Source: a virus
Virus record (IMG/VR): IMGVR_UViG_3300009593_000019
Location: 1 to 61,109 of that record
Direction: 5' to 3' (one strand)
Length of the DNA: 61,109 nucleotides
Part shown: positions 1-61,109 of the stretch, in pieces
Layout of the letters: each line of letters opens with the position of its first letter
How positions within the stretch are numbered: position 1 is the stretch's first letter
Notes under the pieces: model-generated
Told to the model about the DNA's origin: nothing
Databases searched by the model: none
Seen by the model: only the letters and a program-made list of their open reading frames with translations
Position numbers and translations under genes: made by a program

Positions 1-1226
1 CTGCTTACGGTAATGATTTCAGAGGAGACCCTGCTCAAGTTCCTTTAGCAGTTATTGACTTTCCACAAACTCACGGTTCTCCTGCTTCGTTCTGGGACGG
101 AACACCTACGGTATCAATTGTTGATGATGTTGCAGGTGGTATAGGTTCAGGTGCAGAAGTTTCGGTAACAATGGCAGAAGTAGGTGACCCTTATGGTAGT
201 TATAGTAGTCGTGTTATACATAATGAATTATTTGGTGGTATAGGTAAACCATTACGACAATATACATTATCAAAATTAGGTAAAAATTATTATAATCCTG
301 TAATGAGAATATCAGGTACGGCTATACACCAGTATAATGGTTCATTAGAACAATTAGCACAAGCTGGTATTACAACAGGATTTACACATAACTCTAGCAC
401 ATATTATAAAGTTGAAAACACATATGATTTAAATTGCAGTAAGAGACAATTAACGGTTGTTGGTGTAAGTGGTGTTGAGCAAATTTGGGGTACAGACCAT
501 TCTACTTGGGGACAATATGATGGCACACCAAATGATTATAGATTTGGTCGTTGTACAGCAAGTTTTCCTGGTGAACAAGATAAATCAAATTTTGATACAA
601 CGGCAGTTGATAATTCTGTATTCTTAAATGGTATTACAAATACTGCTATTATGAAAGGTCACGGACAACAATTTTATTATACATTAATTTATGGACCTGG
701 AGGTACACCACAAAATTTTACAGAACCAGGTTTATCTTGGGCTGCTAGTCAAGGTTTAATTACTCAACAAGAATTAGATATAATAAAAGGATATATTGGT
801 ACACATTTTTATGTTGCAGATTTATTAACAGGTGTAGGTATTAATCCTACATCATCAGCATTACAGGATTATTCTAACATAGGAAACTTTATGTATCAAA
901 TGGCACAAGGTATAAAGAATACGGTAAACAATGCAGGTAATGGAGATGTACAATGGACTGCTACACATCCTGACGCAATTTCAAATAATTCTTTTGTAGG
1001 ATATTTACAATATTATTCTTTGACATTTAAAGATTTGATGGTAAATTTAGGAAATGAATATCGTAGTTTTAGTAGACAAAAGAAAGGTGTTGATATTCCT
1101 ACATCTAGTTATTCAAGTGTAATATATCCTATACTTAAAAAAGCAGGTGTATCTACAATTGCAACTACTGACGGAAGTACAACAAGAAACTGGTCATTAA
1201 CTTCTAGTAATATCAGTTATCAATAA
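1..1226 (+). CDS. Virion protein, 3' part (start lies before the window)
   Basis: The reading frame is open from base 3 without a stop before 1226, so the ATG at 171 is probably internal and the true start lies upstream of the window. The visible part is rich in Gly, Asn, Ser, Thr and Tyr, with no signal peptide or membrane segment, as in phage fibre or appendage proteins. It ends just before a late promoter and lies next to other virion-type genes, which supports a structural role. No named domain was recognised; it could be the C-terminal part of a tail fibre or other surface protein. Confidence 0.6.
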   Translation, partial: AYGNDFRGDPAQVPLAVIDFPQTHGSPASFWDGTPTVSIVDDVAGGIGSGAEVSVTMAEVGDPYGSYSSRVIHNELFGGIGKPLRQYTLSKLGKNYYNPVMRISGTAIHQYNGSLEQLAQAGITTGFTHNSSTYYKVENTYDLNCSKRQLTVVGVSGVEQIWGTDHSTWGQYDGTPNDYRFGRCTASFPGEQDKSNFDTTAVDNSVFLNGITNTAIMKGHGQQFYYTLIYGPGGTPQNFTEPGLSWAASQGLITQQELDIIKGYIGTHFYVADLLTGVGINPTSSALQDYSNIGNFMYQMAQGIKNTVNNAGNGDVQWTATHPDAISNNSFVGYLQYYSLTFKDLMVNLGNEYRSFSRQKKGVDIPTSSYSSVIYPILKKAGVSTIATTDGSTTRNWSLTSSNISYQ

Positions 1227-1242
1227 TAGAATAGTCAAATTG

Positions 1243-1250
1243 TATAAATA
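1243..1250 (+). promoter_or_regulatory. T4-type late promoter (TATAAATA)
   Basis: An exact TATAAATA box lies 50 bases upstream of the gene at 1300, in the short gap after the preceding virion gene. In T4-like phages this box is read by the gp55/gp33-modified host polymerase, and a gp33 homologue is encoded at 32289. Confidence 0.7.
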
Positions 1251-1299
1251 TAAAAGATTAATCAAGTTAATTAACTTAATTTAAAAGAGGAGTACAAAT

Positions 1300-1794
1300 A
1301 TGAGTATGTGGGGAAATAAAGACTCTAAAACAGCTTCAGGAACGGTTGCTATTGCCGCTAACGGTACGGTTACTGGTTCATCAACTGCTTTAACAACACA
1401 AGCAGCTGTCGGAGATTATATTAGAGTAGCAAGCGAAGATTACCTTATTACTGCTATTGCAAGTGATACCTCAGCGACGGTTGTTGCTGGTGTACCTGGT
1501 GCAACATTAACAGCAGTAGGTAGTGCTACAGCTTACACACTTTCTGAAAAACCTAAATCGGTATCTACTTCTGAATCTAAAAACAGCTCTGGTACTCAAG
1601 GAGATCCAACAAAAGTTTTTGGTGTTGACACAACTGAACAAGGTGTTGGTACTACAAAAACAGCACACGCTGGTTGGGTAAGAAGAGTTGCTGGTTCTGG
1701 TGGTAGAAGTGGAAGAGTGCAAACAGAAGTATTAGTTGCTATGTCATCTATTTCAGGCGACCAAGCTGACGATACAGAATTTGCTGATAGTTAA
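1300..1794 (+). CDS. Small conserved virion-type protein
   Basis: This 164-residue Gly/Ser/Thr/Ala-rich protein begins MSMWGNKDSKTASG after a good AAGAGGAG ribosome site. The N-terminal part carries a TVTGSSTAL-like segment typical of beta-rich phage surface proteins; the C-terminal part has a GWVRRVAGSGGRSGR segment. Small proteins of this type accompany virion genes in T4-like marine phages. It is flanked by a late promoter and a terminator, so it is probably expressed alone and late. The precise role is unknown. Confidence 0.7.
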   Translation: MSMWGNKDSKTASGTVAIAANGTVTGSSTALTTQAAVGDYIRVASEDYLITAIASDTSATVVAGVPGATLTAVGSATAYTLSEKPKSVSTSESKNSSGTQGDPTKVFGVDTTEQGVGTTKTAHAGWVRRVAGSGGRSGRVQTEVLVAMSSISGDQADDTEFADS

Positions 1795-1824
1795 TCAGAA
1801 TAATAACTAAAATCAAAGAAACTA

Positions 1825-1850
1825 GGGGATCCTTCGTGGTCCCCTTTTTT
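1825..1850 (+). terminator. Rho-independent terminator
   Basis: A GGGGATC/GGTCCCC stem (one G-U pair) closed by a TTCG-containing loop is followed by six T residues. It lies 31 bases after the stop of the preceding virion gene and just before the next late promoter. Confidence 0.85.
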
Positions 1851-1855
1851 ATTTG

Positions 1856-1863
1856 TATAAATA
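1856..1863 (+). promoter_or_regulatory. T4-type late promoter
   Basis: An exact TATAAATA follows the terminator directly and continues GAAGTATA. The same downstream context is found at the GATAAATA box at 7157. It should drive the gene at 1932. Confidence 0.75.
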
Positions 1864-1931
1864 GAAGTATATGGTCCATATATGATGTATGGAGTAGTTT
1901 ACCTCGTTTAGAGGAATTATAGGAGAAAAAA

Positions 1932-2381
1932 ATGGCAGACAAAAAAATAACAGCCCTAGATGACCTAGGCTCGTCATTAGCAGAAGTAGATTTATTTCAC
2001 ATTGTTGATGACCCCTCAAATACACCAATCAATAAAAGAGTAACCGCAAAGAATGTATTTAATAACATTCCTACTTTTATTGGATTGAAACAAACTAGTG
2101 AAGCATTAACTTCAGCTAGTACATCAATTGATACAACAAGCGCAATTTCAGAAGTAGACCAAAGTGGTGGTGCAACAGCATTATCATTAGCAGATGGTTC
2201 TGACGGAATGATTAAAACTATTATCGCTATCGGTACTGGTGGTAATGCGATTACTATTACACCTACAAATTTAAGAGGTGGTACGACTATCACTTTAAAT
2301 GGTGAAGGCGAAACGGTAACTTGTTTATTCAAAAATTCTAAATGGAATGTAATCGGACACAATGGTGCTCAGATAGCATAA
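1932..2381 (+). CDS. Short virion/fibre-like protein
   Basis: A 149-residue protein starting MADKKITALDDLG, preceded by a TAGGAG ribosome site. The segment DLFHIVDDPSNTPINKRV is typical of a small structural protein family of T4-like marine phages; the second half is Gly/Thr-rich and probably a beta structure (GGNAITITPTNLRGGTTITL). It is the first gene after a late promoter. It may be a fibre accessory or a trimeric decoration protein; no function can be assigned. Confidence 0.65.
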   Translation: MADKKITALDDLGSSLAEVDLFHIVDDPSNTPINKRVTAKNVFNNIPTFIGLKQTSEALTSASTSIDTTSAISEVDQSGGATALSLADGSDGMIKTIIAIGTGGNAITITPTNLRGGTTITLNGEGETVTCLFKNSKWNVIGHNGAQIA

Positions 2382-2399
2382 TAATTGAGGAGATAAATT

Positions 2400-2630
2400 A
2401 TGGCAATATCAATTGGAGTAGTAGAGAAAGAATATAATCAACTATTCAAAGAAAGAGAAACTTTAAGTGAAAGTGTTAATAAACTTGAACAAGAATTAGC
2501 GAGTAAGAAGTCGCAATTAAATGCCATTCACGGTGGCGTTCAAGCTTTAGAGAAACTTTTAAGAAAAGCAGAAAGTGATTTGACATTACGAGACGCAGAA
2601 AAAGAACTTAAAGGAAAAGAAAATGGTTAA
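2400..2630 (+). CDS. Small coiled-coil protein
   Basis: A 76-residue protein that is almost entirely a predicted coiled coil (residues about 8-70, with heptad leucines in SVNKLEQELASKKSQLNAI). The ribosome site is TTGAGGAG. Its stop overlaps the start of the next gene by 8 bases, indicating translational coupling. Function not recognised. Confidence 0.65.
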   Translation: MAISIGVVEKEYNQLFKERETLSESVNKLEQELASKKSQLNAIHGGVQALEKLLRKAESDLTLRDAEKELKGKENG

Positions 2631-3168
2631 ATCTTTTAAAAATTTTAATGATGATAATGACTTATCAGAATTTGAAGAAGATTTATTGAATGATAAAAAT
2701 TTAAGTAAAGAAGAGGAAAAAATGAAAACTTTTAAAGAACACATAAAAGAAGGCAAAAGTCAAGCGAAGTACGGTGCAGGAGAAGTAGGAACATCTACAT
2801 CTAATGCTGCTGAAGACAGCAATATCGGTACAGCGAATTTGAAAGACCCTAATGTACTTAAAAGAGTTAACGCATTTGTTGGTTCGGTTGCAGATATGGA
2901 ATATATCAAACCTCAACAAGCTGTTGACGCATTAAGAGAAAAATTAATGAGAATTGGTTTAGACATTTCACCTATGAAATTAGAAGGTGACGCAGGTACG
3001 GTATCTGGTGTTGTAAAACAATTCGGTGGTACATACGGTAAAACAACTGAAACGAAACCTGAAGATGTTGTAGTAGATAATGGTCCTGGTATTGATAACT
3101 TGAAACTTGAAGTTAAGTACGAAACATTGTCTAACGGTTCATCAAAGGTTTACGCTAAATTAGTGTAA
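2623..3168 (+). CDS. Conserved phage protein, acidic N-terminus
   Basis: A 181-residue soluble protein. Residues 1-50 are highly charged and probably disordered (FNDDNDLSEFEEDLLND); the rest looks globular, with a DNLKLEVKYETL segment near the end. It is translationally coupled to the coiled-coil gene upstream and sits among virion genes under a late promoter. Function not recognised. Confidence 0.65.
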   Translation: MVKSFKNFNDDNDLSEFEEDLLNDKNLSKEEEKMKTFKEHIKEGKSQAKYGAGEVGTSTSNAAEDSNIGTANLKDPNVLKRVNAFVGSVADMEYIKPQQAVDALREKLMRIGLDISPMKLEGDAGTVSGVVKQFGGTYGKTTETKPEDVVVDNGPGIDNLKLEVKYETLSNGSSKVYAKLV

Positions 3169-3173
3169 ACATA

Positions 3174-3536
3174 ATGTTCAAACAGATAACCGACAAGAAT
3201 TGGTTATTGTATGCACAAAAGCATTACGATAATCCAACATTTGAAACTGAAAAAGAATTTTGGGATGATATAAAGAGATTTAAATATCTCAAAAGATTGT
3301 TTCGGAAATATGAAACTACGAGCTCATTAAAGATTAGACTTGTGGTAAATCATATTATCGTATTACAAAATGTTTTCGGTACGGATGCGTGTATTACTTT
3401 GTTGTTGTATAAAAACGACACGAAGTATTGGCCTATCTTAAAATCTGTTTTTATATACTTAAACTATTTGTATCCGTCGGAACTAAATGAACTGACAGAA
3501 GACGAATATGTTAAACAGGAGTTAGATAAACTATAA
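3174..3536 (+). CDS. Conserved T4-like phage protein (DUF7207-like)
   Basis: A 120-residue, Tyr/Phe/Leu-rich alpha-helical protein. Its opening MFKQITDKNWLLYAQKHYDN and the block FWDDIKRFKYLKRLFRKY match, from memory, a small protein family conserved across T4-like phages and called DUF7207; that name could not be checked. It starts 5 bases after the previous stop and its own stop overlaps the next ATG by one base, so it belongs to the same late operon. Biochemical role unknown. Confidence 0.65.
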   Translation: MFKQITDKNWLLYAQKHYDNPTFETEKEFWDDIKRFKYLKRLFRKYETTSSLKIRLVVNHIIVLQNVFGTDACITLLLYKNDTKYWPILKSVFIYLNYLYPSELNELTEDEYVKQELDKL

Positions 3537-4138
3537 TGGCAAGTAGAGCAGTAGACTTATTAATAGCATATAGAGTAATTAAATTATTGGTTACTCCGTT
3601 TAAGAACCAAGAAGCGTTTAAAACAGGTATTATAGACGCAAATGGTAAAGTACTTAAACCATACAGACTATTAAAAACAGGTGCAGAAAAATCATCTTAC
3701 ACAATGCTACATAGATTTGTATTCAACTTAAAAAGAATACTAGGTAAAGTAGGATTAGGTAGTAAGATAGGTTCGTTTGCTGTTGCGTTAGGTTTATTAC
3801 TAAAAGAAGATAAAGAGTTTGCAGAAGACCAAGGTAAGAACATAGAAAGTACACTTGTAAAAATATTGAAAGAGAAGAATGAATTAAATTATCCTCTTTC
3901 ACTAAACGAGAATTACTTTGATGGTTCTACTTTGAAGACTGGTAGTTATCAATTAAAAGAAGAACTATATGACGGCAACGATTTTATACCTTCTGGTAGT
4001 GATGTATTCACTATGGACGACATACAACCAGAGTTTACAGCTCTAGGATTAGATATATATAAAATGAAGTATGGCGGAAGAGGTAACGGAATTGAAGACA
4101 TATTAGTTCCAGGAGATTATTTAAATGAAAGAATTTAA
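3536..4138 (+). CDS. Conserved phage protein of unknown function
   Basis: A 200-residue protein. The N-terminal half is helical and basic (AYRVIKLLVTPFKNQEAFK, then MLHRFVFNLKRILGK) and contains a short hydrophobic stretch, SFAVALGLLL. The C-terminal half is acidic. It overlaps its upstream neighbour by one base and its downstream neighbour by 14 bases. Proteins with this N-terminal block occur in many large phages; the function is not recognised. Confidence 0.6.
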   Translation: MASRAVDLLIAYRVIKLLVTPFKNQEAFKTGIIDANGKVLKPYRLLKTGAEKSSYTMLHRFVFNLKRILGKVGLGSKIGSFAVALGLLLKEDKEFAEDQGKNIESTLVKILKEKNELNYPLSLNENYFDGSTLKTGSYQLKEELYDGNDFIPSGSDVFTMDDIQPEFTALGLDIYKMKYGGRGNGIEDILVPGDYLNERI

Positions 4139-4850
4139 AGATATGTGGAAAGAGGCTTGTTGGAAAGGATACAAACAAGTCGGCACTAAAAAGAAAGGTG
4201 ACAAAGTTGTACCTAATTGTGTGCCTGAAGAGTATGATGTTTTATCGTTAGACGAGAAAGCAAAAGAGTTTCACTTATTCACTAACAAAAGAGACGCAGA
4301 AAAGAAAGCAAAAGAAATCGGTGGCAAAGTTGTAACCGGTACTGGTAAATCTACTGGTTATTTTGCAGCTATGAAAGAAGACGCTCCTGCTAATGCAGTT
4401 GCTCACGGCGGTGTTTCTATGCCACCTGACGCAGTACAAGATAAGAAAAGAAAAAAAGAAATTCTAACTAGAATATCTACAAAGATAAAAGAGAATACAG
4501 ACAACAACAATGCTGTATTATCAAGTGTACTAGACAACCTAGACAAGTTAGATGTAATTGTAGATGAGTTAACATATGGTAAGAGTGAACCAGAGTTTGT
4601 TGTAGACACTCCTAAAAAATCAATTTTAGAAAAAGCAAAACTGAAAGATAGTGCCTTCGGTTCTATCGGTTCAGGTTCTATGGGTTCAATGCACCCTATA
4701 GCAAGTTTAGGTGATACCACTCCTAATAGTGCAAGACACGGAAGTAGGAAGATAGGTATTATATCACAAAAGGATCCTAGACAAGGCATTGACCAGAACA
4801 AAAAGACACACAACCTAAAGGTTGTTAAACGAGAGGACAAAGATGTTTAA
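4125..4850 (+). CDS. Conserved phage protein with CWKGYKQVGTKKKG motif
   Basis: A 241-residue protein. Residues 12-35 carry the C-W-K-G-Y, G-x-K-K-K-G and PNCVPEE elements found near the ends of several unrelated phage virion and hypothetical proteins. The middle is charged and helical; the C-terminal third is Ser/Gly-rich and then basic. Its last 8 bases overlap the start of the DUF1353 gene. Virion-associated by context only. Confidence 0.6.
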   Translation: MKEFKDMWKEACWKGYKQVGTKKKGDKVVPNCVPEEYDVLSLDEKAKEFHLFTNKRDAEKKAKEIGGKVVTGTGKSTGYFAAMKEDAPANAVAHGGVSMPPDAVQDKKRKKEILTRISTKIKENTDNNNAVLSSVLDNLDKLDVIVDELTYGKSEPEFVVDTPKKSILEKAKLKDSAFGSIGSGSMGSMHPIASLGDTTPNSARHGSRKIGIISQKDPRQGIDQNKKTHNLKVVKREDKDV

Positions 4851-5340
4851 TGGATTATTAGACGCTATATTCTTACCACCAAGAAACTGGGTATTGAATA
4901 AAGCATTAAAGTTTAAATCAAAAGATTTAAATAACGAAGAGGTAAGTAAACTTCAACATTGTGGAGTTAAAGTTTCAGATAACGGATTAAATGTAGCAGA
5001 AATTACGGTACCAGCAGGTTATATTACTGACCTTGCAAGTGTGCCGAGAGTATGTTGGGCATTTATCGCTCCGTTTGATGTAGCAAGAGCTGCTGTAATA
5101 CACGATATATTATACGAAAAAATTAATGGTGCTTTTAAAGAAGGCAAGATTACTTCAAAGAAAGACCGAGAGATATATAGAAGTATAGCAGACAATATAT
5201 TCAGACAAGGTATGGAAAATTCAGAACCTTCAGTTCCTAAGTGGAAGATAAAGTCTGCCTATTATGCTGTACGACTATTTGGCCGATGGGCTATCAATGG
5301 AAGTGCGCCTAGAGGTGCAAAACCAAAGGCGAAAGTATAA
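4843..5340 (+). CDS. DUF1353 family protein
   Basis: The core VPAGYITDLASVPRVCW, followed by AAVIHDILYE and a conserved R-x4-AD-x2-F-x-x-GM pattern, is diagnostic of the DUF1353 family, common in phages and of unknown biochemistry. The ATG at 4843 was chosen because GAGAGGA precedes it at good spacing and it overlaps the upstream stop; an upstream in-frame TTG at 4822 lacks a ribosome site. The C-terminus is Lys/Pro-rich. In other phages this family sits near lysis or tail genes; here it is just upstream of the spanin pair. Confidence 0.8.
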   Translation: MFNGLLDAIFLPPRNWVLNKALKFKSKDLNNEEVSKLQHCGVKVSDNGLNVAEITVPAGYITDLASVPRVCWAFIAPFDVARAAVIHDILYEKINGAFKEGKITSKKDREIYRSIADNIFRQGMENSEPSVPKWKIKSAYYAVRLFGRWAINGSAPRGAKPKAKV

Positions 5341-5341
5341 T

Positions 5342-5611
5342 ATGTATTTCTTTTTAATCAAATCCATAATGGGTGCAATCATCGGCCAATCTACTAATGC
5401 CTGGTTTAGAAAAACTAAAATGGGTGTATGGTTTTATAAGAAGATTGACAGATGTTATAGTTGGGCAGCGAAGAGGTACGATTTAGATGTACTTACACAA
5501 GAAGAGAAACTAATCAAAAAGTTTCCTGTCTTAACAAAGAGAATAAATAAATTAGAAGATGAACTAGCAAAAGTGAAAGTAGAACAAGTAAAATTAAGGA
5601 GTAAAAAATAA
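5342..5611 (+). CDS. Small membrane-associated coiled-coil protein
   Basis: An 89-residue protein starting MYFFLIKSIMGAIIG (hydrophobic, likely membrane-inserted), followed by a charged helix with coiled-coil character (RINKLEDELAKVKVEQVKL). The ATG is directly after the DUF1353 stop. It precedes two further small membrane genes in a tightly packed lysis-type operon. Function unknown. Confidence 0.6.
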   Translation: MYFFLIKSIMGAIIGQSTNAWFRKTKMGVWFYKKIDRCYSWAAKRYDLDVLTQEEKLIKKFPVLTKRINKLEDELAKVKVEQVKLRSKK

Positions 5612-5718
5612 TGTTTTTAACAATAGGACTTATTCTTGGTTTTGTATTAGGTTGGTATGTAAACGAAAAGTTTGAAGACCTACAAGACCTAGTTAAAAAA
5701 TTAAAATTCTGGAGATAA
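5611..5718 (+). CDS. 35-residue membrane peptide
   Basis: ATG overlaps the upstream TAA (TAATG) and is preceded by TAAGGAG. The peptide has one N-terminal membrane segment (TIGLILGFVLGWYV) and a charged tail ending LKFWR. Tight coupling, the ribosome site and a position directly before the spanin genes support it as a real microprotein, possibly a small lysis or regulatory membrane peptide. Confidence 0.6.
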   Translation: MFLTIGLILGFVLGWYVNEKFEDLQDLVKKLKFWR

Positions 5719-5722
5719 TAAT

Positions 5723-6196
5723 ATGATATTCGGTGGTGCAAAAATGATAATGGCTGGTATATTGATAGCAGGACTTGCCGGTGGTGCAGCTTATGTTTAT
5801 AAGTTGAAAGCAGACAATGAGATATTGAAAGCGAACCAGATTAAACTAGAAGAATCTATCAATGAACAGAAGGCTGTTATACAACAACAGAAAGAAGACT
5901 TTGGTAAGATATTAGAGGCAAATAAACAAATGAATGTTCTAGTGAATGCCTTAAAGAAAGACCTTAACGACCTTGATAAAAGGTTTAACAAAAAGAAACG
6001 AGACATTGGTAAACTGGCAATAGACAGAACCAAAGCAATTGAAAGAATAGTAAACAAAGGTAGTGCAAATGCTACCAGATGTATTGAGATTGCAATGGGT
6101 AGTCCATTGACAGACGAAGAGATTAAAGCAACTAAAAAGAGTGAAATTAATCCTGAATGTCCATCAATAGCGAATCCAAATTATGTACAATATTAA
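5723..6196 (+). CDS. Putative i-spanin (Rz-like inner-membrane subunit)
   Basis: A 157-residue protein with a single N-terminal membrane segment (about residues 8-26, MIMAGILIAGLAGGAAYVY) followed by a long periplasmic coiled coil (about 28-110) and a short tail with two cysteines. This is the architecture of Rz-type i-spanins, which span the periplasm with an outer-membrane lipoprotein to fuse the membranes at lysis. Its 3' end overlaps the downstream lipoprotein gene by 14 bases, the usual Rz/Rz1 arrangement. Identification rests on architecture and context, not on a sequence motif. Confidence 0.65.
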   Translation: MIFGGAKMIMAGILIAGLAGGAAYVYKLKADNEILKANQIKLEESINEQKAVIQQQKEDFGKILEANKQMNVLVNALKKDLNDLDKRFNKKKRDIGKLAIDRTKAIERIVNKGSANATRCIEIAMGSPLTDEEIKATKKSEINPECPSIANPNYVQY

Positions 6197-6548
6197 AAAT
6201 ATATTTTTAGTTTTAATACTTGCAATCGCAGTTAGTGGTTGTTCTTCTGTTAAGAAGTTAGACATCTTTAAAACAGAAGTCAAAAGAGAGAGACTAAATT
6301 TAGAGAAACCAACACCACCTCAATTAGAAGAGATTAAGTGGATTATTATTACTTCTGAAAATGCAGAAGAAGTATTTAAGAAGTTAGAAGAAGCAGGTAT
6401 AGACCCTGTGTTGTTTGGTTTAACAGACGCTGACTATCAACTCATTGCAAAGAACTTTGCTCAAATCAGAAACCATATGATGAAAACAAATGCTTTGTTA
6501 GATGAGTATAAAAAATATTACGAACCTGAAGAGAAAAAAGATAAATAG
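6183..6548 (+). CDS. Putative o-spanin lipoprotein (Rz1-like partner)
   Basis: A 121-residue lipoprotein: signal peptide residues 1-19 and a lipobox AVSGC with Cys20 as the predicted lipidated residue. The mature part is helical and contains the block EIKWIIITSENAEEVFKKLE and a C-terminal YKKYYEPE, a pattern seen in a widespread phage protein often found beside Rz-like genes. It overlaps the putative i-spanin gene. It should be anchored in the outer membrane and pair with the i-spanin at lysis. Confidence 0.65.
   Translation: MYNIKNIFLVLILAIAVSGCSSVKKLDIFKTEVKRERLNLEKPTPPQLEEIKWIIITSENAEEVFKKLEEAGIDPVLFGLTDADYQLIAKNFAQIRNHMMKTNALLDEYKKYYEPEEKKDK
6540..6547 (+). promoter_or_regulatory. Late promoter variant (GATAAATA)
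   Basis: GATAAATA differs from the late box by one base and continues GTAGTATC, like the context at 33630. It overlaps the end of the o-spanin gene and lies about 60 bases before the TTG-start gene at 6609. Confidence 0.45.
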
Positions 6549-6608
6549 TAGTATCTGAATTGAATTGTACTTTATGACTATAAAACTTTAGCATAAGGTA
6601 TAAGGACA

Positions 6609-7088
6609 TTGATAGACCCTATTTCTGCCATAGCAATGGCAACATCAGCATACAAAGCAGTAACCAGAGCAGTACAATTAGGTTCAGAAGCTGAACACAC
6701 TTTCAAACAAATGGGTAAGTGGTACACAGCAGTATCAGACTTACGCAAAGCACAAGAACACAATAAGAAACCTCCTATATTCAAAAAGTTATTTCAAGCA
6801 GGTTCTGTAGAAGAAGAATCTCTACAATTACTATTACACGAAAAGAAAATAATGGAACAAGAGAAAGAGTTAAGAACTCTTTTAAACTTCAGGTATGGTC
6901 CTAATACCTGGAAAGAACTCACGGATATGCGTAGAAAGATAAGAGCCCAAAGAGAAAAGGAAATCTATGCACAAAAGGAGTTGCAACGCAACATATTAGA
7001 TGGTATCGCCATCACTTTACTAATACTTGTAGTCGCAGCCACAATAGGTGGTCTGATATGGTTAGCAATTAGTCAAGGAAAGTTGTAG
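6609..7088 (+). CDS. Conserved phage protein with C-terminal membrane segment
   Basis: A 159-residue protein beginning at a TTG codon preceded by ATAAGGAC. The N-terminal IDPISAIAMATSAYKAV is followed by charged helices and the RYGPNTWKEL block; residues about 133-156 form a membrane segment (GIAITLLILVVAATIGGLIWL). Similar proteins recur in T4-like marine phages, often near lysis or tail genes, with no known role. It is bounded by a late promoter variant and a terminator. Confidence 0.65.
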   Translation: MIDPISAIAMATSAYKAVTRAVQLGSEAEHTFKQMGKWYTAVSDLRKAQEHNKKPPIFKKLFQAGSVEEESLQLLLHEKKIMEQEKELRTLLNFRYGPNTWKELTDMRRKIRAQREKEIYAQKELQRNILDGIAITLLILVVAATIGGLIWLAISQGKL

Positions 7089-7096
7089 TCAAAACA

Positions 7097-7122
7097 TTGA
7101 CACCAGGGTGTGTCAAATTTTT
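7097..7122 (+). terminator. Rho-independent terminator
   Basis: A perfect 7-bp stem TTGACAC/GTGTCAA with a CAGGGT loop is followed by ATTTTT. It lies 9 bases after the preceding stop. The TTGACA in its 5' arm is not a promoter. Confidence 0.75.
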
Positions 7123-7156
7123 CCCAAAAAAACAAATGGTTAGAGTGCCGAGCTCC

Positions 7157-7164
7157 GATAAATA
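7157..7164 (+). promoter_or_regulatory. Late promoter variant (GATAAATA)
   Basis: GATAAATA is followed by GAAGTATA, the same downstream context as the exact late box at 1856. It is the only promoter-like signal between the terminator and the secreted-protein gene at 7196. Confidence 0.55.
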
Positions 7165-7195
7165 GAAGTATAGAACAAACACTAGGAACCTAACT

Positions 7196-7978
7196 ATGGA
7201 TAGATTATTTAATCTTCTTATAGTATGTTTCGTTATGCTAGGACTCACTATAAGTCCTGCTTGGGCTGACACCACAAACTCTGGAGCGACTACCAATTCT
7301 CAAACTAATACTTCGGGAAGCAATACCACTATATCTGGTGGGTATTCGCAAGAATCAACAACTACTTACCAATCTGGTTCAAGTAGTAATACCACAAGTA
7401 CGACTAACGCAACCACAAACAATAACTCAAACATAAGAGACCAACAGAATACTGCTTCAGCGCCCTCTATGAGTGCTATGTCGCAAGATGTTTGCGTTAT
7501 GGGTATGTCTGGTGGTTTACAATACCCAGGTATCGGACTATCACTTGGTGCTCACATAAGAGACGAGAATTGTGAAAGAATAAAATTAAGTAAAGTACTA
7601 AACGATTTAGGTATGAAGGTTGCTGCTGTTTCAATTCTATGTCAGGATCCAAGAGTTTTCTTTGCAATGGAACAATCTGGTACACCTTGTCCGTTTGAAG
7701 GTAAGATTGGTGCAGACGCAAAAGCACAATGGAACAAATACGACAAATTGAGACCTGATTATGAAATGTATGTTGACAAACTCAAAGTCATAGAAAACAA
7801 AGAAAAAGAATTAAAAAAGACTAGTGAAAAAGATAAGTCATTGACTTACAAACTAACTGAACAAACTGCTATCGCTAACGAGATAAGAAAAGAAAATAAG
7901 AAGTTAGACGATTACGCAACTAAATTAGAAAAGAAAATTGAAAAACTTGAAAAGAAAAAGTCAAAGGATAAGAACTAA
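7196..7978 (+). CDS. Exported Ser/Thr/Asn-rich protein with coiled-coil tail
   Basis: A 260-residue protein with a clear signal peptide (residues 1-24, cleavage after SPAWA). Residues 25-90 are a low-complexity Ser/Thr/Asn region. A conserved-looking core follows with four or five cysteines (DVCVMGMSGGLQYPGIGLSL, ENCERIKLSKVLNDLG, then ILCQDPRVFF). The C-terminal 70 residues are a Lys/Glu coiled coil. Exported to the periplasm or outer membrane. First gene of an envelope-protein operon; function unknown. Confidence 0.65.
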   Translation: MDRLFNLLIVCFVMLGLTISPAWADTTNSGATTNSQTNTSGSNTTISGGYSQESTTTYQSGSSSNTTSTTNATTNNNSNIRDQQNTASAPSMSAMSQDVCVMGMSGGLQYPGIGLSLGAHIRDENCERIKLSKVLNDLGMKVAAVSILCQDPRVFFAMEQSGTPCPFEGKIGADAKAQWNKYDKLRPDYEMYVDKLKVIENKEKELKKTSEKDKSLTYKLTEQTAIANEIRKENKKLDDYATKLEKKIEKLEKKKSKDKN

Positions 7979-8082
7979 TGGAATGGTTAATTTTATACAT
8001 AGGAGCAATAGTATATGTCTGGTTTAAAGTGGACAAGTTTGCTGATAGCGTTAATCCTTACAACTTCAACAAGCGTAAGTAA
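7978..8082 (+). CDS. 34-residue membrane peptide overlapping the next gene
   Basis: The ATG overlaps the previous stop (TAATG). The peptide starts MEWLILYIGAIVYVWFKVDK (one membrane segment) and ends in a basic tail. Its last 68 bases lie inside the following gene in another frame, so it may couple translation of the two neighbours. Supported by position and composition only. Confidence 0.4.
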   Translation: MEWLILYIGAIVYVWFKVDKFADSVNPYNFNKRK

Positions 8083-9802
8083 AGCAGAAACAGCAACCTC
8101 TGGTAACCTGTTACCTAACGCAGGTGCTGGCCAATCAAACTCACAAAACTCAACAGACGCATACGCACCTGATAAAGTAGGTACAGGTTCAACCGCACCT
8201 TACAATACGCAAGGTTTTACCATTGATAGTGGTATACAAGCATACCACGATGAACTAGAAGCAAAAGGTGAAGGTATCGTATCTGATACTGGTTCGCTTG
8301 TTGGTATCACAACTACAAAACAAAATGGTGGTTCACATACAACTACAACGGATAGTTTAGATGGTGGTGTAACCTTAAACGCAATAACAGAAATACAGAA
8401 TTGCGAATGGACTTCATCAAGTTATAGATGTGGACAATCTAGTTTAGGTGGTGGTGCCAGAGATACTTTTTCAACAACAATCAAAATTACAGACGCCAAC
8501 GATAATGTTTTAGGTGTAACCACATTTACTAGAAACAATGACGCTGGTTATGGTAATAACTCATTTACATATACAGATAGCATAACACATACAGACACAG
8601 GTGCTAGAAACTATGAGTGGGAGTGGAAAGGTACTGATGGAAGTAATACTACTCACAGCTCATCTATTGGTCCTAACTTATTAGGTGCAAGTTTAACTGC
8701 CACACTATTAGATATAGATTACACAGCGATTACAGAAGAGACACAAGCAGAATTAGATTTAACAAATGAATTGTTAGAAGAAGCACAAGAAGATTTAACT
8801 GAAAAGTTAAAAGATTTAGAAAATATAAATTTAACACAATTAGAAGAGATAGAAACTTTAGAATTTGTTCCTGAATTAAAAGAATTAGAAATAGAAGAAA
8901 TAAACATAAATGAATTAAAGATAGAAGAATTAGAAACTATGTTTGTACAAAACTTTAAAGAAGTTTTAGTCAAAGAAAACCTTACAGAAGAATTTGAAAC
9001 AGCACTAGTAGAAGAGAATATAACAGAAGAAGAATTTTTTGAAGAAGTTGGTAATATGATGAAAGAAGAGTTGAATATACAAGAAACACCAAAAGAAACT
9101 AAAATGGAGGAAACTAATGTTATAACTGAAAAACCTATGGAAGAAGAAACTATTACAGAAGAAAAGATAGAAACATCAACCGAGGAGACAAATGCAAATA
9201 ATCCAAATTCAAACCAGGAAGAACCTACTAACACCGAGACTATTGAAGAAAATGAGACAAGCAGTGAGGAACCAATGGAGACAAAATCATCTACAGAAGA
9301 GAAGTCAACTGAATCAGATGTGGGTGAAGATACGGAAACAGAAGGACAGACGGAGACGGAAACAAATGAAGAAGGAGTGGATGCAGACGAGACTGGCGCT
9401 ACAAAGGAGACAGATATTGATGATGGAGTTAAGAAAGATGTCGCAAGTAGCATAAGTGCCAAAGTTGAAAAAATAATTAAGAAGTTAGAGAACACTTTGA
9501 TGAGTGTTGACCAGAAGGTAAAAGCAGTACAATTTATCACACTAAAGGCAATGAGCGATAACGCTCCTGATATGTCCGCATATAAAAATCAGTCCTTTTA
9601 CTCTTCAAAACAACTACCAGATGGTAATGTAGATTTCTTTAACCAACTAAATATACAACAAGAAGCAATTTATACCGATGTAACCTTAGCGAAATATACT
9701 GACAACGACCCTCTAACTAAAACGAAAGTTGAGTTAGACAGGATTAAAACTGAGGAACAATCTTTATTAATTGAAATAGAACAATTGAGGAAACAACTAT
9801 GA
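8015..9802 (+). CDS. Large exported Glu-rich protein
   Basis: A 595-residue protein with a signal peptide (residues 1-24, cleavage near VSKAE). Residues 25-240 are Ser/Thr/Gly-rich and probably beta-structured, with one CxnC pair. Residues about 245-480 are extremely acidic, dominated by Glu-Leu and Glu-Thr runs, and probably form long helices or disorder. The last 110 residues are mixed and helical. It is the largest exported protein in the window. It may bind cations, coat the cell surface or act in the periplasm; no family was recognised. Confidence 0.65.
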   Translation: MSGLKWTSLLIALILTTSTSVSKAETATSGNLLPNAGAGQSNSQNSTDAYAPDKVGTGSTAPYNTQGFTIDSGIQAYHDELEAKGEGIVSDTGSLVGITTTKQNGGSHTTTTDSLDGGVTLNAITEIQNCEWTSSSYRCGQSSLGGGARDTFSTTIKITDANDNVLGVTTFTRNNDAGYGNNSFTYTDSITHTDTGARNYEWEWKGTDGSNTTHSSSIGPNLLGASLTATLLDIDYTAITEETQAELDLTNELLEEAQEDLTEKLKDLENINLTQLEEIETLEFVPELKELEIEEININELKIEELETMFVQNFKEVLVKENLTEEFETALVEENITEEEFFEEVGNMMKEELNIQETPKETKMEETNVITEKPMEEETITEEKIETSTEETNANNPNSNQEEPTNTETIEENETSSEEPMETKSSTEEKSTESDVGEDTETEGQTETETNEEGVDADETGATKETDIDDGVKKDVASSISAKVEKIIKKLENTLMSVDQKVKAVQFITLKAMSDNAPDMSAYKNQSFYSSKQLPDGNVDFFNQLNIQQEAIYTDVTLAKYTDNDPLTKTKVELDRIKTEEQSLLIEIEQLRKQL

Positions 9803-10131
9803 TAAAACAACTAAAAGACAATTTAGCAAGTGTGGCCGCTCTTGTAGCAGCTATCGTTGCAATAGGTGGTGGTTTCGTAAAATACGGAGAACTTACTACT
9901 AAACTAGCAGCTATTGAAGAAAGAAAAGGTGTTAATATACAACCTTTACAAGATTCAATCAAAGCACTAGAAATCAAAATAACAGAATTAGAAGGTAACA
10001 TACCTGCTGATATTTCTGGAAGTGTACAGAAGAACAAAACACAAACAAAAGTAAACGAGAAAGAGATAGAAGTACTTAAACTTCAAATCCAAGAACTTAA
10101 ATTAAAAGCAAAGAACCCATTAGCGGGTTAA
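9799..10131 (+). CDS. Membrane-anchored coiled-coil protein
   Basis: A 110-residue protein with one membrane segment (about residues 9-29, ASVAALVAAIVAIGGGFV) and a following coiled coil with a short Pro break. Its start overlaps the upstream stop by 4 bases (ATGA), so it is coupled to the Glu-rich protein. It may anchor or space that protein at the inner membrane; this is inferred from order only. Confidence 0.6.
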   Translation: MIKQLKDNLASVAALVAAIVAIGGGFVKYGELTTKLAAIEERKGVNIQPLQDSIKALEIKITELEGNIPADISGSVQKNKTQTKVNEKEIEVLKLQIQELKLKAKNPLAG

Positions 10132-10153
10132 TTGATTTTGGGAGATAATCGCT

Positions 10154-10633
10154 ATGGCTACAATAAACGGTAACGGAGAAACGAGGAAAACTCTCGCTTC
10201 TTTATCAAAAGATGTGTACGATAACCGTACGAGTATAGAGGTGTTGAAGTCTGAACTTCAGCAAAGCAATTTAGTGCATAAAAGATTAGACACAGCGATA
10301 GACAAGTTAACTAATATCAGTAGTGGTATTAAGTCAATGCTTGCAGTACACGAAGAGAAACTAAATCAAGCAGAAAAACTAGACGAAATAATCTTCTCAA
10401 AGTTGAAAGACAGACAAGAAGATACGGAACAAAGGTATAATCAATTGAAAGAAAATATAGACCTAACAGAAAAAAGAATAATGAACGAAATTAGGTCTAT
10501 TAAAAACTCTCTAGGAGAACGAGTAAATATACTAGAGAAATGGAAATGGTTGATTATAGGTGGTTCTATAGTAATAGGCTTCATTTTAGCAAGAAACTTC
10601 CCATTAGTTGTAGAGTTGATGAAAGTATCATAG
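10154..10633 (+). CDS. Coiled-coil protein with C-terminal membrane anchor
   Basis: A 159-residue protein that is almost all coiled coil, with a membrane segment at residues about 131-146 (KWLIIGGSIVIGFILA) near the C-terminus. The ribosome site is TGGGAGA. It is the last gene of the 7.2-10.6 kb envelope cluster, and its topology is the reverse of the preceding gene. Function unknown. Confidence 0.6.
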   Translation: MATINGNGETRKTLASLSKDVYDNRTSIEVLKSELQQSNLVHKRLDTAIDKLTNISSGIKSMLAVHEEKLNQAEKLDEIIFSKLKDRQEDTEQRYNQLKENIDLTEKRIMNEIRSIKNSLGERVNILEKWKWLIIGGSIVIGFILARNFPLVVELMKVS

Positions 10634-10637
10634 GTGC

Positions 10638-10666
10638 TTGACAAACCTGTACTGATATAGTATAGT
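10638..10666 (+). promoter_or_regulatory. Early sigma70-type promoter
   Basis: TTGACA (10638-10643), a 17-base spacer and TATAGT (10661-10666), preceded by GGTGC as at five other sites in the window. It should start transcription near 10673 for the primase/NrdAB operon. Confidence 0.8.
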
Positions 10667-10693
10667 GTATTCTATATTAATAAAGAGTGCTAA

Positions 10694-11704
10694 ATGTCAA
10701 GTTATACTGATTTAAAATTTATCAACGAAATCTCGGCCCGACTAGGTCATTTCAAAAAGAAAGGCGACTATCTATTTAATTTTAGATGTCCTCATTGTGG
10801 TGATAGTCAAAAGTCAAAACTAAAGTCCAGAGGTTATTTCTACCGTAAGAAAAACGATATGTTTTTCAAATGCCACAATTGTGGTATGGGTCAAAACCTT
10901 GCAAACTTTCTAAAATTTATAGACCCAAAAGTCTATGAAAAATATCTATTAGAAAGGTATAAATCGGACGCACCTGCGACACCAAAACCCGAGTTTAAAT
11001 TTGATTTTAAACCAAAGTTGAAGATAGAGAACGACTATATATCTTCACTAACTAAAATATCAGATTTAGAAGACAATCATCCAGTACGAAAGTATGTGGA
11101 AAAAAGAATGATACCAGAAGAGCATTATGATAAACTTTTCTTGTGTCATAAGTTTTACGAGTGGGCACATAAAATCGCACCTCGTAAATATAACACTAGT
11201 AAGTATGACCATCCAAGACTAGTGATACCATTTTACGATACAGATGGTAAAGTGTTTGCGTATCAAGGTCGTGCTTTCGGTAAAGAAACACCTAAATATG
11301 TAACCATTAAACTAGACGAAGACAAACAAAAAATATTCGGACTAGAAAGAGTGAACTTTGCAAAACACATTTATGTTGTTGAAGGTCCTATTGATAGTTT
11401 GTTTATTGATAATTGTATTGCAGCCGGTGGCGCTGATTTGACTTTAGATAGTAAATTTAATAATGATAAGGTGACATATATATTTGATAACGAACCAAGA
11501 AATAAAGAAATAATAAAACGAATGGAAAAAATAATTGATTTAGGTTACAACATTTTTATTTGGCCAGAAGATATACAACTCAAAGATGTTAATGACCTAA
11601 TTATGACAGGTGTATCTAAAGTACAACTTGATGAGATTATAAGTATCAACACATATTCAAAACTATCAGCGAAGCAAGTATTAACAAATTATAGGAAAGT
11701 GTAG
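10694..11704 (+). CDS. gp61: DNA primase, T4 gp61-like
   Basis: A 336-residue DnaG-type primase. A zinc-binding CPHC (Cys32, Cys35) and CHNC (Cys60, Cys63) module opens the protein. A TOPRIM core follows, with VVEGPIDSLF (the catalytic Glu region) and the DxE-like IFDNEP. The length matches T4 gp61 (about 340). It makes RNA primers at the replication fork, normally with the gp41 helicase, whose loader gp59 is encoded at 32501. First gene after an early promoter and directly upstream of nrdA. The family assignment is firm; the gp61 label is by analogy. Confidence 0.85.
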   Translation: MSSYTDLKFINEISARLGHFKKKGDYLFNFRCPHCGDSQKSKLKSRGYFYRKKNDMFFKCHNCGMGQNLANFLKFIDPKVYEKYLLERYKSDAPATPKPEFKFDFKPKLKIENDYISSLTKISDLEDNHPVRKYVEKRMIPEEHYDKLFLCHKFYEWAHKIAPRKYNTSKYDHPRLVIPFYDTDGKVFAYQGRAFGKETPKYVTIKLDEDKQKIFGLERVNFAKHIYVVEGPIDSLFIDNCIAAGGADLTLDSKFNNDKVTYIFDNEPRNKEIIKRMEKIIDLGYNIFIWPEDIQLKDVNDLIMTGVSKVQLDEIISINTYSKLSAKQVLTNYRKV

Positions 11705-11713
11705 GAGTAATAG

Positions 11714-14080
11714 ATGACTGAAAATAAAATTAATGTTATAAAAAGAAATGGCCGTGGACAAGAACCTTTAAACATTGACAAGATACACGATATGGTAGAA
11801 TATGCCTGTGAAGATATTAAAGGTGTTTCATCATCACAAGTTGAAATGAATAGTGGTTTACAATTTTATGATAATATTCCTACCGAACAAATACAACAAA
11901 TTTTAATTAAATCAGCTTCAGACTTAATCTCACTAGAATATCCAAACTATCAATATGTTGCAAGTAGACTTCTTCTTTATAGTTTAAGAAAAGCATTGTT
12001 TGGTAAACTATGGGACCATCCTCACTTGTTTGCTCACACAAAGAAATGTGTTAAGTTAGGAGTTTATGACGCTGATATTTTAAATCAATACGAAGAAAAA
12101 GATTTTGATAGAATGAACTCTATGATTAACCACGATAGAGATTATGATTTTACATATGCAGGTTTAAGACAAGTTATGGATAAGTATCTTGTACAAGACA
12201 GAAGTAGTGGTAAGATTTATGAAACACCACAATTTATGTATATGATGATTGCGGCTACAATCTTTGCAAAGTATCCTAAAAACAAAAGATTAACATATGT
12301 GAGAAAATACTATAACGCAATCTCAACATTTAAGATTAATATTCCTACACCAGTTATGGCAGGTGTAAGAACACCTATGAAACAATATGCGAGTTGTGTA
12401 CTAGTAGATGTAAATGATAGTTTACCAAGTATCTTTTCAAGTGATACAGCGATAGGTTATTATACAGCACAAAGAGCAGGTATCGGTATCAATGCAGGTC
12501 GTATTAGAGGTATCAATAGTAGAATTAGAGGTGGTGAAGTTGCACATACAGGTGTAGTACCTTTCTTAAAGAAGTTTGAAGCAACCGTAAAATCTTGTAC
12601 ACAAAACGGTGTAAGAGGTGGTTGTGCTACGGTACACTTTCCTATCTGGCATAAAGAGATAGAAGATATTATTGTTTTAAAGAACAACAAAGGTAGTGAA
12701 GATAATAGAGTTAGAAAATTAGATTATTCAATTCAGTTATCAAAACTATTTTATGAAAGATTTATTAATGATGAAGAGATTACTTTATTCTCTCCACACG
12801 AAGTACCTGGTCTATATGACGCTTTCGGTACAGATAAGTTTGATGAACTATATTGTAAGTATGAGAAAGATACAAAGATATATCGTAAGAGAGTATCAGC
12901 ACAAAGATTGATTATGGACTTACTAAAAGAAAGAGCAGAAACAGGTCGTATGTATATTATGAATATTGACCACGCTAATTCACATAGTAGTTTTAAAGAT
13001 AAAGTTAATATGTCAAACTTATGTCAGGAGATTACATTACCTACAGACCCTATTGAACATATTGATGGTGACGGTGAAATCGCATTATGTATTTTAAGTG
13101 CAATCAATGTAGGTGTATTAAAAAATTTAGATGAATTAGAAAGTCTATGTGATTTATCAGTAAGAGCGTTAGATGAGATTATTGACCATCAACAATATCC
13201 AGTTAGAGCTGCTGAAATATCTACAAAGGCAAGAAGAAGTTTAGGTATCGGTTATATCGGACTTGCACACTATCTAGCAAAGAAAGGTTATACATATGAC
13301 CAGAAGATGGCGTGGAAAGAAGTTGATAAATTAACTGAAGCGTTCCAGTATTACCTGTTAAGTGCGAGTAATGAACTTGCAAAAGAAAAAACAAAGTGTG
13401 ATTACTTTGACAGGACAAAATATTCAGATGGTATCTTACCTATTGATACTTACAAAAAAGAAGTTGATGAGATTGTAAATCGTAAACTCAGCTTTGATTG
13501 GGAGTTATTAAGAAAAGATATAATGCAGTATGGGCTAAGACACAGCACTCTCTCCGCTCAAATGCCTTCTGAATCCTCTAGTGTGGTTTCAAATGCTACA
13601 AACGGCATTGAACCACCTAGAGACTATCTTTCAGTTAAGAAAAGTAAGAAAGGTACATTGAAACAAGTAGTACCTGATTATGCAAGACTAAAGAATTTTT
13701 ATAGTTTACTATGGGATATGAAGAGTAATGAAGGTTATATAAATATCGTTGCGGTTATGCAGAAGTATTTTGACCAAGGTATCTCTGGTAACTGGAGTTA
13801 TAATCCAGAACTATTTGAAGAGAACCAAGTACCTGTGTCTGCTATGGCACAAGACTTGTTAAACACTTATAAGTATGGTTGGAAGACTTCTTATTATCAA
13901 AACACTTATGATGGTAAGAAAGAAGACGAACCTATGCACCCAATGACTTATGATGAACAAGTCGTAGGTAGTGTAAATTTACAACCAGAACAAAAAAAGA
14001 ATGTGTTAATAGACACACAAACAGAAGTTAATGTTCCTGTCGTAGAAGATGACGGTGAATGTGAGGCTTGCAACATATAA
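11714..14080 (+). CDS. nrdA: Ribonucleoside-diphosphate reductase alpha subunit (class Ia)
   Basis: A 788-residue large subunit of aerobic ribonucleotide reductase, which makes dNTP precursors for phage replication. Visible hallmarks are the substrate-site cysteine in ASCVLVD, the NxCxE motif in MSNLCQEI, QMPSESSSVVSNATNGIEP, and a C-terminal CEAC redox pair (CEACNI). The N-terminal ATP-cone region begins INVIKRNGRGQEPL and appears complete. The ribosome site is AGGAG. nrdB follows 13 bases downstream, and a glutaredoxin that could re-reduce the enzyme is encoded at 21132. Confidence 0.95.
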   Translation: MTENKINVIKRNGRGQEPLNIDKIHDMVEYACEDIKGVSSSQVEMNSGLQFYDNIPTEQIQQILIKSASDLISLEYPNYQYVASRLLLYSLRKALFGKLWDHPHLFAHTKKCVKLGVYDADILNQYEEKDFDRMNSMINHDRDYDFTYAGLRQVMDKYLVQDRSSGKIYETPQFMYMMIAATIFAKYPKNKRLTYVRKYYNAISTFKINIPTPVMAGVRTPMKQYASCVLVDVNDSLPSIFSSDTAIGYYTAQRAGIGINAGRIRGINSRIRGGEVAHTGVVPFLKKFEATVKSCTQNGVRGGCATVHFPIWHKEIEDIIVLKNNKGSEDNRVRKLDYSIQLSKLFYERFINDEEITLFSPHEVPGLYDAFGTDKFDELYCKYEKDTKIYRKRVSAQRLIMDLLKERAETGRMYIMNIDHANSHSSFKDKVNMSNLCQEITLPTDPIEHIDGDGEIALCILSAINVGVLKNLDELESLCDLSVRALDEIIDHQQYPVRAAEISTKARRSLGIGYIGLAHYLAKKGYTYDQKMAWKEVDKLTEAFQYYLLSASNELAKEKTKCDYFDRTKYSDGILPIDTYKKEVDEIVNRKLSFDWELLRKDIMQYGLRHSTLSAQMPSESSSVVSNATNGIEPPRDYLSVKKSKKGTLKQVVPDYARLKNFYSLLWDMKSNEGYINIVAVMQKYFDQGISGNWSYNPELFEENQVPVSAMAQDLLNTYKYGWKTSYYQNTYDGKKEDEPMHPMTYDEQVVGSVNLQPEQKKNVLIDTQTEVNVPVVEDDGECEACNI

Positions 14081-14093
14081 AGAGGATAAAGAG

Positions 14094-15197
14094 TTGAGTA
14101 ATACGGTTTTTAATAAAGGAAAAGAAATAGACTACACTAAACAACCTATGTTTTTTGGTGAAGACTTACAGGTACAAAGATACGACAATATGAAGTATCC
14201 TATATTTGATAAGTTAACACAACAACAATTAGGTTTCTTCTGGAGACCAGAAGAAGTATCATTACAGAAAGACAGGTCTGATTGGTCAGTATTAAGACCA
14301 GAACAGAAGTTTATCTTTACATCTAATCTAAAGTATCAAACTATGTTAGATAGTGTACAAGGTAGAGGTCCGTGTCTTGCTTTCTTACCTTTTGTATCAT
14401 TACCAGAATTAGAAGGTTGTATTGTAACCTGGGACTTTATGGAAACAATTCATAGTAGAAGTTATACATACATCATTAAGAACTTATATTCAGACCCAGC
14501 AGAAGTATTTGATACTATTATATCAGATGAGAAGATTGAGAGAAGAAGTCAATCTGTTACCGGTCATTATGACGAATTAATTAACACAGGTATGAAACAT
14601 CAATTAGGACAAAAGATTGATGAATACGATTTAAAAGAAAAGTTATGGCGTACATTAGTTACCGTAAACATACTAGAAGGTTTAAGATTTTATGTATCTT
14701 TTGCTTGTAGTTTTGCTTTCGGTGAATTAAAACTAATGGAAGGTAGTGCGAAGATTATATCGTTTATTGCGAGAGACGAAAGCCAACACCTTGCTGTATC
14801 ACAAAGAATTATTAATAACTATCGTGGACCAGAGAACGATAAAGTTATGAATAAGGTTATTAAGAACAATGAGAAATATGTTGAACAACTATACAAAGAC
14901 GCAGTAGCAGAAGAGAAGCGTTGGGCAACACATTTATTCAGTAAAGGTTCAATGGTTGGACTTTCTGAAAAACTATTACACAATTATGTGGAATGGACAG
15001 CAAACAAGAGAATGAAAGCTATTGGTATGAAACCAATCTATGACCAAGGTAATACAAATCCTTTACCTTGGACTGAACACTGGTTCAATAGCAGAAGTTT
15101 ACAAAATGCACCACAAGAAACTGAAATAGAAAGTTATGTTATTGGTGGTATTAAACAGGATGTAGAAAAAGACCAGTTTAAGAAATTCAAATTATAA
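14094..15197 (+). CDS. nrdB: Ribonucleoside-diphosphate reductase beta subunit (class Ia)
   Basis: A 367-residue small subunit carrying the diiron-tyrosyl cofactor. Iron-ligand helices are visible in VTWDFMETIHSRSYTYI, ILEGLRFYVSFACSFAF and IARDESQHLAVSQ, with the radical-site tyrosine in the SYTYI segment. The TTG at 14094 is preferred because AGAGGATAAAG precedes it; an ATG at 14049 would overlap nrdA by 32 bases without a ribosome site. It ends overlapping the zinc-ribbon gene. Confidence 0.93.
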   Translation: MSNTVFNKGKEIDYTKQPMFFGEDLQVQRYDNMKYPIFDKLTQQQLGFFWRPEEVSLQKDRSDWSVLRPEQKFIFTSNLKYQTMLDSVQGRGPCLAFLPFVSLPELEGCIVTWDFMETIHSRSYTYIIKNLYSDPAEVFDTIISDEKIERRSQSVTGHYDELINTGMKHQLGQKIDEYDLKEKLWRTLVTVNILEGLRFYVSFACSFAFGELKLMEGSAKIISFIARDESQHLAVSQRIINNYRGPENDKVMNKVIKNNEKYVEQLYKDAVAEEKRWATHLFSKGSMVGLSEKLLHNYVEWTANKRMKAIGMKPIYDQGNTNPLPWTEHWFNSRSLQNAPQETEIESYVIGGIKQDVEKDQFKKFKL

Positions 15198-15367
15198 TGG
15201 AAAAGAAAAAGTACGAATGTCCTCATTGCGAGGAGGAGTTTATTATTTCGTGGAAGAATGAAGAACTAGAACCAATGACCTGTCCGTTTTGTGGCGGTTC
15301 AATAGATGAACCGGTTGATGATTATTTACCAGAGGATACCACAGATGACGAAGATACTTGGAATTGA
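15197..15367 (+). CDS. Small zinc-ribbon protein
   Basis: A 56-residue protein with two CxxC knuckles (CPHC at residues 8-11 and CPFC at 29-32) followed by an acidic tail rich in Asp and Glu. The ATG overlaps the nrdB stop (TAATG). It probably binds one zinc ion and may act as a small nucleic-acid or protein adaptor. It is coupled to the RuvC-like gene, which starts inside its 3' end. Confidence 0.75.
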   Translation: MEKKKYECPHCEEEFIISWKNEELEPMTCPFCGGSIDEPVDDYLPEDTTDDEDTWN

Positions 15368-15920
15368 TTATTCTTTAACCTGTCCTGCCATATGTGTTAT
15401 GGACGGACAACCTATTATAGACGACCCATTACAGAATTGTAAGTTTTATTATTTAACTACGGTGAGAAAGTACGAAGGCGTGTTTGCAGATGGTATGATT
15501 ATTGGTCGTACAATGCCAGAATGGAAACACGAACAAGAAAGACACGATAAGATTTCTGATTTTGTTTTTAAATCAGTTATAGGTAATACTATAAACCCAT
15601 ATGTTTTTATAGAAGATTACTCTTTTGGTAGTAAAGGAAGAGTATTCAATCTTGCTGAAAATACAGGACTATTGAAACATAAACTATATACAAAAGGTAT
15701 ACGATTTGAAACATTAGTACCATCTGTAGTTAAGAAGTTAGCAACTGGTAAAGGTAATGCTGACAAAGAGAAGATGTACGATAAGTTTTATGAAGAGACT
15801 GGAGTTAATCTAATGGAAGCATTAGACCAACAAACTCTCAAAAATCCTGTTACCGATATTGTAGATAGTTATTACATAGCGAGAGCAGGATATGAAACAT
15901 TTATGGACAAAGATAACTAA
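15345..15920 (+). CDS. RuvC/RNase H-fold Holliday-junction resolvase-like nuclease
   Basis: A 191-residue protein with the RuvC-like order of acidic residues: ILGIDYSLTCPA near the N-terminus (first Asp), VFIEDYSFGSKGR (Glu) in the middle, and TDIVDSYYIAR near the C-terminus (final Asp pair). Such enzymes resolve branched recombination and replication intermediates; in a T4-like phage this would be needed before packaging if a gp49-type enzyme is absent. The ATG at 15345 follows AGAGGA; an upstream in-frame start at 15306 lacks one. Confidence 0.75.
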   Translation: MTKILGIDYSLTCPAICVMDGQPIIDDPLQNCKFYYLTTVRKYEGVFADGMIIGRTMPEWKHEQERHDKISDFVFKSVIGNTINPYVFIEDYSFGSKGRVFNLAENTGLLKHKLYTKGIRFETLVPSVVKKLATGKGNADKEKMYDKFYEETGVNLMEALDQQTLKNPVTDIVDSYYIARAGYETFMDKDN

Positions 15921-16137
15921 TAAAGATAGATGGATAGGACTAGCAATCGCTGTATCCTCCGTTTATATTCTATCTGAAGCAAATGTCAATACACAATGGA
16001 TAGGTTGGTTCCTTTCAATTATAGCGTGTATGATGTGGGTCTACTTCGGATATAGAGATAAAGACTACCCTAGAGCTTTGATGGAATTGATGTATTTACT
16101 ACTATCAATGAGAGCAATGTACAACTGGCTCATCTAA
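15892..16137 (+). CDS. Small multi-spanning membrane protein
   Basis: An 81-residue protein with about three membrane segments (WIGLAIAVSSVYILS, WIGWFLSIIACMMWVYFG, LMELMYLLLSM). The start overlaps the end of the nuclease gene. The W-x-G-W plus YFGYRD pattern recurs in short marine phage membrane proteins; part of it resembles a fragment of PnuC-type transporters, but it is too short to be one. Function unknown. Confidence 0.6.
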   Translation: MKHLWTKITNKDRWIGLAIAVSSVYILSEANVNTQWIGWFLSIIACMMWVYFGYRDKDYPRALMELMYLLLSMRAMYNWLI

Positions 16138-16177
16138 AAACCCCCTAAAATCAACGAAAAATAGTGTAAAAAAGTGC

Positions 16178-16206
16178 TTGACAACGCTTAAAAAGTGTGG
16201 TATATT
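16178..16206 (+). promoter_or_regulatory. Early sigma70-type promoter
   Basis: TTGACA (16178-16183), a 17-base spacer and TATATT (16201-16206), preceded by GTGC and an A-rich segment AAAAATAGTGTAAAA that also occurs upstream of the 18135 promoter. The predicted +1 is at about 16213, which is itself an ATG. Confidence 0.8.
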
Positions 16207-16212
16207 GTATGT

Positions 16213-16455
16213 ATGATGAATAAAAACACTATGCAAAACACACTAAAATGGTTAGGAACCTTCACTTTGATACTTGGAACAGGTATTAATTCACTTGGAA
16301 TATACCCTTTAGGCCCTCTAGTAATGGTGCTAGGAGGGTTAATCTGGTGTATCGTAGGTATTATGTGGAAAGAAATGTCTCTAATAATCACAAATTTGAC
16401 ACTTTCCTTGGTTTCTATAGTCGGAATATGTTATACAATGGGGTATTTTTCTTAA
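16213..16455 (+). CDS. Small three-helix membrane protein, probably leaderless
   Basis: An 80-residue protein with three membrane segments (WLGTFTLILGTGINSLGI, GPLVMVLGGLIWCIVGIMW, LSLVSIVGICYTMG). The ATG at 16213 coincides with the predicted transcription start, and no ribosome site is visible; 16216 and 16231 are alternative in-frame starts. It is a clear paralogue of the protein at 33109 (shared K-W, G-x3-NS/TS, P, G-G/V-x-x-W-x-x-VG-x-x-W and LI-x-N spacing). Function unknown. Confidence 0.6.
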   Translation: MMNKNTMQNTLKWLGTFTLILGTGINSLGIYPLGPLVMVLGGLIWCIVGIMWKEMSLIITNLTLSLVSIVGICYTMGYFS

Positions 16456-16474
16456 TATTATGCTCACTTTTTGC

Positions 16475-16502
16475 TTGACAATATCCACAGATATGATACT
16501 AT
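16475..16502 (+). promoter_or_regulatory. Early sigma70-type promoter
   Basis: TTTTTGC-TTGACA (box at 16475-16480), a 16-base spacer and TACTAT (16497-16502). It lies upstream of the operon beginning at 16548. Confidence 0.75.
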
Positions 16503-16547
16503 TAAGTATGAATTTAATTAATAACACACTAAAAGGAGGACAACACT

Positions 16548-16733
16548 ATGTCTAAAACTATGCAATGGGCTTGGGATACAGCCGAAAAAGAAGTTGATAA
16601 TCTAATCTTCAAAATGAAAGATGGTCAATTTGATTGGGATACTTGTAAGAGTAAAATCTTATCAGTACAGAATGTCGGATTATGTGGCATTGACGAAAAC
16701 AATGTTGACGAAGTAATGAGTATTGAAAACTAA
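16548..16733 (+). CDS. Small early protein of unknown function
   Basis: A 61-residue acidic protein behind an excellent AAAGGAGGA ribosome site, the first gene after an early promoter. It contains WAWDTAEKEVDNLIFKMKDG and a single Cys pair far apart. No domain recognised; expected to be among the earliest phage proteins made. Confidence 0.6.
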   Translation: MSKTMQWAWDTAEKEVDNLIFKMKDGQFDWDTCKSKILSVQNVGLCGIDENNVDEVMSIEN

Positions 16734-16734
16734 T

Positions 16735-16809
16735 ATGATTACTTCATTTTTTATTTTAATGTTTACAATGATTACAACAATAATAATATTGAGAAAGGTA
16801 CTATCGTAA
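16735..16809 (+). CDS. 24-residue hydrophobic micropeptide
   Basis: ATG one base after the previous stop; the peptide (MITSFFILMFTMITTIIIL then RKVLS) is a single membrane helix with a basic end. Its TAA overlaps the next ATG (TAATG), and an AGAAAGG ribosome site for that gene lies inside it. It may serve mainly to couple translation. Confidence 0.35.
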   Translation: MITSFFILMFTMITTIIILRKVLS

Positions 16810-17261
16810 TGACAAAAGCACTTGAAGGAATTAACTTTGAAGGAAAACCAATATCTGAATATATTGATGGCAAGACTTTCAATGTATGTTATTTAAGAGA
16901 ATATATGGATCCTGAACACGAAGGTGAATTCTTTTATGCTTATGAAACGGTTTACAGAAATGTACCTAACAAGTATAAACATATTTTTACAGATAAAGTA
17001 AAACTAAAAATTGTAAAATTCCTTGATTGGAATTACAAAGAAACAGCAACCAACTTTGCTAAAGTCTCAAAGGTAGAGTTGATTAATGAAAACCAATACT
17101 ATCAAACATATGAAGATGTATTCGGTGATACGGCTGCAGGAGACAAAAATATGTTCAACGATTATGGTCAATCTTATGATAGACAAGGTTTTAGAAAAGA
17201 CTTTAATCCTGAACTAACATTAACAAGAAATCCTATCAGAAGAAAATTGAAAGTAAATTAG
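16809..17261 (+). CDS. Conserved-looking soluble early protein
   Basis: A 150-residue Tyr/Asn/Phe-rich protein with no membrane segment. It opens MTKALEGINFEGKPISEY and ends in a basic TLTRNPIRRKLKVN. It is in the 16.5-18.0 kb early operon. No family recognised. Confidence 0.6.
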   Translation: MTKALEGINFEGKPISEYIDGKTFNVCYLREYMDPEHEGEFFYAYETVYRNVPNKYKHIFTDKVKLKIVKFLDWNYKETATNFAKVSKVELINENQYYQTYEDVFGDTAAGDKNMFNDYGQSYDRQGFRKDFNPELTLTRNPIRRKLKVN

Positions 17262-17270
17262 GAGTATATT

Positions 17271-17564
17271 ATGATAATAAATGTAGGTGATACAATCAAA
17301 GCAAATCACGGAAGAACAGGCGAGATAATCAATATCGGTATCGCAACAGAAACAACTGATATTGCGGCTGAGAACGACACAAGTTTGAATGCCCAAACAT
17401 ATGATACAGATTTAAACTATACAGGTGCCATTACCTTTACGAATGAGAATGGTGGTACTTACTGGTGTTATTTTAGTCAGATTGAAGACAACCTGACCGA
17501 GAGAAATAAAAGTGATATAGATATTAGTATCAATTTAGAAAACGAAATGGTAAAAGGGAAGTAA
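17271..17564 (+). CDS. Small acidic early protein
   Basis: A 97-residue soluble, acidic protein behind TAGGAGTATATT. The opening IINVGDTIKANHGRTGEI resembles a KOW/SH3-like beta-barrel strand pattern, and GGTYWCYFSQIED suggests a small beta fold. It could be a nucleic-acid or protein-binding module; weak inference. Confidence 0.55.
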   Translation: MIINVGDTIKANHGRTGEIINIGIATETTDIAAENDTSLNAQTYDTDLNYTGAITFTNENGGTYWCYFSQIEDNLTERNKSDIDISINLENEMVKGK

Positions 17565-17568
17565 GAAG

Positions 17569-17793
17569 ATGATTGATGTATTAACGGTCATTGAAGAACT
17601 GAAAGAAATAAAGGCTCAACTTACTAGTGGCAATACACCAATGGCCATTAAGAAGATTGATGAAGGGATTGCATATAGAGAAAAAGAAGTCGCAGACTTT
17701 GAAAAGGAATATGCACCCAAAGATAATATTAATAAAGTACCAATGGGTGATTTAGCAAATGACCCATTTGACATAACAGGACAAGGAGTTTAA
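17569..17793 (+). CDS. Small helical early protein
   Basis: A 74-residue charged protein with helical N-terminal two-thirds (IDVLTVIEELKEIKAQL then KKIDEGIAYREKEVADFEKEY) and a Pro/Asp-rich end. It is 4 bases after the previous stop and 2 bases before the next gene. Function not recognised. Confidence 0.55.
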   Translation: MIDVLTVIEELKEIKAQLTSGNTPMAIKKIDEGIAYREKEVADFEKEYAPKDNINKVPMGDLANDPFDITGQGV

Positions 17794-17794
17794 T

Positions 17795-18034
17795 ATGATG
17801 TCAGAAGGATTATTCGGAGTTATTCTATTATCAATTGCAGGAGGCGCTTTTGTATATTGTTTGATAGAATTAAATAGTTGTAAAGAAATTTGCAACAAAT
17901 TAAAGAGAAACATTAAATCTTATATTAAGAAGTCTGAACAATTAGAGTTGCCTTTGAAGATGAAAAAGCAACCACCTAAATATTTGTCAGGCAAAACTAA
18001 AAAGAAGAAAAGTGCGAAAAAGACTAAAAAATAG
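17795..18034 (+). CDS. Small membrane protein with basic tail
   Basis: A 79-residue protein behind AAGGAG. One membrane segment (FGVILLSIAGGAFVYCLIEL) is followed by a strongly basic C-terminus ending in Lys-rich KKKKSAKKTKK. Likely an inner-membrane protein with a cytoplasmic nucleic-acid-binding or lipid-binding tail. Last gene of its operon. Confidence 0.6.
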   Translation: MMSEGLFGVILLSIAGGAFVYCLIELNSCKEICNKLKRNIKSYIKKSEQLELPLKMKKQPPKYLSGKTKKKKSAKKTKK

Positions 18035-18134
18035 TATGAGCAATGTATCAAGGGAGCTCCCTAAACCCTACACAGCGCCCTCTAAACCCGCCGTTTTTCC
18101 TAAAAATAGTGTAAAATGTGGGTTTATTGGCTGC

Positions 18135-18163
18135 TTGACAATATTAGGGCAGTATGTTAATAT
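18135..18163 (+). promoter_or_regulatory. Early sigma70-type promoter
   Basis: CTGC-TTGACA (box at 18135-18140), a 17-base spacer and TAATAT (18158-18163). The upstream AAAAATAGTGTAAAA segment (near 18103) matches that at the 16178 promoter. It drives the gene at 18195. Confidence 0.8.
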
Positions 18164-18194
18164 TAACAATAATAATGAGAGAGAGGTATAAAAT

Positions 18195-18512
18195 ATGAGC
18201 TTTACTTACACAAAAGAAATGATGTTTAGTGAGTTTAAGACGGCGACAATAAAAGACCAAAAAGGTAAGAAAGAGAAATACGACAATCGTATTAAGTTTC
18301 TAAAAGAAATGAAATCGTTGAAGAAAGAACATCCATCTTCAATGAGAAATATTAGTATCACTCAAAGACAATTTGACAATTTGATACTGGCGTGGTCATC
18401 ACCAAATCCAAGAGACCATTTTTATATGAAAGTATTTGGTAAGACTTATGCAGAACAAAAAGCGGCTGAAAGCAAAGCATATGGTAAAGACAAAGAAGAA
18501 TTACTTAACTAG
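18195..18512 (+). CDS. Basic early protein of unknown function
   Basis: A 105-residue basic, helical protein, first in its operon with a GAGAGAGG ribosome site. It contains YDNRIKFLKEMKSLKKEH and ends KDKEELLN. No family was recognised. Confidence 0.6.
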   Translation: MSFTYTKEMMFSEFKTATIKDQKGKKEKYDNRIKFLKEMKSLKKEHPSSMRNISITQRQFDNLILAWSSPNPRDHFYMKVFGKTYAEQKAAESKAYGKDKEELLN

Positions 18513-18516
18513 AGAA

Positions 18517-18804
18517 ATGAGAAACGAGATAGCAAGAGAAAAACATAAGAAGTGGCTCAAGTCTATCGGTGTTAAGTTAGATAGTCAAGGCAATGTGATT
18601 AATGAGTTTAAAGGTTATCCATTTCCTGACTATTCAGTAAGACCTTCAATACCTTGTAGTAATAATATAATTGCAGGTGCTACCAAGAGAGAGGTATTGA
18701 AACCAAAACTACCTGCTGGTAAAACAATCAGTATTGCATACAACAAAGGTAATTATCAAGTTGTAGACATTGCTGATATAACAACAATGGGAAGGAAAGT
18801 ATGA
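18517..18804 (+). CDS. Conserved phage protein (REKHKKWL family)
   Basis: A 95-residue protein with the pattern MRNEIAREKHKKWLKSIGVK, YPFPDYSVRPS, LPAGKTISIAYNKGNYQVV and a terminal TTMGRK. This series of motifs recurs in small proteins of many large marine phages, function unknown. The start at 18517 follows the upstream stop; in-frame ATGs at 18481 and earlier would overlap it. Confidence 0.65.
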   Translation: MRNEIAREKHKKWLKSIGVKLDSQGNVINEFKGYPFPDYSVRPSIPCSNNIIAGATKREVLKPKLPAGKTISIAYNKGNYQVVDIADITTMGRKV

Positions 18805-19055
18805 ACAAGATACTTATATTATGTGTAATAATGCTTGGCGTTATGATGACGAGTGTTGTTGCAGAAGAACAGAAGACCTATACATTTACGGAAGTGAAGA
18901 CAGCAGTTTTCAATATTCCTGGTAATGTACACAACTTTTTGACAAGTGAAGTTGAGAAGACAAAAGCTTATCAAAAAGAATCTTGGGCAGATATGAAGAC
19001 ACAAACTGCTCAGAATTGGGCACAATTGAAATCATTGTTTACAAAGAAGAACTAA
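18801..19055 (+). CDS. Small exported protein
   Basis: An 84-residue protein with a signal peptide (residues 1-21, cleavage after SVVAE or VVA) and a helical amphipathic mature part containing Trp and Lys (AYQKESWADMKTQ). The start overlaps the previous stop by 4 bases (ATGA). It begins a run of five exported or lipoprotein genes. Function unknown. Confidence 0.6.
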   Translation: MNKILILCVIMLGVMMTSVVAEEQKTYTFTEVKTAVFNIPGNVHNFLTSEVEKTKAYQKESWADMKTQTAQNWAQLKSLFTKKN

Positions 19056-19264
19056 TGAGCGACTTTCATTTAACTTCAAATAATGATGGTACTTTTCTTA
19101 TCAGACCTGTCAGCGCTAGAGCTGAGGTCTGGTGGAAAGCTGCTGAAATGAGAGAGAAGTATGTTGTAGATAATACAGGCAACGACTTCGCAGTAATATT
19201 AACTGAAAACCAAAGAAAGGTATGTGATGAAATTAGAAAAAATAATTTTGATTTTACTAATTAG
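19055..19264 (+). CDS. Small soluble protein
   Basis: A 69-residue protein whose ATG overlaps the previous stop (TAATG). It contains LTSNNDGTFLIRPVSARAEVWWKAAEMREKY in two blocks, the second helical with two adjacent Trp residues. Its 3' end overlaps the following lipoprotein gene by 38 bases. Unknown function. Confidence 0.55.
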   Translation: MSDFHLTSNNDGTFLIRPVSARAEVWWKAAEMREKYVVDNTGNDFAVILTENQRKVCDEIRKNNFDFTN

Positions 19265-19790
19265 TGTTTCATTAAGTGCCTGTGGTGCAACCGGTAAGAA
19301 GATAGACGGTTCACATATTCAAGTACAAAATTCAGATGTGAATAATACTACAGGATTTAAATTCAATAGAAGTCATTTTGGTGCTGCCGTTGGTGCAACA
19401 ACAGGTGCTATGACTTGTGTAGAAATGATTGGTTCTGACCCATACATTGCGGCCGCTTGTGCTGTAGTTGGTGCCTTTGCAGGTGCTGAACTTATGTATG
19501 ATAGTGATTACGACTTACATCAAGCAGTATTTGTAGACCACTTAAACAATGGTCCTGGTTCAGCAAGTTATACGAACTGGTTAAATAGTAAAACAGGTAG
19601 TAATGGCACTATTAAGATTAATAGAAGTTATAGTCAAGGTCCTATTATCTGTAAAGAGTATGAAAGTAGTTTTAATATAAAGAACAAATGGCCTGTAGTT
19701 GGTATCTCAAACAATGATATTGATACAAGGTTCGGAGTTGTATGCCAAATGCCTGATGGCAGATGGGTTGAGAAAGGTATGATTAGATAA
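19227..19790 (+). CDS. Lipoprotein of the 17-kDa rickettsial surface antigen type
   Basis: A 187-residue lipoprotein with lipobox LSAC (Cys19 from the ATG at 19227). A glycine-zipper-like segment follows (FGAAVGATTGAM, then AAACAVVGAFAGAEL). The C-terminal part has the pattern SYSQGPIICKEYESS followed by CQMPDGRWV, which parallels the C-R-E-Y and C-x-Q-P-D-G-x-W blocks of the rickettsial 17-kDa antigen family. It should be lipid-anchored in the outer membrane. The family occurs in alphaproteobacteria, which suggests host origin. A GTG at 19224 is an alternative start. Confidence 0.7.
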   Translation: MKLEKIILILLISVSLSACGATGKKIDGSHIQVQNSDVNNTTGFKFNRSHFGAAVGATTGAMTCVEMIGSDPYIAAACAVVGAFAGAELMYDSDYDLHQAVFVDHLNNGPGSASYTNWLNSKTGSNGTIKINRSYSQGPIICKEYESSFNIKNKWPVVGISNNDIDTRFGVVCQMPDGRWVEKGMIR

Positions 19791-20350
19791 TGACACCTAT
19801 GAGATTAACATTTTATATGGGATTGATTGCTTTAGTCTGTATATGTACAAACATTGCATATGGACAAGAGATTATGCCTAAACCTATTACTTACAAAGAA
19901 GAGAGCAAGGTAAATTCTGCTCCTGTAAGCGAAGTATACATAAGTGAGATACACGAAAAGGTCAACAAGAAGTTGAAGTTGATGGGAGAGAATGAAAAGA
20001 ATGGTGTATTACATACAAAAGTTTTAGATAGATTTGAAAGAGACGGTCAATGGTGTTTCATTAAGATTGTCATAAAAGAACTAGATGATAAGACTATTGT
20101 AAAAGAAGAGATTATGGAATGTGCTGATACTGAACACGGTAAAACAGACAAAGAAAGAATTAAGGAACTGGAGAAGATGATAGAGTTAGAGAAAGCAAAG
20201 AAACCTGGTTATTGGGAACTATTTGCTGCCTTCTATTATAAAGACTTAAATGCTCCAGAATATTGTAGGTTATATTCTCAACCTACACACGCTTTTAAAT
20301 CCTTCGGAAGAGCGTGTTTAACAAACGAAGGTACTTGGGAGAGAAAATAA
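19790..20350 (+). CDS. Exported protein with CRLYSQ...CLTNEGTW tail
   Basis: A 186-residue protein with a signal peptide (about residues 1-25, cleavage near AYGQE). The mature part contains WCFIKIVIKELDDKT and a charged helix; the end carries EYCRLYSQ and ACLTNEGTWE. The last pair resembles the Cys-containing surface-antigen tail of its upstream neighbour, so the two may be related or act together in the periplasm. Start overlaps the previous stop by one base. Confidence 0.6.
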   Translation: MTPMRLTFYMGLIALVCICTNIAYGQEIMPKPITYKEESKVNSAPVSEVYISEIHEKVNKKLKLMGENEKNGVLHTKVLDRFERDGQWCFIKIVIKELDDKTIVKEEIMECADTEHGKTDKERIKELEKMIELEKAKKPGYWELFAAFYYKDLNAPEYCRLYSQPTHAFKSFGRACLTNEGTWERK

Positions 20351-20505
20351 TGATTAAAAATATAATCATATTAGGTCTCCTTTTTATGTTAATAACAGGT
20401 GTAAGTACAACGGAAGTTGTTGCTTATGTAGAAGATAACCAGCTTATTGACAAGTTGAGTGAAATGTTATATAATGTAGTTAGGAGTGTGAAAAACAATG
20501 TATAA
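20350..20505 (+). CDS. 51-residue exported or membrane peptide
   Basis: The ATG overlaps the upstream TAA (TAATG). A hydrophobic N-terminus (IKNIIILGLLFMLITGVS) is followed by a short charged helix. It could be a cleaved secreted peptide or a single-pass membrane peptide. It overlaps the next gene by 8 bases. Confidence 0.5.
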   Translation: MIKNIIILGLLFMLITGVSTTEVVAYVEDNQLIDKLSEMLYNVVRSVKNNV

Positions 20506-21148
20506 AAACATAGTAAAACTAGGATTGTTAGGCGTCCTAATCATTGGCCTAAATGCTTGTTCGTCAAAGACTTATAAGATTAAGCAAGAGACAGACAAGT
20601 TAGTTAACGAAGTGCCGTCTTGGTATATGGCAGACTTTGATAATGCTAAACATTGCGACATATCAATGTGGGCAAACAATGGTGTTATCAAAACAGAAGA
20701 TGATGACAAGACTTGCATATTTGGTGTTGGTACGAGTGTATCACCATCATTAGAACTTGCGATTGAGAAAGCGAAGTTGATTGCGAAAGCAGAAATGGCT
20801 GATATTGTTGCAGGTGAAATGAACAAGAAGGCGAAAATCTTTGTAACCGAGATAGGTAAAACAAATGTTAAGACCGTGGTTACAGAAGTAGAAACAGCGA
20901 TGGTAAATGTCATTGCGAATACACCAGTGAGAGGATATGAAATCTTTGCACAAGAGGTAACTAGAACGAAGAACGGTTACTATAGAGCGTGGATAGGTTT
21001 AAGACTACCACTTGGTGAGTTTAATAAGATGTACGATTACACAATTGCAGAAATTGTTGATAGTCATAAACTTAAACTAAAAGCTGCTGAAGCCTTCAAA
21101 AGTGTTGAAGACACAGCAAAGGCAAAAAAAGATGGCAAAAGCGAATAA
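20498..21148 (+). CDS. LPP20-like lipoprotein
   Basis: A 216-residue lipoprotein: signal peptide with lipobox LNAC (Cys21). The mature part has VPSWY, then CIFGVGTSVSPSLELAIEKAKLIAKAEMA, and later YYRAWIGLRLPL, the layout of the LPP20/DUF799-like outer-membrane lipoprotein family known from bacteria including Helicobacter. The role on phage infection is unknown; it may alter the host envelope. Its 3' end overlaps the glutaredoxin gene by 17 bases. Confidence 0.65.
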   Translation: MYKNIVKLGLLGVLIIGLNACSSKTYKIKQETDKLVNEVPSWYMADFDNAKHCDISMWANNGVIKTEDDDKTCIFGVGTSVSPSLELAIEKAKLIAKAEMADIVAGEMNKKAKIFVTEIGKTNVKTVVTEVETAMVNVIANTPVRGYEIFAQEVTRTKNGYYRAWIGLRLPLGEFNKMYDYTIAEIVDSHKLKLKAAEAFKSVEDTAKAKKDGKSE

Positions 21149-21404
21149 TATAATCGTTTACACAAAAGACAATTGTCCATTTTGTGTTAAAGCAAAGGCC
21201 TTGATAAAAGGCCTTGGCTTCCCTTATAAAGAAAAGAACTTGAAAGAGTTTGAAAGTCCAGAGGCAATGATTAAAGACATTGGTAAGAATGTAAGGTCAA
21301 TGCCACAAATTAAAATAGATGATGAACTTGTTGGTGGATACAATCAGTTAATTGAGTATTACAACAAACAAGGTCTCGTTGATTTCAAAGGAAATAAGAT
21401 ATAG
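21132..21404 (+). CDS. grx: Glutaredoxin
   Basis: A 90-residue glutaredoxin with the active-site CPFC (in YTKDNCPFCVKAKALIKG) and the cis-proline MPQIKIDDELVGGYNQL glutathione-binding region. It is a plausible electron donor for the phage NrdAB. The ATG at 21132 was chosen because it gives the standard family N-terminus; upstream in-frame codons lie inside the previous gene. Confidence 0.9.
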   Translation: MAKANNIIVYTKDNCPFCVKAKALIKGLGFPYKEKNLKEFESPEAMIKDIGKNVRSMPQIKIDDELVGGYNQLIEYYNKQGLVDFKGNKI

Positions 21405-21946
21405 TGTCAGATGAACCTAAAAAACCATACGAGAATGTTATTTTGTTTCCTGAAAACAAGATAGCAAAGAAACCTCAACCAGTAGACCCGAAAGCACAAG
21501 AGAAGATGAGAGACTATCAGGCTGCTAAATTTGTAGAGACTTCTACAGATGATATTGGTTTAGATTTGATTAGAAGATTTGTACAAATGGGACTTGATAC
21601 GAAACAAGATGTATTCACAAAAGACCTTGCAATGACAATGGATGCTGTCAGAGGTCTTTTGTACAGACAATTTAAATTGAAACACCCTATACAAAAGGTG
21701 ATTGACCAGGCAGTAAAATTAAAGATGAATAAGAAAGGTGTTGTAACCGCTCGTATTGAATATGCAAATATGACAGATGAAAGCGAAGCGACAACTAAAC
21801 CTTTAAACAAAGAAGTATCAGATGAACTAAACGAAAGAAACAATGGTATGTTTATGTTCACAGAAGATTTTGAATTCAAACCAGACTTCAATCCACTAGA
21901 TGATGATGATGGTTATGATGGTCCGCCAAGTGATACGGACAAATAG
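21404..21946 (+). CDS. Conserved phage protein of unknown function
   Basis: A 180-residue protein starting at GTG within TAGTG. It has a Pro/Lys-rich N-terminus, a helical core (DIGLDLIRRFVQMGLD, then LAMTMDAVRGLLYRQF) and a very acidic C-terminus (FNPLDDDDGYDGPPSDTDK). Proteins of this layout are common in T4-like marine phages beside glutaredoxin or replication genes. Unknown function. Confidence 0.6.
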   Translation: MSDEPKKPYENVILFPENKIAKKPQPVDPKAQEKMRDYQAAKFVETSTDDIGLDLIRRFVQMGLDTKQDVFTKDLAMTMDAVRGLLYRQFKLKHPIQKVIDQAVKLKMNKKGVVTARIEYANMTDESEATTKPLNKEVSDELNERNNGMFMFTEDFEFKPDFNPLDDDDGYDGPPSDTDK

Positions 21947-22077
21947 AATTTGACTATGGAAAACCATTATAATGCGATTGACCATAGCAAGTTGTCAGAC
22001 AAGACATTAAAATCAAATTGAAAAGGAGGTTAAACATAATGTTTAACATTTTTAAATTATCTAAAGGAGATAAAACT

Positions 22078-22341
22078 ATGGCTAGAACAAAGCTAACTAA
22101 AACTGAAAAAGTGAGAAATCTTTTTCTTTCAGGTACAGATGTTTCTTGGAAAACTTTGAGAAACAAATTTGACCTAACTTCACCAGCTGCAATGGTTGGT
22201 AAATTGAGAAACGAAGGTTTAATGATTTACGAAAATAAATCATCTAAAGGTGTTTCTTATAGAGTTGGTACACCATCAAAAGCGATTATCGCTGCTGGTA
22301 TCAACAAAGTGTTCGGTAAACAAGTAGCTTACTCAGCATAA
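22078..22341 (+). CDS. Winged-helix-like DNA-binding protein
   Basis: An 87-residue basic protein. TKTEKVRNLFLSGTDVSWKTL, LTSPAAMVGKLRNEGLMIYE and GVSYRVGTPSKA follow the helix-turn-helix plus wing order of small phage winged-helix regulators. Two Shine-Dalgarno sequences lead to two in-frame ATGs: AAAGGAG before 22078 and AAAGGAGG before 22039. The longer form would add 13 residues. Probable transcription regulator. It is followed directly by the twin RNA hairpins. Confidence 0.65.
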   Translation: MARTKLTKTEKVRNLFLSGTDVSWKTLRNKFDLTSPAAMVGKLRNEGLMIYENKSSKGVSYRVGTPSKAIIAAGINKVFGKQVAYSA

Positions 22342-22345
22342 TTGA

Positions 22346-22418
22346 ACTCACAGGTGAAAGCGAGAGTGGAAACCTAGAGTATTTTGAGGCGAGGAAAGCG
22401 AGAGTGGAACTCGCCTCA
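22346..22418 (+). ncRNA. Twin hairpins sharing an identical 16-base apical sequence
   Basis: Two adjacent hairpins present the same apical sequence GAAAGCGAGAGTGGAA. The first (22346-22380) has stem AGGT/ACCT extended by ACTC/GAGT after a small internal loop. The second (22385-22418) has a perfect 9-bp stem TGAGGCGAG/CTCGCCTCA. Within the apex, C-GAGA-G could close a GNRA tetraloop flanked by purine-rich internal loops. Only the second hairpin is followed by a weak T-rich tail (ATTATTT). It may be a terminator, a processing site or a protein-binding RNA. Unrelated stems with an identical apex suggest selection on that apex. Confidence 0.55.
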
Positions 22419-22444
22419 TTATTTAACTAATATAGAAAGTGTTT

Positions 22445-22669
22445 ATGAGTGATAAAGATATTGATTTAGGTATGAACCACGGTCCAGATACTAGAGACCA
22501 CGATACGACATATGAGAATGAACAATCAATGGTTACTATACCTTTAAGAGATTATGATAGATTGAAAGACCAAGAAAAATATATTACAGACCCTAACTTG
22601 ATTGCTAGTATTGACAAGATAGAGTTTTTTGTAAAAGAGTTAAGAAAACATATAGTAAGGAAATTATAA
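22445..22669 (+). CDS. Small acidic protein
   Basis: A 74-residue protein beginning MSDKDIDLGMNHGPDTRDHD, with a helical C-terminal part (IPLRDYDRLKDQEKYI, then IEFFVKELRKHI). The ribosome site is weak (AGAAAG). Its stop overlaps the next ATG by one base (TAATG). Function not recognised. Confidence 0.55.
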   Translation: MSDKDIDLGMNHGPDTRDHDTTYENEQSMVTIPLRDYDRLKDQEKYITDPNLIASIDKIEFFVKELRKHIVRKL

Positions 22670-22929
22670 TGGCAGGTATAGCAACATTTGGAAATATATT
22701 TGACACGAAGAGAACAGGTGTCAGAAAACTAAAGATTAAGATTACAGACGGAAAAGAGTTTACAGAAGAAAAAGAAGGTTTGTCTTTTAAGAAGATATTT
22801 AAATCTGTACAATCATCAGCACCGAAAGGTACTAGTGAATTGAGAGTTGAATATAAGAATAGAAAAGGCACATTGATTGACCGATGGGTAAAAGTACCTA
22901 TGGGTAGACATAAAAAGATTGGGAGATAA
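22669..22929 (+). CDS. Small basic protein of unknown function
   Basis: An 86-residue basic protein with beta-like segments (GVRKLKIKITDGKEF, SELRVEYKNRKGTLIDRWVKV). It is coupled to its upstream neighbour and lies 2 bases before the RNase H gene, so it may belong to the replication group. No family recognised. Confidence 0.55.
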   Translation: MAGIATFGNIFDTKRTGVRKLKIKITDGKEFTEEKEGLSFKKIFKSVQSSAPKGTSELRVEYKNRKGTLIDRWVKVPMGRHKKIGR

Positions 22930-22931
22930 AT

Positions 22932-23795
22932 TTGATTATAGTTGATATGCACCAAGTGTTAATCAGTAATCTGATGGCACAAATGGCAAAAGTATCATAC
23001 CAGAAAGGAAGTCAACCTGGTCTGGCCAATAAAGAAATGGTTAGATATATGGTTTGTAATTCACTTAAAGGTTATATCAGAAAGTTTGGTAACGAATACG
23101 GAAAAGATTTAGTACTTGCTTGTGATAGTGCAGACCCTTGGAGAAGAGAGTTTTTTCCTCAATACAAGGCAAGTAGAAAGACAAGTAGAGAAGAAAGTAC
23201 AAACAATTGGGACCATCTATTTAATCTGATATGGGAAATCAAAGAAGAGATTAAGGAGAACTTTCCTTATAAAGTCATTGCGATTGATAATGCAGAAGCA
23301 GACGACATAATTGCAACTATCATCAAAATGCAGACGGAAGACAAGTATCTAATTATATCAGGCGATAAAGACTTTAAACAACTACAGAAGTATAGTAATG
23401 TAAGTCAATATAGTCCGATACAAAAGGTAATGGTAGTAGAAGATAATCCCATTAGGTACTTACACGAACAGATTATCAAAGGAGACAGGTCAGACGGTAT
23501 ACCTAATATCTTATCGCCAGATGATGTCTTTATTACCAAGACTAAACAAAGTCCTATTACGAAGAAGAAACTAGCAGAATGGTCAGAAGTTGATGATATT
23601 CCACTAGGTTCAGAAACGAAGAAATACTACAATAGGAATAAGAAACTGATAGATTTAGAGCAGATTCCAAACGCTCTGGTAGAATCTATTATAAATAGCT
23701 TTAAACAATACGAAGTACCTAATAGGTCCAAACTATTACCGTACTTTATTGATAACAAACTGAAATCGTTGATTGAACATATTAATGATTTTTAA
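22932..23795 (+). CDS. rnh: T4-type RNase H (5'-3' flap exonuclease)
   Basis: A 287-residue FEN1/T4 RNase H-like nuclease that removes RNA primers during lagging-strand synthesis. Metal-site acids appear in IIVDMHQ, LACDSADPWRREFFPQYK, NAEADDIIATII, LIISGDKDFKQLQ and IIKGDRSDGIPN, in the family order. It starts at TTG behind GGGAGAT. T4 RNase H has 305 residues. It works with gp32, encoded at 33708. Confidence 0.85.
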   Translation: MIIVDMHQVLISNLMAQMAKVSYQKGSQPGLANKEMVRYMVCNSLKGYIRKFGNEYGKDLVLACDSADPWRREFFPQYKASRKTSREESTNNWDHLFNLIWEIKEEIKENFPYKVIAIDNAEADDIIATIIKMQTEDKYLIISGDKDFKQLQKYSNVSQYSPIQKVMVVEDNPIRYLHEQIIKGDRSDGIPNILSPDDVFITKTKQSPITKKKLAEWSEVDDIPLGSETKKYYNRNKKLIDLEQIPNALVESIINSFKQYEVPNRSKLLPYFIDNKLKSLIEHINDF

Positions 23796-23821
23796 TATTG
23801 CAATATTAAGAGGATAATGAA

Positions 23822-24331
23822 ATGGCTGAACAAAATAGTAATCTAACTAACAATAGTTTGAGGCAGGCAGCGATGTCTTCTTCATCTATGGCTCTCACAT
23901 TCCACGAAATACTAACCAAAGTAAATAACGCTAAAGACAAGGCAAAGAAGATGGAAGTCTTACGCCAGTATGATACACAGGCATTAAGACAAATTCTTAA
24001 AGGTGCGTTTGACCCTCGTATAGAATGGGACTTACCGAAAGGTACACCACCATATATAGAGAACGAAGCGCCTGTAGGTACTGAACACACTTACCTTGAA
24101 ACTGAAGCAAAGAGACTTTGGCATTTTGTGAAAGGTGCAGACCAAAATCTATCCAAGGTAAAGAAAGAAACACTTTTCATACAAATTTTAGAAGGTTTAC
24201 ACGCTGACGAAGCAAAACTGCTTATCGGTGTAAAAGAGAAGAAGTTAAACAATGTATATAAAGGTCTTACAGCGGCTCTAATCAAAGAGGCGTTTGGGTG
24301 GAATGAAGATTTTGTTAAATTAGAGGCATAA
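23822..24331 (+). CDS. Conserved T4-like phage protein (DUF6433-like)
   Basis: A 169-residue helical protein. The blocks LTFHEILTKVNNAKDKAKKMEVLRQYD, split around residues 25-52, and PRIEWDLPKGTPPYIENEAPVGTEH are typical of a protein family that accompanies T4-type rnh genes in marine phages. I recall the name DUF6433 but could not check it. It is followed by a terminator. Possible role in replication or transcription by context only. Confidence 0.65.
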   Translation: MAEQNSNLTNNSLRQAAMSSSSMALTFHEILTKVNNAKDKAKKMEVLRQYDTQALRQILKGAFDPRIEWDLPKGTPPYIENEAPVGTEHTYLETEAKRLWHFVKGADQNLSKVKKETLFIQILEGLHADEAKLLIGVKEKKLNNVYKGLTAALIKEAFGWNEDFVKLEA

Positions 24332-24347
24332 TACAACTCACGGTTTC

Positions 24348-24377
24348 GGGTATTTCCCTGTAAAAATACCCACTTTT
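24348..24377 (+). terminator. Probable rho-independent terminator
   Basis: A perfect 8-bp stem GGGTATTT/AAATACCC (24348-24355 and 24364-24371) with an 8-base loop, followed by ACTTTT. It separates the RNase H operon from the next early promoter. Confidence 0.65.
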
Positions 24378-24402
24378 CCCCCAAAATAAAGGCATTTTTT
24401 GC

Positions 24403-24431
24403 TTGACAAAGCTTCTTGGAAGTGATACTAT
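24403..24431 (+). promoter_or_regulatory. Early sigma70-type promoter
   Basis: GGCATTTTTTGC precedes TTGACA (24403-24408), a 17-base spacer and TACTAT (24426-24431). The same upstream GGCATTTTTTGC occurs at the minus-strand promoter at 50592. A TATAAATA at 24429 overlaps the -10 box, so the site could also be used late. Confidence 0.8.
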
Positions 24432-24461
24432 AAATATATTAATGATAACGAAAGGTATATA

Positions 24462-24794
24462 ATGTATAATTTGATAAAAGAAACAATATCATTGTTAGTC
24501 TATTTCATAGTTTTCCTTTGGTTAGTTGGTGTAGGTTTACACTTAACTATGCAAAAGGCAAAAGCAAGTGATTATGCGACAGCGACTGGCGCCCATATAA
24601 TCACTCAAACGGTTAAAGGTAATATAGACCATAAAGCCGTTATGACTTCTGAAATAGAAAAGATGGCACATACAATGGCCATAGAAATGACTTTTGTATT
24701 ACAAAAGCATTTGCCTAATATTTTAGAAAGTATCGCCGCTGACATAAGAGTTAACGGCATAGACAAAGTATATAAAGACAAACAAACAAAATAA
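24462..24794 (+). CDS. Single-pass membrane protein
   Basis: A 110-residue protein with one N-terminal membrane segment (LLVYFIVFLWLVGVGLHLTM) and a helical, amphipathic domain with regular Met, His and Ile. The ribosome site is GAAAGG. First gene after an early promoter. It could also be an exported protein with a long signal anchor. Function unknown. Confidence 0.55.
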   Translation: MYNLIKETISLLVYFIVFLWLVGVGLHLTMQKAKASDYATATGAHIITQTVKGNIDHKAVMTSEIEKMAHTMAIEMTFVLQKHLPNILESIAADIRVNGIDKVYKDKQTK

Positions 24795-24802
24795 GGAGAC
24801 TT

Positions 24803-24973
24803 ATGGAAAACTTGATATACTCAATGGCAGATATGGTGTCTGTTATGAAGACCATAATGCCTATTGAACTATGGATAATAATACTTGGTGGTATTACATC
24901 CTTTTTGATTATGGAGTATAGTGATAGAAAGAGACAAAGACTAGAGTTATTACGAGACAAAATCAAAAGATAA
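24803..24973 (+). CDS. 56-residue membrane protein
   Basis: ATG preceded by AAGGAG. One membrane segment (IELWIIILGGITSFLIMEY) is followed by a basic helix (DRKRQRLELLRDKIKR). It is 8 bases after the previous stop and 11 bases before the SprT-like gene. Function unknown. Confidence 0.55.
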   Translation: MENLIYSMADMVSVMKTIMPIELWIIILGGITSFLIMEYSDRKRQRLELLRDKIKR

Positions 24974-24984
24974 GAGAGAGACAA

Positions 24985-25410
24985 ATGCCAAAAGAAACAA
25001 AACCTAAATCAGTTAGGTATGCAACTTTAAAGAAGAGAGTAAAGGCGGAATATGAGCATACCAGACAATATAAGACTACTTACAAAGATATTAAGAAAGT
25101 CTTTAGTTGGATTAATGACGCTGTATTTGATGGCAAACTTGCACCTTTCAATGAGATTACGATTAAAGATTTGAGACCGATTAAATGTTTTGGTCAGGTT
25201 ACACAATGGGAGTGGAAAAGAAAAGGCACTCAATCGTTTCACTTGGAAATGTGTGAGAAGTATAGTAATAAAAAAGAATTCATTAGTACATTGGCACACG
25301 AAATGGTCCATTTGTATCAAATGAGAAATGCAGGAGATAGTGGTAATCATAATAAGCTGTTCTATTCATTTAAGACCCCTATGAAAAGAGCCGGCATTGA
25401 TATGATATAA
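24985..25410 (+). CDS. SprT-like zinc metalloprotease
   Basis: A 141-residue protein with the SprT-like zinc site HEMVH (His105, Glu106, His109) and downstream His122 in GNHNKLFY. The N-terminal half has the family pattern of a basic helix and a beta hairpin (INDAVFDGKLAPFNEITI). Related cellular Spartan/SprT proteins cleave DNA-protein crosslinks; T4-like phages often carry small SprT-like proteins of unknown target. All catalytic residues appear intact. Confidence 0.8.
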   Translation: MPKETKPKSVRYATLKKRVKAEYEHTRQYKTTYKDIKKVFSWINDAVFDGKLAPFNEITIKDLRPIKCFGQVTQWEWKRKGTQSFHLEMCEKYSNKKEFISTLAHEMVHLYQMRNAGDSGNHNKLFYSFKTPMKRAGIDMI

Positions 25411-25423
25411 CACTAATATAATT

Positions 25424-26113
25424 ATGGTGAGAAAAGTGAAAATAAATTATGTAGAAAAAGTCCGTGTTGCAAAGATGTGGGCAAAAAGAATAATAGGTGT
25501 ATCAATGTTATTTCTTATAACATATGTAATAGGTACATTTAATCCGAACGATTACAAATTAAACAAACTATCAAAAGAGTACGAACTCAAATACCTTGAA
25601 AAGTTAAAAGAGTTAGATTTACGAGAACCTGAATTTACATATAATAATGATATGCAATTTGTTAGGGCAACTCATAAATGTATTGACTATCATAACTTCA
25701 CATTGGCAGAAGTGTTTAGAGTACCTTATGAAATGGTGACAGCACAGGCCGCTTTAGAGAGTGGTTGGGGTACGAGTAGATTTGCAAAAGAAGGTAATAA
25801 CCTTTTTGGTATTAGAGTATTCAATAAAGAATATCCTCATATGCTACCTTTATCACAAAAAGAGTGGAAAGGTTGGGGTGTAAGAATATTCGCTACGAAG
25901 TGCGATAGTGTAAAAGAATATATTAGGTTGATGAATGAACACCCAGCCTATGAGAAATTCCGTAAGTTAAGATTAAGACAACTTGCAGAAGACGGCAAAA
26001 TGGACCCAATTGAATTAGTTAAGACATTGGATAAATTTAGTACAACACCTGATTACGCAGAGCGTGTAATTGTTATTATTAAAAAAATACGAAAACTTGA
26101 GGAGAGTAAATAA
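25424..26113 (+). CDS. Glucosaminidase-family peptidoglycan hydrolase with N-terminal anchor
   Basis: A 229-residue protein with a membrane segment at about residues 19-39 (RIIGVSMLFLITYVIGTF) and a C-terminal Bax/FlgJ-like glucosaminidase (GH73-type) domain. The signature AQAALESGWGTSRFAKEGNNLFG holds the catalytic Glu. The single N-terminal helix could act as a signal anchor that lets the enzyme be exported before lysis (SAR-endolysin logic), or it may keep it in the membrane. It is one of two cell-wall enzymes in the window. Confidence 0.8.
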   Translation: MVRKVKINYVEKVRVAKMWAKRIIGVSMLFLITYVIGTFNPNDYKLNKLSKEYELKYLEKLKELDLREPEFTYNNDMQFVRATHKCIDYHNFTLAEVFRVPYEMVTAQAALESGWGTSRFAKEGNNLFGIRVFNKEYPHMLPLSQKEWKGWGVRIFATKCDSVKEYIRLMNEHPAYEKFRKLRLRQLAEDGKMDPIELVKTLDKFSTTPDYAERVIVIIKKIRKLEESK

Positions 26114-26421
26114 TGAGACCTAATAATTGGGAAGATGAAAGTTATAATAATATTAAGGAAGACAATACTCCGTATATGGATCCTTATCTAAAGAATATGA
26201 TTGAGAAAGCATTTAAAATTTTTGACACATTACGGCAAGGTCAACAGAAAGTATACTTTACAGGTTTCTGGCAACCAGATGTAATGAGGTGTTTTCCAGG
26301 TAGACAATCTAAAAAGATATTTAAGAAAATGCAGACAGCGTTGAATAGACCAGAACTACAATTCTTTCAAAAGAAGTTAGATGGCGTTGACGGATATGAA
26401 TATATAGTAAGAAGGAGATAA
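26113..26421 (+). CDS. Conserved small phage protein
   Basis: A 102-residue basic protein whose ATG overlaps the previous stop. It contains KAFKIFDTLRQGQQKVYFTGFWQPDV and KKMQTALNRPELQFFQKK in two blocks. No family recognised; it lies between two membrane-related genes. Confidence 0.55.
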   Translation: MRPNNWEDESYNNIKEDNTPYMDPYLKNMIEKAFKIFDTLRQGQQKVYFTGFWQPDVMRCFPGRQSKKIFKKMQTALNRPELQFFQKKLDGVDGYEYIVRRR

Positions 26422-26422
26422 A

Positions 26423-27490
26423 ATGGGTATATTAGCATTTTTATCAGCATTAAGTATTTCAAGTGTTGCAGCCTTGTATAGTATACTAGGTCTTGCCGCT
26501 ATCTTTGCAGGTGCGAAGATACCTATTATGATAATGGGTGGTGTACTTGAAGTTGGCAAACTAGTAACCGCTTCTTGGTTGTATCAAAACTGGAAGAATA
26601 AAGACTTACCTAAAACAATAAAATATTACTTGACAACTTCTGTAGTTGTGTTAGTATTTGTTACCAGTATGGGTATCTTTGGTTTCTTATCAAAGGCACA
26701 CCTAGACCAGGTAACTCCGACTTCTAATTATACAAGTAAGATTACATTAATAGACCAGAGAATATTACAAGAAGAACGAGTTATAGAACGAGCAGAAAAA
26801 ACTTTAGTACAACTAGATAAATCAATTGAAGTGTATTTAGAAAATGAATATGCAACAAGAGGTTTAAGAGAACGAAAGAGACAAAAACCAGAACGAGACG
26901 AATTAAAACTAACAATTGATACTGCTATGAATAACATAGACAAGTTAATGTTAGATAAGAATACAATTGAATTACAACAATCAAAGATAGAGGCAGAAGT
27001 AGGTCCTCTTAAATATATTGCAGAATTAATATATGGTGATAATGCAAAAGACTATTTTGACGAAGCAGTAAGGTGGGTTATAATAGTATTGATATTTGTA
27101 TTTGACCCTCTTGCAGTATTACTATTAATCGCTGCCAACATATCATTAGCACAATGGAACGAAGGTAGAAAAAAGAAAAAACAAGTATCGTTGAGACAAC
27201 TTGATTTAAAGATTAAGAAAGAGAACGAGAAACATAAAGAAGCAAGTAAACAGATTAAGAACTACAAAGAGTTTTTTACAAAGTTAGCAGGTAAAAATCT
27301 AACGAATGAAGACTATGAGAAGTTTTTTAAGATATTAGGTAATAAAGAATTAAGAGAAATGGGTCTGGATCCAGATGAGATTCGTATTAAGATGGACCAG
27401 GTATTAGACTGGAATGCTACAGAAGTAGCAGAAGTCGCTGAAAAAGATGACAAAACACTAGTTAAATCAAAGCTTGACAAAGAAGTATAG
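26423..27490 (+). CDS. Large membrane protein with periplasmic or cytoplasmic coiled coil
   Basis: A 355-residue protein with three to four N-terminal membrane segments (residues about 5-100), a coiled coil (about 115-195), a further membrane hairpin (WVIIVLIFVFDPLAVLLLIAA, about 216-237) and a basic helical tail. The segment IMIMGGVLEVGKLVTASWLY recurs in large phage membrane proteins of this kind. It may form a membrane complex during infection. A promoter is embedded in its last codons. Confidence 0.65.
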   Translation: MGILAFLSALSISSVAALYSILGLAAIFAGAKIPIMIMGGVLEVGKLVTASWLYQNWKNKDLPKTIKYYLTTSVVVLVFVTSMGIFGFLSKAHLDQVTPTSNYTSKITLIDQRILQEERVIERAEKTLVQLDKSIEVYLENEYATRGLRERKRQKPERDELKLTIDTAMNNIDKLMLDKNTIELQQSKIEAEVGPLKYIAELIYGDNAKDYFDEAVRWVIIVLIFVFDPLAVLLLIAANISLAQWNEGRKKKKQVSLRQLDLKIKKENEKHKEASKQIKNYKEFFTKLAGKNLTNEDYEKFFKILGNKELREMGLDPDEIRIKMDQVLDWNATEVAEVAEKDDKTLVKSKLDKEV

Positions 27491-27502
27491 GAGTGATATA
27501 AT
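27474..27502 (+). promoter_or_regulatory. Consensus sigma70-type early promoter inside a gene end
   Basis: A perfect TTGACA (27474-27479), 17-base spacer and TATAAT (27497-27502) with the family GC in front. It sits across the stop codon of the membrane-protein gene. The predicted +1 (27509) is the second in-frame ATG of the following small gene. Confidence 0.85.
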
Positions 27503-27649
27503 ATGAAGATGATTTACACAAAAAAGAGACAAAACGAATTGATTGCAAATGCAGAAAAAATGATGAACAAGGCACAATCAAAATGGGCAACTATGTTCTG
27601 GACTGGTGTCTGGAAACAATTGTGTATTAAATTCGGAAAGGTGAACTAG
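27503..27649 (+). CDS. 48-residue basic protein (two possible start modes)
   Basis: A basic peptide MKMIYTKKRQNELIANAEKM with a Trp-rich end (WATMFWTGVWKQLCIKF). ATG 27503 has GGAG at good spacing on read-through transcripts. ATG 27509 coincides with the predicted +1 of the overlapping promoter and would give a leaderless mRNA. Its stop overlaps the next GTG start (TAGTG). Function unknown. Confidence 0.55.
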   Translation: MKMIYTKKRQNELIANAEKMMNKAQSKWATMFWTGVWKQLCIKFGKVN

Positions 27650-28239
27650 TGAATATATTTGCTTTAGATAAAGACCCTATTGTTGCAGCCAAGATGGCGT
27701 GTGATAAACATATTGTAAAGATGATACTAGAGAGTGCTCAAATGCTATGTACAGCAAAAAGAGTTACCGATGGTACTTTATATATTGACAAAACTAAAAA
27801 CGGTAGAGATATTAAAAGATGGCGATTGCCAAATACTAACGAAGAGGCAATTATCTACAAAGCAGGTTGGTTAGGTCACCCTAGTACGAAGTGGGTACTT
27901 GAAAGTGCATACAACTATGTCTGGTTATACAGACACTTCAAAGCATTGAATGATGAGTTTATGGAAAGATTTCCTAAAAACAAAAAGACAGGTGGTCATA
28001 AATCATTTTTATTACTAGGTGAGATATTGAAAGACCCACCTAAAAATTCACCTATCAATAAGATAGGTAGTTTACCAACACCAGCAATGCCAGAAGAATG
28101 TAAAGTATTCAATGAAGGTGTTATTGATGTTGTTGAGAGTTATAGAAAATATTATATTATGAAAAAGAAAGACTTTGCCAGATGGACTTATCCAGGTAAA
28201 GCACCAGTATGGTTTACAGAAGGAGTAGCGAATGCTTAA
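27649..28239 (+). CDS. Conserved phage protein (DKHIVKMILESAQML family)
   Basis: A 196-residue protein starting at GTG. The block ACDKHIVKMILESAQMLCTA with a later GHPSTKWVLESAYNYVWLYRHF and SYRKYYIMKK is characteristic of a protein family widespread in large phages. Conserved His, Lys and Glu in the first block suggest an enzyme; databases often leave it uncharacterised or link it loosely to DNA repair glycosylases. I cannot assign a reaction. Confidence 0.7.
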   Translation: MNIFALDKDPIVAAKMACDKHIVKMILESAQMLCTAKRVTDGTLYIDKTKNGRDIKRWRLPNTNEEAIIYKAGWLGHPSTKWVLESAYNYVWLYRHFKALNDEFMERFPKNKKTGGHKSFLLLGEILKDPPKNSPINKIGSLPTPAMPEECKVFNEGVIDVVESYRKYYIMKKKDFARWTYPGKAPVWFTEGVANA

Positions 28240-28393
28240 TTTAGAGTACGGACTATTATTCTTTTTGATTGGTATGACGGTAACAATAGGTGGTTTCTTT
28301 ATTGCTTATCTTGTTGCAAGTCATAAACCAAAAGAGACTATAGAAGAAGAGAATGCTCTTACGGATTATCGTAGAGATTTTATGAATAAATAA
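28232..28393 (+). CDS. 53-residue membrane protein
   Basis: ATG preceded by AAGGAG and overlapping the previous stop by 8 bases. One membrane segment (LLFFLIGMTVTIGGFFIAYLV) and an acidic tail. Function unknown. Confidence 0.55.
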   Translation: MLNLEYGLLFFLIGMTVTIGGFFIAYLVASHKPKETIEEENALTDYRRDFMNK

Positions 28394-28409
28394 AGAGAAG
28401 GAATAAATT

Positions 28410-28796
28410 ATGATGATAGAAACATTAGTAGGTAAAACAATTGTATTTTTAAACAACATACAATTGGCACATTGGCAGACACGAAGTTATAGTGAACACG
28501 AAGGACTTGGTGAATATTACACAAAGTTAAATACTTTGAATGATAGATTAGTAGAAACCTATCAAGGTAATAGTAATACAAGAATTCATATTGAAAGTGG
28601 ACAACACACATTACAAAACTACCAAAGTGTTGCTCATACTATTTCAGAAATTGTACAATACTCACAAGACTTAGCGAAAGCGTCTTATGACTTATCACAA
28701 AAGAACGATATGAACCAGTATGAAGACCAGTTATCTATACTTGAAGATATGGCTGAAGCAACTAGTCAAATTCAGTATCATTTAACGCTGAAGTAG
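28410..28796 (+). CDS. Ferritin/Dps-like four-helix protein (DUF5856-like)
   Basis: A 128-residue helical protein. The first two helices, FLNNIQLAHWQTRSYSEHEG and GLGEYYTKLNTLNDRLVETY, carry the His-Trp-x-T, Glu-His and Asp/Glu spacing seen in Dps-like proteins. Small phage proteins of this kind are called DUF5856, to my recollection. Whether iron is bound is not known; a role in protecting phage DNA or storing iron would fit the Fe-S genes at 47-49 kb. Confidence 0.6.
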   Translation: MMIETLVGKTIVFLNNIQLAHWQTRSYSEHEGLGEYYTKLNTLNDRLVETYQGNSNTRIHIESGQHTLQNYQSVAHTISEIVQYSQDLAKASYDLSQKNDMNQYEDQLSILEDMAEATSQIQYHLTLK

Positions 28797-28803
28797 TATC
28801 ACA

Positions 28804-29112
28804 ATGCCGACATATTCATTTAAAAATACTAAAACAGGTGAAGAATTTACTGAATTAATGGGTATTTCTGAAAAAGAGAAGTATCTAAAGAAGAACAAAC
28901 ATATTCAGCAAATGGTTACTTCTATAAATATTATAAGTGGAACAGGATACAATAGTAGAATTAAAAATGATAGCGGATGGAAAGAACTACAATCAAAAAT
29001 TGCCGAACGCAATCCAGGCTCAGCGTTTGCACAAAAGCACGGCAAAAGGTCTATAAAGGACATCAAAACTAGACAAGTCTTACAAAAACATAAAATATTA
29101 CCGAAAGATTAA
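28804..29112 (+). CDS. Conserved phage protein, FmdB-like N-terminus without cysteines
   Basis: A 102-residue basic protein. The start MPTYSFKNTKTGEEFTELM resembles the regulatory FmdB/zinc-ribbon family, but the CxxC pairs of that family are missing, so zinc binding is unlikely. The C-terminal part has SAFAQKHGKRSIKDIKTR. Similar cysteine-free versions occur in T4-like marine phages; function unknown. Confidence 0.6.
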   Translation: MPTYSFKNTKTGEEFTELMGISEKEKYLKKNKHIQQMVTSINIISGTGYNSRIKNDSGWKELQSKIAERNPGSAFAQKHGKRSIKDIKTRQVLQKHKILPKD

Positions 29113-29340
29113 ATGAAACATATTGCTATATTGATACTATTCTTATCCACGGCCGGTTGTAGTGCTAACTTTTCAGGACTATTTACGGTAGGTGGTATGA
29201 CAAGTGCCGCTATAAGTAAAAACAATGTGAGTATGGCGTATAGTGCTATAGATTTAGGTGTTCAAGCAAAAACAAAGAAACCTATTAGAGAACACGCTTT
29301 CACACATTTTGCAGAATTAACGGAGGAAGAAGATGAGTAG
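29113..29340 (+). CDS. Small lipoprotein
   Basis: A 75-residue protein with a signal peptide and lipobox STAGC (Cys16). The mature part contains VGGMTSAAISKNNVSMAYSAIDLGVQ and an acidic end. It follows the previous stop directly and overlaps the next start by 8 bases. Similar tiny lipoproteins occur in many marine T4-like phages; role unknown. Confidence 0.6.
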   Translation: MKHIAILILFLSTAGCSANFSGLFTVGGMTSAAISKNNVSMAYSAIDLGVQAKTKKPIREHAFTHFAELTEEEDE

Positions 29341-29725
29341 AGATATACCTGATTATATGAGAGGGTTTGATTTAAATGATGATACTTGGGGTGTCGGACC
29401 ATCGGTTGCGGAAGTACCGAAGTCACCATCAATTGACCCGAAAAAAATAGATAGTCAATCTGCTGAACTATCTACTATTAAAAATGATGTATCAGATATT
29501 AAGTCAGCGATGAATGAGATAATGCAGATAGTTGCTGAGAAAGATACAATAACAAAAGAAATCACAGATGAGGACACACAAAAACGATTTAAAGAGATAG
29601 AAAAAATCATTTTACCTTTTCTGTATAATCTATCTAAAACGGAGGAACCGTATATCCACTGGCCGAATAGAGGACCTATTATTAAGGCACAGATTGAGAA
29701 AATACTAAAACTAACAAGGGGGTAA
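29333..29725 (+). CDS. Conserved phage protein with central coiled coil
   Basis: A 130-residue acidic protein. It opens RDIPDYMRGFDLNDDTWGV, has a short coiled coil (LSTIKNDVSDIKSAMNEIM) and ends with IHWPNRGPIIKAQIEKIL. This N- and C-terminal pair of motifs is frequent in T4-like phages of marine bacteria. Function unknown. Confidence 0.65.
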   Translation: MSRDIPDYMRGFDLNDDTWGVGPSVAEVPKSPSIDPKKIDSQSAELSTIKNDVSDIKSAMNEIMQIVAEKDTITKEITDEDTQKRFKEIEKIILPFLYNLSKTEEPYIHWPNRGPIIKAQIEKILKLTRG

Positions 29726-29728
29726 TTT

Positions 29729-29884
29729 ATGTCCAGTAAAATGGCACACAAAGAACTGAAAAAGGAAGTGAATGTATTAGAACAAGCAAGGAAAGAAGAT
29801 AGGAGCTTTGAAAGTTGGAGAAAACTGAAAGAAGCGAAAAAACTTAAACTAAAGGCAAAGGAAAAATTAAATGAAATTAAGTAA
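29729..29884 (+). CDS. 51-residue basic helical protein
   Basis: ATG preceded by AAGGGGG. A Lys/Glu-rich helix (KELKKEVNVLEQARKEDRSF and KLKEAKKLKLKAKEKL). It overlaps the M15 peptidase start by 14 bases and includes that gene's AAAGGAA ribosome site. Probably real by spacing and coupling; function unknown. Confidence 0.5.
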   Translation: MSSKMAHKELKKEVNVLEQARKEDRSFESWRKLKEAKKLKLKAKEKLNEIK

Positions 29885-30341
29885 GAATTTTAGTCTGAAG
29901 GAACTAACTGCTTCGCAAACAGCGGAACGGAAAGGTATTAACAATAATCCTAATGACGACCATATTACTAATATGCAGAAGTTGGCTGAGAATATTCTAC
30001 AACCAGTTAGAGACCATTATGCTACACCTGTAACCGTATCAAGCGGGTTCAGAAGTGAAGAGTTATGTGTTGCTATCGGAAGTAGTGTTAATTCACAGCA
30101 CGCTAAAGGGCAAGCCGCCGATTTTGAAATCTTTGGTGTCCCGAATGCTGAATTAGCAAAATGGATTGCTGAAAATTTAGACTTTGACCAGCTGATATTA
30201 GAGTACCATAAGACAGATGAACCTAATAGTGGTTGGATCCATTGCTCATATAAGTCACCTACAGATAATAGGAAACAGACTTTAAGAGCATTTAGGAATG
30301 ACCAAGGTAAGACGCAATACGAAGAATACAAGCCAGAGTGA
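29871..30341 (+). CDS. M15-family peptidase endolysin
   Basis: A 156-residue Peptidase_M15_3-type enzyme expected to cut peptide bonds in peptidoglycan. The zinc site is visible as SQHAKGQAAD (His77, Asp84) and WIHCS (His124), with the SSGFRS strand at 57-62. There is no signal peptide, so it needs a holin for access to the wall. Together with the glucosaminidase at 25424 and the spanins at 5723-6548 it supplies lysis functions. Confidence 0.85.
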   Translation: MKLSKNFSLKELTASQTAERKGINNNPNDDHITNMQKLAENILQPVRDHYATPVTVSSGFRSEELCVAIGSSVNSQHAKGQAADFEIFGVPNAELAKWIAENLDFDQLILEYHKTDEPNSGWIHCSYKSPTDNRKQTLRAFRNDQGKTQYEEYKPE

Positions 30342-30399
30342 GCGCTCGGCGAGTTTTCTAAAGACGATATTAATAATATGTACATTAAAGGCTAGGTGC

Positions 30400-30428
30400 T
30401 TGACAAATGTATCGTGTGATGATATAAT
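30400..30428 (+). promoter_or_regulatory. Consensus early promoter
   Basis: GGTGC-TTGACA (box at 30400-30405), a 17-base spacer and TATAAT (30423-30428). It drives the nuclease gene at 30459. Confidence 0.85.
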
Positions 30429-30458
30429 GAGAGACAATTAAACATAAGGAACAATATA

Positions 30459-31157
30459 ATGGCTAAAGAATTTAAGTTTGTTGAGTTGAATAAAGACTTA
30501 CTGCCTAAAACAAAAGGCAAAAGACAAGACGGTATCCGTTTTTACGAAGTAAACGGACATAACTATCCTTCTGTAACCTCAATTCTAGGTATCAGAAAAA
30601 CAGAAGGTCTAAAGAAATGGCGAGAGAGTATTGGTGAGAATGTCGCTAACTTTGAAATGCGAAGAGCAGCCTCTCGTGGTAAAGCAACTCACAATCTAGT
30701 AGAGAATTATCTTAAAGGTGAAGCACCGAGTGAAAGAGGTGTATTACCTCTAGGTCTATTCAGGTTGATGAAACCATACCTTGATAACATTGGTGATATA
30801 CACCTTGTTGAAGAGATAATGTATTCAAAAGAATTAACACTTGCCGGTCAGGTAGATTGTGTCGCACAATATAGAGACAAATTGTCCGTTATTGATTTCA
30901 AAACAGCGAACAAAGAAAAGATTGAAGAGTGGGTAGACAATTACTTCTTACAAACTACTGCTTATGCAATAATGTATGAGGAGATATTCGGTAAACCGAT
31001 TGAACAAATTGTCGTACTTATCGCAGGTGAAGATGGCTCTATGCAAGAATGGGTTAAGAATCCACAAGATTACAAACCTGAACTAAAAAAATCTATTGAA
31101 AACTTTTATAAATATTACGAGAATAAAAAGTTAGAAACAGACAAACAGACAGCATAG
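30459..31157 (+). CDS. PD-(D/E)XK nuclease of the RecB/Cas4-like type
   Basis: A 232-residue nuclease. The RGKATHNLVE helix (His78), Glu119, GQVDCVA (Asp133) and VIDFKT (Asp146, Lys148), followed by LQTTAYA (Gln165), form the RecB-type exonuclease site. There is no 4-cysteine Fe-S cluster as in true Cas4. It may act in recombination, host DNA breakdown or end processing. First gene after a consensus early promoter. Confidence 0.8.
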   Translation: MAKEFKFVELNKDLLPKTKGKRQDGIRFYEVNGHNYPSVTSILGIRKTEGLKKWRESIGENVANFEMRRAASRGKATHNLVENYLKGEAPSERGVLPLGLFRLMKPYLDNIGDIHLVEEIMYSKELTLAGQVDCVAQYRDKLSVIDFKTANKEKIEEWVDNYFLQTTAYAIMYEEIFGKPIEQIVVLIAGEDGSMQEWVKNPQDYKPELKKSIENFYKYYENKKLETDKQTA

Positions 31158-31205
31158 ATTAAGAAGGTGATTTGATGTCCTTTCTACTTTAACGAAAAGG
31201 ACAAT

Positions 31206-31541
31206 ATGAAAAAACTACTAATCTTTGTTATGTTATTGATGACAAGTTTAGTATATGCAGACCATAGAGAAGATATATTTTATTCATCACAGGTCCCGAT
31301 GTTGTGTACAAGTGCTCCTCAAATGAACGAGTTTTTGGACCACAACAATATGAAACCATTAAGTATTGGTTTCGGTCGTAATCAAGGAACGCCTGATGGT
31401 GATATAGTTTATGCCATAACTCACTGGTACAATGCAGAAGATGATATGTTTATGGCAGTAATAGAAACACCGGCACAAGGTGAGAAATGTATTGTGTATG
31501 GAATTTATAATTACAAGGAAGTAAATGAAAAAAATAATTAG
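31206..31541 (+). CDS. Small exported protein
   Basis: A 111-residue protein with a signal peptide (cleavage after LVYAD or VYA, about residue 18). The mature part has two cysteines far apart and the blocks MLCTSAPQMNEFLDHNNM and EKCIVYGIYNY. Proteins of this size and pattern occur in other marine phages; a periplasmic role is likely. It overlaps the next lipoprotein gene by 17 bases. Confidence 0.6.
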   Translation: MKKLLIFVMLLMTSLVYADHREDIFYSSQVPMLCTSAPQMNEFLDHNNMKPLSIGFGRNQGTPDGDIVYAITHWYNAEDDMFMAVIETPAQGEKCIVYGIYNYKEVNEKNN

Positions 31542-31719
31542 TATTATATTTTTAGCAGGACTATTAAGTGCGTGTGCTATCAATGAACCTAGAGTTTCTT
31601 TTGGTAAGAAATGTGTAGAGAAAGACAACAATGTTGTTTACTCATATGTTTGGTTATACGATAAAGAAGCAGGTTTAAATGCAAACGAGAAGACTTGCGA
31701 AAAAATTAAAAAAGATTAA
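31525..31719 (+). CDS. Small lipoprotein
   Basis: A 64-residue protein with signal peptide and lipobox LLSAC (Cys17). The mature part has two cysteines (KKCVEKDNN and EKTCEKIKKD). It is coupled to the exported protein upstream and ends just before the tmRNA locus. Function unknown. Confidence 0.6.
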   Translation: MKKIISIIFLAGLLSACAINEPRVSFGKKCVEKDNNVVYSYVWLYDKEAGLNANEKTCEKIKKD

Positions 31720-31720
31720 T

Positions 31721-31779
31721 CGTTGATGGTGGTGTAATAACCGGACTGGACTCGGGTGCAACTCCCGACACCTCCACCA
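31721..31779 (+). ncRNA. tmRNA acceptor piece
   Basis: The 3' tRNA-like part, encoded upstream of the coding part. The T-arm CGGGTGCAACTCCCG differs from the usual CGGGTTCAACTCCCG by one base. The acceptor strand ACACCTCC leads to ACCA. The 5' boundary is estimated, just after the lipoprotein stop at 31719. Confidence 0.82.
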
Positions 31780-31856
31780 TAAACACATTAAGGTGTGCTT
31801 ATGGGGGGTGTGTTAGGATTGACAGACGACTAAAGACCTTCGGAGATTGATAGTTG

Positions 31857-31910
31857 GCGAACTTAAACGCAATTTTAAATGGCAACAATAATTTTGCCCT
31901 TGCTGCCTAG
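31857..31910 (+). other. tmRNA tag-peptide reading frame
   Basis: Resume codon GCG (31857) follows ATAGTTG, comparable with the AUAGUC upstream element of E. coli tmRNA. The frame reads ANLNAILNGNNNFALAA and stops at TAG (31908-31910). An Ala-Asn start and an ALAA end are the normal features of a proteolysis tag. The stop lies in a small CCTA/TAGG hairpin, as is common for helix P5. Confidence 0.78.
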
Positions 31911-31978
31911 TTAATAGGTAACGGAGTTAGTGAAGTACTTGGCAACAGAAACTTCACATTTTCTATAGGAGAAAGAAA

Positions 31979-32257
31979 ATGGATACGGTTTATCTAATAG
32001 TGGCGATGTTATTGAACATAGAAACAGGTATCGTAGAACCTCGCCATCACGCAGCTTACAAATTTGACACATTACCAGAATGTATGCAATTCGTAAATTC
32101 ACAATACGAAGGCTTATATGGTGGTCTGGTATATAAACTACAAGAAGAAGGTAAGGTAACAACACAAATAATCAATATAGGTTGTGCCGAAATGTCTGAA
32201 CAAGACGCATTAGATTTTATGAAAGAGCACGAAATCAAACCTGGTGTAGGTGCTTGA
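31979..32257 (+). CDS. Small protein of unknown function downstream of tmRNA
   Basis: A 92-residue protein behind AGGAGAAAG. It has a hydrophobic N-terminus (DTVYLIVAMLLNIETG) that may be a weak signal or a beta strand, then a mixed acidic part with two cysteines. Its 3' end contains the -35 box of the gp33 promoter. No family recognised. Confidence 0.6.
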   Translation: MDTVYLIVAMLLNIETGIVEPRHHAAYKFDTLPECMQFVNSQYEGLYGGLVYKLQEEGKVTTQIINIGCAEMSEQDALDFMKEHEIKPGVGA

Positions 32258-32282
32258 CAAACTAACTATAACCTGATATAGT
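32254..32282 (+). promoter_or_regulatory. Early sigma70-type promoter for gp33-gp59
   Basis: GGTGC-TTGACA (box at 32254-32259), a 17-base spacer and TATAGT (32277-32282). The predicted +1 is 32289, exactly the A of the gp33 ATG. Confidence 0.85.
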
Positions 32283-32288
32283 AAGAGA

Positions 32289-32501
32289 ATGAATAGTAAA
32301 CAATTTAGTTTAGAAATAGAAAACTACAAGAAAGAACATAAAGGCATATCTTATATGGATGCCATTGTTCATTATTGTGAAGAGAGAAGTATTGATACGG
32401 CAACGGTCGGTCCTTTAATTAACAAGGCTTTAAAAGAAAAGGTTGCTTTAGAGTGTCAGAAATTAAATCTGTTACCTAAAACAAGCGAGTTGCCTATATA
32501 A
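32289..32501 (+). CDS. gp33: Late-transcription co-activator, gp33-like
   Basis: A 70-residue acidic helical protein (MNSKQFSLEIENYKKEHKGI, then MDAIVHYCEERSID and INKALKEKVALECQKLNLLP). Its size, sequence pattern and position directly upstream of gp59 match the gp33 of T4-like cyanophages, which links the late sigma factor and polymerase to the sliding clamp. T4 gp33 is longer (112). The ATG coincides with the promoter's predicted +1 and has no ribosome site, so the mRNA is probably leaderless. Its stop overlaps the gp59 start. Confidence 0.75.
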   Translation: MNSKQFSLEIENYKKEHKGISYMDAIVHYCEERSIDTATVGPLINKALKEKVALECQKLNLLPKTSELPI

Positions 32502-33106
32502 TGTATGGAGGATTTGATGTATTTAAAATCTGGTTGGGAATAAAATTACACTTCACAACAGATACTTACGATTATATTACCTATGGTGGTAAAGTTAATT
32601 GTAAGATAGAGACTTTTACAAAACGAAATGATAGGTACTTCTTTCATAAACTTTCTAAAAAATATAACGCAGAAGAAGCAGTTGATTTCTTTGTGGCAAA
32701 CTTTTTGCATAAAGACAAAGCCTGGATTGGAAATCTTGCTAAGTCTGATGGCGCTGATATATACTTGGATTACAAGAAGCGTAAAGATAGTTTTACTTAT
32801 CAGTTTAGGAATGAGTGTAATAGTATTAGGCTTAATATGGATAATAAGCGCCTGTCTTTTGATGACCTTTTTATGGTTAATGGAGGTCAACATCCAATCT
32901 TTTTCAAACTTCTACTATCTAAACAAATATGTTATGAAACTCTTGTGGTCTTTGAAGAGTTATTGGGATTCATTAGAAGATGGGATAAAGAGATTGAGGA
33001 AAAAGTAGTATGGCCAATATATGCAAAACGAATAAAGAAGTTTACGCCATTTTTACGATACAATAGAACAGAAACTAAATTGATTATGAAAGAGATTTTT
33101 AATTGA
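32501..33106 (+). CDS. gp59: Helicase loader, gp59-like
   Basis: A 201-residue protein similar in length to T4 gp59 (217) and sharing its typical line KRNDRYFFHKLSKKY, the AVDFFVANF helix and AWIGNLA motif, plus a C-terminal VWPIYAKRIKKF block. gp59 loads the gp41 helicase on gp32-coated forks. It is coupled to gp33 (TAATG) and followed shortly by gp32, a functional partner. Confidence 0.85.
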   Translation: MYGGFDVFKIWLGIKLHFTTDTYDYITYGGKVNCKIETFTKRNDRYFFHKLSKKYNAEEAVDFFVANFLHKDKAWIGNLAKSDGADIYLDYKKRKDSFTYQFRNECNSIRLNMDNKRLSFDDLFMVNGGQHPIFFKLLLSKQICYETLVVFEELLGFIRRWDKEIEEKVVWPIYAKRIKKFTPFLRYNRTETKLIMKEIFN

Positions 33107-33108
33107 GT

Positions 33109-33417
33109 ATGACAGAATACAAAAAGAAACTTGATGATAAGATTAAAGAATTAAATAGTACCAGAGTTTTTAAGAAGATAACACCTAAAGGTGATTTATC
33201 GTGGTACATTAAATGGATTTCTAGTGTTATTATTCTCACTGGAATGGTGTTGACATCAATACCTATATCGCCTATGAACCTATATTTTCACTTTACAGGT
33301 GTTGTAGGTTGGTTTATAGTAGGTATGTTGTGGCACGATAGGGCACTTATAATGTTAAATGCAGTAGCAGCCGTGATATTTGCTACAGGCATATTAAATT
33401 CATACATAGGTGCTTGA
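33109..33417 (+). CDS. Small three-helix membrane protein (paralogue of 16213 gene)
   Basis: A 102-residue protein with a charged helical N-terminus and three membrane segments (WISSVIILTGMVLTSIPI, FTGVVGWFIVGMLW, LNAVAAVIFATGIL). The membrane part aligns by eye with the protein at 16213. A TTG at 33103 overlapping the gp59 stop is an alternative start. Function unknown; two copies in one phage suggest a real role at the membrane. Confidence 0.6.
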   Translation: MTEYKKKLDDKIKELNSTRVFKKITPKGDLSWYIKWISSVIILTGMVLTSIPISPMNLYFHFTGVVGWFIVGMLWHDRALIMLNAVAAVIFATGILNSYIGA

Positions 33418-33442
33418 CAAAAGAATAAAAAGGTGTTATATT
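33414..33442 (+). promoter_or_regulatory. Early sigma70-type promoter
   Basis: GGTGC-TTGACA (box at 33414-33419), a 17-base spacer and TATATT (33437-33442). The predicted +1 (about 33449) is one base before the ATG of the small gene at 33450. Confidence 0.8.
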
Positions 33443-33449
33443 AGATACA

Positions 33450-33623
33450 ATGTTTGACAGATTTATATATTTGACATTAGACAAAATTGTTAATCTTTGT
33501 GAAAAGGCAAAGACTTTCATTAAAGAAAGAAAGTTGCCTAAAGAGTGCAAACAAGATTGGCAAACTGGTTATAAGAAGTGGAAAAGGCAGAATGAACATA
33601 AAAATGCTGATGATTGTCAATAG
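33450..33623 (+). CDS. 57-residue basic protein, probably leaderless
   Basis: A basic helical protein (MFDRFIYLTLDKIVNLCEKA, then KQDWQTGYKKWKRQNEHK) whose ATG is at +1 or +2 of the preceding promoter with no ribosome site. The promoter placement is the main evidence for it. It ends just before the gp32 late promoter. Function unknown. Confidence 0.6.
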   Translation: MFDRFIYLTLDKIVNLCEKAKTFIKERKLPKECKQDWQTGYKKWKRQNEHKNADDCQ

Positions 33624-33629
33624 AAGATG

Positions 33630-33637
33630 TATAAATA
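33630..33637 (+). promoter_or_regulatory. T4-type late promoter upstream of gp32
   Basis: Exact TATAAATA followed by GTAGCATA, 70 bases before gp32, allowing high gp32 expression late as well as read-through from the early promoters. Confidence 0.7.
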
Positions 33638-33707
33638 GTAGCATATATAATAATATATACAAAACATACAATAATACAAATACGAAATACATACAAGGAG
33701 AAAAATT

Positions 33708-34610
33708 ATGGATTTTGAAAGTCTAAAAAATAGTCAAAGCAATTTTGACAAATTGACGAAACAAATAGAAGCAAACCTCAATCCTGAGGATGCTGCTAAA
33801 ACTAAAAACAAATACCAAGACGACAGATTGTGGAAACCTGAACTAGATAAAACTGGTAATGGTTATGCTGTGCTAAGGTTTTTACCTGCACCACAGAAAG
33901 AAGAAATGCCGTGGGCTAGAGTATGGTCTCACGCTTTCCAAGGTCCTGGCGGATGGTATATTGAGAACTCTCTAACTACACTTGGTCAAAAGGATCCTGT
34001 GTCAGAAGAGAATACTATATTATGGAACTCTGGTGTTGATAGTGATAAAGAAATCGCTAGAAAACGAAAGAGAAAACTATCGTACTACTCAAACATCTAT
34101 GTTGTGAGTGACCCAAAGCATCCTGAAAACGAAGGCAAAGTTTTCTTATTTAAATTCGGTAAAAAGATTTTTGATAAGATTACAGAAGCAATGCAGCCAG
34201 CGTTTGAAGATGAAAAACCTATTAACCCATTTGATTTCTGGACAGGTGCAAACTTTAAACTGAAAATCAGAAAAGTTGATGGTTTCTGGAATTACGATAA
34301 ATCTGAATTTGAGGCTGTTAGTCCAATCAGTACCGATGATGAAGCAATCAAAGGTATTTGGAACAAACAATATCCTCTGAAGCCATTCCTAGAAGCGGCG
34401 AATTTTAAATCTTATGACGAACTTAAAGAGAAGTTTAATCGTGTGATTGCCGGTTCAAAGAATACCGAGACTGCTAGTGAAATAGACCTCCCACCTACGA
34501 CTGGCGGTGTGGCTGCAACAGCAACCACTTCGGTTAAAAGTAATGAGGCGTCTGGCGTTGAAGATGATGATACATTATCTTACTTTTCAAAACTCGCTGA
34601 AGACGAATAA
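33708..34610 (+). CDS. gp32: Single-stranded DNA-binding protein gp32
   Basis: A 300-residue gp32. Visible parts are the N-terminal cooperativity region (residues 1-20), the OB-fold core (LRFLPAPQKEEMPWARVWSHAFQGPGGW, split around 57-84; later YYSNIYVVSDPKHPENEGKV) and an acidic C-terminus ending DDDTLSYFSKLAEDE, the protein-interaction tail. The zinc-binding Cys/His cluster of T4 gp32 is absent, as in cyanophage homologues. It coats single-stranded DNA and recruits gp59. The ribosome site is AAGGAG. A terminator follows. Confidence 0.93.
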   Translation: MDFESLKNSQSNFDKLTKQIEANLNPEDAAKTKNKYQDDRLWKPELDKTGNGYAVLRFLPAPQKEEMPWARVWSHAFQGPGGWYIENSLTTLGQKDPVSEENTILWNSGVDSDKEIARKRKRKLSYYSNIYVVSDPKHPENEGKVFLFKFGKKIFDKITEAMQPAFEDEKPINPFDFWTGANFKLKIRKVDGFWNYDKSEFEAVSPISTDDEAIKGIWNKQYPLKPFLEAANFKSYDELKEKFNRVIAGSKNTETASEIDLPPTTGGVAATATTSVKSNEASGVEDDDTLSYFSKLAEDE

Positions 34611-34640
34611 TCTCTCTCTTTCCTACATTACTTTAAAAGC

Positions 34641-34672
34641 AAAGGGTACCTTTTACGGTACCCTTTGTCATT
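34641..34672 (+). terminator. Rho-independent terminator after gp32
   Basis: A perfect 10-bp stem AAAGGGTACC/GGTACCCTTT with a TTTTAC loop, followed by GTCATTTC. The flanking A and T runs could make it work in both directions. Confidence 0.8.
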
Positions 34673-34677
34673 TCTAT

Positions 34678-34685
34678 TATAAATA
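34678..34685 (+). promoter_or_regulatory. T4-type late promoter adjacent to start codon
   Basis: Exact TATAAATA ending 9 bases before the ATG at 34694, the same distance as at 51490/51506. With a start point 6-7 bases after the box, the mRNA would have a leader of about two bases. Confidence 0.75.
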
Positions 34686-34693
34686 TATGTGTT

Positions 34694-35245
34694 ATGGCAA
34701 TATCTATATTTGACCCAATTGTACAAAAACAAGGAGACACCAGAAAGTCTGGTGCTTGGTATCGTAAGGCTGTCAGCAGTATAGCTGATAAATCGCAGGC
34801 AAGAGCATTAATGAGAGCAGGCCAACTAATTAGTAGACCTTCTCAAGGACGATTGAACTTATTTTTTTATGACCCTAAATTTAAACGAACACTACCTTAT
34901 TACGACACATTCCCATTAGTATTACCATTAGAACCGATTAAAGGTGGATTTATTGGAATGAATTTTCATTATCTACCTCCTGCAATGAGATTTACTCTAC
35001 TCGCAAGAATGGATAAATTCTTATCCGGTGATATGATAAGACCTAACACGAAATACGAAGTATCCTATGATAGTGTGAAGAACATACCTATGGTTAAACC
35101 AACTCTTCATAAATATCTTTATAGTAATGTACGAAGTCAGTTTTTGCGTATTAATGCGTCTGAAGCTGCAATAGCAGTATACTTGCCAGTACAACAATTT
35201 AGAAAACAACCAGCGACTACCGTTTGGCGTAGAAGCAGAAATTAG
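34694..35245 (+). CDS. Conserved T4-like virion-completion protein (gp2/gp3 type)
   Basis: A 183-residue protein with FFYDPKFKRTLPYYDTFPLVLPLEP and FIGMNFHYLPPAMRF in its centre and VKPTLHKYLYSNVRSQFLRI near the end, a pattern conserved in T4-like marine phages. I recall it being annotated as DNA end protector (gp2), but T4 gp3 (tail completion, 176 residues) has a similar size, so the exact role is left open. It is transcribed from a late promoter, probably leaderless. Confidence 0.6.
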   Translation: MAISIFDPIVQKQGDTRKSGAWYRKAVSSIADKSQARALMRAGQLISRPSQGRLNLFFYDPKFKRTLPYYDTFPLVLPLEPIKGGFIGMNFHYLPPAMRFTLLARMDKFLSGDMIRPNTKYEVSYDSVKNIPMVKPTLHKYLYSNVRSQFLRINASEAAIAVYLPVQQFRKQPATTVWRRSRN

Positions 35246-35282
35246 TAGAGGACTTTTATGATGAATAAGAGTAATAAGGTAA

Positions 35283-35438
35283 ATGGCAAGAAGAACTTTT
35301 TGGCGAGTATGTGTCGTCAAGTTGAGAATGTTGTGGTGCGATATTAGAGGCCATCACGGACATAAGTGGGATTACGAACCTGGAGATTATTATTTAGGAA
35401 TGCGTAAATCAAAATATTGGAATAGTAAACACAAATAG
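35283..35438 (+). CDS. 51-residue basic aromatic protein
   Basis: ATG behind AATAAGG. The peptide MARRTFWRVCVVKLRMLWCD then RGHHGHKWDYEPGDYYLG is rich in Trp, Tyr, His and Arg, unlike a random frame. A competing short frame starts at 35259 but is less protein-like. Sits between two virion genes; function unknown. Confidence 0.5.
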   Translation: MARRTFWRVCVVKLRMLWCDIRGHHGHKWDYEPGDYYLGMRKSKYWNSKHK

Positions 35439-35450
35439 AGAGAAACAGAT

Positions 35451-36410
35451 ATGGCAATTTTAAGAGGCGGAAAAAGAATTGGTGGTATGGATATCAGATT
35501 AGGTATTCCTAGAGACCGTGCCTTTGACAATATCAACCGAGACCCGAAGTTAAAACAAAGGGTAGGTGCAAACCCAGCGACAACAATAGGTAGATACCAA
35601 TCCTATGTAAATGAAGCAGAAGGTTTTGCTCGTAAGGCTAGATATTATGTCGTCTTTGAATTACCAACTGGTGGTAAGATTGCAGGTGCAATGGACTTTG
35701 GTGGTTCAGTACCTGGTGGTGATGGTATGGTACACGGTAGTGATATAAGAAGATACTCAAACGAAGCAAACTTGCAACGAAGAGTACAAGCCTTTGTATC
35801 AGAAGTGAATATGCCTGCTAGAACAATGAAAACAAAAGCAGTAAAACATAATGGTCCACCAAGACACATTGTTTACGATTATGAAATGGCAGATGTTTCT
35901 ATGACATTTTATACAGACAAATATATGAGAGAAAGAATATTTTTTGAAATGTGGCAGAAGACTGCCTTTTCAAATATAACTCACAACTATGCGTACTATG
36001 ATGAGTATGTAGCACCGATTAATATTCTTCAATTAGGTGCAGACCCAGGAGCACAAGAACGAGACGGTGCAACATATGGTGTTAGATTGTGGGAAGCGTA
36101 TCCAGTTTCAGTAGGTGATGTATCGTATGCTTCAGGTTCAAATGAAGTACAGACATTTACCGTACAATTTAAATATAGATACTGGTTGAATTTTGCGTTA
36201 GACCAACAAAACAAATTTCAAATTGGTCAATCGCATTTTAATAATGCTGTTGTAAAAGAAGGAGACACAGGATTTTTAAGTAAATTACCACCTGAATTGA
36301 GAAGAGCAGGTGAAGGTGTGTTGCAAAACTTGAAGAGGTCATTCCCAATCGGTAAGATTACTGGTGGTAGAGTTATGCCTCCGTTCAAGTTTGGACCCCT
36401 AAATATATAA
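35451..36410 (+). CDS. gp54: Baseplate tail-tube initiator, gp54-like
   Basis: A 319-residue protein; T4 gp54 has 320. The tube-fold pattern is visible in YYVVFELPTGGKIAG, VSEVNMPARTMKTKA, MSMTFYTDKYMRERIFFEMW-like strands and RLWEAYPVSVGDVSYA followed by VQTFTVQFKYRYW. gp54 sits on the baseplate with gp48 to start tube polymerisation. The gp48-like gene is at 41166. The tail-tube protein gp19 is related in fold but much shorter, so gp54 is preferred. Confidence 0.75.
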   Translation: MAILRGGKRIGGMDIRLGIPRDRAFDNINRDPKLKQRVGANPATTIGRYQSYVNEAEGFARKARYYVVFELPTGGKIAGAMDFGGSVPGGDGMVHGSDIRRYSNEANLQRRVQAFVSEVNMPARTMKTKAVKHNGPPRHIVYDYEMADVSMTFYTDKYMRERIFFEMWQKTAFSNITHNYAYYDEYVAPINILQLGADPGAQERDGATYGVRLWEAYPVSVGDVSYASGSNEVQTFTVQFKYRYWLNFALDQQNKFQIGQSHFNNAVVKEGDTGFLSKLPPELRRAGEGVLQNLKRSFPIGKITGGRVMPPFKFGPLNI

Positions 36411-36438
36411 TAGTAAATAATAAGGAGATGATAACAAT

Positions 36439-37173
36439 ATGGCTTTACCTAAAATTGAAGTCCCAACATATAGAATAACGCTACCTAGTGAAGACAAGAT
36501 AGTAGAATTTAGACCGTTCTTGGTCAAAGAAGAAAAGATACTTTTAATGGCGATGGAAGAAGCGAATGACGCTCAAATGAAATCGGCAGTAAGAGACCTA
36601 ATCAATTCTTGTACTTTCGGCAAACTCAATGTGAACACTATGCCTCTATTTGACATAGAATATTTGTTTTTAAATATTCGTGCCAAGTCAGTAGGTGAGA
36701 TTGCAAAATTCAAAGTATTCTGTCCTGAAGACAAGGTAACTTTATGTGATGTTGAACTAGACTTAACTACGGTTGAAGTGCAGGTTGATGACGAACATAC
36801 AAACAATGTGGTATTAGATGAAGAAAGAAGTCTAGGTATCGTGTTGAAATATCCAAACATATCCACTATTCCTATGGGCATAGATGAATCAAAAAATGCA
36901 AGTGCAATTTTTAAAACAATTGTAGAATGTATTGATTATATCTATGAGGGCGAAAAAGTGCATAAAGCAAAGGATTCTACAACACAAGAACTAGAAGAGT
37001 TTTTTAATAGCTTGAACACAAAGCAGTTTGAGAAGATTAAGAAGTTTTTTGACACAATGCCAAAATTAAGACACGAAGTTGAAGTAGTGAACCCGAATAC
37101 TAAAAAGAAGTCGGTGGTAACTCTTCAAGGCTTGTCTGATTTTTTCGTATCAGCCTCTCCCACAACAACCTAG
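36439..37173 (+). CDS. gp26: Baseplate hub/tail assembly chaperone-like protein, gp26-like
   Basis: A 244-residue protein of the T4 baseplate gp26 type (family T4_baseplate): LPKIEVPTYRITLPSEDKIV, FRPFLVKEEKILLMAMEE and FGKLNVNTMPLFDIEYLFLNIRAKSVGE spread over the first 90 residues. T4 gp26 (208) is needed to build the hub but is not a major virion part. The last codons contain a slippery TTTTTTC in phase, followed by a hairpin and an open -1 frame, so part of the ribosomes probably make a longer protein. Confidence 0.8.
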   Translation: MALPKIEVPTYRITLPSEDKIVEFRPFLVKEEKILLMAMEEANDAQMKSAVRDLINSCTFGKLNVNTMPLFDIEYLFLNIRAKSVGEIAKFKVFCPEDKVTLCDVELDLTTVEVQVDDEHTNNVVLDEERSLGIVLKYPNISTIPMGIDESKNASAIFKTIVECIDYIYEGEKVHKAKDSTTQELEEFFNSLNTKQFEKIKKFFDTMPKLRHEVEVVNPNTKKKSVVTLQGLSDFFVSASPTTT

Positions 37174-37177
37174 AGGC
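37140..37177 (+). promoter_or_regulatory. Predicted -1 programmed frameshift signal
   Basis: T-TTT-TTC (37140-37146) is in the X-XXY-YYZ phase of the gp26 frame (GAT TTT TTC). Six bases later a 6-bp hairpin GCCTCT/AGAGGC (37153-37158 with 37172-37177, 13-base loop) starts, at the usual spacing for a stimulatory structure. The gp26 stop (37171) lies at the hairpin's 3' arm. Confidence 0.75.
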
Positions 37178-37346
37178 GTACTACGAGACTAATTTTGCGT
37201 TAATGCAACATCACAAATATAGTCTAGCAGAATTAGATAATCTTTTTCCTTGGGAGAAAGAGGTCTATGTAGGACTACTAGTAAAATTTCTCAAAGATGA
37301 GAAAGAAAAGGCAAGAAGAGATAATGTAGGGAAAGGTCCTGCATAA
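37146..37346 (+). CDS. -1 frameshift extension of gp26 (66 residues)
   Basis: The -1 frame entered at CGT 37146 reads RISLSHNNLEAYYETNFALM, continues with QHHKYSLAELDNLFPWEKEV and ends at TAA 37344-37346. It has no upstream start or ribosome site of its own; the only ATG (37203) would drop the conserved-looking YYETNFALM. The fused protein would be about 302 residues. This layout, directly before membrane genes and a tape-measure candidate, mirrors the G/GT tail-chaperone pair of lambda-type phages. It may instead be read separately as a short gp51-like gene. Confidence 0.7.
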   Translation, partial: RISLSHNNLEAYYETNFALMQHHKYSLAELDNLFPWEKEVYVGLLVKFLKDEKEKARRDNVGKGPA

Positions 37347-37370
37347 ATATAGATAAAGTTGAAAGGATTT

Positions 37371-37835
37371 ATGAGCAAAGATGAATTTAAAGTATCTGAC
37401 CAGACGGCTATTAGTATGCCTATGAGGAACTTAATCTCCATAGTGGCTGCAGTTGCAGTAGGAGTTTGGGCTTACTTCGGTGTCTTGGAAAGATTAAACA
37501 GAATTGAGACGAATGAAGAACTATTAAGAAAAGATTTAGAAGGCTACACCGTATCAATTAATAAAGAATTAGAAAAAAATACAGAATTTAGAATAAAATG
37601 GCCGAGAGGCGAAATGGGTACATTACCTGCTGATAGTGAGCAGTATATGCTTATTGAACACATTGCTGGTCAATTAGAGACTATGAGTAAGAGAATGGAA
37701 GAAATGATGAACAATGGGGTCAACATTAAGAGGTTACAAGAGGATGTTAAGTTATTGAGAGAGGATGTTGAAAAATTAAAAGATAGTAATAGAAATATAA
37801 TCTATTCTAACGGTAACGGTAAAAAGGAACAATAG
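37371..37835 (+). CDS. Membrane-anchored coiled-coil protein in tail operon
   Basis: A 154-residue protein. It has KVSDQTAISMPMRNLISIVA, a membrane segment (about residues 20-37) and two coiled-coil parts (LNRIETNEELLRKDLEG and IKRLQEDVKLLREDVEKLKD). ATG 37371 has AAAGGA in front; the upstream TTG 37359 is rejected. Proteins with the same ISMPMRNL segment are common in T4-like marine phages; function unknown. Confidence 0.65.
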   Translation: MSKDEFKVSDQTAISMPMRNLISIVAAVAVGVWAYFGVLERLNRIETNEELLRKDLEGYTVSINKELEKNTEFRIKWPRGEMGTLPADSEQYMLIEHIAGQLETMSKRMEEMMNNGVNIKRLQEDVKLLREDVEKLKDSNRNIIYSNGNGKKEQ

Positions 37836-37841
37836 AAACAT

Positions 37842-38150
37842 ATGAAAAAGACATTAGCATTATTATTTTCGTTGATGTTCTTTACGAGTGTTGTATATGC
37901 ACAAAAATTATACACAGGCGGCGAGAAATACGAGAAAGAGGGAGTTGTTGCCTTAACACTTACACTAAATGGTAAAATGATTGAGTGGGTATACAAAGAA
38001 AACTTATCACAATGCTTGAAATCTAAAAGAGTAGCAAGTAGAGAAGTAGGTGGTGAAAGAGTTATCTTTGCGTGTAAGATGGTAAAAGCTCTTTTACAAG
38101 AAGACAAACAAACAAAGTATGGTATTAGATTACTAAAAATATTAGACTAA
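37842..38150 (+). CDS. Small exported protein, first of a related pair
   Basis: A 102-residue protein with a signal peptide (cleavage after VVYAQ or VYA, about residue 20). The mature part has LSQCLKSKRVASREVGGERV, a second Cys (FACKMVKALLQEDK) and ends LLKILD. The Cys spacing and LK-IL ending resemble the next gene's product, so the two may be diverged duplicates. Periplasmic; function unknown. Confidence 0.6.
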   Translation: MKKTLALLFSLMFFTSVVYAQKLYTGGEKYEKEGVVALTLTLNGKMIEWVYKENLSQCLKSKRVASREVGGERVIFACKMVKALLQEDKQTKYGIRLLKILD

Positions 38151-38157
38151 AGGATTT

Positions 38158-38613
38158 ATGAATAAGATATTATTAATAGCATTTTTATTTTTGATGATGT
38201 ACGCTCCAGCATATGCTGATTGTACAGGTTGTGGAGATGACGGACACCAAGTTTGTCCTATTGAAGAGAAGGCACATAAACATATAACGGTGATGACAGA
38301 AGAACATAAGACTTCAACATCACAACCAGAAGATGGTGTTGTATTTGCAGTATGTATCTTTGAAATTGATGAGGCAACAGGTGAAAGAAAATTAATTGAC
38401 CATAGAGCAAGTGAGAACTTGATGGACTGCTTGAAAAATAAAAGAGAAGCAGAAAGAGATTATAAAGAGAAGAAAGATAAAGGTGGTATCTTCAATATGA
38501 CTTGTGATAAAGTTAACGCAAAAGTACAAGTACAAGAAGATGGTTCGTGGAAGATTTTAGAAATATTAGGAAGACACGAACAAGCATATATTAGAAAAAA
38601 AGTTTACGAATAA
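38158..38613 (+). CDS. Exported Cys-rich protein, second of a related pair
   Basis: A 151-residue protein with a signal peptide (cleavage after AYAD or YA, about residue 20). A CTGCGDDGHQVCP cluster follows the cleavage site, and then MDCLKNKREAERDYKEKKDK, FNMTCDKVNAKVQVQEDG and WKILEILG. The last blocks align with the preceding exported protein. It could bind a metal through the N-terminal cysteines and His. Function unknown. Confidence 0.6.
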   Translation: MNKILLIAFLFLMMYAPAYADCTGCGDDGHQVCPIEEKAHKHITVMTEEHKTSTSQPEDGVVFAVCIFEIDEATGERKLIDHRASENLMDCLKNKREAERDYKEKKDKGGIFNMTCDKVNAKVQVQEDGSWKILEILGRHEQAYIRKKVYE

Positions 38614-38629
38614 TCGTGGGAGATAAAAA

Positions 38630-38956
38630 ATGGCAGAAGAAAAGATTGTAGTACCTGCTGATAAAAAAGAAATCAGTAAAAAGGTAAAGGTTGACTTGGA
38701 AGTGGACACTAGTGTAAAAGATTTAGGTCCTAATCCTTACGCAAAAATTATTCATATGGCAAGAGCAGTAGACGCTTGGAGAATATTTCCAAGATTGTTC
38801 TTAACCGTATATATTGTTTTATTATACAAATGTGTAATTTGGTATATGAACTTACAGGCACCTACTATGGAACAAAGTGGGTTAATCAGTATCGTTGTTG
38901 GTGCTGGTGCAGCTTGGTTTGGTTTATATACAGGTTCAAGTAAGAAAAACAAATAA
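38630..38956 (+). CDS. Two-helix membrane protein, holin-like candidate
   Basis: A 108-residue protein with a charged cytoplasmic N-terminus (1-50), two membrane segments (FPRLFLTVYIVLLYKCVIWYM and GLISIVVGAGAAWFGLYTGS) and a short Lys-rich end. The topology and size suit a class II holin, and WRIFPRLFL...AAWFGLYTGS recurs in marine phage membrane proteins. The location in the tail operon rather than beside an endolysin leaves this open. Confidence 0.5.
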   Translation: MAEEKIVVPADKKEISKKVKVDLEVDTSVKDLGPNPYAKIIHMARAVDAWRIFPRLFLTVYIVLLYKCVIWYMNLQAPTMEQSGLISIVVGAGAAWFGLYTGSSKKNK

Positions 38957-38968
38957 GGTAACGAGTAA

Positions 38969-40519
38969 ATGGCCGCAACCACACTAACCGAAGCCTCGCA
39001 AGACGAGATAGTAAGCATATTCAAAGCAATATCTAACAAAGTACAAGGTTCTGTTGAAGGACTTGTTAAGACTACTCAGCCTAAATTAAATAAACTAGTT
39101 GCAGAAACAATAGACTCATTTAGAGATAATCCTCGTCAAGTTAACAAACAGATGAATTTGTTAGCAGATAGAATGAAAGAGTTAGGATTTTCTGTAGATG
39201 ATTTGACAGCAGGTATTGATGAAAAAGATTTAACTGCTGATATGAAGTCTTTACAAGACGCAATGAGAACTAGAGAAGTTAAGATTGTAGAGGCAGAAAA
39301 ACAAGTAGAAAGTTTGCGTAAACAAGGTATAGCGGCAATGGTTGAGCAAACAGAAGACGGTGCCAGAGCGATGGTAATGTCTACTAAAGAACTCAAAATT
39401 GAACAAGATAAAATTTTAGAAAAAGAAAAAGAATTAGTTAAATCACAATTAGAAATAACAAAAGATACAAAAGATGTAGTTAAAATGCAGGCTGGTCCTG
39501 CAAGAGAAGCCGCAGAAAAAGCAATCGCTGAAAGAAGTGCTAATTTAGAAGAAGAAAAACAATTACTTGAACAAAAAAGAATACAGGTAACAGGTCAAGG
39601 TAGAGACGAGATTGCTGGTGGTGGCGGTGGTGATTTTATTGACCCACGAGGTGCGTTTGCTGGTATATCTGATACCTTTATGGGTATCAAAGATAGTATC
39701 ACAGGTCCATTTGTTGAACTTGGTGAAATGGCAGCTCGTATGGGTAAATCTTTTATGAACTTCGGTAAAGCAATGAAGACACCTATTAAATCACTAAAAC
39801 TATTTGGTGCAAGTTTAATGGTTTCACTTGTACCTGTATTATTATGGGCAGCTGCTATATTAGCATTAGTTGCTCTTATCGCAGTTATAATGTTTAAATT
39901 CAAAGATATTAAACAAGCAGTCATAGACGCATATAACTATCTAGGAGAAGTATTTACAAAGTTTGGTGAATACTTAAAAGAGAAGTGGGATAATTTAGTT
40001 AATTATTTCACGGAGATGGGAAAAAGTTTGAAAGAGAGATGGGAAAAAGTTAAACAAGGTTTTTCTGATATGATAGACTATATTGTTGGTATAGGTGGTA
40101 ATATAAAAGACGCTGTACTTGGTGCTTTTAGTAAAGTTGGTAATTATATTGCAGACATATTTAAAAGAATCTATAATGGTTTCGTAGATAAGTTTGGTAA
40201 GTATATCGGTATGGAGAAAGTTGCATTGTCAACAGATACACAAGGTGCACCTAAAGAAGTTGAAGAAACAGACGAAGTTAAGAAAGCAGAAATAGAATCA
40301 AATGCTACAATGGAAAAAGTAGCAGCCAACAATAAAGAGAACGCAAAAACTTTGAGTGAAGAAGGTGCTACTCAAGCAGGTAAAGGTAATAATGTTGGTG
40401 TATCACAAGACAATAGACAAATTGTAACCACAAACAATCAGGAATCTATATTCGCAGGAAGTGGTAATAGAAATCCAGACCCATCATCAAAATGGGAAAA
40501 ACTAACAGCACTAACTTAA
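38969..40519 (+). CDS. Candidate tail tape-measure protein (gp29-like)
   Basis: A 516-residue protein: helical N-terminus, a long coiled coil (residues about 90-210), a Gly-rich hinge, a hydrophobic segment (about 285-311, VSLVPVLLWAAAILALVALIAVIMF split), then amphipathic repeats (FGEYLKEKWDNLVNYFTEMG, KSLKERWEKVKQGFSDMIDY) and a charged tail. This architecture, and its place downstream of a gp26/frameshift pair and upstream of gp48 and gp53, fits a tape measure; T4 gp29 has 590 residues. No direct motif was seen. Confidence 0.55.
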   Translation: MAATTLTEASQDEIVSIFKAISNKVQGSVEGLVKTTQPKLNKLVAETIDSFRDNPRQVNKQMNLLADRMKELGFSVDDLTAGIDEKDLTADMKSLQDAMRTREVKIVEAEKQVESLRKQGIAAMVEQTEDGARAMVMSTKELKIEQDKILEKEKELVKSQLEITKDTKDVVKMQAGPAREAAEKAIAERSANLEEEKQLLEQKRIQVTGQGRDEIAGGGGGDFIDPRGAFAGISDTFMGIKDSITGPFVELGEMAARMGKSFMNFGKAMKTPIKSLKLFGASLMVSLVPVLLWAAAILALVALIAVIMFKFKDIKQAVIDAYNYLGEVFTKFGEYLKEKWDNLVNYFTEMGKSLKERWEKVKQGFSDMIDYIVGIGGNIKDAVLGAFSKVGNYIADIFKRIYNGFVDKFGKYIGMEKVALSTDTQGAPKEVEETDEVKKAEIESNATMEKVAANNKENAKTLSEEGATQAGKGNNVGVSQDNRQIVTTNNQESIFAGSGNRNPDPSSKWEKLTALT

Positions 40520-40520
40520 T

Positions 40521-40700
40521 TTGGAAATAATACTAATAACATTGGCAATCTTCATATTGGTTATGCACAATAATCCAGAACTATTTACTAGGATTACAAG
40601 AGCATTGAGAATAAGAACTGCTTATCTAAAACCTGAAGTGAGTATTGCTGAACTGATTATAATTGGATTACTTGCTTGGTTATTATTAAAACTTACCTAA
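40521..40700 (+). CDS. 59-residue membrane protein with TTG start
   Basis: The frame opens at TTG one base after the tape-measure candidate's stop. It has a hydrophobic N-terminal segment (LEIILITLAIFILVMHNN), a basic middle (FTRITRALRIRTAYLK) and a second segment (AELIIIGLLAWLLLKL). An internal ATG (40563) is the alternative start. Its last 15 bases overlap the gp4-like gene on the other strand. Confidence 0.5.
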   Translation: MEIILITLAIFILVMHNNPELFTRITRALRIRTAYLKPEVSIAELIIIGLLAWLLLKLT

Positions 40701-41123
40701 ATCATCTTCTGTAAAGATTTTGAACTCCCAACCTTGCATTTCGCAATAACGAACGGCTGCATTCCATTTAGCCTTGTTCTTAATATACGCTAAACTTTCA
40801 TTGATATATGCTCTAGTTTTACGAGACCTAGGTTTAGGTTTGACGGTGAACGCCTTTGGTTTGATTTCAATAATGTACTTACCTTTGTCGGTAACTACAA
40901 AGAAATCAGGAAAGTAATTGTGTAATTTCTTGGTCACAGGATTACGATAACGGATTGCTATCTCTTCACTACCCCAATGTTTGATTGCCTCATTACGGTC
41001 GCAGTATACCATAAATCTTCTCTCCCAATTAGACCGATAAACAACTCTATTAGGATTACCGATGTATTTGTCTTTGTTTTGAGGTTTATATTTGCCTTTA
41101 TAACTTGCTGTTGCCATTGCCAT
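40686..41123 (-). CDS. gp4: Head completion protein, gp4-like
   Basis: A 145-residue basic protein; T4 gp4 has 150. NRVVYRSNWERRFMVYCD, KLHNYFPDFFVVTDKGKYIIEIKPKAF (around residues 68-95) and a basic, Arg/Lys-rich part follow the order of the gp4/gp50 head-completion family, which has a restriction-endonuclease-like core (Pro-Asp ... Glu-x-Lys). It stabilises filled heads before tail joining. It is the only clear virion gene on the minus strand here and has its own divergent late promoter. MAMATAS offers a second start two codons later. Confidence 0.85.
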   Translation of the reverse strand: MAMATASYKGKYKPQNKDKYIGNPNRVVYRSNWERRFMVYCDRNEAIKHWGSEEIAIRYRNPVTKKLHNYFPDFFVVTDKGKYIIEIKPKAFTVKPKPRSRKTRAYINESLAYIKNKAKWNAAVRYCEMQGWEFKIFTEDDLGKF

Positions 41124-41129
41124 TTCCTG

Positions 41130-41137
41130 TATAAATA
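41130..41137 (+). promoter_or_regulatory. T4-type late promoter (plus strand, gp48 operon)
   Basis: Exact TATAAATA 28 bases before the gp48 ATG at 41166. It overlaps the leader of the divergent gp4 transcript. Confidence 0.75.
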
Positions 41138-41156
41138 TTAGTACAATTCATAAGGA

Positions 41157-41164
41157 TATTTATA
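41157..41164 (-). promoter_or_regulatory. T4-type late promoter (minus strand, gp4)
   Basis: TATTTATA on the plus strand reads TATAAATA on the minus strand, 33 bases before the gp4 ATG at 41123. It ends just before the gp48 ATG, so two late promoters face away from each other with overlapping leaders. Confidence 0.7.
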
Positions 41165-41165
41165 T

Positions 41166-42350
41166 ATGGGATATACAAACAAAGTAAGTCAAGTTATAAA
41201 AGGTCGTATCAATTCAGGTGCAAATGCTGTAAAAGGATTTGTTGATGGTCTTGCTGGTGATATAACATCACAAATAGACAACTTCAGCAATCAGTTTACT
41301 GGTGCCGAGAATAGTGAAGCGACTAAAGCAAAAGCACGACAGATTTTAAACAAATCACCACTAGAGATTGGTTCAGGTGACGCTATGCAAGGTAGAGTCC
41401 GTTCCAGAATTAATTGGGGTCAGATATATTATCCTGAAGAAACAGGTATGTTAGATGAAGGTCACTATGTAATATTTGATATTATTGAAAACAGAAAAAC
41501 ATCATATGGTAGTAATATGAAGAGAATGATAGAAGTACCAGCCGATGATGACGCAGAAGCTAATCGTAATGCAATTGCAACAGCAGATTCAGCAGCTGCT
41601 CCGAAGTTAACGACAACTAGAAAGGCAAGAGAAATGTCCTCTGGTATTGGTCAAGGTGGTTCACATACACATACAAGAATTAGTGATACGGTGTGTTTAT
41701 ATACACCTGCCGAAGCTGCAAAATTCTCATACAAAGCAAACTATGAAAACTTAGCAACTGGTCTTGCTGGTCTTATGGCGTCTAGTATGGAAGCAGGTAA
41801 AGATATGTCTTTCAAAGAAGCAATGATTGATGGTGGTGGTGCTGTGATAGAAAGAGTATTAGGTGAGGCAGTAACCGGTATCGTAAGTGCATTGCCTGGT
41901 GTTGGTGATGTTAGAGGTGCAATAGATAAGTCAATGGGTAGAGCATTAAATCCATTTAACGAACAAGTTTTTAGAAGTGTACCATTTAGAGAATTCCAGT
42001 TTCCATTTACATTTGCACCAAAGAATAGAAAAGAAATGTTAAATGTAGAAAAGATTATCAAGTTATTTAAATTTCATATGTTACCTGAATTTAGTAATAA
42101 AACTAAATCAGCATTTTTGTCTCCATCTGAATTTCAAATAACTTATATGTATCGTGGCAAGACAAACGATTATATACCACAGATTTCTCGTTGTGTTATG
42201 ACAGGTATGGATGTTGACTATGCAACAGAAGGAACATTCCATACATTTAGAGAAGACGATAGAGGAGCTGCACCTATAACAACAACAATGAATTGTACAT
42301 TTGCAGAAACAGAAATTATGACTAAAGAGACAATCGCTAAAGGATATTAA
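41166..42350 (+). CDS. gp48: Baseplate tail-tube cap, gp48-like
   Basis: A 394-residue protein (T4 gp48: 364). MGYTNKVSQVIKGRINSGAN opens it, a GHYVIFDIIENRK strand follows, a variable Ala/Thr-rich and Gly-rich middle, then VFRSVPFREFQFPFTFAPKN and a C-terminal tube-like part (FLSPSEFQITYMYRGKTND; PQISRCVMTGMDVDYATEG). gp48 caps the baseplate and, with gp54, nucleates the tail tube. It forms an operon with gp53 and the hub gene. Confidence 0.8.
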   Translation: MGYTNKVSQVIKGRINSGANAVKGFVDGLAGDITSQIDNFSNQFTGAENSEATKAKARQILNKSPLEIGSGDAMQGRVRSRINWGQIYYPEETGMLDEGHYVIFDIIENRKTSYGSNMKRMIEVPADDDAEANRNAIATADSAAAPKLTTTRKAREMSSGIGQGGSHTHTRISDTVCLYTPAEAAKFSYKANYENLATGLAGLMASSMEAGKDMSFKEAMIDGGGAVIERVLGEAVTGIVSALPGVGDVRGAIDKSMGRALNPFNEQVFRSVPFREFQFPFTFAPKNRKEMLNVEKIIKLFKFHMLPEFSNKTKSAFLSPSEFQITYMYRGKTNDYIPQISRCVMTGMDVDYATEGTFHTFREDDRGAAPITTTMNCTFAETEIMTKETIAKGY

Positions 42351-42353
42351 TAA

Positions 42354-42863
42354 ATGTATTTTTCAAGTTTCCCACTTATACTATATGATATGAAAGGTGA
42401 CCAGAAAGCAAAACTGGCAACTAACATAATCAAACGAGTAAAGGTAAGAGAAAAAGTATTAGACGCAGCTATGCTGTATCAGAAGTACTTTGTACAACCT
42501 GGCGAAAGACCAGAAGATGTAGCATTTAATCACTTCGGTAAATCAGAATATCACTGGATTATATTGTTGACAAATAATATAACAGACGCATACTATGGTT
42601 GGCCTATGTCATATGCAGAATTTGAAACATTTTTAAAAGACAAGTATACAAATCCAGAAGGTATACATCATTACGAAAAGAAACAAACTAGTGGCGATAC
42701 AGGTGTCCATATAGAATGTATGGAATCAGACGCAGGTTCTGTATCTGTATCTAATAGAGAATACGAACAAAGAAAACAAAACGATATAAGCGAAATCAAA
42801 TTGTTAGACCAAGGATATCTATCAACATTTTTAGATGAGTTTGACAAATTAATAGGTGAATAA
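42354..42863 (+). CDS. gp53: Baseplate wedge subunit gp53
   Basis: A 169-residue protein; T4 gp53 has 196. The N-terminal YFSSFPLILYD, then FNHFGKSEYHWIILLTNN and DAYYGWPMSYAEFETFLKDK are the hallmarks of the gp53 LysM-like wedge protein. gp53 joins neighbouring wedges around the hub. It starts 3 bases after the gp48 stop and is followed by the hub gene 2 bases later. Confidence 0.9.
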   Translation: MYFSSFPLILYDMKGDQKAKLATNIIKRVKVREKVLDAAMLYQKYFVQPGERPEDVAFNHFGKSEYHWIILLTNNITDAYYGWPMSYAEFETFLKDKYTNPEGIHHYEKKQTSGDTGVHIECMESDAGSVSVSNREYEQRKQNDISEIKLLDQGYLSTFLDEFDKLIGE

Positions 42864-42865
42864 TA

Positions 42866-44323
42866 ATGTATAGCAAACTTAAAACCGATGACCTGAAAAA
42901 GGCAGGTGACTATACGCTATCTGAAATAGTGGTACATAGTAGAGAGTCTTTTGACGGTTCAAGTAAAGCAAAGAAAACAGATATAACAAGTCTTGTTGCT
43001 GAAATCAATATTTACGAAGATATAAATGAGAAGAACTTAACAGGTCAGTTAGTTATATCAGATAGTACAGGTTTGCCTAACAATATGCCATTGACTGGCA
43101 ATGAACTATTATCATTTAAACTAGGTACACCAGGTTCTAGTAGATATTATGATTTTGAAAAGTATCCTATGGTCATCTACAAGATAGGTGAGAAACAACC
43201 ACATAATCCTAGGTCACAATTCTATATTCTATACTTCTGTAGTAAAGAACAAATTACCAATCAAACTTTAAAAGTACAAAGACCATTTAGTGGTGCTGTA
43301 TCTGATATGATTTCTAGTGTAGCATTATCTGAATTAGGTACTAGTAAAGACATTTACATTGAAGGAACAAAAGGTAGTCGTAAGTTAGTCGTTCCTAGAT
43401 TTAGACCATTTAAGGCAATTGATTTCTTATGCAGTATGGCAGAATCAAGTCAGTTTAATTCAACAGGATTTAAATGGTACGAGACAGCAGATGGATTTCA
43501 TTGCCGTTCATATGAGAATATGATGGCAGTAGGATTAGATAGTACAAGACCTAACAATGGTTATTTTAAACCAACTATGGCAGGTACTACAAGAGATAAA
43601 GGTAACCGTGATGTTACCCAAGAAATGCAGACAATGTTTAGTTATGAAGTTATAGACCAGTTTAATCTTATGAAAATGTTAGGTATGGGTGGTGTTGCAA
43701 GTCGTGTATTAAAGACAGATTTATTTAACAAGACATTTAGTAATGCAGATTTTAATTACGAAAAGAACTATGATACACAACATCATACAGAGCACGATGG
43801 TATGGGTATGAGACAAGGTGATAAGAAATTACTACCTAATTATCCATTTAGAAATAACTTGGCACTTACAGATTACGCAGATGGTACTTTCTTTCATAGT
43901 AGTGAGACAGAAAATCAATATGATGGTTATTCTTCTGTATCGCCAGAAAACTCAATGCTGAATAGAATAGCACAAGAGGTAGCATTAGAATGCTTTAAAG
44001 TAAAATTTGATGTGCCTGGATACACAGGATTATCAGTTGGTGAAATGGTTGGATTAGAACTGCCTAGATACGAAAGTATAAGTGTTGGTGATATAGACCA
44101 AGACCATATAATGTCAGGCAGATGGTTAGTATCAAGTATAATACATAAAGTTATACCAGCAAAGAGTTACCACTCAATGACCGTTGAATGTCTGAAAGAT
44201 AGTGTAAAATCGCCATACTATAATGAAACAATTAAAGTAGAAGAAGGAAAAGAAGATAAAGGTAAAGTCTTTGAGCAAGAGAAGATAGATGAAGGTATCT
44301 TTGGAATCTTTGATGAATATTAA
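42866..44323 (+). CDS. gp27: Baseplate hub subunit, gp27-like
   Basis: A 485-residue protein with beta-domain segments typical of the gp27/VgrG hub (YTLSEIVVHSRESFDG, VAEINIYEDINEKNLTGQLV, FRPFKAIDFLCSMAESS), and a long central loop region. T4 gp27 has 391 residues. The gp27 trimer adapts the hexameric tail tube to the trimeric spike. The gp5-like spike gene lies 480 bases downstream and the PAAR tip at 51200. The assignment rests on pattern and operon order. Confidence 0.7.
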   Translation: MYSKLKTDDLKKAGDYTLSEIVVHSRESFDGSSKAKKTDITSLVAEINIYEDINEKNLTGQLVISDSTGLPNNMPLTGNELLSFKLGTPGSSRYYDFEKYPMVIYKIGEKQPHNPRSQFYILYFCSKEQITNQTLKVQRPFSGAVSDMISSVALSELGTSKDIYIEGTKGSRKLVVPRFRPFKAIDFLCSMAESSQFNSTGFKWYETADGFHCRSYENMMAVGLDSTRPNNGYFKPTMAGTTRDKGNRDVTQEMQTMFSYEVIDQFNLMKMLGMGGVASRVLKTDLFNKTFSNADFNYEKNYDTQHHTEHDGMGMRQGDKKLLPNYPFRNNLALTDYADGTFFHSSETENQYDGYSSVSPENSMLNRIAQEVALECFKVKFDVPGYTGLSVGEMVGLELPRYESISVGDIDQDHIMSGRWLVSSIIHKVIPAKSYHSMTVECLKDSVKSPYYNETIKVEEGKEDKGKVFEQEKIDEGIFGIFDEY

Positions 44324-44346
44324 GAGAATATTCGTAGTTTATTCAT

Positions 44347-44505
44347 ATGACAACAACTAGAGAGAACCATAGAGAATCGCCCTCCGAGACGCCCCTCCAG
44401 AGGTCTAAAGGGCATAGATTAGGGTATCTCAGCACACGCTCCACTCTATCTGCTGACATACAAACCAGAATAAATGAGAACAAAATGAGAACAAAAACAC
44501 AATGA
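44347..44505 (+). CDS. 52-residue protein in a locally G+C-richer stretch
   Basis: ATG without a clear ribosome site; the peptide MTTTRENHRESPSETPLQRS then KGHRLGYLSTRSTLSADIQT is polar and basic. Its stop overlaps the next start (ATGA), suggesting coupling. The stretch 44380-44450 has unusually many C and G bases and rare codons (CCC, CTC, AGG) for this genome. Either a recent acquisition or a non-coding leader that happens to be open. Confidence 0.35.
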   Translation: MTTTRENHRESPSETPLQRSKGHRLGYLSTRSTLSADIQTRINENKMRTKTQ

Positions 44506-44765
44506 TTAGAACAATGAAAGAATTAAACAACCCTTTACGCAACACATTTAGAACCATACGCAAGACCTATGAGGATGCTCTGTATAAAGTAATCTTACAG
44601 AAGTTTTTTAAAGGAACATACGCAATAGACGAACTCAATCATAAAGTCGGCGTACTAGAAGCAATCGCTATACGCACGGCAGTATTACGAATAATGCTCA
44701 AAGATATGACACTAGCGTGTCAGTTGCGTAGGTTTAGAATAAATAGTAAAAATAATAGTATCTGA
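44502..44765 (+). CDS. Small basic helical protein
   Basis: An 87-residue, Arg/Lys-rich helical protein (LRNTFRTIRKTYEDALYKVI, LEAIAIRTAVLRIMLK). It lies between the hub gene and the spike gene, so an assembly role is possible. No family was recognised. Confidence 0.5.
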   Translation: MIRTMKELNNPLRNTFRTIRKTYEDALYKVILQKFFKGTYAIDELNHKVGVLEAIAIRTAVLRIMLKDMTLACQLRRFRINSKNNSI

Positions 44766-44799
44766 TGTTATCTAAAAGGTACAAGTATCGGAAGAAAAT

Positions 44800-45849
44800 A
44801 TGGCCAAGTTTATCACATTTACAGGAATAGTAGAAGACAGACAGGATCCTCATAAGGTAGGCCGAGTGCGTGTAAGGTGCTTGGGTTACCATTCAGACGA
44901 CATTACCGTTTTACCTACAGCGGACTTGCCGTGGGCGCAATGTGCATTACCTACGACTGCCGGCGGTATATCGGGCCTGGGCCAGTCGCCAACATTTTTG
45001 GTAAAAGGTACTTGGGTATATGGTTTCTTTAGAGATGGAGAGCAGGCGCAACAACCAGTTGTTCTTGGAGTACTCCCAGGAAAACCAATTGAGTATTCTA
45101 GTCGTTATTATTCAAAGGCCTACTATGATGGCTCTGGTGTGTATCCTAAATACATTAATGAGACAGATACAAACAGATTAGCACAAGGCGACAATAGTTT
45201 AGTTAATGAAATAAGAACAGCGACCAGAATAACAGATGTTGCTACAGCGGACTTTGATAGTCAGACTGCTGCTGATGGCAGTACTATATTAGGTTCTGAT
45301 ACAACAAAGTGGTCACAGCCTGCTATATCATACGCTGCTGTGTATCCATATAATAAGGTAACGGAAACAGAAAGTGGTCATATACAAGAGTTTGACGATA
45401 CGCCAGCCGCAGAGCGTATACACATAAGGCACAAGATAGGTACTTCTTTAGAATGGACACCAACTGGCGACCAAGTCAATATAATAAAAGGCCACAATTA
45501 TAAGATGGCCGTTGGTTCAGATAAGACTTATATAGAAGGCGATAGTGATATTAGTATAGATGGCCGCCATAAGATATACATTAACAAGTCTGCTACATTA
45601 AACAACCACTATGATATACAAGTAGGTGCTAATGCAAATCTTAATATACAAGTAGATACTGGCGATGTCAATGTAGTCACCAGAGTAGGTAAAGTCAATG
45701 TAAATAGTGGTGGTGATTATAACTTAAAGGTAGGTGGTAATTACACTTTAACCGTAGATGGAAGTCATAGTGAAACAATCGCAGGCACTCGTACTGAAAC
45801 GGTTACAGGCGATAACACAAAGACAGGTAAGACAATCAATCTCAACTAG
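44800..45849 (+). CDS. gp5: Baseplate central spike protein, gp5-like without lysozyme
   Basis: A 349-residue protein. The N-terminal OB domain (Phage_base_V type) shows FTGIVEDRQDPHKVGRVRVR, LPWAQCALPTTAGG and WVYGFFRDGEQAQQPVVLG. A linker follows, then a beta-helix of short repeats (about 240-349; YNLKVGGNYTLTVDGSHSET). T4 gp5 has a lysozyme domain between these parts; no such domain is seen here, as in many marine T4-like phages. Cell-wall cutting is then supplied elsewhere. The PAAR protein at 51200 would cap the helix. Confidence 0.82.
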   Translation: MAKFITFTGIVEDRQDPHKVGRVRVRCLGYHSDDITVLPTADLPWAQCALPTTAGGISGLGQSPTFLVKGTWVYGFFRDGEQAQQPVVLGVLPGKPIEYSSRYYSKAYYDGSGVYPKYINETDTNRLAQGDNSLVNEIRTATRITDVATADFDSQTAADGSTILGSDTTKWSQPAISYAAVYPYNKVTETESGHIQEFDDTPAAERIHIRHKIGTSLEWTPTGDQVNIIKGHNYKMAVGSDKTYIEGDSDISIDGRHKIYINKSATLNNHYDIQVGANANLNIQVDTGDVNVVTRVGKVNVNSGGDYNLKVGGNYTLTVDGSHSETIAGTRTETVTGDNTKTGKTINLN

Positions 45850-45949
45850 GGCCGGTTTGTTATCGGAAATCCTGATAGCAATTAGGGCAATTATAACTAG
45901 GACCTGCTGGGTAATCTATAAATGCAATAGACTATACTAAATATAAATT

Positions 45950-46069
45950 ATGAAGAAACTCTTAAAAATAGCAGGTCTCTACTTCTTTACATTTCAACTA
46001 ATAAAGGGTCTTCTGTGGATCCTATTGATATATCTCGGCTTTGAGTTTGGGAATTTTTTTCCGAGCTAA
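45950..46069 (+). CDS. 39-residue membrane peptide overlapping an antisense gene
   Basis: ATG to TAA on the plus strand gives MKKLLKIAGLYFFTFQLIKG then LLWILLIYLGFEFGNFFPS, one long membrane helix with a basic start. A TATAAATG late-box variant lies at 45917. It overlaps the coiled-coil gene on the minus strand by 83 bases at the 3' ends. Composition is far from random; no ribosome site is obvious. Confidence 0.45.
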   Translation: MKKLLKIAGLYFFTFQLIKGLLWILLIYLGFEFGNFFPS

Positions 46070-46169
46070 TTTTCTCTACAAGCTTCGTTAACTTATCTAT
46101 CTTATTGTGAAGCTCATCTACTTCTTTTGTTATATCATTGTAAATATCATCATTATTATAAAATGTCAT
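45987..46169 (-). CDS. Small acidic coiled-coil protein
   Basis: A 60-residue protein on the minus strand behind AGAAAGGA. The core VDELHNKIDKLTKLVEKISS is a clear short coiled coil. It follows the gene at 46183-46434 in the same direction, so both belong to the minus-strand early promoter at 46464. Function unknown. Confidence 0.6.
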   Translation of the reverse strand: MTFYNNDDIYNDITKEVDELHNKIDKLTKLVEKISSEKNSQTQSRDISIGSTEDPLLVEM

Positions 46170-46182
46170 TATTCAGTCCTTT

Positions 46183-46434
46183 CTAAAAAAAATATTCAAC
46201 ATCGCCCCAACTATCAGACTTTACTTGTATAATAGTCATAGGGTCATTTACTTCATTATTATTCATTGCTTTCTCAATGTCTTCTTTAGTCTCAACTATC
46301 AAAGGCATTTCAGCATTTGCGTCATATGGGTCAACGAATGTCGTTCCCGTAGCGTCAAGTAATAGTTCAGTATTATCTTTTTTCAAAGCATAACCTTCTT
46401 GTTCATAAACCATTGTTGGTATTGGATGACTCAT
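46183..46434 (-). CDS. Small acidic early protein (minus strand)
   Basis: An 83-residue protein starting MSHPIPTMVYEQEGYALKKD, with AAGGAGTATATT in front of the ATG at 46434. An upstream in-frame GTG/ATG region (to 46473) overlaps the promoter and is rejected. The protein is acidic with a KSDSWGDVEYFF end. First gene after the minus-strand promoter; function unknown. Confidence 0.65.
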   Translation of the reverse strand: MSHPIPTMVYEQEGYALKKDNTELLLDATGTTFVDPYDANAEMPLIVETKEDIEKAMNNNEVNDPMTIIQVKSDSWGDVEYFF

Positions 46435-46463
46435 AATATACTCCTTTTCTTTATCATACTTAC

Positions 46464-46492
46464 ATACTATCAAACTCTACACTCCTTGTCAA
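46464..46492 (-). promoter_or_regulatory. Early promoter, minus strand
   Basis: On the minus strand: AAAAGTGC-TTGACA (46492-46487), a 17-base spacer and TAGTAT (46469-46464). It drives the two minus-strand genes ending at 45987, against the direction of the surrounding late genes. Confidence 0.82.
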
Positions 46493-46501
46493 GCACTTTT
46501 T

Positions 46502-46509
46502 TATAAATA
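46502..46509 (+). promoter_or_regulatory. T4-type late promoter
   Basis: Exact TATAAATA only 10 bases from the -35 box of the divergent early promoter. It precedes the 20-residue peptide gene at 46545 and the membrane genes at 46680-47235. Confidence 0.7.
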
Positions 46510-46544
46510 TTTTCAGTAATATTAACACTCAACTGGAGCGAGTA

Positions 46545-46607
46545 ATGGTTGAAATACTTACTATATTAGCGTTAGCAGTAAATCTGTTAACAAGTCTTTT
46601 ACGCTAG
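46545..46607 (+). CDS. 20-residue hydrophobic peptide
   Basis: ATG behind CTGGAG and 36 bases after an exact late box. The peptide MVEILTILALAVNLLTSLLR is a single amphipathic or membrane helix. Promoter plus ribosome site make translation likely despite the size. It could be a leader peptide or a small membrane-active peptide. Confidence 0.5.
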   Translation: MVEILTILALAVNLLTSLLR

Positions 46608-46679
46608 AATTTGTGAATCTTATACATAAGTGTGTTGAGACTTCCAGAGAATAGCTAAGCTAAGGAACAGGACACACAA

Positions 46680-46934
46680 ATGACTTTCAAGGAACGACTA
46701 CAGCGCATACGAGGAAAGGCGCAAAAATCCATCACTACTGATAATCTCGTTGACATTTCTGTTGACATATTGATATTAGTCTTTGATGTATTAAGTTCGC
46801 CTATCTTAATTGTAATGAGAGTTGTACGATTTTTAATAAGAAGGCATATCGTTAGATACCTTAAAAGGTTTATTAAGTGGTTTCTCCATTCTGTCTGTAA
46901 GATAGATAATACGCCTTTAGATTGGAAAGATTAA
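46680..46934 (+). CDS. Small membrane protein with basic flanks
   Basis: An 84-residue protein with one membrane segment (LVDISVDILILVFDVLSSPILIVM) followed by an Arg/Lys-rich amphipathic stretch (RFLIRRHIVRYLKRFIKWFL). It ends one base before the next membrane gene. A membrane-disrupting or anchoring role is possible; function unknown. Confidence 0.55.
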   Translation: MTFKERLQRIRGKAQKSITTDNLVDISVDILILVFDVLSSPILIVMRVVRFLIRRHIVRYLKRFIKWFLHSVCKIDNTPLDWKD

Positions 46935-46935
46935 A

Positions 46936-47235
46936 ATGATTAATGGATTGTGGTTAGTTGATAGAATTGAATACCTAATAGGGAGAGGGCGACTCTTGTT
47001 CTCTATGTGTTTGCGATTGTTAACTTGGGCCGGTATAACGGTAATGGTTGCGTATGGTTTAGCGTTTCTTTATGTTGTGATAATCGGGACTTATACTGAA
47101 AGAAGCGAATTTAATAAGATTGTTGGTTCTTCTATGTTAGATGAATTTTACTATTTTATATTACCAGCATTATTAATAACTAGTCGTAAATATATAAATA
47201 GTTTTATTCGTTCAACCATTTTTGGTCGGAAGTAA
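46936..47235 (+). CDS. Small multi-spanning membrane protein
   Basis: A 99-residue protein with two to three membrane segments (LTWAGITVMVAYGLAFLYVVII and YYFILPALLITS). It is adjacent to the previous membrane gene. A late promoter for the next gene lies inside its last codons. Function unknown; a holin is possible by topology. Confidence 0.55.
   Translation: MINGLWLVDRIEYLIGRGRLLFSMCLRLLTWAGITVMVAYGLAFLYVVIIGTYTERSEFNKIVGSSMLDEFYYFILPALLITSRKYINSFIRSTIFGRK
47193..47200 (+). promoter_or_regulatory. T4-type late promoter
   Basis: Exact TATAAATA inside the end of the membrane-protein gene, about 84 bases upstream of the start at 47284, which has a strong AGGAGGG ribosome site. Confidence 0.6.
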
Positions 47236-47283
47236 GGCACTCGCCTGAAGGAACGCACCTAACTTGAAACATAGGAGGGTGTT

Positions 47284-47478
47284 ATGAATAGACATACTTA
47301 TTTACTCTCCACTTATAGAAAGAAGAAACAAATAGAGCGTAAAGAAAAGGCTCTTGCGTCTTCTCGTACAGAAGTGGATATAAATGGTAATGGTACTTCT
47401 GGTTATACACTTAAAGAAGGTGTTAACAAAAACAAAGTACTTGGCCATAGAGTAGTCAAATCAACCGATAATTGGTAA
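47284..47478 (+). CDS. Small basic protein
   Basis: A 64-residue protein behind AGGAGGGTGTT. It is Lys/Arg-rich at the start (TYRKKKQIERKEKALASSR) and Gly/Thr-rich later (DINGNGTSGYTLKEG). Probably highly expressed late given the promoter and ribosome site. Function unknown. Confidence 0.6.
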   Translation: MNRHTYLLSTYRKKKQIERKEKALASSRTEVDINGNGTSGYTLKEGVNKNKVLGHRVVKSTDNW

Positions 47479-47484
47479 TATTTT

Positions 47485-47514
47485 GGGGGAGTTAAATCTC
47501 CCCTAAATACTTTT
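47485..47514 (+). terminator. Hairpin directly before the IscA-like start
   Basis: GGGGAG/CTCCCC (47486-47491 and 47498-47503) with a TTAAAT loop is followed by TAAATACTTTT and then the ATG of the IscA-like gene. It may be a weak terminator of the preceding gene or a translational control element; CCTAAATA at 47502 is also a degenerate late box. Confidence 0.45.
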
Positions 47515-47841
47515 ATGAGTAATTTAATAAACTTAACAGATAACGCAGTATCACATCTACAAACTTTAGCAAAAGAACATAACAAAAAATATGTTCGTTT
47601 AGAAGTTAAAGGTGGTGGTTGTGCTGGGTTTAAATACGACTGGAAGTTTGAAGATGAAGCAGATACTAATGATGAGGTTATCTTACACGATAACTTTACA
47701 TTGTTGGTTGATAAGTCTAGCATATTAATGTTAGCAGGTATGACTATAGAATATCGTAAGGAGATATTTGGGTCATTTTTAGAATTAAAGAATCCCAACG
47801 CAACAAGTAGTTGTGGTTGTGGAGAAAGTTTTGGAGTATAA
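47515..47841 (+). CDS. A-type iron-sulfur carrier (IscA/HesB family)
   Basis: A 108-residue HesB/IscA protein with the three cluster-binding cysteines in place: Cys36 in KGGGCAGFKY and Cys100/Cys102 in SSCGCGESF. It delivers Fe-S clusters to target proteins. Phages of marine bacteria sometimes carry this gene as an auxiliary metabolic gene. A NifU-like gene lies at 49123. There is no ribosome site; a hairpin sits just upstream. Confidence 0.9.
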   Translation: MSNLINLTDNAVSHLQTLAKEHNKKYVRLEVKGGGCAGFKYDWKFEDEADTNDEVILHDNFTLLVDKSSILMLAGMTIEYRKEIFGSFLELKNPNATSSCGCGESFGV

Positions 47842-47842
47842 A

Positions 47843-48100
47843 ATGAATTATGATAGAATAAAACAAGAAGAGTTGTTATATTCAGAATCTTGTGGGTCTT
47901 GTATACCTATAGAAAAAGACCACAAATATCAAAGTGAGTTGTTAAAGAAACAATTACAAATGATATTAGATGATGAAAGAGGCGACAACGATTTAGATAA
48001 AAAGATAAAGATATTAGAAACACAAAATAAGATATTACAAGCGGAAAAGAAGTTTCTTGCCGATACATTAAAAGAACACGGCATATTGACAATGAAGTAA
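47843..48100 (+). CDS. Small coiled-coil protein with CxxC
   Basis: An 85-residue protein starting MNYDRIKQEELLYSESCGSC, with a CGSC pair near residues 17-20, then a coiled coil (KKIKILETQNKILQAEKKFL). It starts one base after the IscA-like stop; the upstream start at 47813 would overlap that gene. The CxxC beside Fe-S genes is suggestive only. Confidence 0.6.
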   Translation: MNYDRIKQEELLYSESCGSCIPIEKDHKYQSELLKKQLQMILDDERGDNDLDKKIKILETQNKILQAEKKFLADTLKEHGILTMK

Positions 48101-48134
48101 TTATGTTGTATAGTAATTATTGGAGTGAATTAAA

Positions 48135-48941
48135 ATGACAAAATTTAGAGAACAAACCGTAATACCTCAAATAGTACATCCGAAGATAAACGGAGAAGTA
48201 TTATATCCTTTTGGACCACCTGTCTATCGTACAGAATTAGATACAAAGATTGTTGATATGCTGATAGCAGAAGGTCAACGAACAAGAGAACAAAAAGATT
48301 TAGACCATAGATTAAAACTAGCAGGTAATATGAAGTCTGGTACTTCTGTTCTATTTCCTGCAGGTCCTGATAAAGATGTTAGAAACAGAGCAGACCAAGC
48401 AATCGTTCAAAAAGTATTTGAGTTTTTTGAAATACTACAATCACAATATGGTAAAGATTGGCCTAATATAGAAAAGATGATGTTAGGTAATAGTGGTGGT
48501 ATGGGTGCATTAAGATTACAACAATTATGGATTAACTTTCAACAAGCAGGTGATTATAATCCTTTACACGACCACGGTGGTCTTTTTAGTTTTGTTATAT
48601 TTGGTGATATAGATGAAAAGATATTTACAGAAGATGTACCACCTACAAATACTAATATAGCAGGTAAACTAATATTTCATTATGGTGAACAGATTACAAA
48701 ACTACAATCAAATAGTTTTTCAGTAGAACCATATAAAGGTTTGATGTATGTTTTTCCTGCGGCTTTACAACATACGGTACCACCATACTTTAAAGAGTTT
48801 GAAAGAATTAGTATAAGTGGTAACTATGTACTAGAACAAAATCAACCACAATCAAAACTTAATCCTGTTAAGTTAAATTTAGAAGATGATAAAGTAGCAC
48901 AAATGATGATGAATCCTAATACGGACCAGAATAACATATGA
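48135..48941 (+). CDS. 2-oxoglutarate/Fe(II)-dependent oxygenase
   Basis: A 268-residue protein of the putative 2OG-Fe(II) oxygenase type common in T4-like marine phages. Iron-site candidates are His145/His147 in YNPLHDHGGLFSFVIFG and His213 in FPAALQHTVPPY, with Arg224 in FERISISGNY for 2-oxoglutarate. The substrate is unknown (protein, sugar or nucleotide). It sits between the two Fe-S genes. Confidence 0.8.
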   Translation: MTKFREQTVIPQIVHPKINGEVLYPFGPPVYRTELDTKIVDMLIAEGQRTREQKDLDHRLKLAGNMKSGTSVLFPAGPDKDVRNRADQAIVQKVFEFFEILQSQYGKDWPNIEKMMLGNSGGMGALRLQQLWINFQQAGDYNPLHDHGGLFSFVIFGDIDEKIFTEDVPPTNTNIAGKLIFHYGEQITKLQSNSFSVEPYKGLMYVFPAALQHTVPPYFKEFERISISGNYVLEQNQPQSKLNPVKLNLEDDKVAQMMMNPNTDQNNI

Positions 48942-49126
48942 TAAAAGAATATTTAAAAATTATAGGTTTAGGTATACTTGCAATACTATTTCATTGGAAG
49001 ACAATTGCATTTTATGGATTTATGGCGTTTGCTTTTGTACTAATGATGTTAGAACAAGGTATTGTTGCGGCTCTTTTCGTAATACCTATTCTATACTTCT
49101 TACGACTTATAGGTAAGTTTCTATGA
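48938..49126 (+). CDS. Small hydrophobic membrane protein
   Basis: A 62-residue protein with two membrane segments (IIGLGILAILFHWKTIAFYGF and VLMMLEQGIVAALFVIPILYF). It overlaps both neighbours by 4 bases (ATGA), so the oxygenase, this protein and the NifU-like protein are translationally coupled. Function unknown. Confidence 0.65.
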   Translation: MIKEYLKIIGLGILAILFHWKTIAFYGFMAFAFVLMMLEQGIVAALFVIPILYFLRLIGKFL

Positions 49127-49425
49127 CACCAGAAGAATTACAAGAAACAATTGACAAAATTAAATTCATACTAGACGATAAAGTTGCACCTAGTGTAGCT
49201 GCACACAATGGTAAGATTAACTTTCTTTCTTTTTCACAAGAAGGAGTATTAAAATTACAAATGGCAGGAAGTTGTGCTGGGTGTGCTATGTCTCAACTTA
49301 CTTTAAAACAAGGTGTTGAAAGTATGATGAAACATTATTGTCCAGAAGTCAAGCAAATCATTTCAGAAGATGATACACAAGCTGCTGAACAAGGTTACAC
49401 ACCTTACGCACCTACCTTAAAATAG
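49123..49425 (+). CDS. NifU-like iron-sulfur scaffold protein
   Basis: A 100-residue protein of the NifU C-terminal domain family. The start PEELQETIDKIKFILDDKVA and the CAGC pair (Cys51, Cys54, in MAGSCAGCAMSQLTLKQGVE) bind a bridging Fe-S cluster. It probably works with the A-type carrier at 47515 to supply clusters during infection. Confidence 0.88.
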   Translation: MTPEELQETIDKIKFILDDKVAPSVAAHNGKINFLSFSQEGVLKLQMAGSCAGCAMSQLTLKQGVESMMKHYCPEVKQIISEDDTQAAEQGYTPYAPTLK

Positions 49426-49506
49426 TCCAGGTATACAGACTAAAGTTTCTGATACGATACAGCCAGCAAAACTGACTAAACCATAAATCATCAAAAAAGT
49501 AATCAT
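49417..49506 (-). CDS. 29-residue membrane peptide (minus strand)
   Basis: ATG 49506 overlaps the stop of the upstream minus-strand frame (ATGA). The peptide MITFLMIYGLVSFAGCIVSE then TLVCIPGLF is hydrophobic. Its end overlaps the 3' end of the NifU-like gene on the other strand. Last and least certain gene of the minus-strand early operon. Confidence 0.3.
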   Translation of the reverse strand: MITFLMIYGLVSFAGCIVSETLVCIPGLF

Positions 49507-49694
49507 TTATTGTACCTTTCATAATGGCTCTTATCTACGCAATAAAAGGCTTTGTGTTGTGGATATTCTTTTTTAGCGAGGCGATGAGCAGATAAACAAT
49601 TGGGAAAGTCCCCTAGCATCCGCATATCTTTTGATTCAAAATCAAAATAACCGTAGCCTGATAACCAGACTACGGCAACAAAGGATTGTAATAT
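49503..49694 (-). CDS. 63-residue probably exported protein with AUA start candidate
   Basis: The frame has no ATG, GTG or TTG at its 5' end, yet it fills a gap in the minus-strand operon. CGGAGA lies 6 bases before an ATA (49694). From there it reads a hydrophobic start (LQSFVAVVWLSGYGYFDF) and a globular part with two Cys (FPNCLSAHRLAKKEYPQH, KAFYCVDKSH). A Met at codon 24 is the only ordinary alternative. Its stop is coupled to the next gene. A non-canonical AUA start or a sequencing error upstream are both possible. Confidence 0.5.
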   Translation of the reverse strand: MLQSFVAVVWLSGYGYFDFESKDMRMLGDFPNCLSAHRLAKKEYPQHKAFYCVDKSHYERYNK

Positions 49695-49718
49695 GAATAT
49701 TCTCCGTTAAGATTATTA

Positions 49719-49997
49719 TTATGAAGCTAACTTCATTAAAGAATAAGGCACGGTCCATTTACCACGACCTTCTTCCATAACTACAGCTTTCTTCGGGTTA
49801 CATTTAACAATAACTCCGTGATGTTGTTTACCACGAGGTCTGCCAAATATCACTTTTGCTCCGACAGCAAACTTGTTAATGTCTTCGGCTTTTGCTTTTG
49901 CAATACAAGCCTCAACAATATATAAGTGTTCTTTATGACTAGGTTCTCTAATCCATTCTAACACTTTATTTAAATCATTAAATTTCACTTCTGACAT
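49719..49997 (-). CDS. KOW/SH3-like small protein
   Basis: A 92-residue protein behind AAGGAGTATATT. The C-terminal half, FAVGAKVIFGRPRGKQHHGV then CNPKKAVVMEEGRGKWTVPY, is a small SH3-like barrel found in phage and bacterial proteins and often linked to nucleic acids or ribosomes. The N-terminal helical part (LNKVLEWIREPSHKEHLYIV) looks separate. Early expressed; function unknown. Confidence 0.65.
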   Translation of the reverse strand: MSEVKFNDLNKVLEWIREPSHKEHLYIVEACIAKAKAEDINKFAVGAKVIFGRPRGKQHHGVIVKCNPKKAVVMEEGRGKWTVPYSLMKLAS

Positions 49998-50009
49998 AAT
50001 ATACTCCTT

Positions 50010-50372
50010 CTATTTAAGATATAAAGGTCCAGTCCACTGGATTGGATAGTTTCCAGTAAGAACATTTCCTCTAGGTGAATTTAAGGCAGGTGCATTGTAA
50101 CCAGCGGCTTTCAATATATCACCTTTCTTAAAATGTTTAAAGTCTTCTTTTGCGATAAAACAAAAAACTCCAGTATCTTGTACAATCTTAATGTACTTCT
50201 TACCTTCTTTGATTTTTGTTTTACTATCCCAATTATCAACTTGTTCTTTTGAATAACCTGATAATTCTTTGCCACCCATAGTTGACCATTTAAAATAGTC
50301 TTCTTTGGCACCAGCCATCAAGTTTTTTATTCCATCATTTAAGTTATCAGCAGATTTATCAACTTTTATCAT
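50010..50372 (-). CDS. Early protein of unknown function (minus strand)
   Basis: A 120-residue basic protein starting MIKVDKSADNLNDGIKNLMA, with GAGGA at good spacing before the ATG at 50372. It contains YKEQVDNWDSK-like helices and a probable small beta domain (KKYIKIVQDTGVFCFIAKED). A longer frame to 50387 overlaps the upstream gene. No family recognised. Confidence 0.6.
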   Translation of the reverse strand: MIKVDKSADNLNDGIKNLMAGAKEDYFKWSTMGGKELSGYSKEQVDNWDSKTKIKEGKKYIKIVQDTGVFCFIAKEDFKHFKKGDILKAAGYNAPALNSPRGNVLTGNYPIQWTGPLYLK

Positions 50373-50373
50373 A

Positions 50374-50553
50374 TTATTGGTCCTCATTTTTAAGTGTTAA
50401 GATAGTTCCAACAACTGAACCTATCATTATTGCAAGCATTATAAAAAACATTGTCCAGTTTTCTTGTCCTAAACAATGACCTCCACAATCTTCAATTGAA
50501 CCAACTGCCAAAATGGCAGAAAGTATAGCAGTAATACTAAAAAAAGTATTCAT
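50374..50553 (-). CDS. Small two-helix membrane protein (minus strand)
   Basis: A 59-residue protein, MNTFFSITAILSAILAVGSI, then CGGHCLGQENW between the helices and FFIMLAIMIGSVVGTILTL. GAAAGGAC precedes the ATG at 50553. A longer frame to 50601 would start before the predicted transcription start. First gene after the minus-strand early promoter. Confidence 0.6.
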   Translation of the reverse strand: MNTFFSITAILSAILAVGSIEDCGGHCLGQENWTMFFIMLAIMIGSVVGTILTLKNEDQ

Positions 50554-50591
50554 AGTGTTTTGTCCTTTCGTTTTATTCATAATATACATAC

Positions 50592-50620
50592 ATATTACCA
50601 TAGTTTAATAACATTGTCAA
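50592..50620 (-). promoter_or_regulatory. Early promoter, minus strand
   Basis: On the minus strand: GGCATTTTTTGC-TTGACA (box at 50620-50615), a 17-base spacer and TAATAT (50597-50592). The 18 bases ending in TTGACA are identical to those of the plus-strand promoter at 24403. Confidence 0.82.
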
Positions 50621-50637
50621 GCAAAAAATGCCCTAAA

Positions 50638-50829
50638 ATGAAAAAAAATCAACAAAAAATACTAGTGTTCTTGTTTTGTTCTCTATTTTTCTTAAATAGT
50701 TGTGGAATTCATTGGAAAAAATGTAAATTTACACCCGATTACGGACGAATCAGCGAATCAATTTACAAATCGGTAGAAAAAGACAAATTTATTGCGTTTA
50801 GAACGGGACAAATTTCGTGTCCTTTTTAA
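50638..50829 (+). CDS. Small lipoprotein
   Basis: A 63-residue protein with a classic lipoprotein signal (MKKNQQKILVFLFCSLFFLN followed by SCG; Cys22). The mature part is basic with two further cysteines. No strong ribosome site; the ATG lies in the upstream A-rich flank of the divergent early promoter. An upstream frame to 50560 covers that promoter and is rejected. Confidence 0.5.
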   Translation: MKKNQQKILVFLFCSLFFLNSCGIHWKKCKFTPDYGRISESIYKSVEKDKFIAFRTGQISCPF

Positions 50830-50862
50830 TTTTCAACTAAATATACTTAACAAAAGGATTTT

Positions 50863-51012
50863 ATGGCGTTACCAAAGTTTGGTGTGAGTTTGTATTCCCC
50901 AGGTAAGGGAAAAAAGACTTCACAAGGGGTCAGAAAAAGGATGATAAAAAAATCATCTATGAATAAGAGTAAAAAACGAAGTTGGAAAGCATATAAAGGA
51001 CAAGGAAAATAG
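50863..51012 (+). CDS. 49-residue very basic protein
   Basis: ATG behind AAAAGGA. The peptide MALPKFGVSLYSPGKGKKTS then QGVRKRMIKKSSMNKSKKRS is strongly basic, suggesting nucleic-acid binding or a virion-internal role. Its stop overlaps the GTG of the next gene (TAGTG), which starts the tail-spike operon. Confidence 0.65.
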   Translation: MALPKFGVSLYSPGKGKKTSQGVRKRMIKKSSMNKSKKRSWKAYKGQGK

Positions 51013-51221
51013 TGGAAGGCAAATTTGTTATCAAAATTGGCAATCAACTACACACTTATACTCAATATGATGAAATTCCTAATGAGATAGGTGCGGTCAT
51101 TTCGTTTGAGCCTAAATATCCTGAAGAACCACATACAGAAGAAGAACATAATTTAATAGAAACCTTTAACGACAAATTAAAACAATTAATGGAGAGAGAA
51201 TGCCTGCGGTTACGAGGATAG
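51012..51221 (+). CDS. Small acidic protein before the PAAR gene
   Basis: A 69-residue protein starting at GTG, VEGKFVIKIGNQLHTYTQYD, with an acidic helical second half. It overlaps the preceding basic gene by one base and the PAAR gene by 22 bases. Coupling suggests a role with the spike tip; no family recognised. Confidence 0.6.
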   Translation: MEGKFVIKIGNQLHTYTQYDEIPNEIGAVISFEPKYPEEPHTEEEHNLIETFNDKLKQLMERECLRLRG

Positions 51222-51487
51222 GAGATAAAGATGTTACCCATTGTAGTACACCTGCAAGAGCAGTAGGTTCTCCAGATGTATTTTGCAATGGTATAGCTGT
51301 TAGTAGACAAGGCGATAATAACACGGTACACTTATTACCTGGTTTACCTTGCCCAGCACACGCTGCCCCTATTGCAACTGGTAGTACTACGGTCTTTATA
51401 AATGGCAAAGGTTGTGGTCGTGTAGGTGACGCAATATCGGGTTGTACAAGTGTTGCTCAAGGTTCTCCTAATGTCTTTGCCGGTTAG
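51200..51487 (+). CDS. PAAR-repeat spike-tip protein (gp5.4-like)
   Basis: A 95-residue PAAR protein. It starts PAVTRIGDKDVTHCSTPARA, with later GSPDVFCNGIAVSRQGD, CPAHAAPIATGSTTVFINGK and RVGDAISGCTSVAQGSPNVF. PAAR proteins form the sharp tip of T4 (gp5.4) and type VI spikes, binding one metal ion through His/Cys; His13, Cys14, His44 and other Cys/His are candidates. It would cap the gp5-like spike. A late promoter follows directly. Confidence 0.88.
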   Translation: MPAVTRIGDKDVTHCSTPARAVGSPDVFCNGIAVSRQGDNNTVHLLPGLPCPAHAAPIATGSTTVFINGKGCGRVGDAISGCTSVAQGSPNVFAG

Positions 51488-51489
51488 TG

Positions 51490-51497
51490 TATAAATA
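51490..51497 (+). promoter_or_regulatory. T4-type late promoter adjacent to start codon
   Basis: Exact TATAAATA; the ATG of gp25 begins 9 bases after the box, and the intervening TTAGTGTT resembles the TATGTGTT at 34686. A near-leaderless gp25 mRNA is predicted. Confidence 0.75.
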
Positions 51498-51505
51498 TTA
51501 GTGTT

Positions 51506-51931
51506 ATGGCATTCTACGATTCAAAAGCAAGCACTAGTAAAAAAAGAGTAAATAGGATTTATTCTGATTTAGACCTAGATTTCACAAGAAATCCGGTTAC
51601 AGGAGATGTGGTTAAACTTATTGATGTAGACGCTGTTAAAAGAAGTGTAAAGAATTTAATACAAACAAATCATTATGAGAGACCTTTTCATCCTGAAATA
51701 GGAAGTGATGTAAGAGCATTGTTATTTGAAAATATGACGCCGTTAACTGCTCTTAATTTAGAAAGAAAAGTTGCTGAGGTTTTAATTAACTTTGAACCTA
51801 GAGCAAGTATTGAAAGTATCGTTGCAAGTCCTGATATAGACGCAAATAGATACCACTTACAAATTAGTTTCTATGTTGTAGGTATTCAATCACCAATCGT
51901 AGTAGAAACATTTTTACAAAGGTTAAGATAG
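51506..51931 (+). CDS. gp25: Baseplate wedge subunit gp25
   Basis: A 141-residue gp25/VI-type TssE-like protein; T4 gp25 has 132. VKRSVKNLIQTNHYERPFHPEIGSDVRALLFE, spread over residues 45-76, and the EPR motif in INFEPRASIES are the family signatures. gp25 sits at the inner baseplate and starts sheath assembly. The gene directly abuts gp6. Confidence 0.93.
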   Translation: MAFYDSKASTSKKRVNRIYSDLDLDFTRNPVTGDVVKLIDVDAVKRSVKNLIQTNHYERPFHPEIGSDVRALLFENMTPLTALNLERKVAEVLINFEPRASIESIVASPDIDANRYHLQISFYVVGIQSPIVVETFLQRLR

Positions 51932-53785
51932 ATGGCAAGTACAAAACTAGATATTACAGAACTGGATTTTGACCAGATAAAACAAAATTTAAAAGTATTC
52001 TTACAAGGACAACCTGAATTTTCAGACTACAACTTTGAAGGTAGTGGTTTCGCTGTTCTATTAGACTTACTTGCTTACAATACACACTATCTAGGTTTCA
52101 ATGCTAATATGTTAGCAAACGAAATGTATTTGGATTCTGCTGATGTTAGAGCAAATGTAGTTTCACTTGCTAAGATGTTAGGTTATACACCTGCAAGTGC
52201 AAAAGCACCTGTAGCAAATATTGATGTTGTTGTCAATGACGCAACAGGAACAACTTTAACAATGAATAAAGGTACGGTGTTTACTTCTTCTATAGACGGA
52301 ACAACTTATAACTTTATCACTAATACAGATACAACAACTTCACCTGTTGATGGTGTATTTAAATTTTCTAGTATACCTGTTTACGAAGGTACACCAGTAA
52401 CCTTTAGATATACGGTTGACACACAAGACCCAGACCAAAAATATATAATACCTAGTGTAAACGCTGATACAACTACACTACAAATAAAAGTACAAAAGAG
52501 TTTAAATGACCAAACTTCTGAAACATATACAGGTGTTTCTGGATTATTAAAATTAAATAACGAAAGTCAAATATACTTCTTATCAGAAACAGATACAGGT
52601 AAATTTAAAGTTAAGTTTGGTGATGGTATTATCGGTAAGAAATTAGAACACGGTAATATCATAATTATGGATTATATCGTAACCAATAGGTCAGAAGCGA
52701 ATGGTGCTAAACTATTTAATCCTGCTGGTAATATTGGTTCGTTTTCAAATATCACGGTTACTACCGTATCAGAAGCACAAGGTGGTTCAGCACCTGAAAC
52801 AAAAGAGAGTATTCGTTTCAATGCGCCACTTCAATATACTGCACAAGATAGAGCGGTAACAACTTCTGATTATGAAACAAAAGTAATATCAATTTATCCT
52901 AACACACAATCAGTTAGTGCTTGGGGAGGTGAAGATGACGTAACACCAGTTTACGGTGTTGTAAAAATCGCAATCAAACCTACTTCAGGTTCTACACTAA
53001 CAACACAAACAAAAGCAGATATAGTTTCACAATTAAAAGAATATAATGTTGCTTCGGTAACACCTCAAATTGTGGATCCTGAAATAACAAGTATTGTTTT
53101 AAATTCAACTGCAAAGTATAATGAAAGAGCAACTACTAAAGACGCTGAAACAATTAAAGCAGATATTATTAGTACACTAGGTAGATACAATGTATCAACT
53201 TTACAAAAATTTGATAGTATGTTTAGACATTCTAAAGTTATCAAAGAGATTGATGAAACAGACGGAAGTATACTATCTAACATCACAACATTAAAAATTA
53301 GAAAATCATTTGCCCCTACATTAAATTCATCTTTGAAGTATAACATTTACTTTAGAAATGCAATTTACAATCCACATACTGGACATAATTCAGCAATGGG
53401 TGGTGTGGTTACATCTACAGGTTTCAAAGTAGCAGGTTCTACTTTTGAACAATTTTTAGATGATGATGGTAATGGAAATATAAGAGCATACTATCTATCA
53501 GGTGCAACTAGAGTTTATACTAACTCAACACAAGGTACGATTGATTATACAACTGGTGCAATTACAATTAATTCATTACAGATTACAGAAATTTCAAATA
53601 TAAGAGGGAGTGCTTCAACGGTGATAGAAGTAACCGTGCAACCTGCTTCAAACGATATTGTTCCTGTTAGAGACCAGATTTTAGAGTTAGATATTACTAA
53701 CTCAACGATTAAGGTTGAGAAGGATTCCTTTGTCGGAGGAAGCTCGGATGCTGGTGTCGGTTATACTACCACTTCTGCATATTAA
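51932..53785 (+). CDS. gp6: Baseplate wedge subunit gp6
   Basis: A 617-residue gp6/baseplate J-like protein; T4 gp6 has 660. The N-terminal LDITELDFDQIKQNLKVFLQ, FAVLLDLLAYNTHYLGFNAN and MYLDSADVRANVVSLAKMLGY blocks are diagnostic. The gp6 dimer forms the ring around the hub. Its C-terminal third is beta-rich and more variable. It abuts gp25 and precedes the next structural gene by 4 bases. Confidence 0.92.
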   Translation: MASTKLDITELDFDQIKQNLKVFLQGQPEFSDYNFEGSGFAVLLDLLAYNTHYLGFNANMLANEMYLDSADVRANVVSLAKMLGYTPASAKAPVANIDVVVNDATGTTLTMNKGTVFTSSIDGTTYNFITNTDTTTSPVDGVFKFSSIPVYEGTPVTFRYTVDTQDPDQKYIIPSVNADTTTLQIKVQKSLNDQTSETYTGVSGLLKLNNESQIYFLSETDTGKFKVKFGDGIIGKKLEHGNIIIMDYIVTNRSEANGAKLFNPAGNIGSFSNITVTTVSEAQGGSAPETKESIRFNAPLQYTAQDRAVTTSDYETKVISIYPNTQSVSAWGGEDDVTPVYGVVKIAIKPTSGSTLTTQTKADIVSQLKEYNVASVTPQIVDPEITSIVLNSTAKYNERATTKDAETIKADIISTLGRYNVSTLQKFDSMFRHSKVIKEIDETDGSILSNITTLKIRKSFAPTLNSSLKYNIYFRNAIYNPHTGHNSAMGGVVTSTGFKVAGSTFEQFLDDDGNGNIRAYYLSGATRVYTNSTQGTIDYTTGAITINSLQITEISNIRGSASTVIEVTVQPASNDIVPVRDQILELDITNSTIKVEKDSFVGGSSDAGVGYTTTSAY

Positions 53786-53789
53786 TTAG

Positions 53790-56354
53790 ATGAAGTTTAA
53801 TAAGAAGATTACAAACCTTCTGCAAGGTCAGTTACCTGAATTTGCATTAGAACAGCATCCTAAATTTTTAGAGTTTGTCAAAACTTATTTCCAGTTAATG
53901 GAATCTGCTGAACTGCAAATTACTTCTTCACAATCTACAGATGGTATCTTACTAGAAACAGAAACAGGTCAATCTAATAATTTAATATTAGACGCAAGTA
54001 GACTTGGTTCAGAAGCAACTCAAATAGACGCCGGTTCTAAAATCTTACAAGAGACTTCTTCTTTTGGTAAGTTTACAACTGGTGAAACAATTAAAGGCGA
54101 AACATCAAACGCAACTGCTGTTATATTAGCAGAAGATTTAGTTAACAATAGATTATTCATTACAGCAGAAGATAAATTTATAGAAGGTGAAACGGTTACA
54201 GGTATTTCTTCTCAAGCGTCTGGTGTATCAGGAACTTATAGACCTAATCCTGTAAAAACAATACAAGACTTATTATCATTTAGAGATCCAGATAAAGTTA
54301 TCTCACACTTCTTATCTCAATTTAGAAATGAAGTATTAAATACAATACCTGAAAATTTAACAGACAATCTAAACAAAAGAGAATTAATTAAAAGAGTTAA
54401 ATCTTTGTATCGTACTAAAGGTACTGCAAAAGGACACGAATTATTTTTTAGATTATTATTTGGTATCTCTTCTGAAACATTTTATCCTAAAGAACAAATG
54501 CTTAGAGTATCAGATGGTGAGTTTACTTCAAACACAATATTAAGATGTATTAATTCAGTCGGTGATACTGGTAAATTAATTGGAAGAAAAGTTGAAGGTA
54601 TTACTTCTGGTGCAACTGCGATTGTAGAAAACATATCTCGTTTTCAGATTTCAAGTGAAGTTGTATCTGAATTTTTATTAAACCAAGAAAGTATTGTAGG
54701 TACATTCCAAGTAGGTGAAACTATTAGAGGTACTGAAACTGATACAGACGACTTGTATATTAAAACAACTATCACAGGTATACCTGGACAATTTACAATT
54801 ACAAATGATGGTTCTCTATTTGAAGAATCTGACATTGTAGATTTAATAGGTGGTGGTGCTGGTGCAAATTGTCAAGTTGCTGAAATAGGTGCTGGACAAA
54901 TTACAGATTTTTATATAAATGCTTCTGGTACACAATATCAAATAGGCGACAAACTAGTTTTCAATAATGCAAATACAAATGGTGCCGGTGCAATAGCAGA
55001 AGTTGCTGTTGTTAATGGTGCAATTGCAGGAGAAACTGGAAGTGGTTACGACCATATTATATTTGAAGACGCAACAAGTAAGAATGATATTAACCCAGGC
55101 AGTAAAATGGTTTTAGAATCTGGTCTAGGTGATATTACAGATATAAGATTAATTAAAGGTGGTTCTGGTTATACTAAAATACCTACGGTTACAATTACTT
55201 CTGATAATGGTTTGTCTGCTGAGATTTACGCATACGGAAAAGATATTGGAAAACTTCTAGGTATCAATACGGTTGAACCTGGTTTCAAACACGATTTAAG
55301 TCCATCTCCACCAACGGTTAAATTACCACAATCAATTATTATATTACTATCTTCAGGTAATTATGCTGTAGGAGAAACGGTTACTGGTGGAACTTCAGGT
55401 AGTACAGGTGTTGTATTATCTTGGGACGCAACAAGAGGTCTATTAAGATTAAAAGATGTTAGTGGTGCATTTATAGGACACGAAGTTATGACTGGTGGTC
55501 TTTCTTCGGTAACTGGTCTAATGGCAAAAACAGATTTAGCAACTGCAACGGTTAATGTTGTAGGTACTTCAACAAGTGAAGGTAAATATATTTCAGAAGA
55601 TGGTCACTTATCAGAAACAACTATGAAGATACAAGATAGTTTATACTATCAGGACTTTTCTTATGTTATTAAAGTAGGTCGTACTATTGATGAATGGAGA
55701 GACGCATTTAAAAAGACAATGCACCCTGCTGGTTTCTACTTTACTGCACAAGTAAATATTGAAAGTAGACTTAATGCGAAAAATAGAATGCCTGTTATTG
55801 GTAGGGTTACTGGTATTGAGGCAAGTCCATTTATTTCAGTATTGAATACATTGTTTGGTACAATCTTTGGAAGAAGACTAGGTACAATAGATGATGGTAC
55901 TACATTAAGAGGTACTGGTTCTAACGATAGACAATTAGGTTTACCTGCTGATGTTGTACAATCTGCTCTTTCACCTTTTGCAACTAACACAAGAGACTTA
56001 ACTCTACATAGAACAAAAATAAGTTTCACATTTCAATTTAAACCGTTTTATAATTTTAGAACGGTTAATACAAACTTTGGGTCAGTATATGCAGGACCAA
56101 GATTAAGAAGTTTCAATAAATACTTTCAACAATCAATGTCTGCTTCTGCAATGAATTGGGCAAGAGTAGCAGAATTAAAGGCAATAGGTACAAATACTAA
56201 TGCTGATGGTACAGACTTGCAATATGGTGATTTAACTACTATTGCAAAGACATATATTACATATCCTGCTACGGTTTTAGTGCCTCAAGGTAGATTTAGT
56301 AATACACAGAAAAAATTTAGTAGCGGAACAGCGAGATTTGACTCAACTGCTTAA
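53790..56354 (+). CDS. Large virion protein, probable baseplate wedge component
   Basis: An 854-residue protein. It opens FNKKITNLLQGQLPEFALEQ, HPKFLEFVKTYFQLME, and has a helical part (LYRTKGTAKGHELFFRLLFG) followed by many beta modules with a GETVTG-like turn (FTTGETIKGETSNATA; FIEGETVTGISSQAS; YAVGETVTGGTSGSTG). Its place between gp6 and gp8 equals that of T4 gp7 (1032 residues), but no sequence similarity to gp7 is evident, so only a wedge or peripheral role is inferred. Confidence 0.7.
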   Translation: MKFNKKITNLLQGQLPEFALEQHPKFLEFVKTYFQLMESAELQITSSQSTDGILLETETGQSNNLILDASRLGSEATQIDAGSKILQETSSFGKFTTGETIKGETSNATAVILAEDLVNNRLFITAEDKFIEGETVTGISSQASGVSGTYRPNPVKTIQDLLSFRDPDKVISHFLSQFRNEVLNTIPENLTDNLNKRELIKRVKSLYRTKGTAKGHELFFRLLFGISSETFYPKEQMLRVSDGEFTSNTILRCINSVGDTGKLIGRKVEGITSGATAIVENISRFQISSEVVSEFLLNQESIVGTFQVGETIRGTETDTDDLYIKTTITGIPGQFTITNDGSLFEESDIVDLIGGGAGANCQVAEIGAGQITDFYINASGTQYQIGDKLVFNNANTNGAGAIAEVAVVNGAIAGETGSGYDHIIFEDATSKNDINPGSKMVLESGLGDITDIRLIKGGSGYTKIPTVTITSDNGLSAEIYAYGKDIGKLLGINTVEPGFKHDLSPSPPTVKLPQSIIILLSSGNYAVGETVTGGTSGSTGVVLSWDATRGLLRLKDVSGAFIGHEVMTGGLSSVTGLMAKTDLATATVNVVGTSTSEGKYISEDGHLSETTMKIQDSLYYQDFSYVIKVGRTIDEWRDAFKKTMHPAGFYFTAQVNIESRLNAKNRMPVIGRVTGIEASPFISVLNTLFGTIFGRRLGTIDDGTTLRGTGSNDRQLGLPADVVQSALSPFATNTRDLTLHRTKISFTFQFKPFYNFRTVNTNFGSVYAGPRLRSFNKYFQQSMSASAMNWARVAELKAIGTNTNADGTDLQYGDLTTIAKTYITYPATVLVPQGRFSNTQKKFSSGTARFDSTA

Positions 56355-56361
56355 AATCGGT

Positions 56362-56369
56362 TATAAATA
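56362..56369 (+). promoter_or_regulatory. T4-type late promoter
   Basis: Exact TATAAATA in the 36-base gap before the gene at 56391, followed by TTAGGATAGGAAGAT that includes the ribosome site. Confidence 0.75.
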
Positions 56370-56390
56370 TTAGGATAGGAAGATAAAAAT

Positions 56391-58013
56391 ATGGCAAAAC
56401 AAAGTATAGGATTAGGAACCACAGCGAATGACGGCACAGGTGATAACCTGCGTGTAGGTGGTGATAAGGTCAACGATAATTTTGATGAAATTTACACGGC
56501 CTTAGGCGACGGTTCGTCATTACAGATAACAACTAGTGGTGCTTCTTCTAACCAAGTACTTCAATGGAATACTTCTAATAATAGATTTGAACCAACTGCT
56601 TCTGCGGCTGCAGGAGATATATCCGTAGACACAACTCCACAACTTGGTGGTGATTTAGATGTTAACGGAAACAATATTATATCACAAGGAAATGCTGATA
56701 TTAATATTATACCTAATGGTACTGGTAGAGTTAAATTTGGTTCTTTAAGATTTCCTACAGGTGCTGGTACTTCAACATATGTACTTGCAACTGACGGTGC
56801 TGCCGATATGTACTGGAAACAAGTAGGTTCTGTAATTAACTTATCTGCTGATAGTGGAACAAACGACCAATATACGGTAGGTGATGTTCTTAACTTTACT
56901 GGTGGTACAGGATTAACTTCAACGGTTTTAGATGACACAATTAAATTTGATATAGATTCAAATGTCGTAACCTTAGCAGATAACCAAACTCTTTCAAACA
57001 AAACAATAGACAATCCTGTTTTTACAGGAACTTCTTCTGGTAATGTTCAAATTAGAGCTGCAACTCTTGGTTCTTATATTGCACAAGGTGGAACTGCTCT
57101 TGCAGGATTTGAAAATGCAACAACTTATGCTGGTGCGTTTGCTGTTGATACAACAACTTATAAATCTTACTATGCCGCTAACGGTGTATGGAATGAACTT
57201 GTATCTTCTGCTTCATCTATAGATGTATTATCAGATGTAGACACAACTACACAAGCACCTACAAGTGGTCAAGCATTAATATGGAATGCCGGTTCAAGTC
57301 AATGGAGACCTACGACATTATCTGTACCTGTATCTGCTGATAGTGCGCCAAGTTTAGGTGGTAATTTAGATACTGCCGGTTATACAATTCAAGGAACTGG
57401 TAAAATAAGTTTAAGTGGTTCTGGTTCTGTTGTTAAATCAGATTTCGTTAACACAGCGTCATTACCTAACGCAACAAATAGTGTTGGTGCCTTTGCGGTA
57501 ACAACAAATAATAATCTTGCTCTTTTTGCAACCTCTTCAGGTTGGATAGGATTACTATCTGAAAATGATGGTATCAATTCGTTTACAGATGTAGACACAA
57601 CAACTAATCCTCCGTCTTATGGACAAGTATTAGTATATGAGAATGTTGCAGGTGTAGGAAGATGGAGACCTAATGATTATACTCCTGCTACTAGAGTATC
57701 AGCACAATTTACGGTAACTGCAAATGGTTCAACTGATTTTGTATTTAATGGTGATGGTTTTCCATCAGCACAAAATGACCCAGTTTTATACTTAAAGAAA
57801 GGTCTTACATATCAATTCGTAATGAACCAAGGTGGTTCACATCCTTTTGAAATTAGAACTGCGTCAGGTGGTTCTGCATATTCTTTCGGAGTAACCAATA
57901 ACGGTGCTTCTTCAGGAACACTAACATTTACGGTACCAATGAATGCTCCGTCAACATTGTATTATCAATGTACTTCACATAGTGGTATGGGAGCAGTAAT
58001 TAATATAGATTAA
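56391..58013 (+). CDS. Fibre-like virion protein with C-terminal cupredoxin-like domain
   Basis: A 540-residue protein. The N-terminal LGTTANDGTGDNLRVGGDKV and NDNFDEIYTALGDG are typical of phage fibre/baseplate attachment regions. Repeated VDTTTQAPTSGQALIWN-like modules follow (near 65, 280 and 400). The last 100 residues look like a plastocyanin/amicyanin fold: His484 (GGSHPFEIRT) and C-x2-H-x2-M at Cys527, His530, Met533 (YYQCTSHSGMGAV) form a type 1 copper site pattern. Metal binding is inferred. It is under its own late promoter. Confidence 0.75.
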   Translation: MAKQSIGLGTTANDGTGDNLRVGGDKVNDNFDEIYTALGDGSSLQITTSGASSNQVLQWNTSNNRFEPTASAAAGDISVDTTPQLGGDLDVNGNNIISQGNADINIIPNGTGRVKFGSLRFPTGAGTSTYVLATDGAADMYWKQVGSVINLSADSGTNDQYTVGDVLNFTGGTGLTSTVLDDTIKFDIDSNVVTLADNQTLSNKTIDNPVFTGTSSGNVQIRAATLGSYIAQGGTALAGFENATTYAGAFAVDTTTYKSYYAANGVWNELVSSASSIDVLSDVDTTTQAPTSGQALIWNAGSSQWRPTTLSVPVSADSAPSLGGNLDTAGYTIQGTGKISLSGSGSVVKSDFVNTASLPNATNSVGAFAVTTNNNLALFATSSGWIGLLSENDGINSFTDVDTTTNPPSYGQVLVYENVAGVGRWRPNDYTPATRVSAQFTVTANGSTDFVFNGDGFPSAQNDPVLYLKKGLTYQFVMNQGGSHPFEIRTASGGSAYSFGVTNNGASSGTLTFTVPMNAPSTLYYQCTSHSGMGAVINID

Positions 58014-58032
58014 TAGAGTTAATGAGAAGATG

Positions 58033-58040
58033 TATAAATA
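58033..58040 (+). promoter_or_regulatory. T4-type late promoter
   Basis: Exact TATAAATA in the gap before gp8, 26 bases from its ATG. Confidence 0.75.
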
Positions 58041-58065
58041 TATCAAAGAACATAGGAATTAAACA

Positions 58066-59526
58066 ATGCCAGCAATTATAACAAACAAATTTAGAAGAAA
58101 TAACGCTCAGCAATTTGAAGAATCTTTTGGTGAAGCGTCTCCTAATATCTATTATCTAGGTATAGGAAAACCTTCTGCGTTTGGTACTAAAACTAGACCA
58201 GATGGTAGAACAGAAAATATTGGAACAGATAGTGCTCCAGTAACCCCAGCGGATTCAGTACAAGATGAGTATGATACTTTTGATGATTTACTTGCCGCTA
58301 AAAGAATTACAAGCTCAGATGTAAGTTTCGCTTGTCCTAGAATTAACTGGACAACAAATACAACTTATGATATTTACAGACACGACTATGGAAACAGAAT
58401 TACTGGTTCCACTAATTTACAAAGTGCTCATAGTGGTGCAACTAATTTATATGATTCAAATTTCTATGTTTTAAATTCCAACTTCAATGTTTATAAGTGT
58501 TTAGATAACGATAATAACACACCTTCAACGGTTGAACCTACTGGCGAGTCAACTTTGATTTTAGAAACTGCTGATGGATACAAATGGAAATATATGTACA
58601 CTATGTCTGCTGCTCAACAAGCAAACTTCTTGTCAACAGACTTTATGGGAGTTTCAACTAACTCAACGGTTACAAACAACGCAACAGACGGTGATGTTAA
58701 TATAATCAAAATTAAAACTGCTGGTACAGGTGGTACTGCTGGAACTTATACAAACATTCCTTTAAGAGGAGATGGTTCTGGTGGAACTTGTACGGTTACG
58801 GTTTCAAGTGGTTCGGTTACTTCTGTTATCGCAACAGGAACACCATCAGGATATACTTTTGCAAATGTAAGAGTAGCAGATATTAATGCTGCCGGTGCTG
58901 GTGCTTTAACTGGTGCTGAACTAGATTGTATTATTGAACCAAAAGGTGGTCACGGTTTTGACCCATTTGAAGAATTAGGTGCTTTCTTTGTGATACTTAA
59001 TACTTCTTTTGAAGGTGCTGAAACTGCAAACTCTGGTGACTTTACAACTGCAAACGATTTTAGAAGAGTTGCATTGATTAGGGATCCTAAATCTGCTGGT
59101 TCGGCTGCAACGACAGCAACATTAAGAGCAACTAAAGCTGTTAGATTAAATTCAGGTGCTGGTACTTTTCAATCAGACGAAGTAATTACTCAAACAAACA
59201 CAGGTGCTGTTGGTAAAGTAGTAGAATTTGATACTGCAAACAATATCTTATTTTACACGCAAACAAGATATAATGACGAAGGTGTTGACGCAAGTGGAGA
59301 CGGAACTTTATTTAGTGGTACAAATGTAATCACAGGTTCAACTTCTAGTGCAACTGGAACACCTACAGGTAATACTGAAACGGTTAACAATGTTTCTTTA
59401 GTTTCTGGTTATTCAACTTCTGAAATTGACGCTGACTCTGGCGATGTAATGTACATTGAGAACAGAGCACCTGTTAATAGAAGTGCTGACCAAACGGAGA
59501 ATGTTAAGTTAATCATAGAATTTTAA
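58066..59526 (+). CDS. gp8: Baseplate wedge subunit gp8
   Basis: A 486-residue protein; T4 gp8 has 334. The N-terminal ITNKFRRNNAQQFEESFGEA, then NIYYLGIGKPSAFG, VSFACPRINWTTNTTYDIYR and YVLNSNFNVYKCLDNDN with DGYKWKYMYTMSAA match the order of T4 gp8 blocks. An inserted beta region with G-rich turns (about 230-400) explains the larger size. gp8 connects gp6, gp7 and gp10 in the wedge. Confidence 0.88.
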   Translation: MPAIITNKFRRNNAQQFEESFGEASPNIYYLGIGKPSAFGTKTRPDGRTENIGTDSAPVTPADSVQDEYDTFDDLLAAKRITSSDVSFACPRINWTTNTTYDIYRHDYGNRITGSTNLQSAHSGATNLYDSNFYVLNSNFNVYKCLDNDNNTPSTVEPTGESTLILETADGYKWKYMYTMSAAQQANFLSTDFMGVSTNSTVTNNATDGDVNIIKIKTAGTGGTAGTYTNIPLRGDGSGGTCTVTVSSGSVTSVIATGTPSGYTFANVRVADINAAGAGALTGAELDCIIEPKGGHGFDPFEELGAFFVILNTSFEGAETANSGDFTTANDFRRVALIRDPKSAGSAATTATLRATKAVRLNSGAGTFQSDEVITQTNTGAVGKVVEFDTANNILFYTQTRYNDEGVDASGDGTLFSGTNVITGSTSSATGTPTGNTETVNNVSLVSGYSTSEIDADSGDVMYIENRAPVNRSADQTENVKLIIEF

Positions 59527-59538
59527 AGAGGAAAATAA

Positions 59539-61109
59539 ATGCCAAGTCCAACTGACTTTAACCTCTCGCCGTACTTTGATGACTTCTCGGAAGATAAAAA
59601 CTTCCATAGAATTCTTTTTAGACCAGCATTTGCTGTACAGGCTAGAGAGTTAACTCAATCACAAACGATACTACAGAACCAATTTGAAAAAATGGGTAAC
59701 CATATTTTTGAATCTGGTGCTCAAATGATTCCTGGTGAGATTACTTTTGACTTGGAATATTACGCAATCAAACTTACTTCTTTTGCTGGTACTACAGATT
59801 TATCACAATTTCTTGGACTAGAAATGACAGGACAAACTTCTGGTGTAAAAGCAAAAGTTATCAATACAGATGTTGCAACTTCAACGGATCCTGCAACTCT
59901 ATATGTTAAGTATACAAGAACTGGTACTAGTACTCAAACACCAGACTTTGTAGCACCTGAAACTATTTTAGGTGTACACCCAACACTAGGTAATTTAACT
60001 GGTGTTGTTATGTCTGCTGAAACTGGTTCTGCGGCTGCGATTGCAGCTGGTACTTATTACATTAATGGTTATGCTGTTAATGTTGCTGAACAAACAATTG
60101 TATTAGACAAGTATACAAACACACCTTCTTATAGAGTAGGTTTATTAATTACAGAAAGTTTTATTACACCTAACCTAGATACTTCTCTAGTAGATAACGC
60201 TGCCGGTTCGTCAAACGCAAACGCACCTGGTGCTCACAGATTTAAAATTGCGTTAACACTATCTAAACTATCAACTTCATCTATAGAAGACTCAAACTTT
60301 GTTGAGTTAATGAGATTACAAGATGGTAGATTACAGAATAGAGTTAGAACTACAGAATATTCTATATTAGAAGATACACTTGCTAGAAGAACTGCTGACG
60401 AAAGTGGTGACTATACAATCAGACCTTTTGATTTAGATATTAGAGAACATTTAGATAATGGTGCTAACAATAGAGGTATCTATACTTCTGCAAATGGTGG
60501 TGACGCTAATAAACTTGCATTAGGATTATCTCCTGGTAAAGCATATGTAAGAGGATATGAAATTGATAAAGTAGGTACAACTTTTGTAGATGTTGACAAA
60601 CCAAGAAGTACAGGAACTGAAAATGGTTTCAATACTATCTTTGATGTTGGAAACTTTATGAATGTATCTAACGCATACAACGCTCCAGATATTAACTTTG
60701 TAACCGGTAAGTCTGAAGCATTTAAAACACTACAATTAAAACTTGCTAATTCAAGTTATGTTGCTGGTAATATCTCAACAAATGTAGAAAACAAAGTATT
60801 AGACATAGGTAGAGCAAAATCTAAAGGTTACGAATTTAACGCAACAACAGGTTCTGGTATCGGTAGTGCTTCAAACTTAGCACCATCTTCTCAAAATATA
60901 TTTAAACATTATCTATTTGATATGGAAATGTTTAGTCATATTAAGATACCAACTAATCAAACATTTACAGATGGTGAATTAATAACTGGTGGTACTTCAG
61001 GTGCAACTGGTACAAAAGAAAGTGTATCAACAAATACAACTTCTGCAATCACTTCATCTACGGCTGCAAATCCTGTTGTAATTACAATGACTGCTGATTT
61101 AGAAATCAA
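59539..61109 (+). CDS. Large structural protein (DUF4815-like), cut by window end
   Basis: ATG 59539 behind AAAGAGGAAA; the frame stays open for 523 codons to the window end. The start PSPTDFNLSPYFDDFSEDKN, FHRILFRPAFAVQARELTQS and QTILQNQFEKMGNHIFESGA is characteristic of a DUF4815-type virion protein that follows gp8 in T4-like marine phages, where T4 has gp9/gp10. It carries the GELITGGTSGATG turn shared with the upstream wedge genes. Probably a baseplate periphery or fibre-holding protein. Confidence 0.8.
   Translation, partial: MPSPTDFNLSPYFDDFSEDKNFHRILFRPAFAVQARELTQSQTILQNQFEKMGNHIFESGAQMIPGEITFDLEYYAIKLTSFAGTTDLSQFLGLEMTGQTSGVKAKVINTDVATSTDPATLYVKYTRTGTSTQTPDFVAPETILGVHPTLGNLTGVVMSAETGSAAAIAAGTYYINGYAVNVAEQTIVLDKYTNTPSYRVGLLITESFITPNLDTSLVDNAAGSSNANAPGAHRFKIALTLSKLSTSSIEDSNFVELMRLQDGRLQNRVRTTEYSILEDTLARRTADESGDYTIRPFDLDIREHLDNGANNRGIYTSANGGDANKLALGLSPGKAYVRGYEIDKVGTTFVDVDKPRSTGTENGFNTIFDVGNFMNVSNAYNAPDINFVTGKSEAFKTLQLKLANSSYVAGNISTNVENKVLDIGRAKSKGYEFNATTGSGIGSASNLAPSSQNIFKHYLFDMEMFSHIKIPTNQTFTDGELITGGTSGATGTKESVSTNTTSAITSSTAANPVVITMTADLEI

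Follow-up and report, generated by a model that had tools for sequence, protein, structure and literature searches.

A predicted copper-binding cupredoxin domain at the C-terminus of a baseplate adaptor in marine T4-like phages

Residues 434-540 of a 540-aa tail protein encoded in the window (that is, the whole stretch of DNA analysed: 61,109 nucleotides, positions 1 to 61,109 of IMG/VR record IMGVR_UViG_3300009593_000019) were identified, by a fold model together with structure and profile matches, as a true, divergent cupredoxin, in which a complete type 1-like copper site is predicted from His484, Cys527, His530 and the axial Met533. The protein is best read as a baseplate adaptor whose copper-binding cupredoxin head would be stabilised by the metal and would serve attachment or fibre docking (rough probability 0.6). 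The domain very probably binds copper, and the chances that its role lies in attachment or stability are about even. Cupredoxins and gp9/gp10 adaptors are each known already, and their combination is new in the literature found: the open-licence literature, covered mostly as titles and abstracts, yielded no description of a cupredoxin in a phage tail or virion. Automatic domain databases may already flag the cupredoxin fold here.

The carrier protein and its genomic setting

The coordinates of the carrier gene, its parts and its neighbours are listed in Table 1; codon 434 begins at position 57690, where the cupredoxin domain starts. The Pfam family T4_gp9_10_N (PF07880) matched residues 3-93 (E=4.8e-10; 40.2 bits, with a cut-off of 25), for which T4 gp10 was the best solved relative (2fl8/5hx2; E=2e-8), while T4 gp9 was matched at E=0.002. 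Within this part, M1, G9, G17, L20, N28, N30, Y35, G39 and G41 were invariant among 49 homologues. The carrier is a full-length member of PHROG_677, ‘baseplate wedge tail fiber protein connector' (E=5e-86), and that profile takes in the C-terminal cupredoxin domain too, although the family is labelled as a tail protein only, with neither a copper nor a cupredoxin label. NCBIfam gave no match. The sequence-only reading had called the carrier a fibre-type virion protein; gp9/gp10-like baseplate wedge/tail-fibre adaptor is the better name. The N-terminus presumably anchors the adaptor to the baseplate wedge, as in T4, whose gp10 and gp9 have in common with the carrier both the N-terminal motif and the gp6/gp7/gp8 gene order. 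We know of no cupredoxin domain in T4 gp9 or gp10.

Table 1. Positions in the window of the carrier gene, its predicted parts and the adjoining tail genes
Feature	Position	Strand	Description and basis
gp6-like baseplate wedge (baseplate J)	51932..53785	+	upstream; PHROG_219, E=6.5e-187
854-aa virion structural protein	53790..56354	+	directly upstream; PHROG structural families; syntenic with Mosig_00105
Carrier ORF	56391..58013	+	540 aa; gp9/gp10-like baseplate wedge/tail-fibre adaptor with C-terminal cupredoxin domain
N-terminal T4 gp9/gp10-like part	56397..56669	+	residues 3-93; presumed anchor on baseplate wedge
Beta-rich shaft module, copy 1	57123..57317	+	residues ~245-309; strand pattern and motif; moderate model confidence
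Beta-rich shaft module, copy 2	57480..57680	+	residues ~364-430; strand pattern and motif; moderate model confidence
Cupredoxin domain	57690..58010	+	residues 434-540; fold model, Foldseek, phmmer and profile matches
His484 codon, predicted N-terminal ligand	57840..57842	+	loop before fifth strand; H in 112/115
Cys527 codon, predicted thiolate ligand	57969..57971	+	end of penultimate strand; C in 116/116 aligned
His530 codon, predicted C-terminal His ligand	57978..57980	+	C-x2-H-x2-M loop; H in 116/116 aligned
Met533 codon, predicted axial ligand	57987..57989	+	directly before last strand; M in 116/116 aligned
gp8-like baseplate wedge	58066..59526	+	downstream; PHROG_438, E=4.7e-144; syntenic Mosig gene annotated gp8

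Between the two ends of the protein, the full-length model showed two like strand patterns, at residues 250-309 and 368-428, which correspond to the shaft modules, and a ‘DVDTTT.(A/P)P..GQ.L' motif is repeated in the sequence of both. As a whole, the full-length monomer model was poor (pTM 0.30), which is expected because the protein is presumed to be a trimer; its last 100 residues were nonetheless of high confidence, and the fold search described below was not based on this model.

The carrier gene sits between gp6/gp7-like and gp8-like wedge genes, and Pelagibacter phage Mosig has the same gene order, with a tail-fibre gene of its own at the corresponding place. Judged by protein identity, Mosig is the nearest isolate of the window phage: the gp6-like protein is 62.5% identical to its Mosig counterpart and the ribonucleotide reductase 78.4%. 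Since both proteins are closest to Mosig, a SAR11-type bacterium is the likely, not proven, host.

Several other genes of the window were observed alongside. A Cys/His-rich PAAR-motif spike-tip protein (51200-51487, + strand; Pfam E=4.5e-10) is another likely metal-binding tail part, and a putative 2OG-Fe(II) oxygenase (48135-48941, + strand; PF13759, E=2.9e-12) lies among the tail genes. A glucosaminidase-domain protein (25424-26113, + strand; Pfam E=7e-19) is a possible cell-wall-degrading enzyme.

Fold and predicted copper site

The domain was modelled with AlphaFold2 from 63 relatives (pLDDT 95.8; pTM 0.88), with eight strands, in keeping with the Greek-key beta sandwich of cupredoxins. 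Nearly every top-ranked Foldseek match in PDB was a cupredoxin or a copper enzyme of cupredoxin fold, with copper nitrite reductase, rusticyanin, plastocyanin, pseudoazurin, amicyanin and multicopper oxidases among them; the best was the cupredoxin domain of the three-domain copper nitrite reductase of Hyphomicrobium (2dv6/6tfo; E=7e-5), which, unlike the phage domain, belongs to an enzyme with further copper sites. TM-scores to solved cupredoxins were modest (0.45-0.59 over the query), so the domain is a divergent cupredoxin. On the sequence side, phmmer with the domain alone gave Prochlorothrix plastocyanin 1b3i as the best single-sequence match in PDB (E=5e-5), with the His, the Cys and the second His of the domain in register. 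The cupredoxin-like C-terminal domain proposed from the letters alone is thus borne out by model, structure search and sequence search.

A broad profile of 23 members, searched against PDB, ranked copper nitrite reductase first (4.7e-5), followed by amicyanin mutants (2.6e-4), amicyanin 1aac (1.1e-3) and plastocyanins; it was built from ligand-keeping representatives, and its invariance was not counted as evidence. The tight profile of 63 members was less powerful (1b3i at E=0.007). Pfam Copper-bind (PF00127) scored the domain at 12.6-15.1 bits (E from 0.03 to 0.19), below the curated cut-off of 21.2 bits, and matched weakly in 32 of the 63 relatives (best 5e-5). The commonest weak Pfam match was PF25489 (plant, At5g54830-like), found in 40 of the 63 members (best 7e-4) and so outnumbering Copper-bind. 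Structural neighbours of the domain in BFVD were phage tail fibres (TM up to 0.95), none of them named as a copper protein. Weaker neighbours were beta-sandwich proteins of giant viruses, relatives of Marseillevirus and Pithovirus (BFVD A0A481YWX9, A0A481Z6J5 and others; TM from 0.62 to 0.75).

All four putative ligands lie where the sequence-only reading had placed them, with the C-x2-H-x2-M spacing that it gave. Cys527, the sole Cys of the 540-aa protein, is the last residue of strand 89-94 of the domain model, and His530 lies in the loop that follows; in this predicted structure, the ligands have the order of a type 1 site, and their loops are placed among the strands as in such sites. The proposed likeness to an amicyanin-type copper site also gained ground: the C-x2-H-x2-M loop is common to amicyanin (1aac) and the domain, the broad-profile match extends over ~80 residues, and the last strand and the ligand loop align, with Cys, His and Met falling on the amicyanin ligands. 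The two differ in that amicyanin is a secreted electron carrier of methylamine dehydrogenase, whereas the domain is fused to a tail adaptor and has His-Pro at the first ligand, and the TM-score between them is only 0.46-0.55. Multicopper oxidases also carry His-Pro at the first ligand.

Conservation and distribution of the domain

All four ligands were invariant in the 63 close relatives. One search pattern behind these relatives had included Cys527 and His530, and because of this seed bias loci were re-fetched with no domain pattern, by way of the gp8-like gene that lies downstream and of the protein's N-terminal part; the four ligands were then found in 50 of 54 distinct domains. When all sources were pooled, 131 of 137 distinct domains kept the four, 133 of 137 had the C-x2-H-x2-M loop of amicyanin length, and the residue after the first His was Pro in 129 of 132. 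The alignment was also thinned to 29 representatives of <60% identity (median 33%); its four most conserved columns were those of the ligands, that of His484 being the most conserved and the other three tying with a few other columns at 26/29. Poor conservation among homologues had been named in advance as an outcome that would speak against the proposed site; what was found, across the 29 diverse representatives and the 137 domains, is retention.

The exceptions were few and informative. His484 is replaced by Asn in one lineage (loci L107, L108 and L110), a second domain copy in locus L188 is without the Cys, His and Met ligands, and a bacterial copy in an Opitutia MAG (L256; residues 1076-1178 of a 1821-aa ORF) has lost all four together; in the copy of phage S-CAM1 (L244), the alignment is not traceable beyond its His. 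The losses in L256, L188 and the L107/L108/L110 lineage indicate that the fold tolerates them, and thus that retention is not a constraint of the fold. Retention elsewhere looks selected on the alignments, pointing to selection for metal binding.

The domain was detected in 341 of 50,697 phage records (E<=1e-3), nearly all of them marine Synechococcus or Prochlorococcus phages, along with a small number of Pelagibacter phage records. In the surveyed set of ORFs, it was C-terminal in 88 of the 95 gp9/10-type ORFs that bear it, while 35 of 130 gp9/10-type ORFs were without it; its usual terminal place and its absence from the latter suggest an exchangeable head module. In marine T4-like phages (Kyanoviridae), both tail fibres and baseplate adaptors bear this exchangeable module, most often as their C-terminal part. 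Other settings include the interior of long tail fibres and proteins with peptidase S8-like parts, and in P-SSM2 the domain adjoins collagen-like repeats. In the nearest relatives of the window phage (L257 and L258), a 1370-aa ORF contains another copy, divergent and with the four ligands intact; the counterpart of this region falls past the end of the window. Beyond phages, exported Flavobacterium proteins (L248, L249 and L250) combine several CHRD domains with a C-terminal cupredoxin module, and in other Bacteroidetes the domain ends collagen-like proteins.

Possible roles of the domain

The favoured explanation, a metal-stabilised head module, would work as follows. The N-terminus would hold the adaptor on the baseplate wedge, where by homology with T4 (the source of the figure) ~18 copies per virion would ring the baseplate, with the C-terminal cupredoxin head exposed on the virion. 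Free copper is all but absent from the bacterial cytoplasm, so the metal would probably be bound after lysis, being acquired in the lysate or in seawater. The metal would then pin the two ligand loops together and stabilise the head, which would serve attachment to the host surface or the docking of additional fibres; that it also transfers electrons is less likely. That the domain would act as a head is suggested by its C-terminal place in 88 of 95 ORFs, its absence from 35 of 130, and its position on collagen-like stalks in P-SSM2 and Bacteroidetes. Counting against the explanation as a whole are the TM-scores of only 0.45-0.59, the Copper-bind scores below cut-off, the Pro after His484 in place of the Asn of plastocyanin and PetE, and the assembly of virions in a copper-poor cytoplasm.

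Should the domain bind copper, the particles of many marine T4-like phages would be metalloproteins whose defined site could be seen by spectroscopy, and ocean copper might gain a link to phage attachment. A more far-reaching idea is that blue type 1 copper forms a ring on marine T4-like baseplates, loaded from seawater or lysate, with the copper state tuning adsorption or contraction. We consider this conceivable yet doubtful; were it true, virions would count as copper proteins, and together they would form a pool of copper binders in the ocean that has so far gone uncounted.

Among the alternatives to a metal-stabilised head, a redox-active blue copper site survives best, though it is unlikely. 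Such a site would exchange electrons with components of the host surface, or handle superoxide at the cell surface. The full Cys/His/His/Met set is that of electron-transfer cupredoxins, and the axial Met, kept in 116/116 aligned domains, exceeds what simple metal binding needs. Yet no gene for a redox partner was seen nearby, the baseplate adaptors and tail fibres that bear the domain offer no electron path, and the same module stands on collagen-like stalks of heterotrophic Bacteroidetes.

Another idea is that only the fold has been reused: the domain would be an adhesin derived from a cupredoxin, its four residues being relics or structural. The copies in L256, L188 and L107/L108/L110 still look folded with some or all ligands missing, as this idea would have it; however, the ligands are the top conserved columns while the remaining identity is ~33%, and the conserved Cys, in most cases without a second one in the domain, leaves no role in a structural disulphide. 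Mere reuse of the fold is therefore improbable, and the earlier argument that the retained ligands speak against it is reinforced, as 131 of 137 domains keep all four and the losses show the tolerance of the fold.

Somewhat less probable again is a Trojan-horse bait, in which virion copper would be recognised by a copper or metallophore receptor of the host: to our knowledge, phages of SAR11 or marine Synechococcus have not been shown to use any copper receptor, and deeply buried type 1 sites grip copper tightly. An iron version has nonetheless been proposed for marine phages, with iron-binding HxH sites in T4 gp37 and marine phage tail fibres (PMC11705849). Those fibres and the domain are alike in placing metal in a marine phage tail, copper here being predicted; they differ in that, in the HxH sites, paired histidines of a trimeric fibre coordinate octahedral iron, whereas a type 1 copper site within a single domain is predicted here. 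Metals in phage tails, hitherto argued from iron-binding His pairs, would, if copper is bound, become testable on a small soluble domain.

Recent capture of the metabolic gene petE and its fusion to a tail gene was rejected as very improbable: domain and plastocyanins, phage PetE included, share the cupredoxin fold and superfamily, and profiles of the domain and phage PetE match (E from 0.0006 to 0.002), but this similarity is far below that among PetE proteins, the ligand loop is C-x2-H-x2-M and not C-x2-H-x4-M, the first ligand is followed by Pro and not by the Asn of phage PetE, and a true petE stands elsewhere in five cyanophage genomes that bear the module. Phage PetE, as read from its sequences, also has a signal peptide and is a separate gene, whereas the domain is part of a tail protein and not a stand-alone soluble electron carrier. 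The two may be confused in annotation: in Synechococcus phage S-SCSM2R, a 168-aa ‘PetE' (L082:3797-4303; XQU50115.1) is a cupredoxin module behind a tail-like N-terminus, and the genuine petE is found at 79-321 of that record. Some phage ‘PetE' annotations may thus denote tail proteins, not photosynthesis genes.
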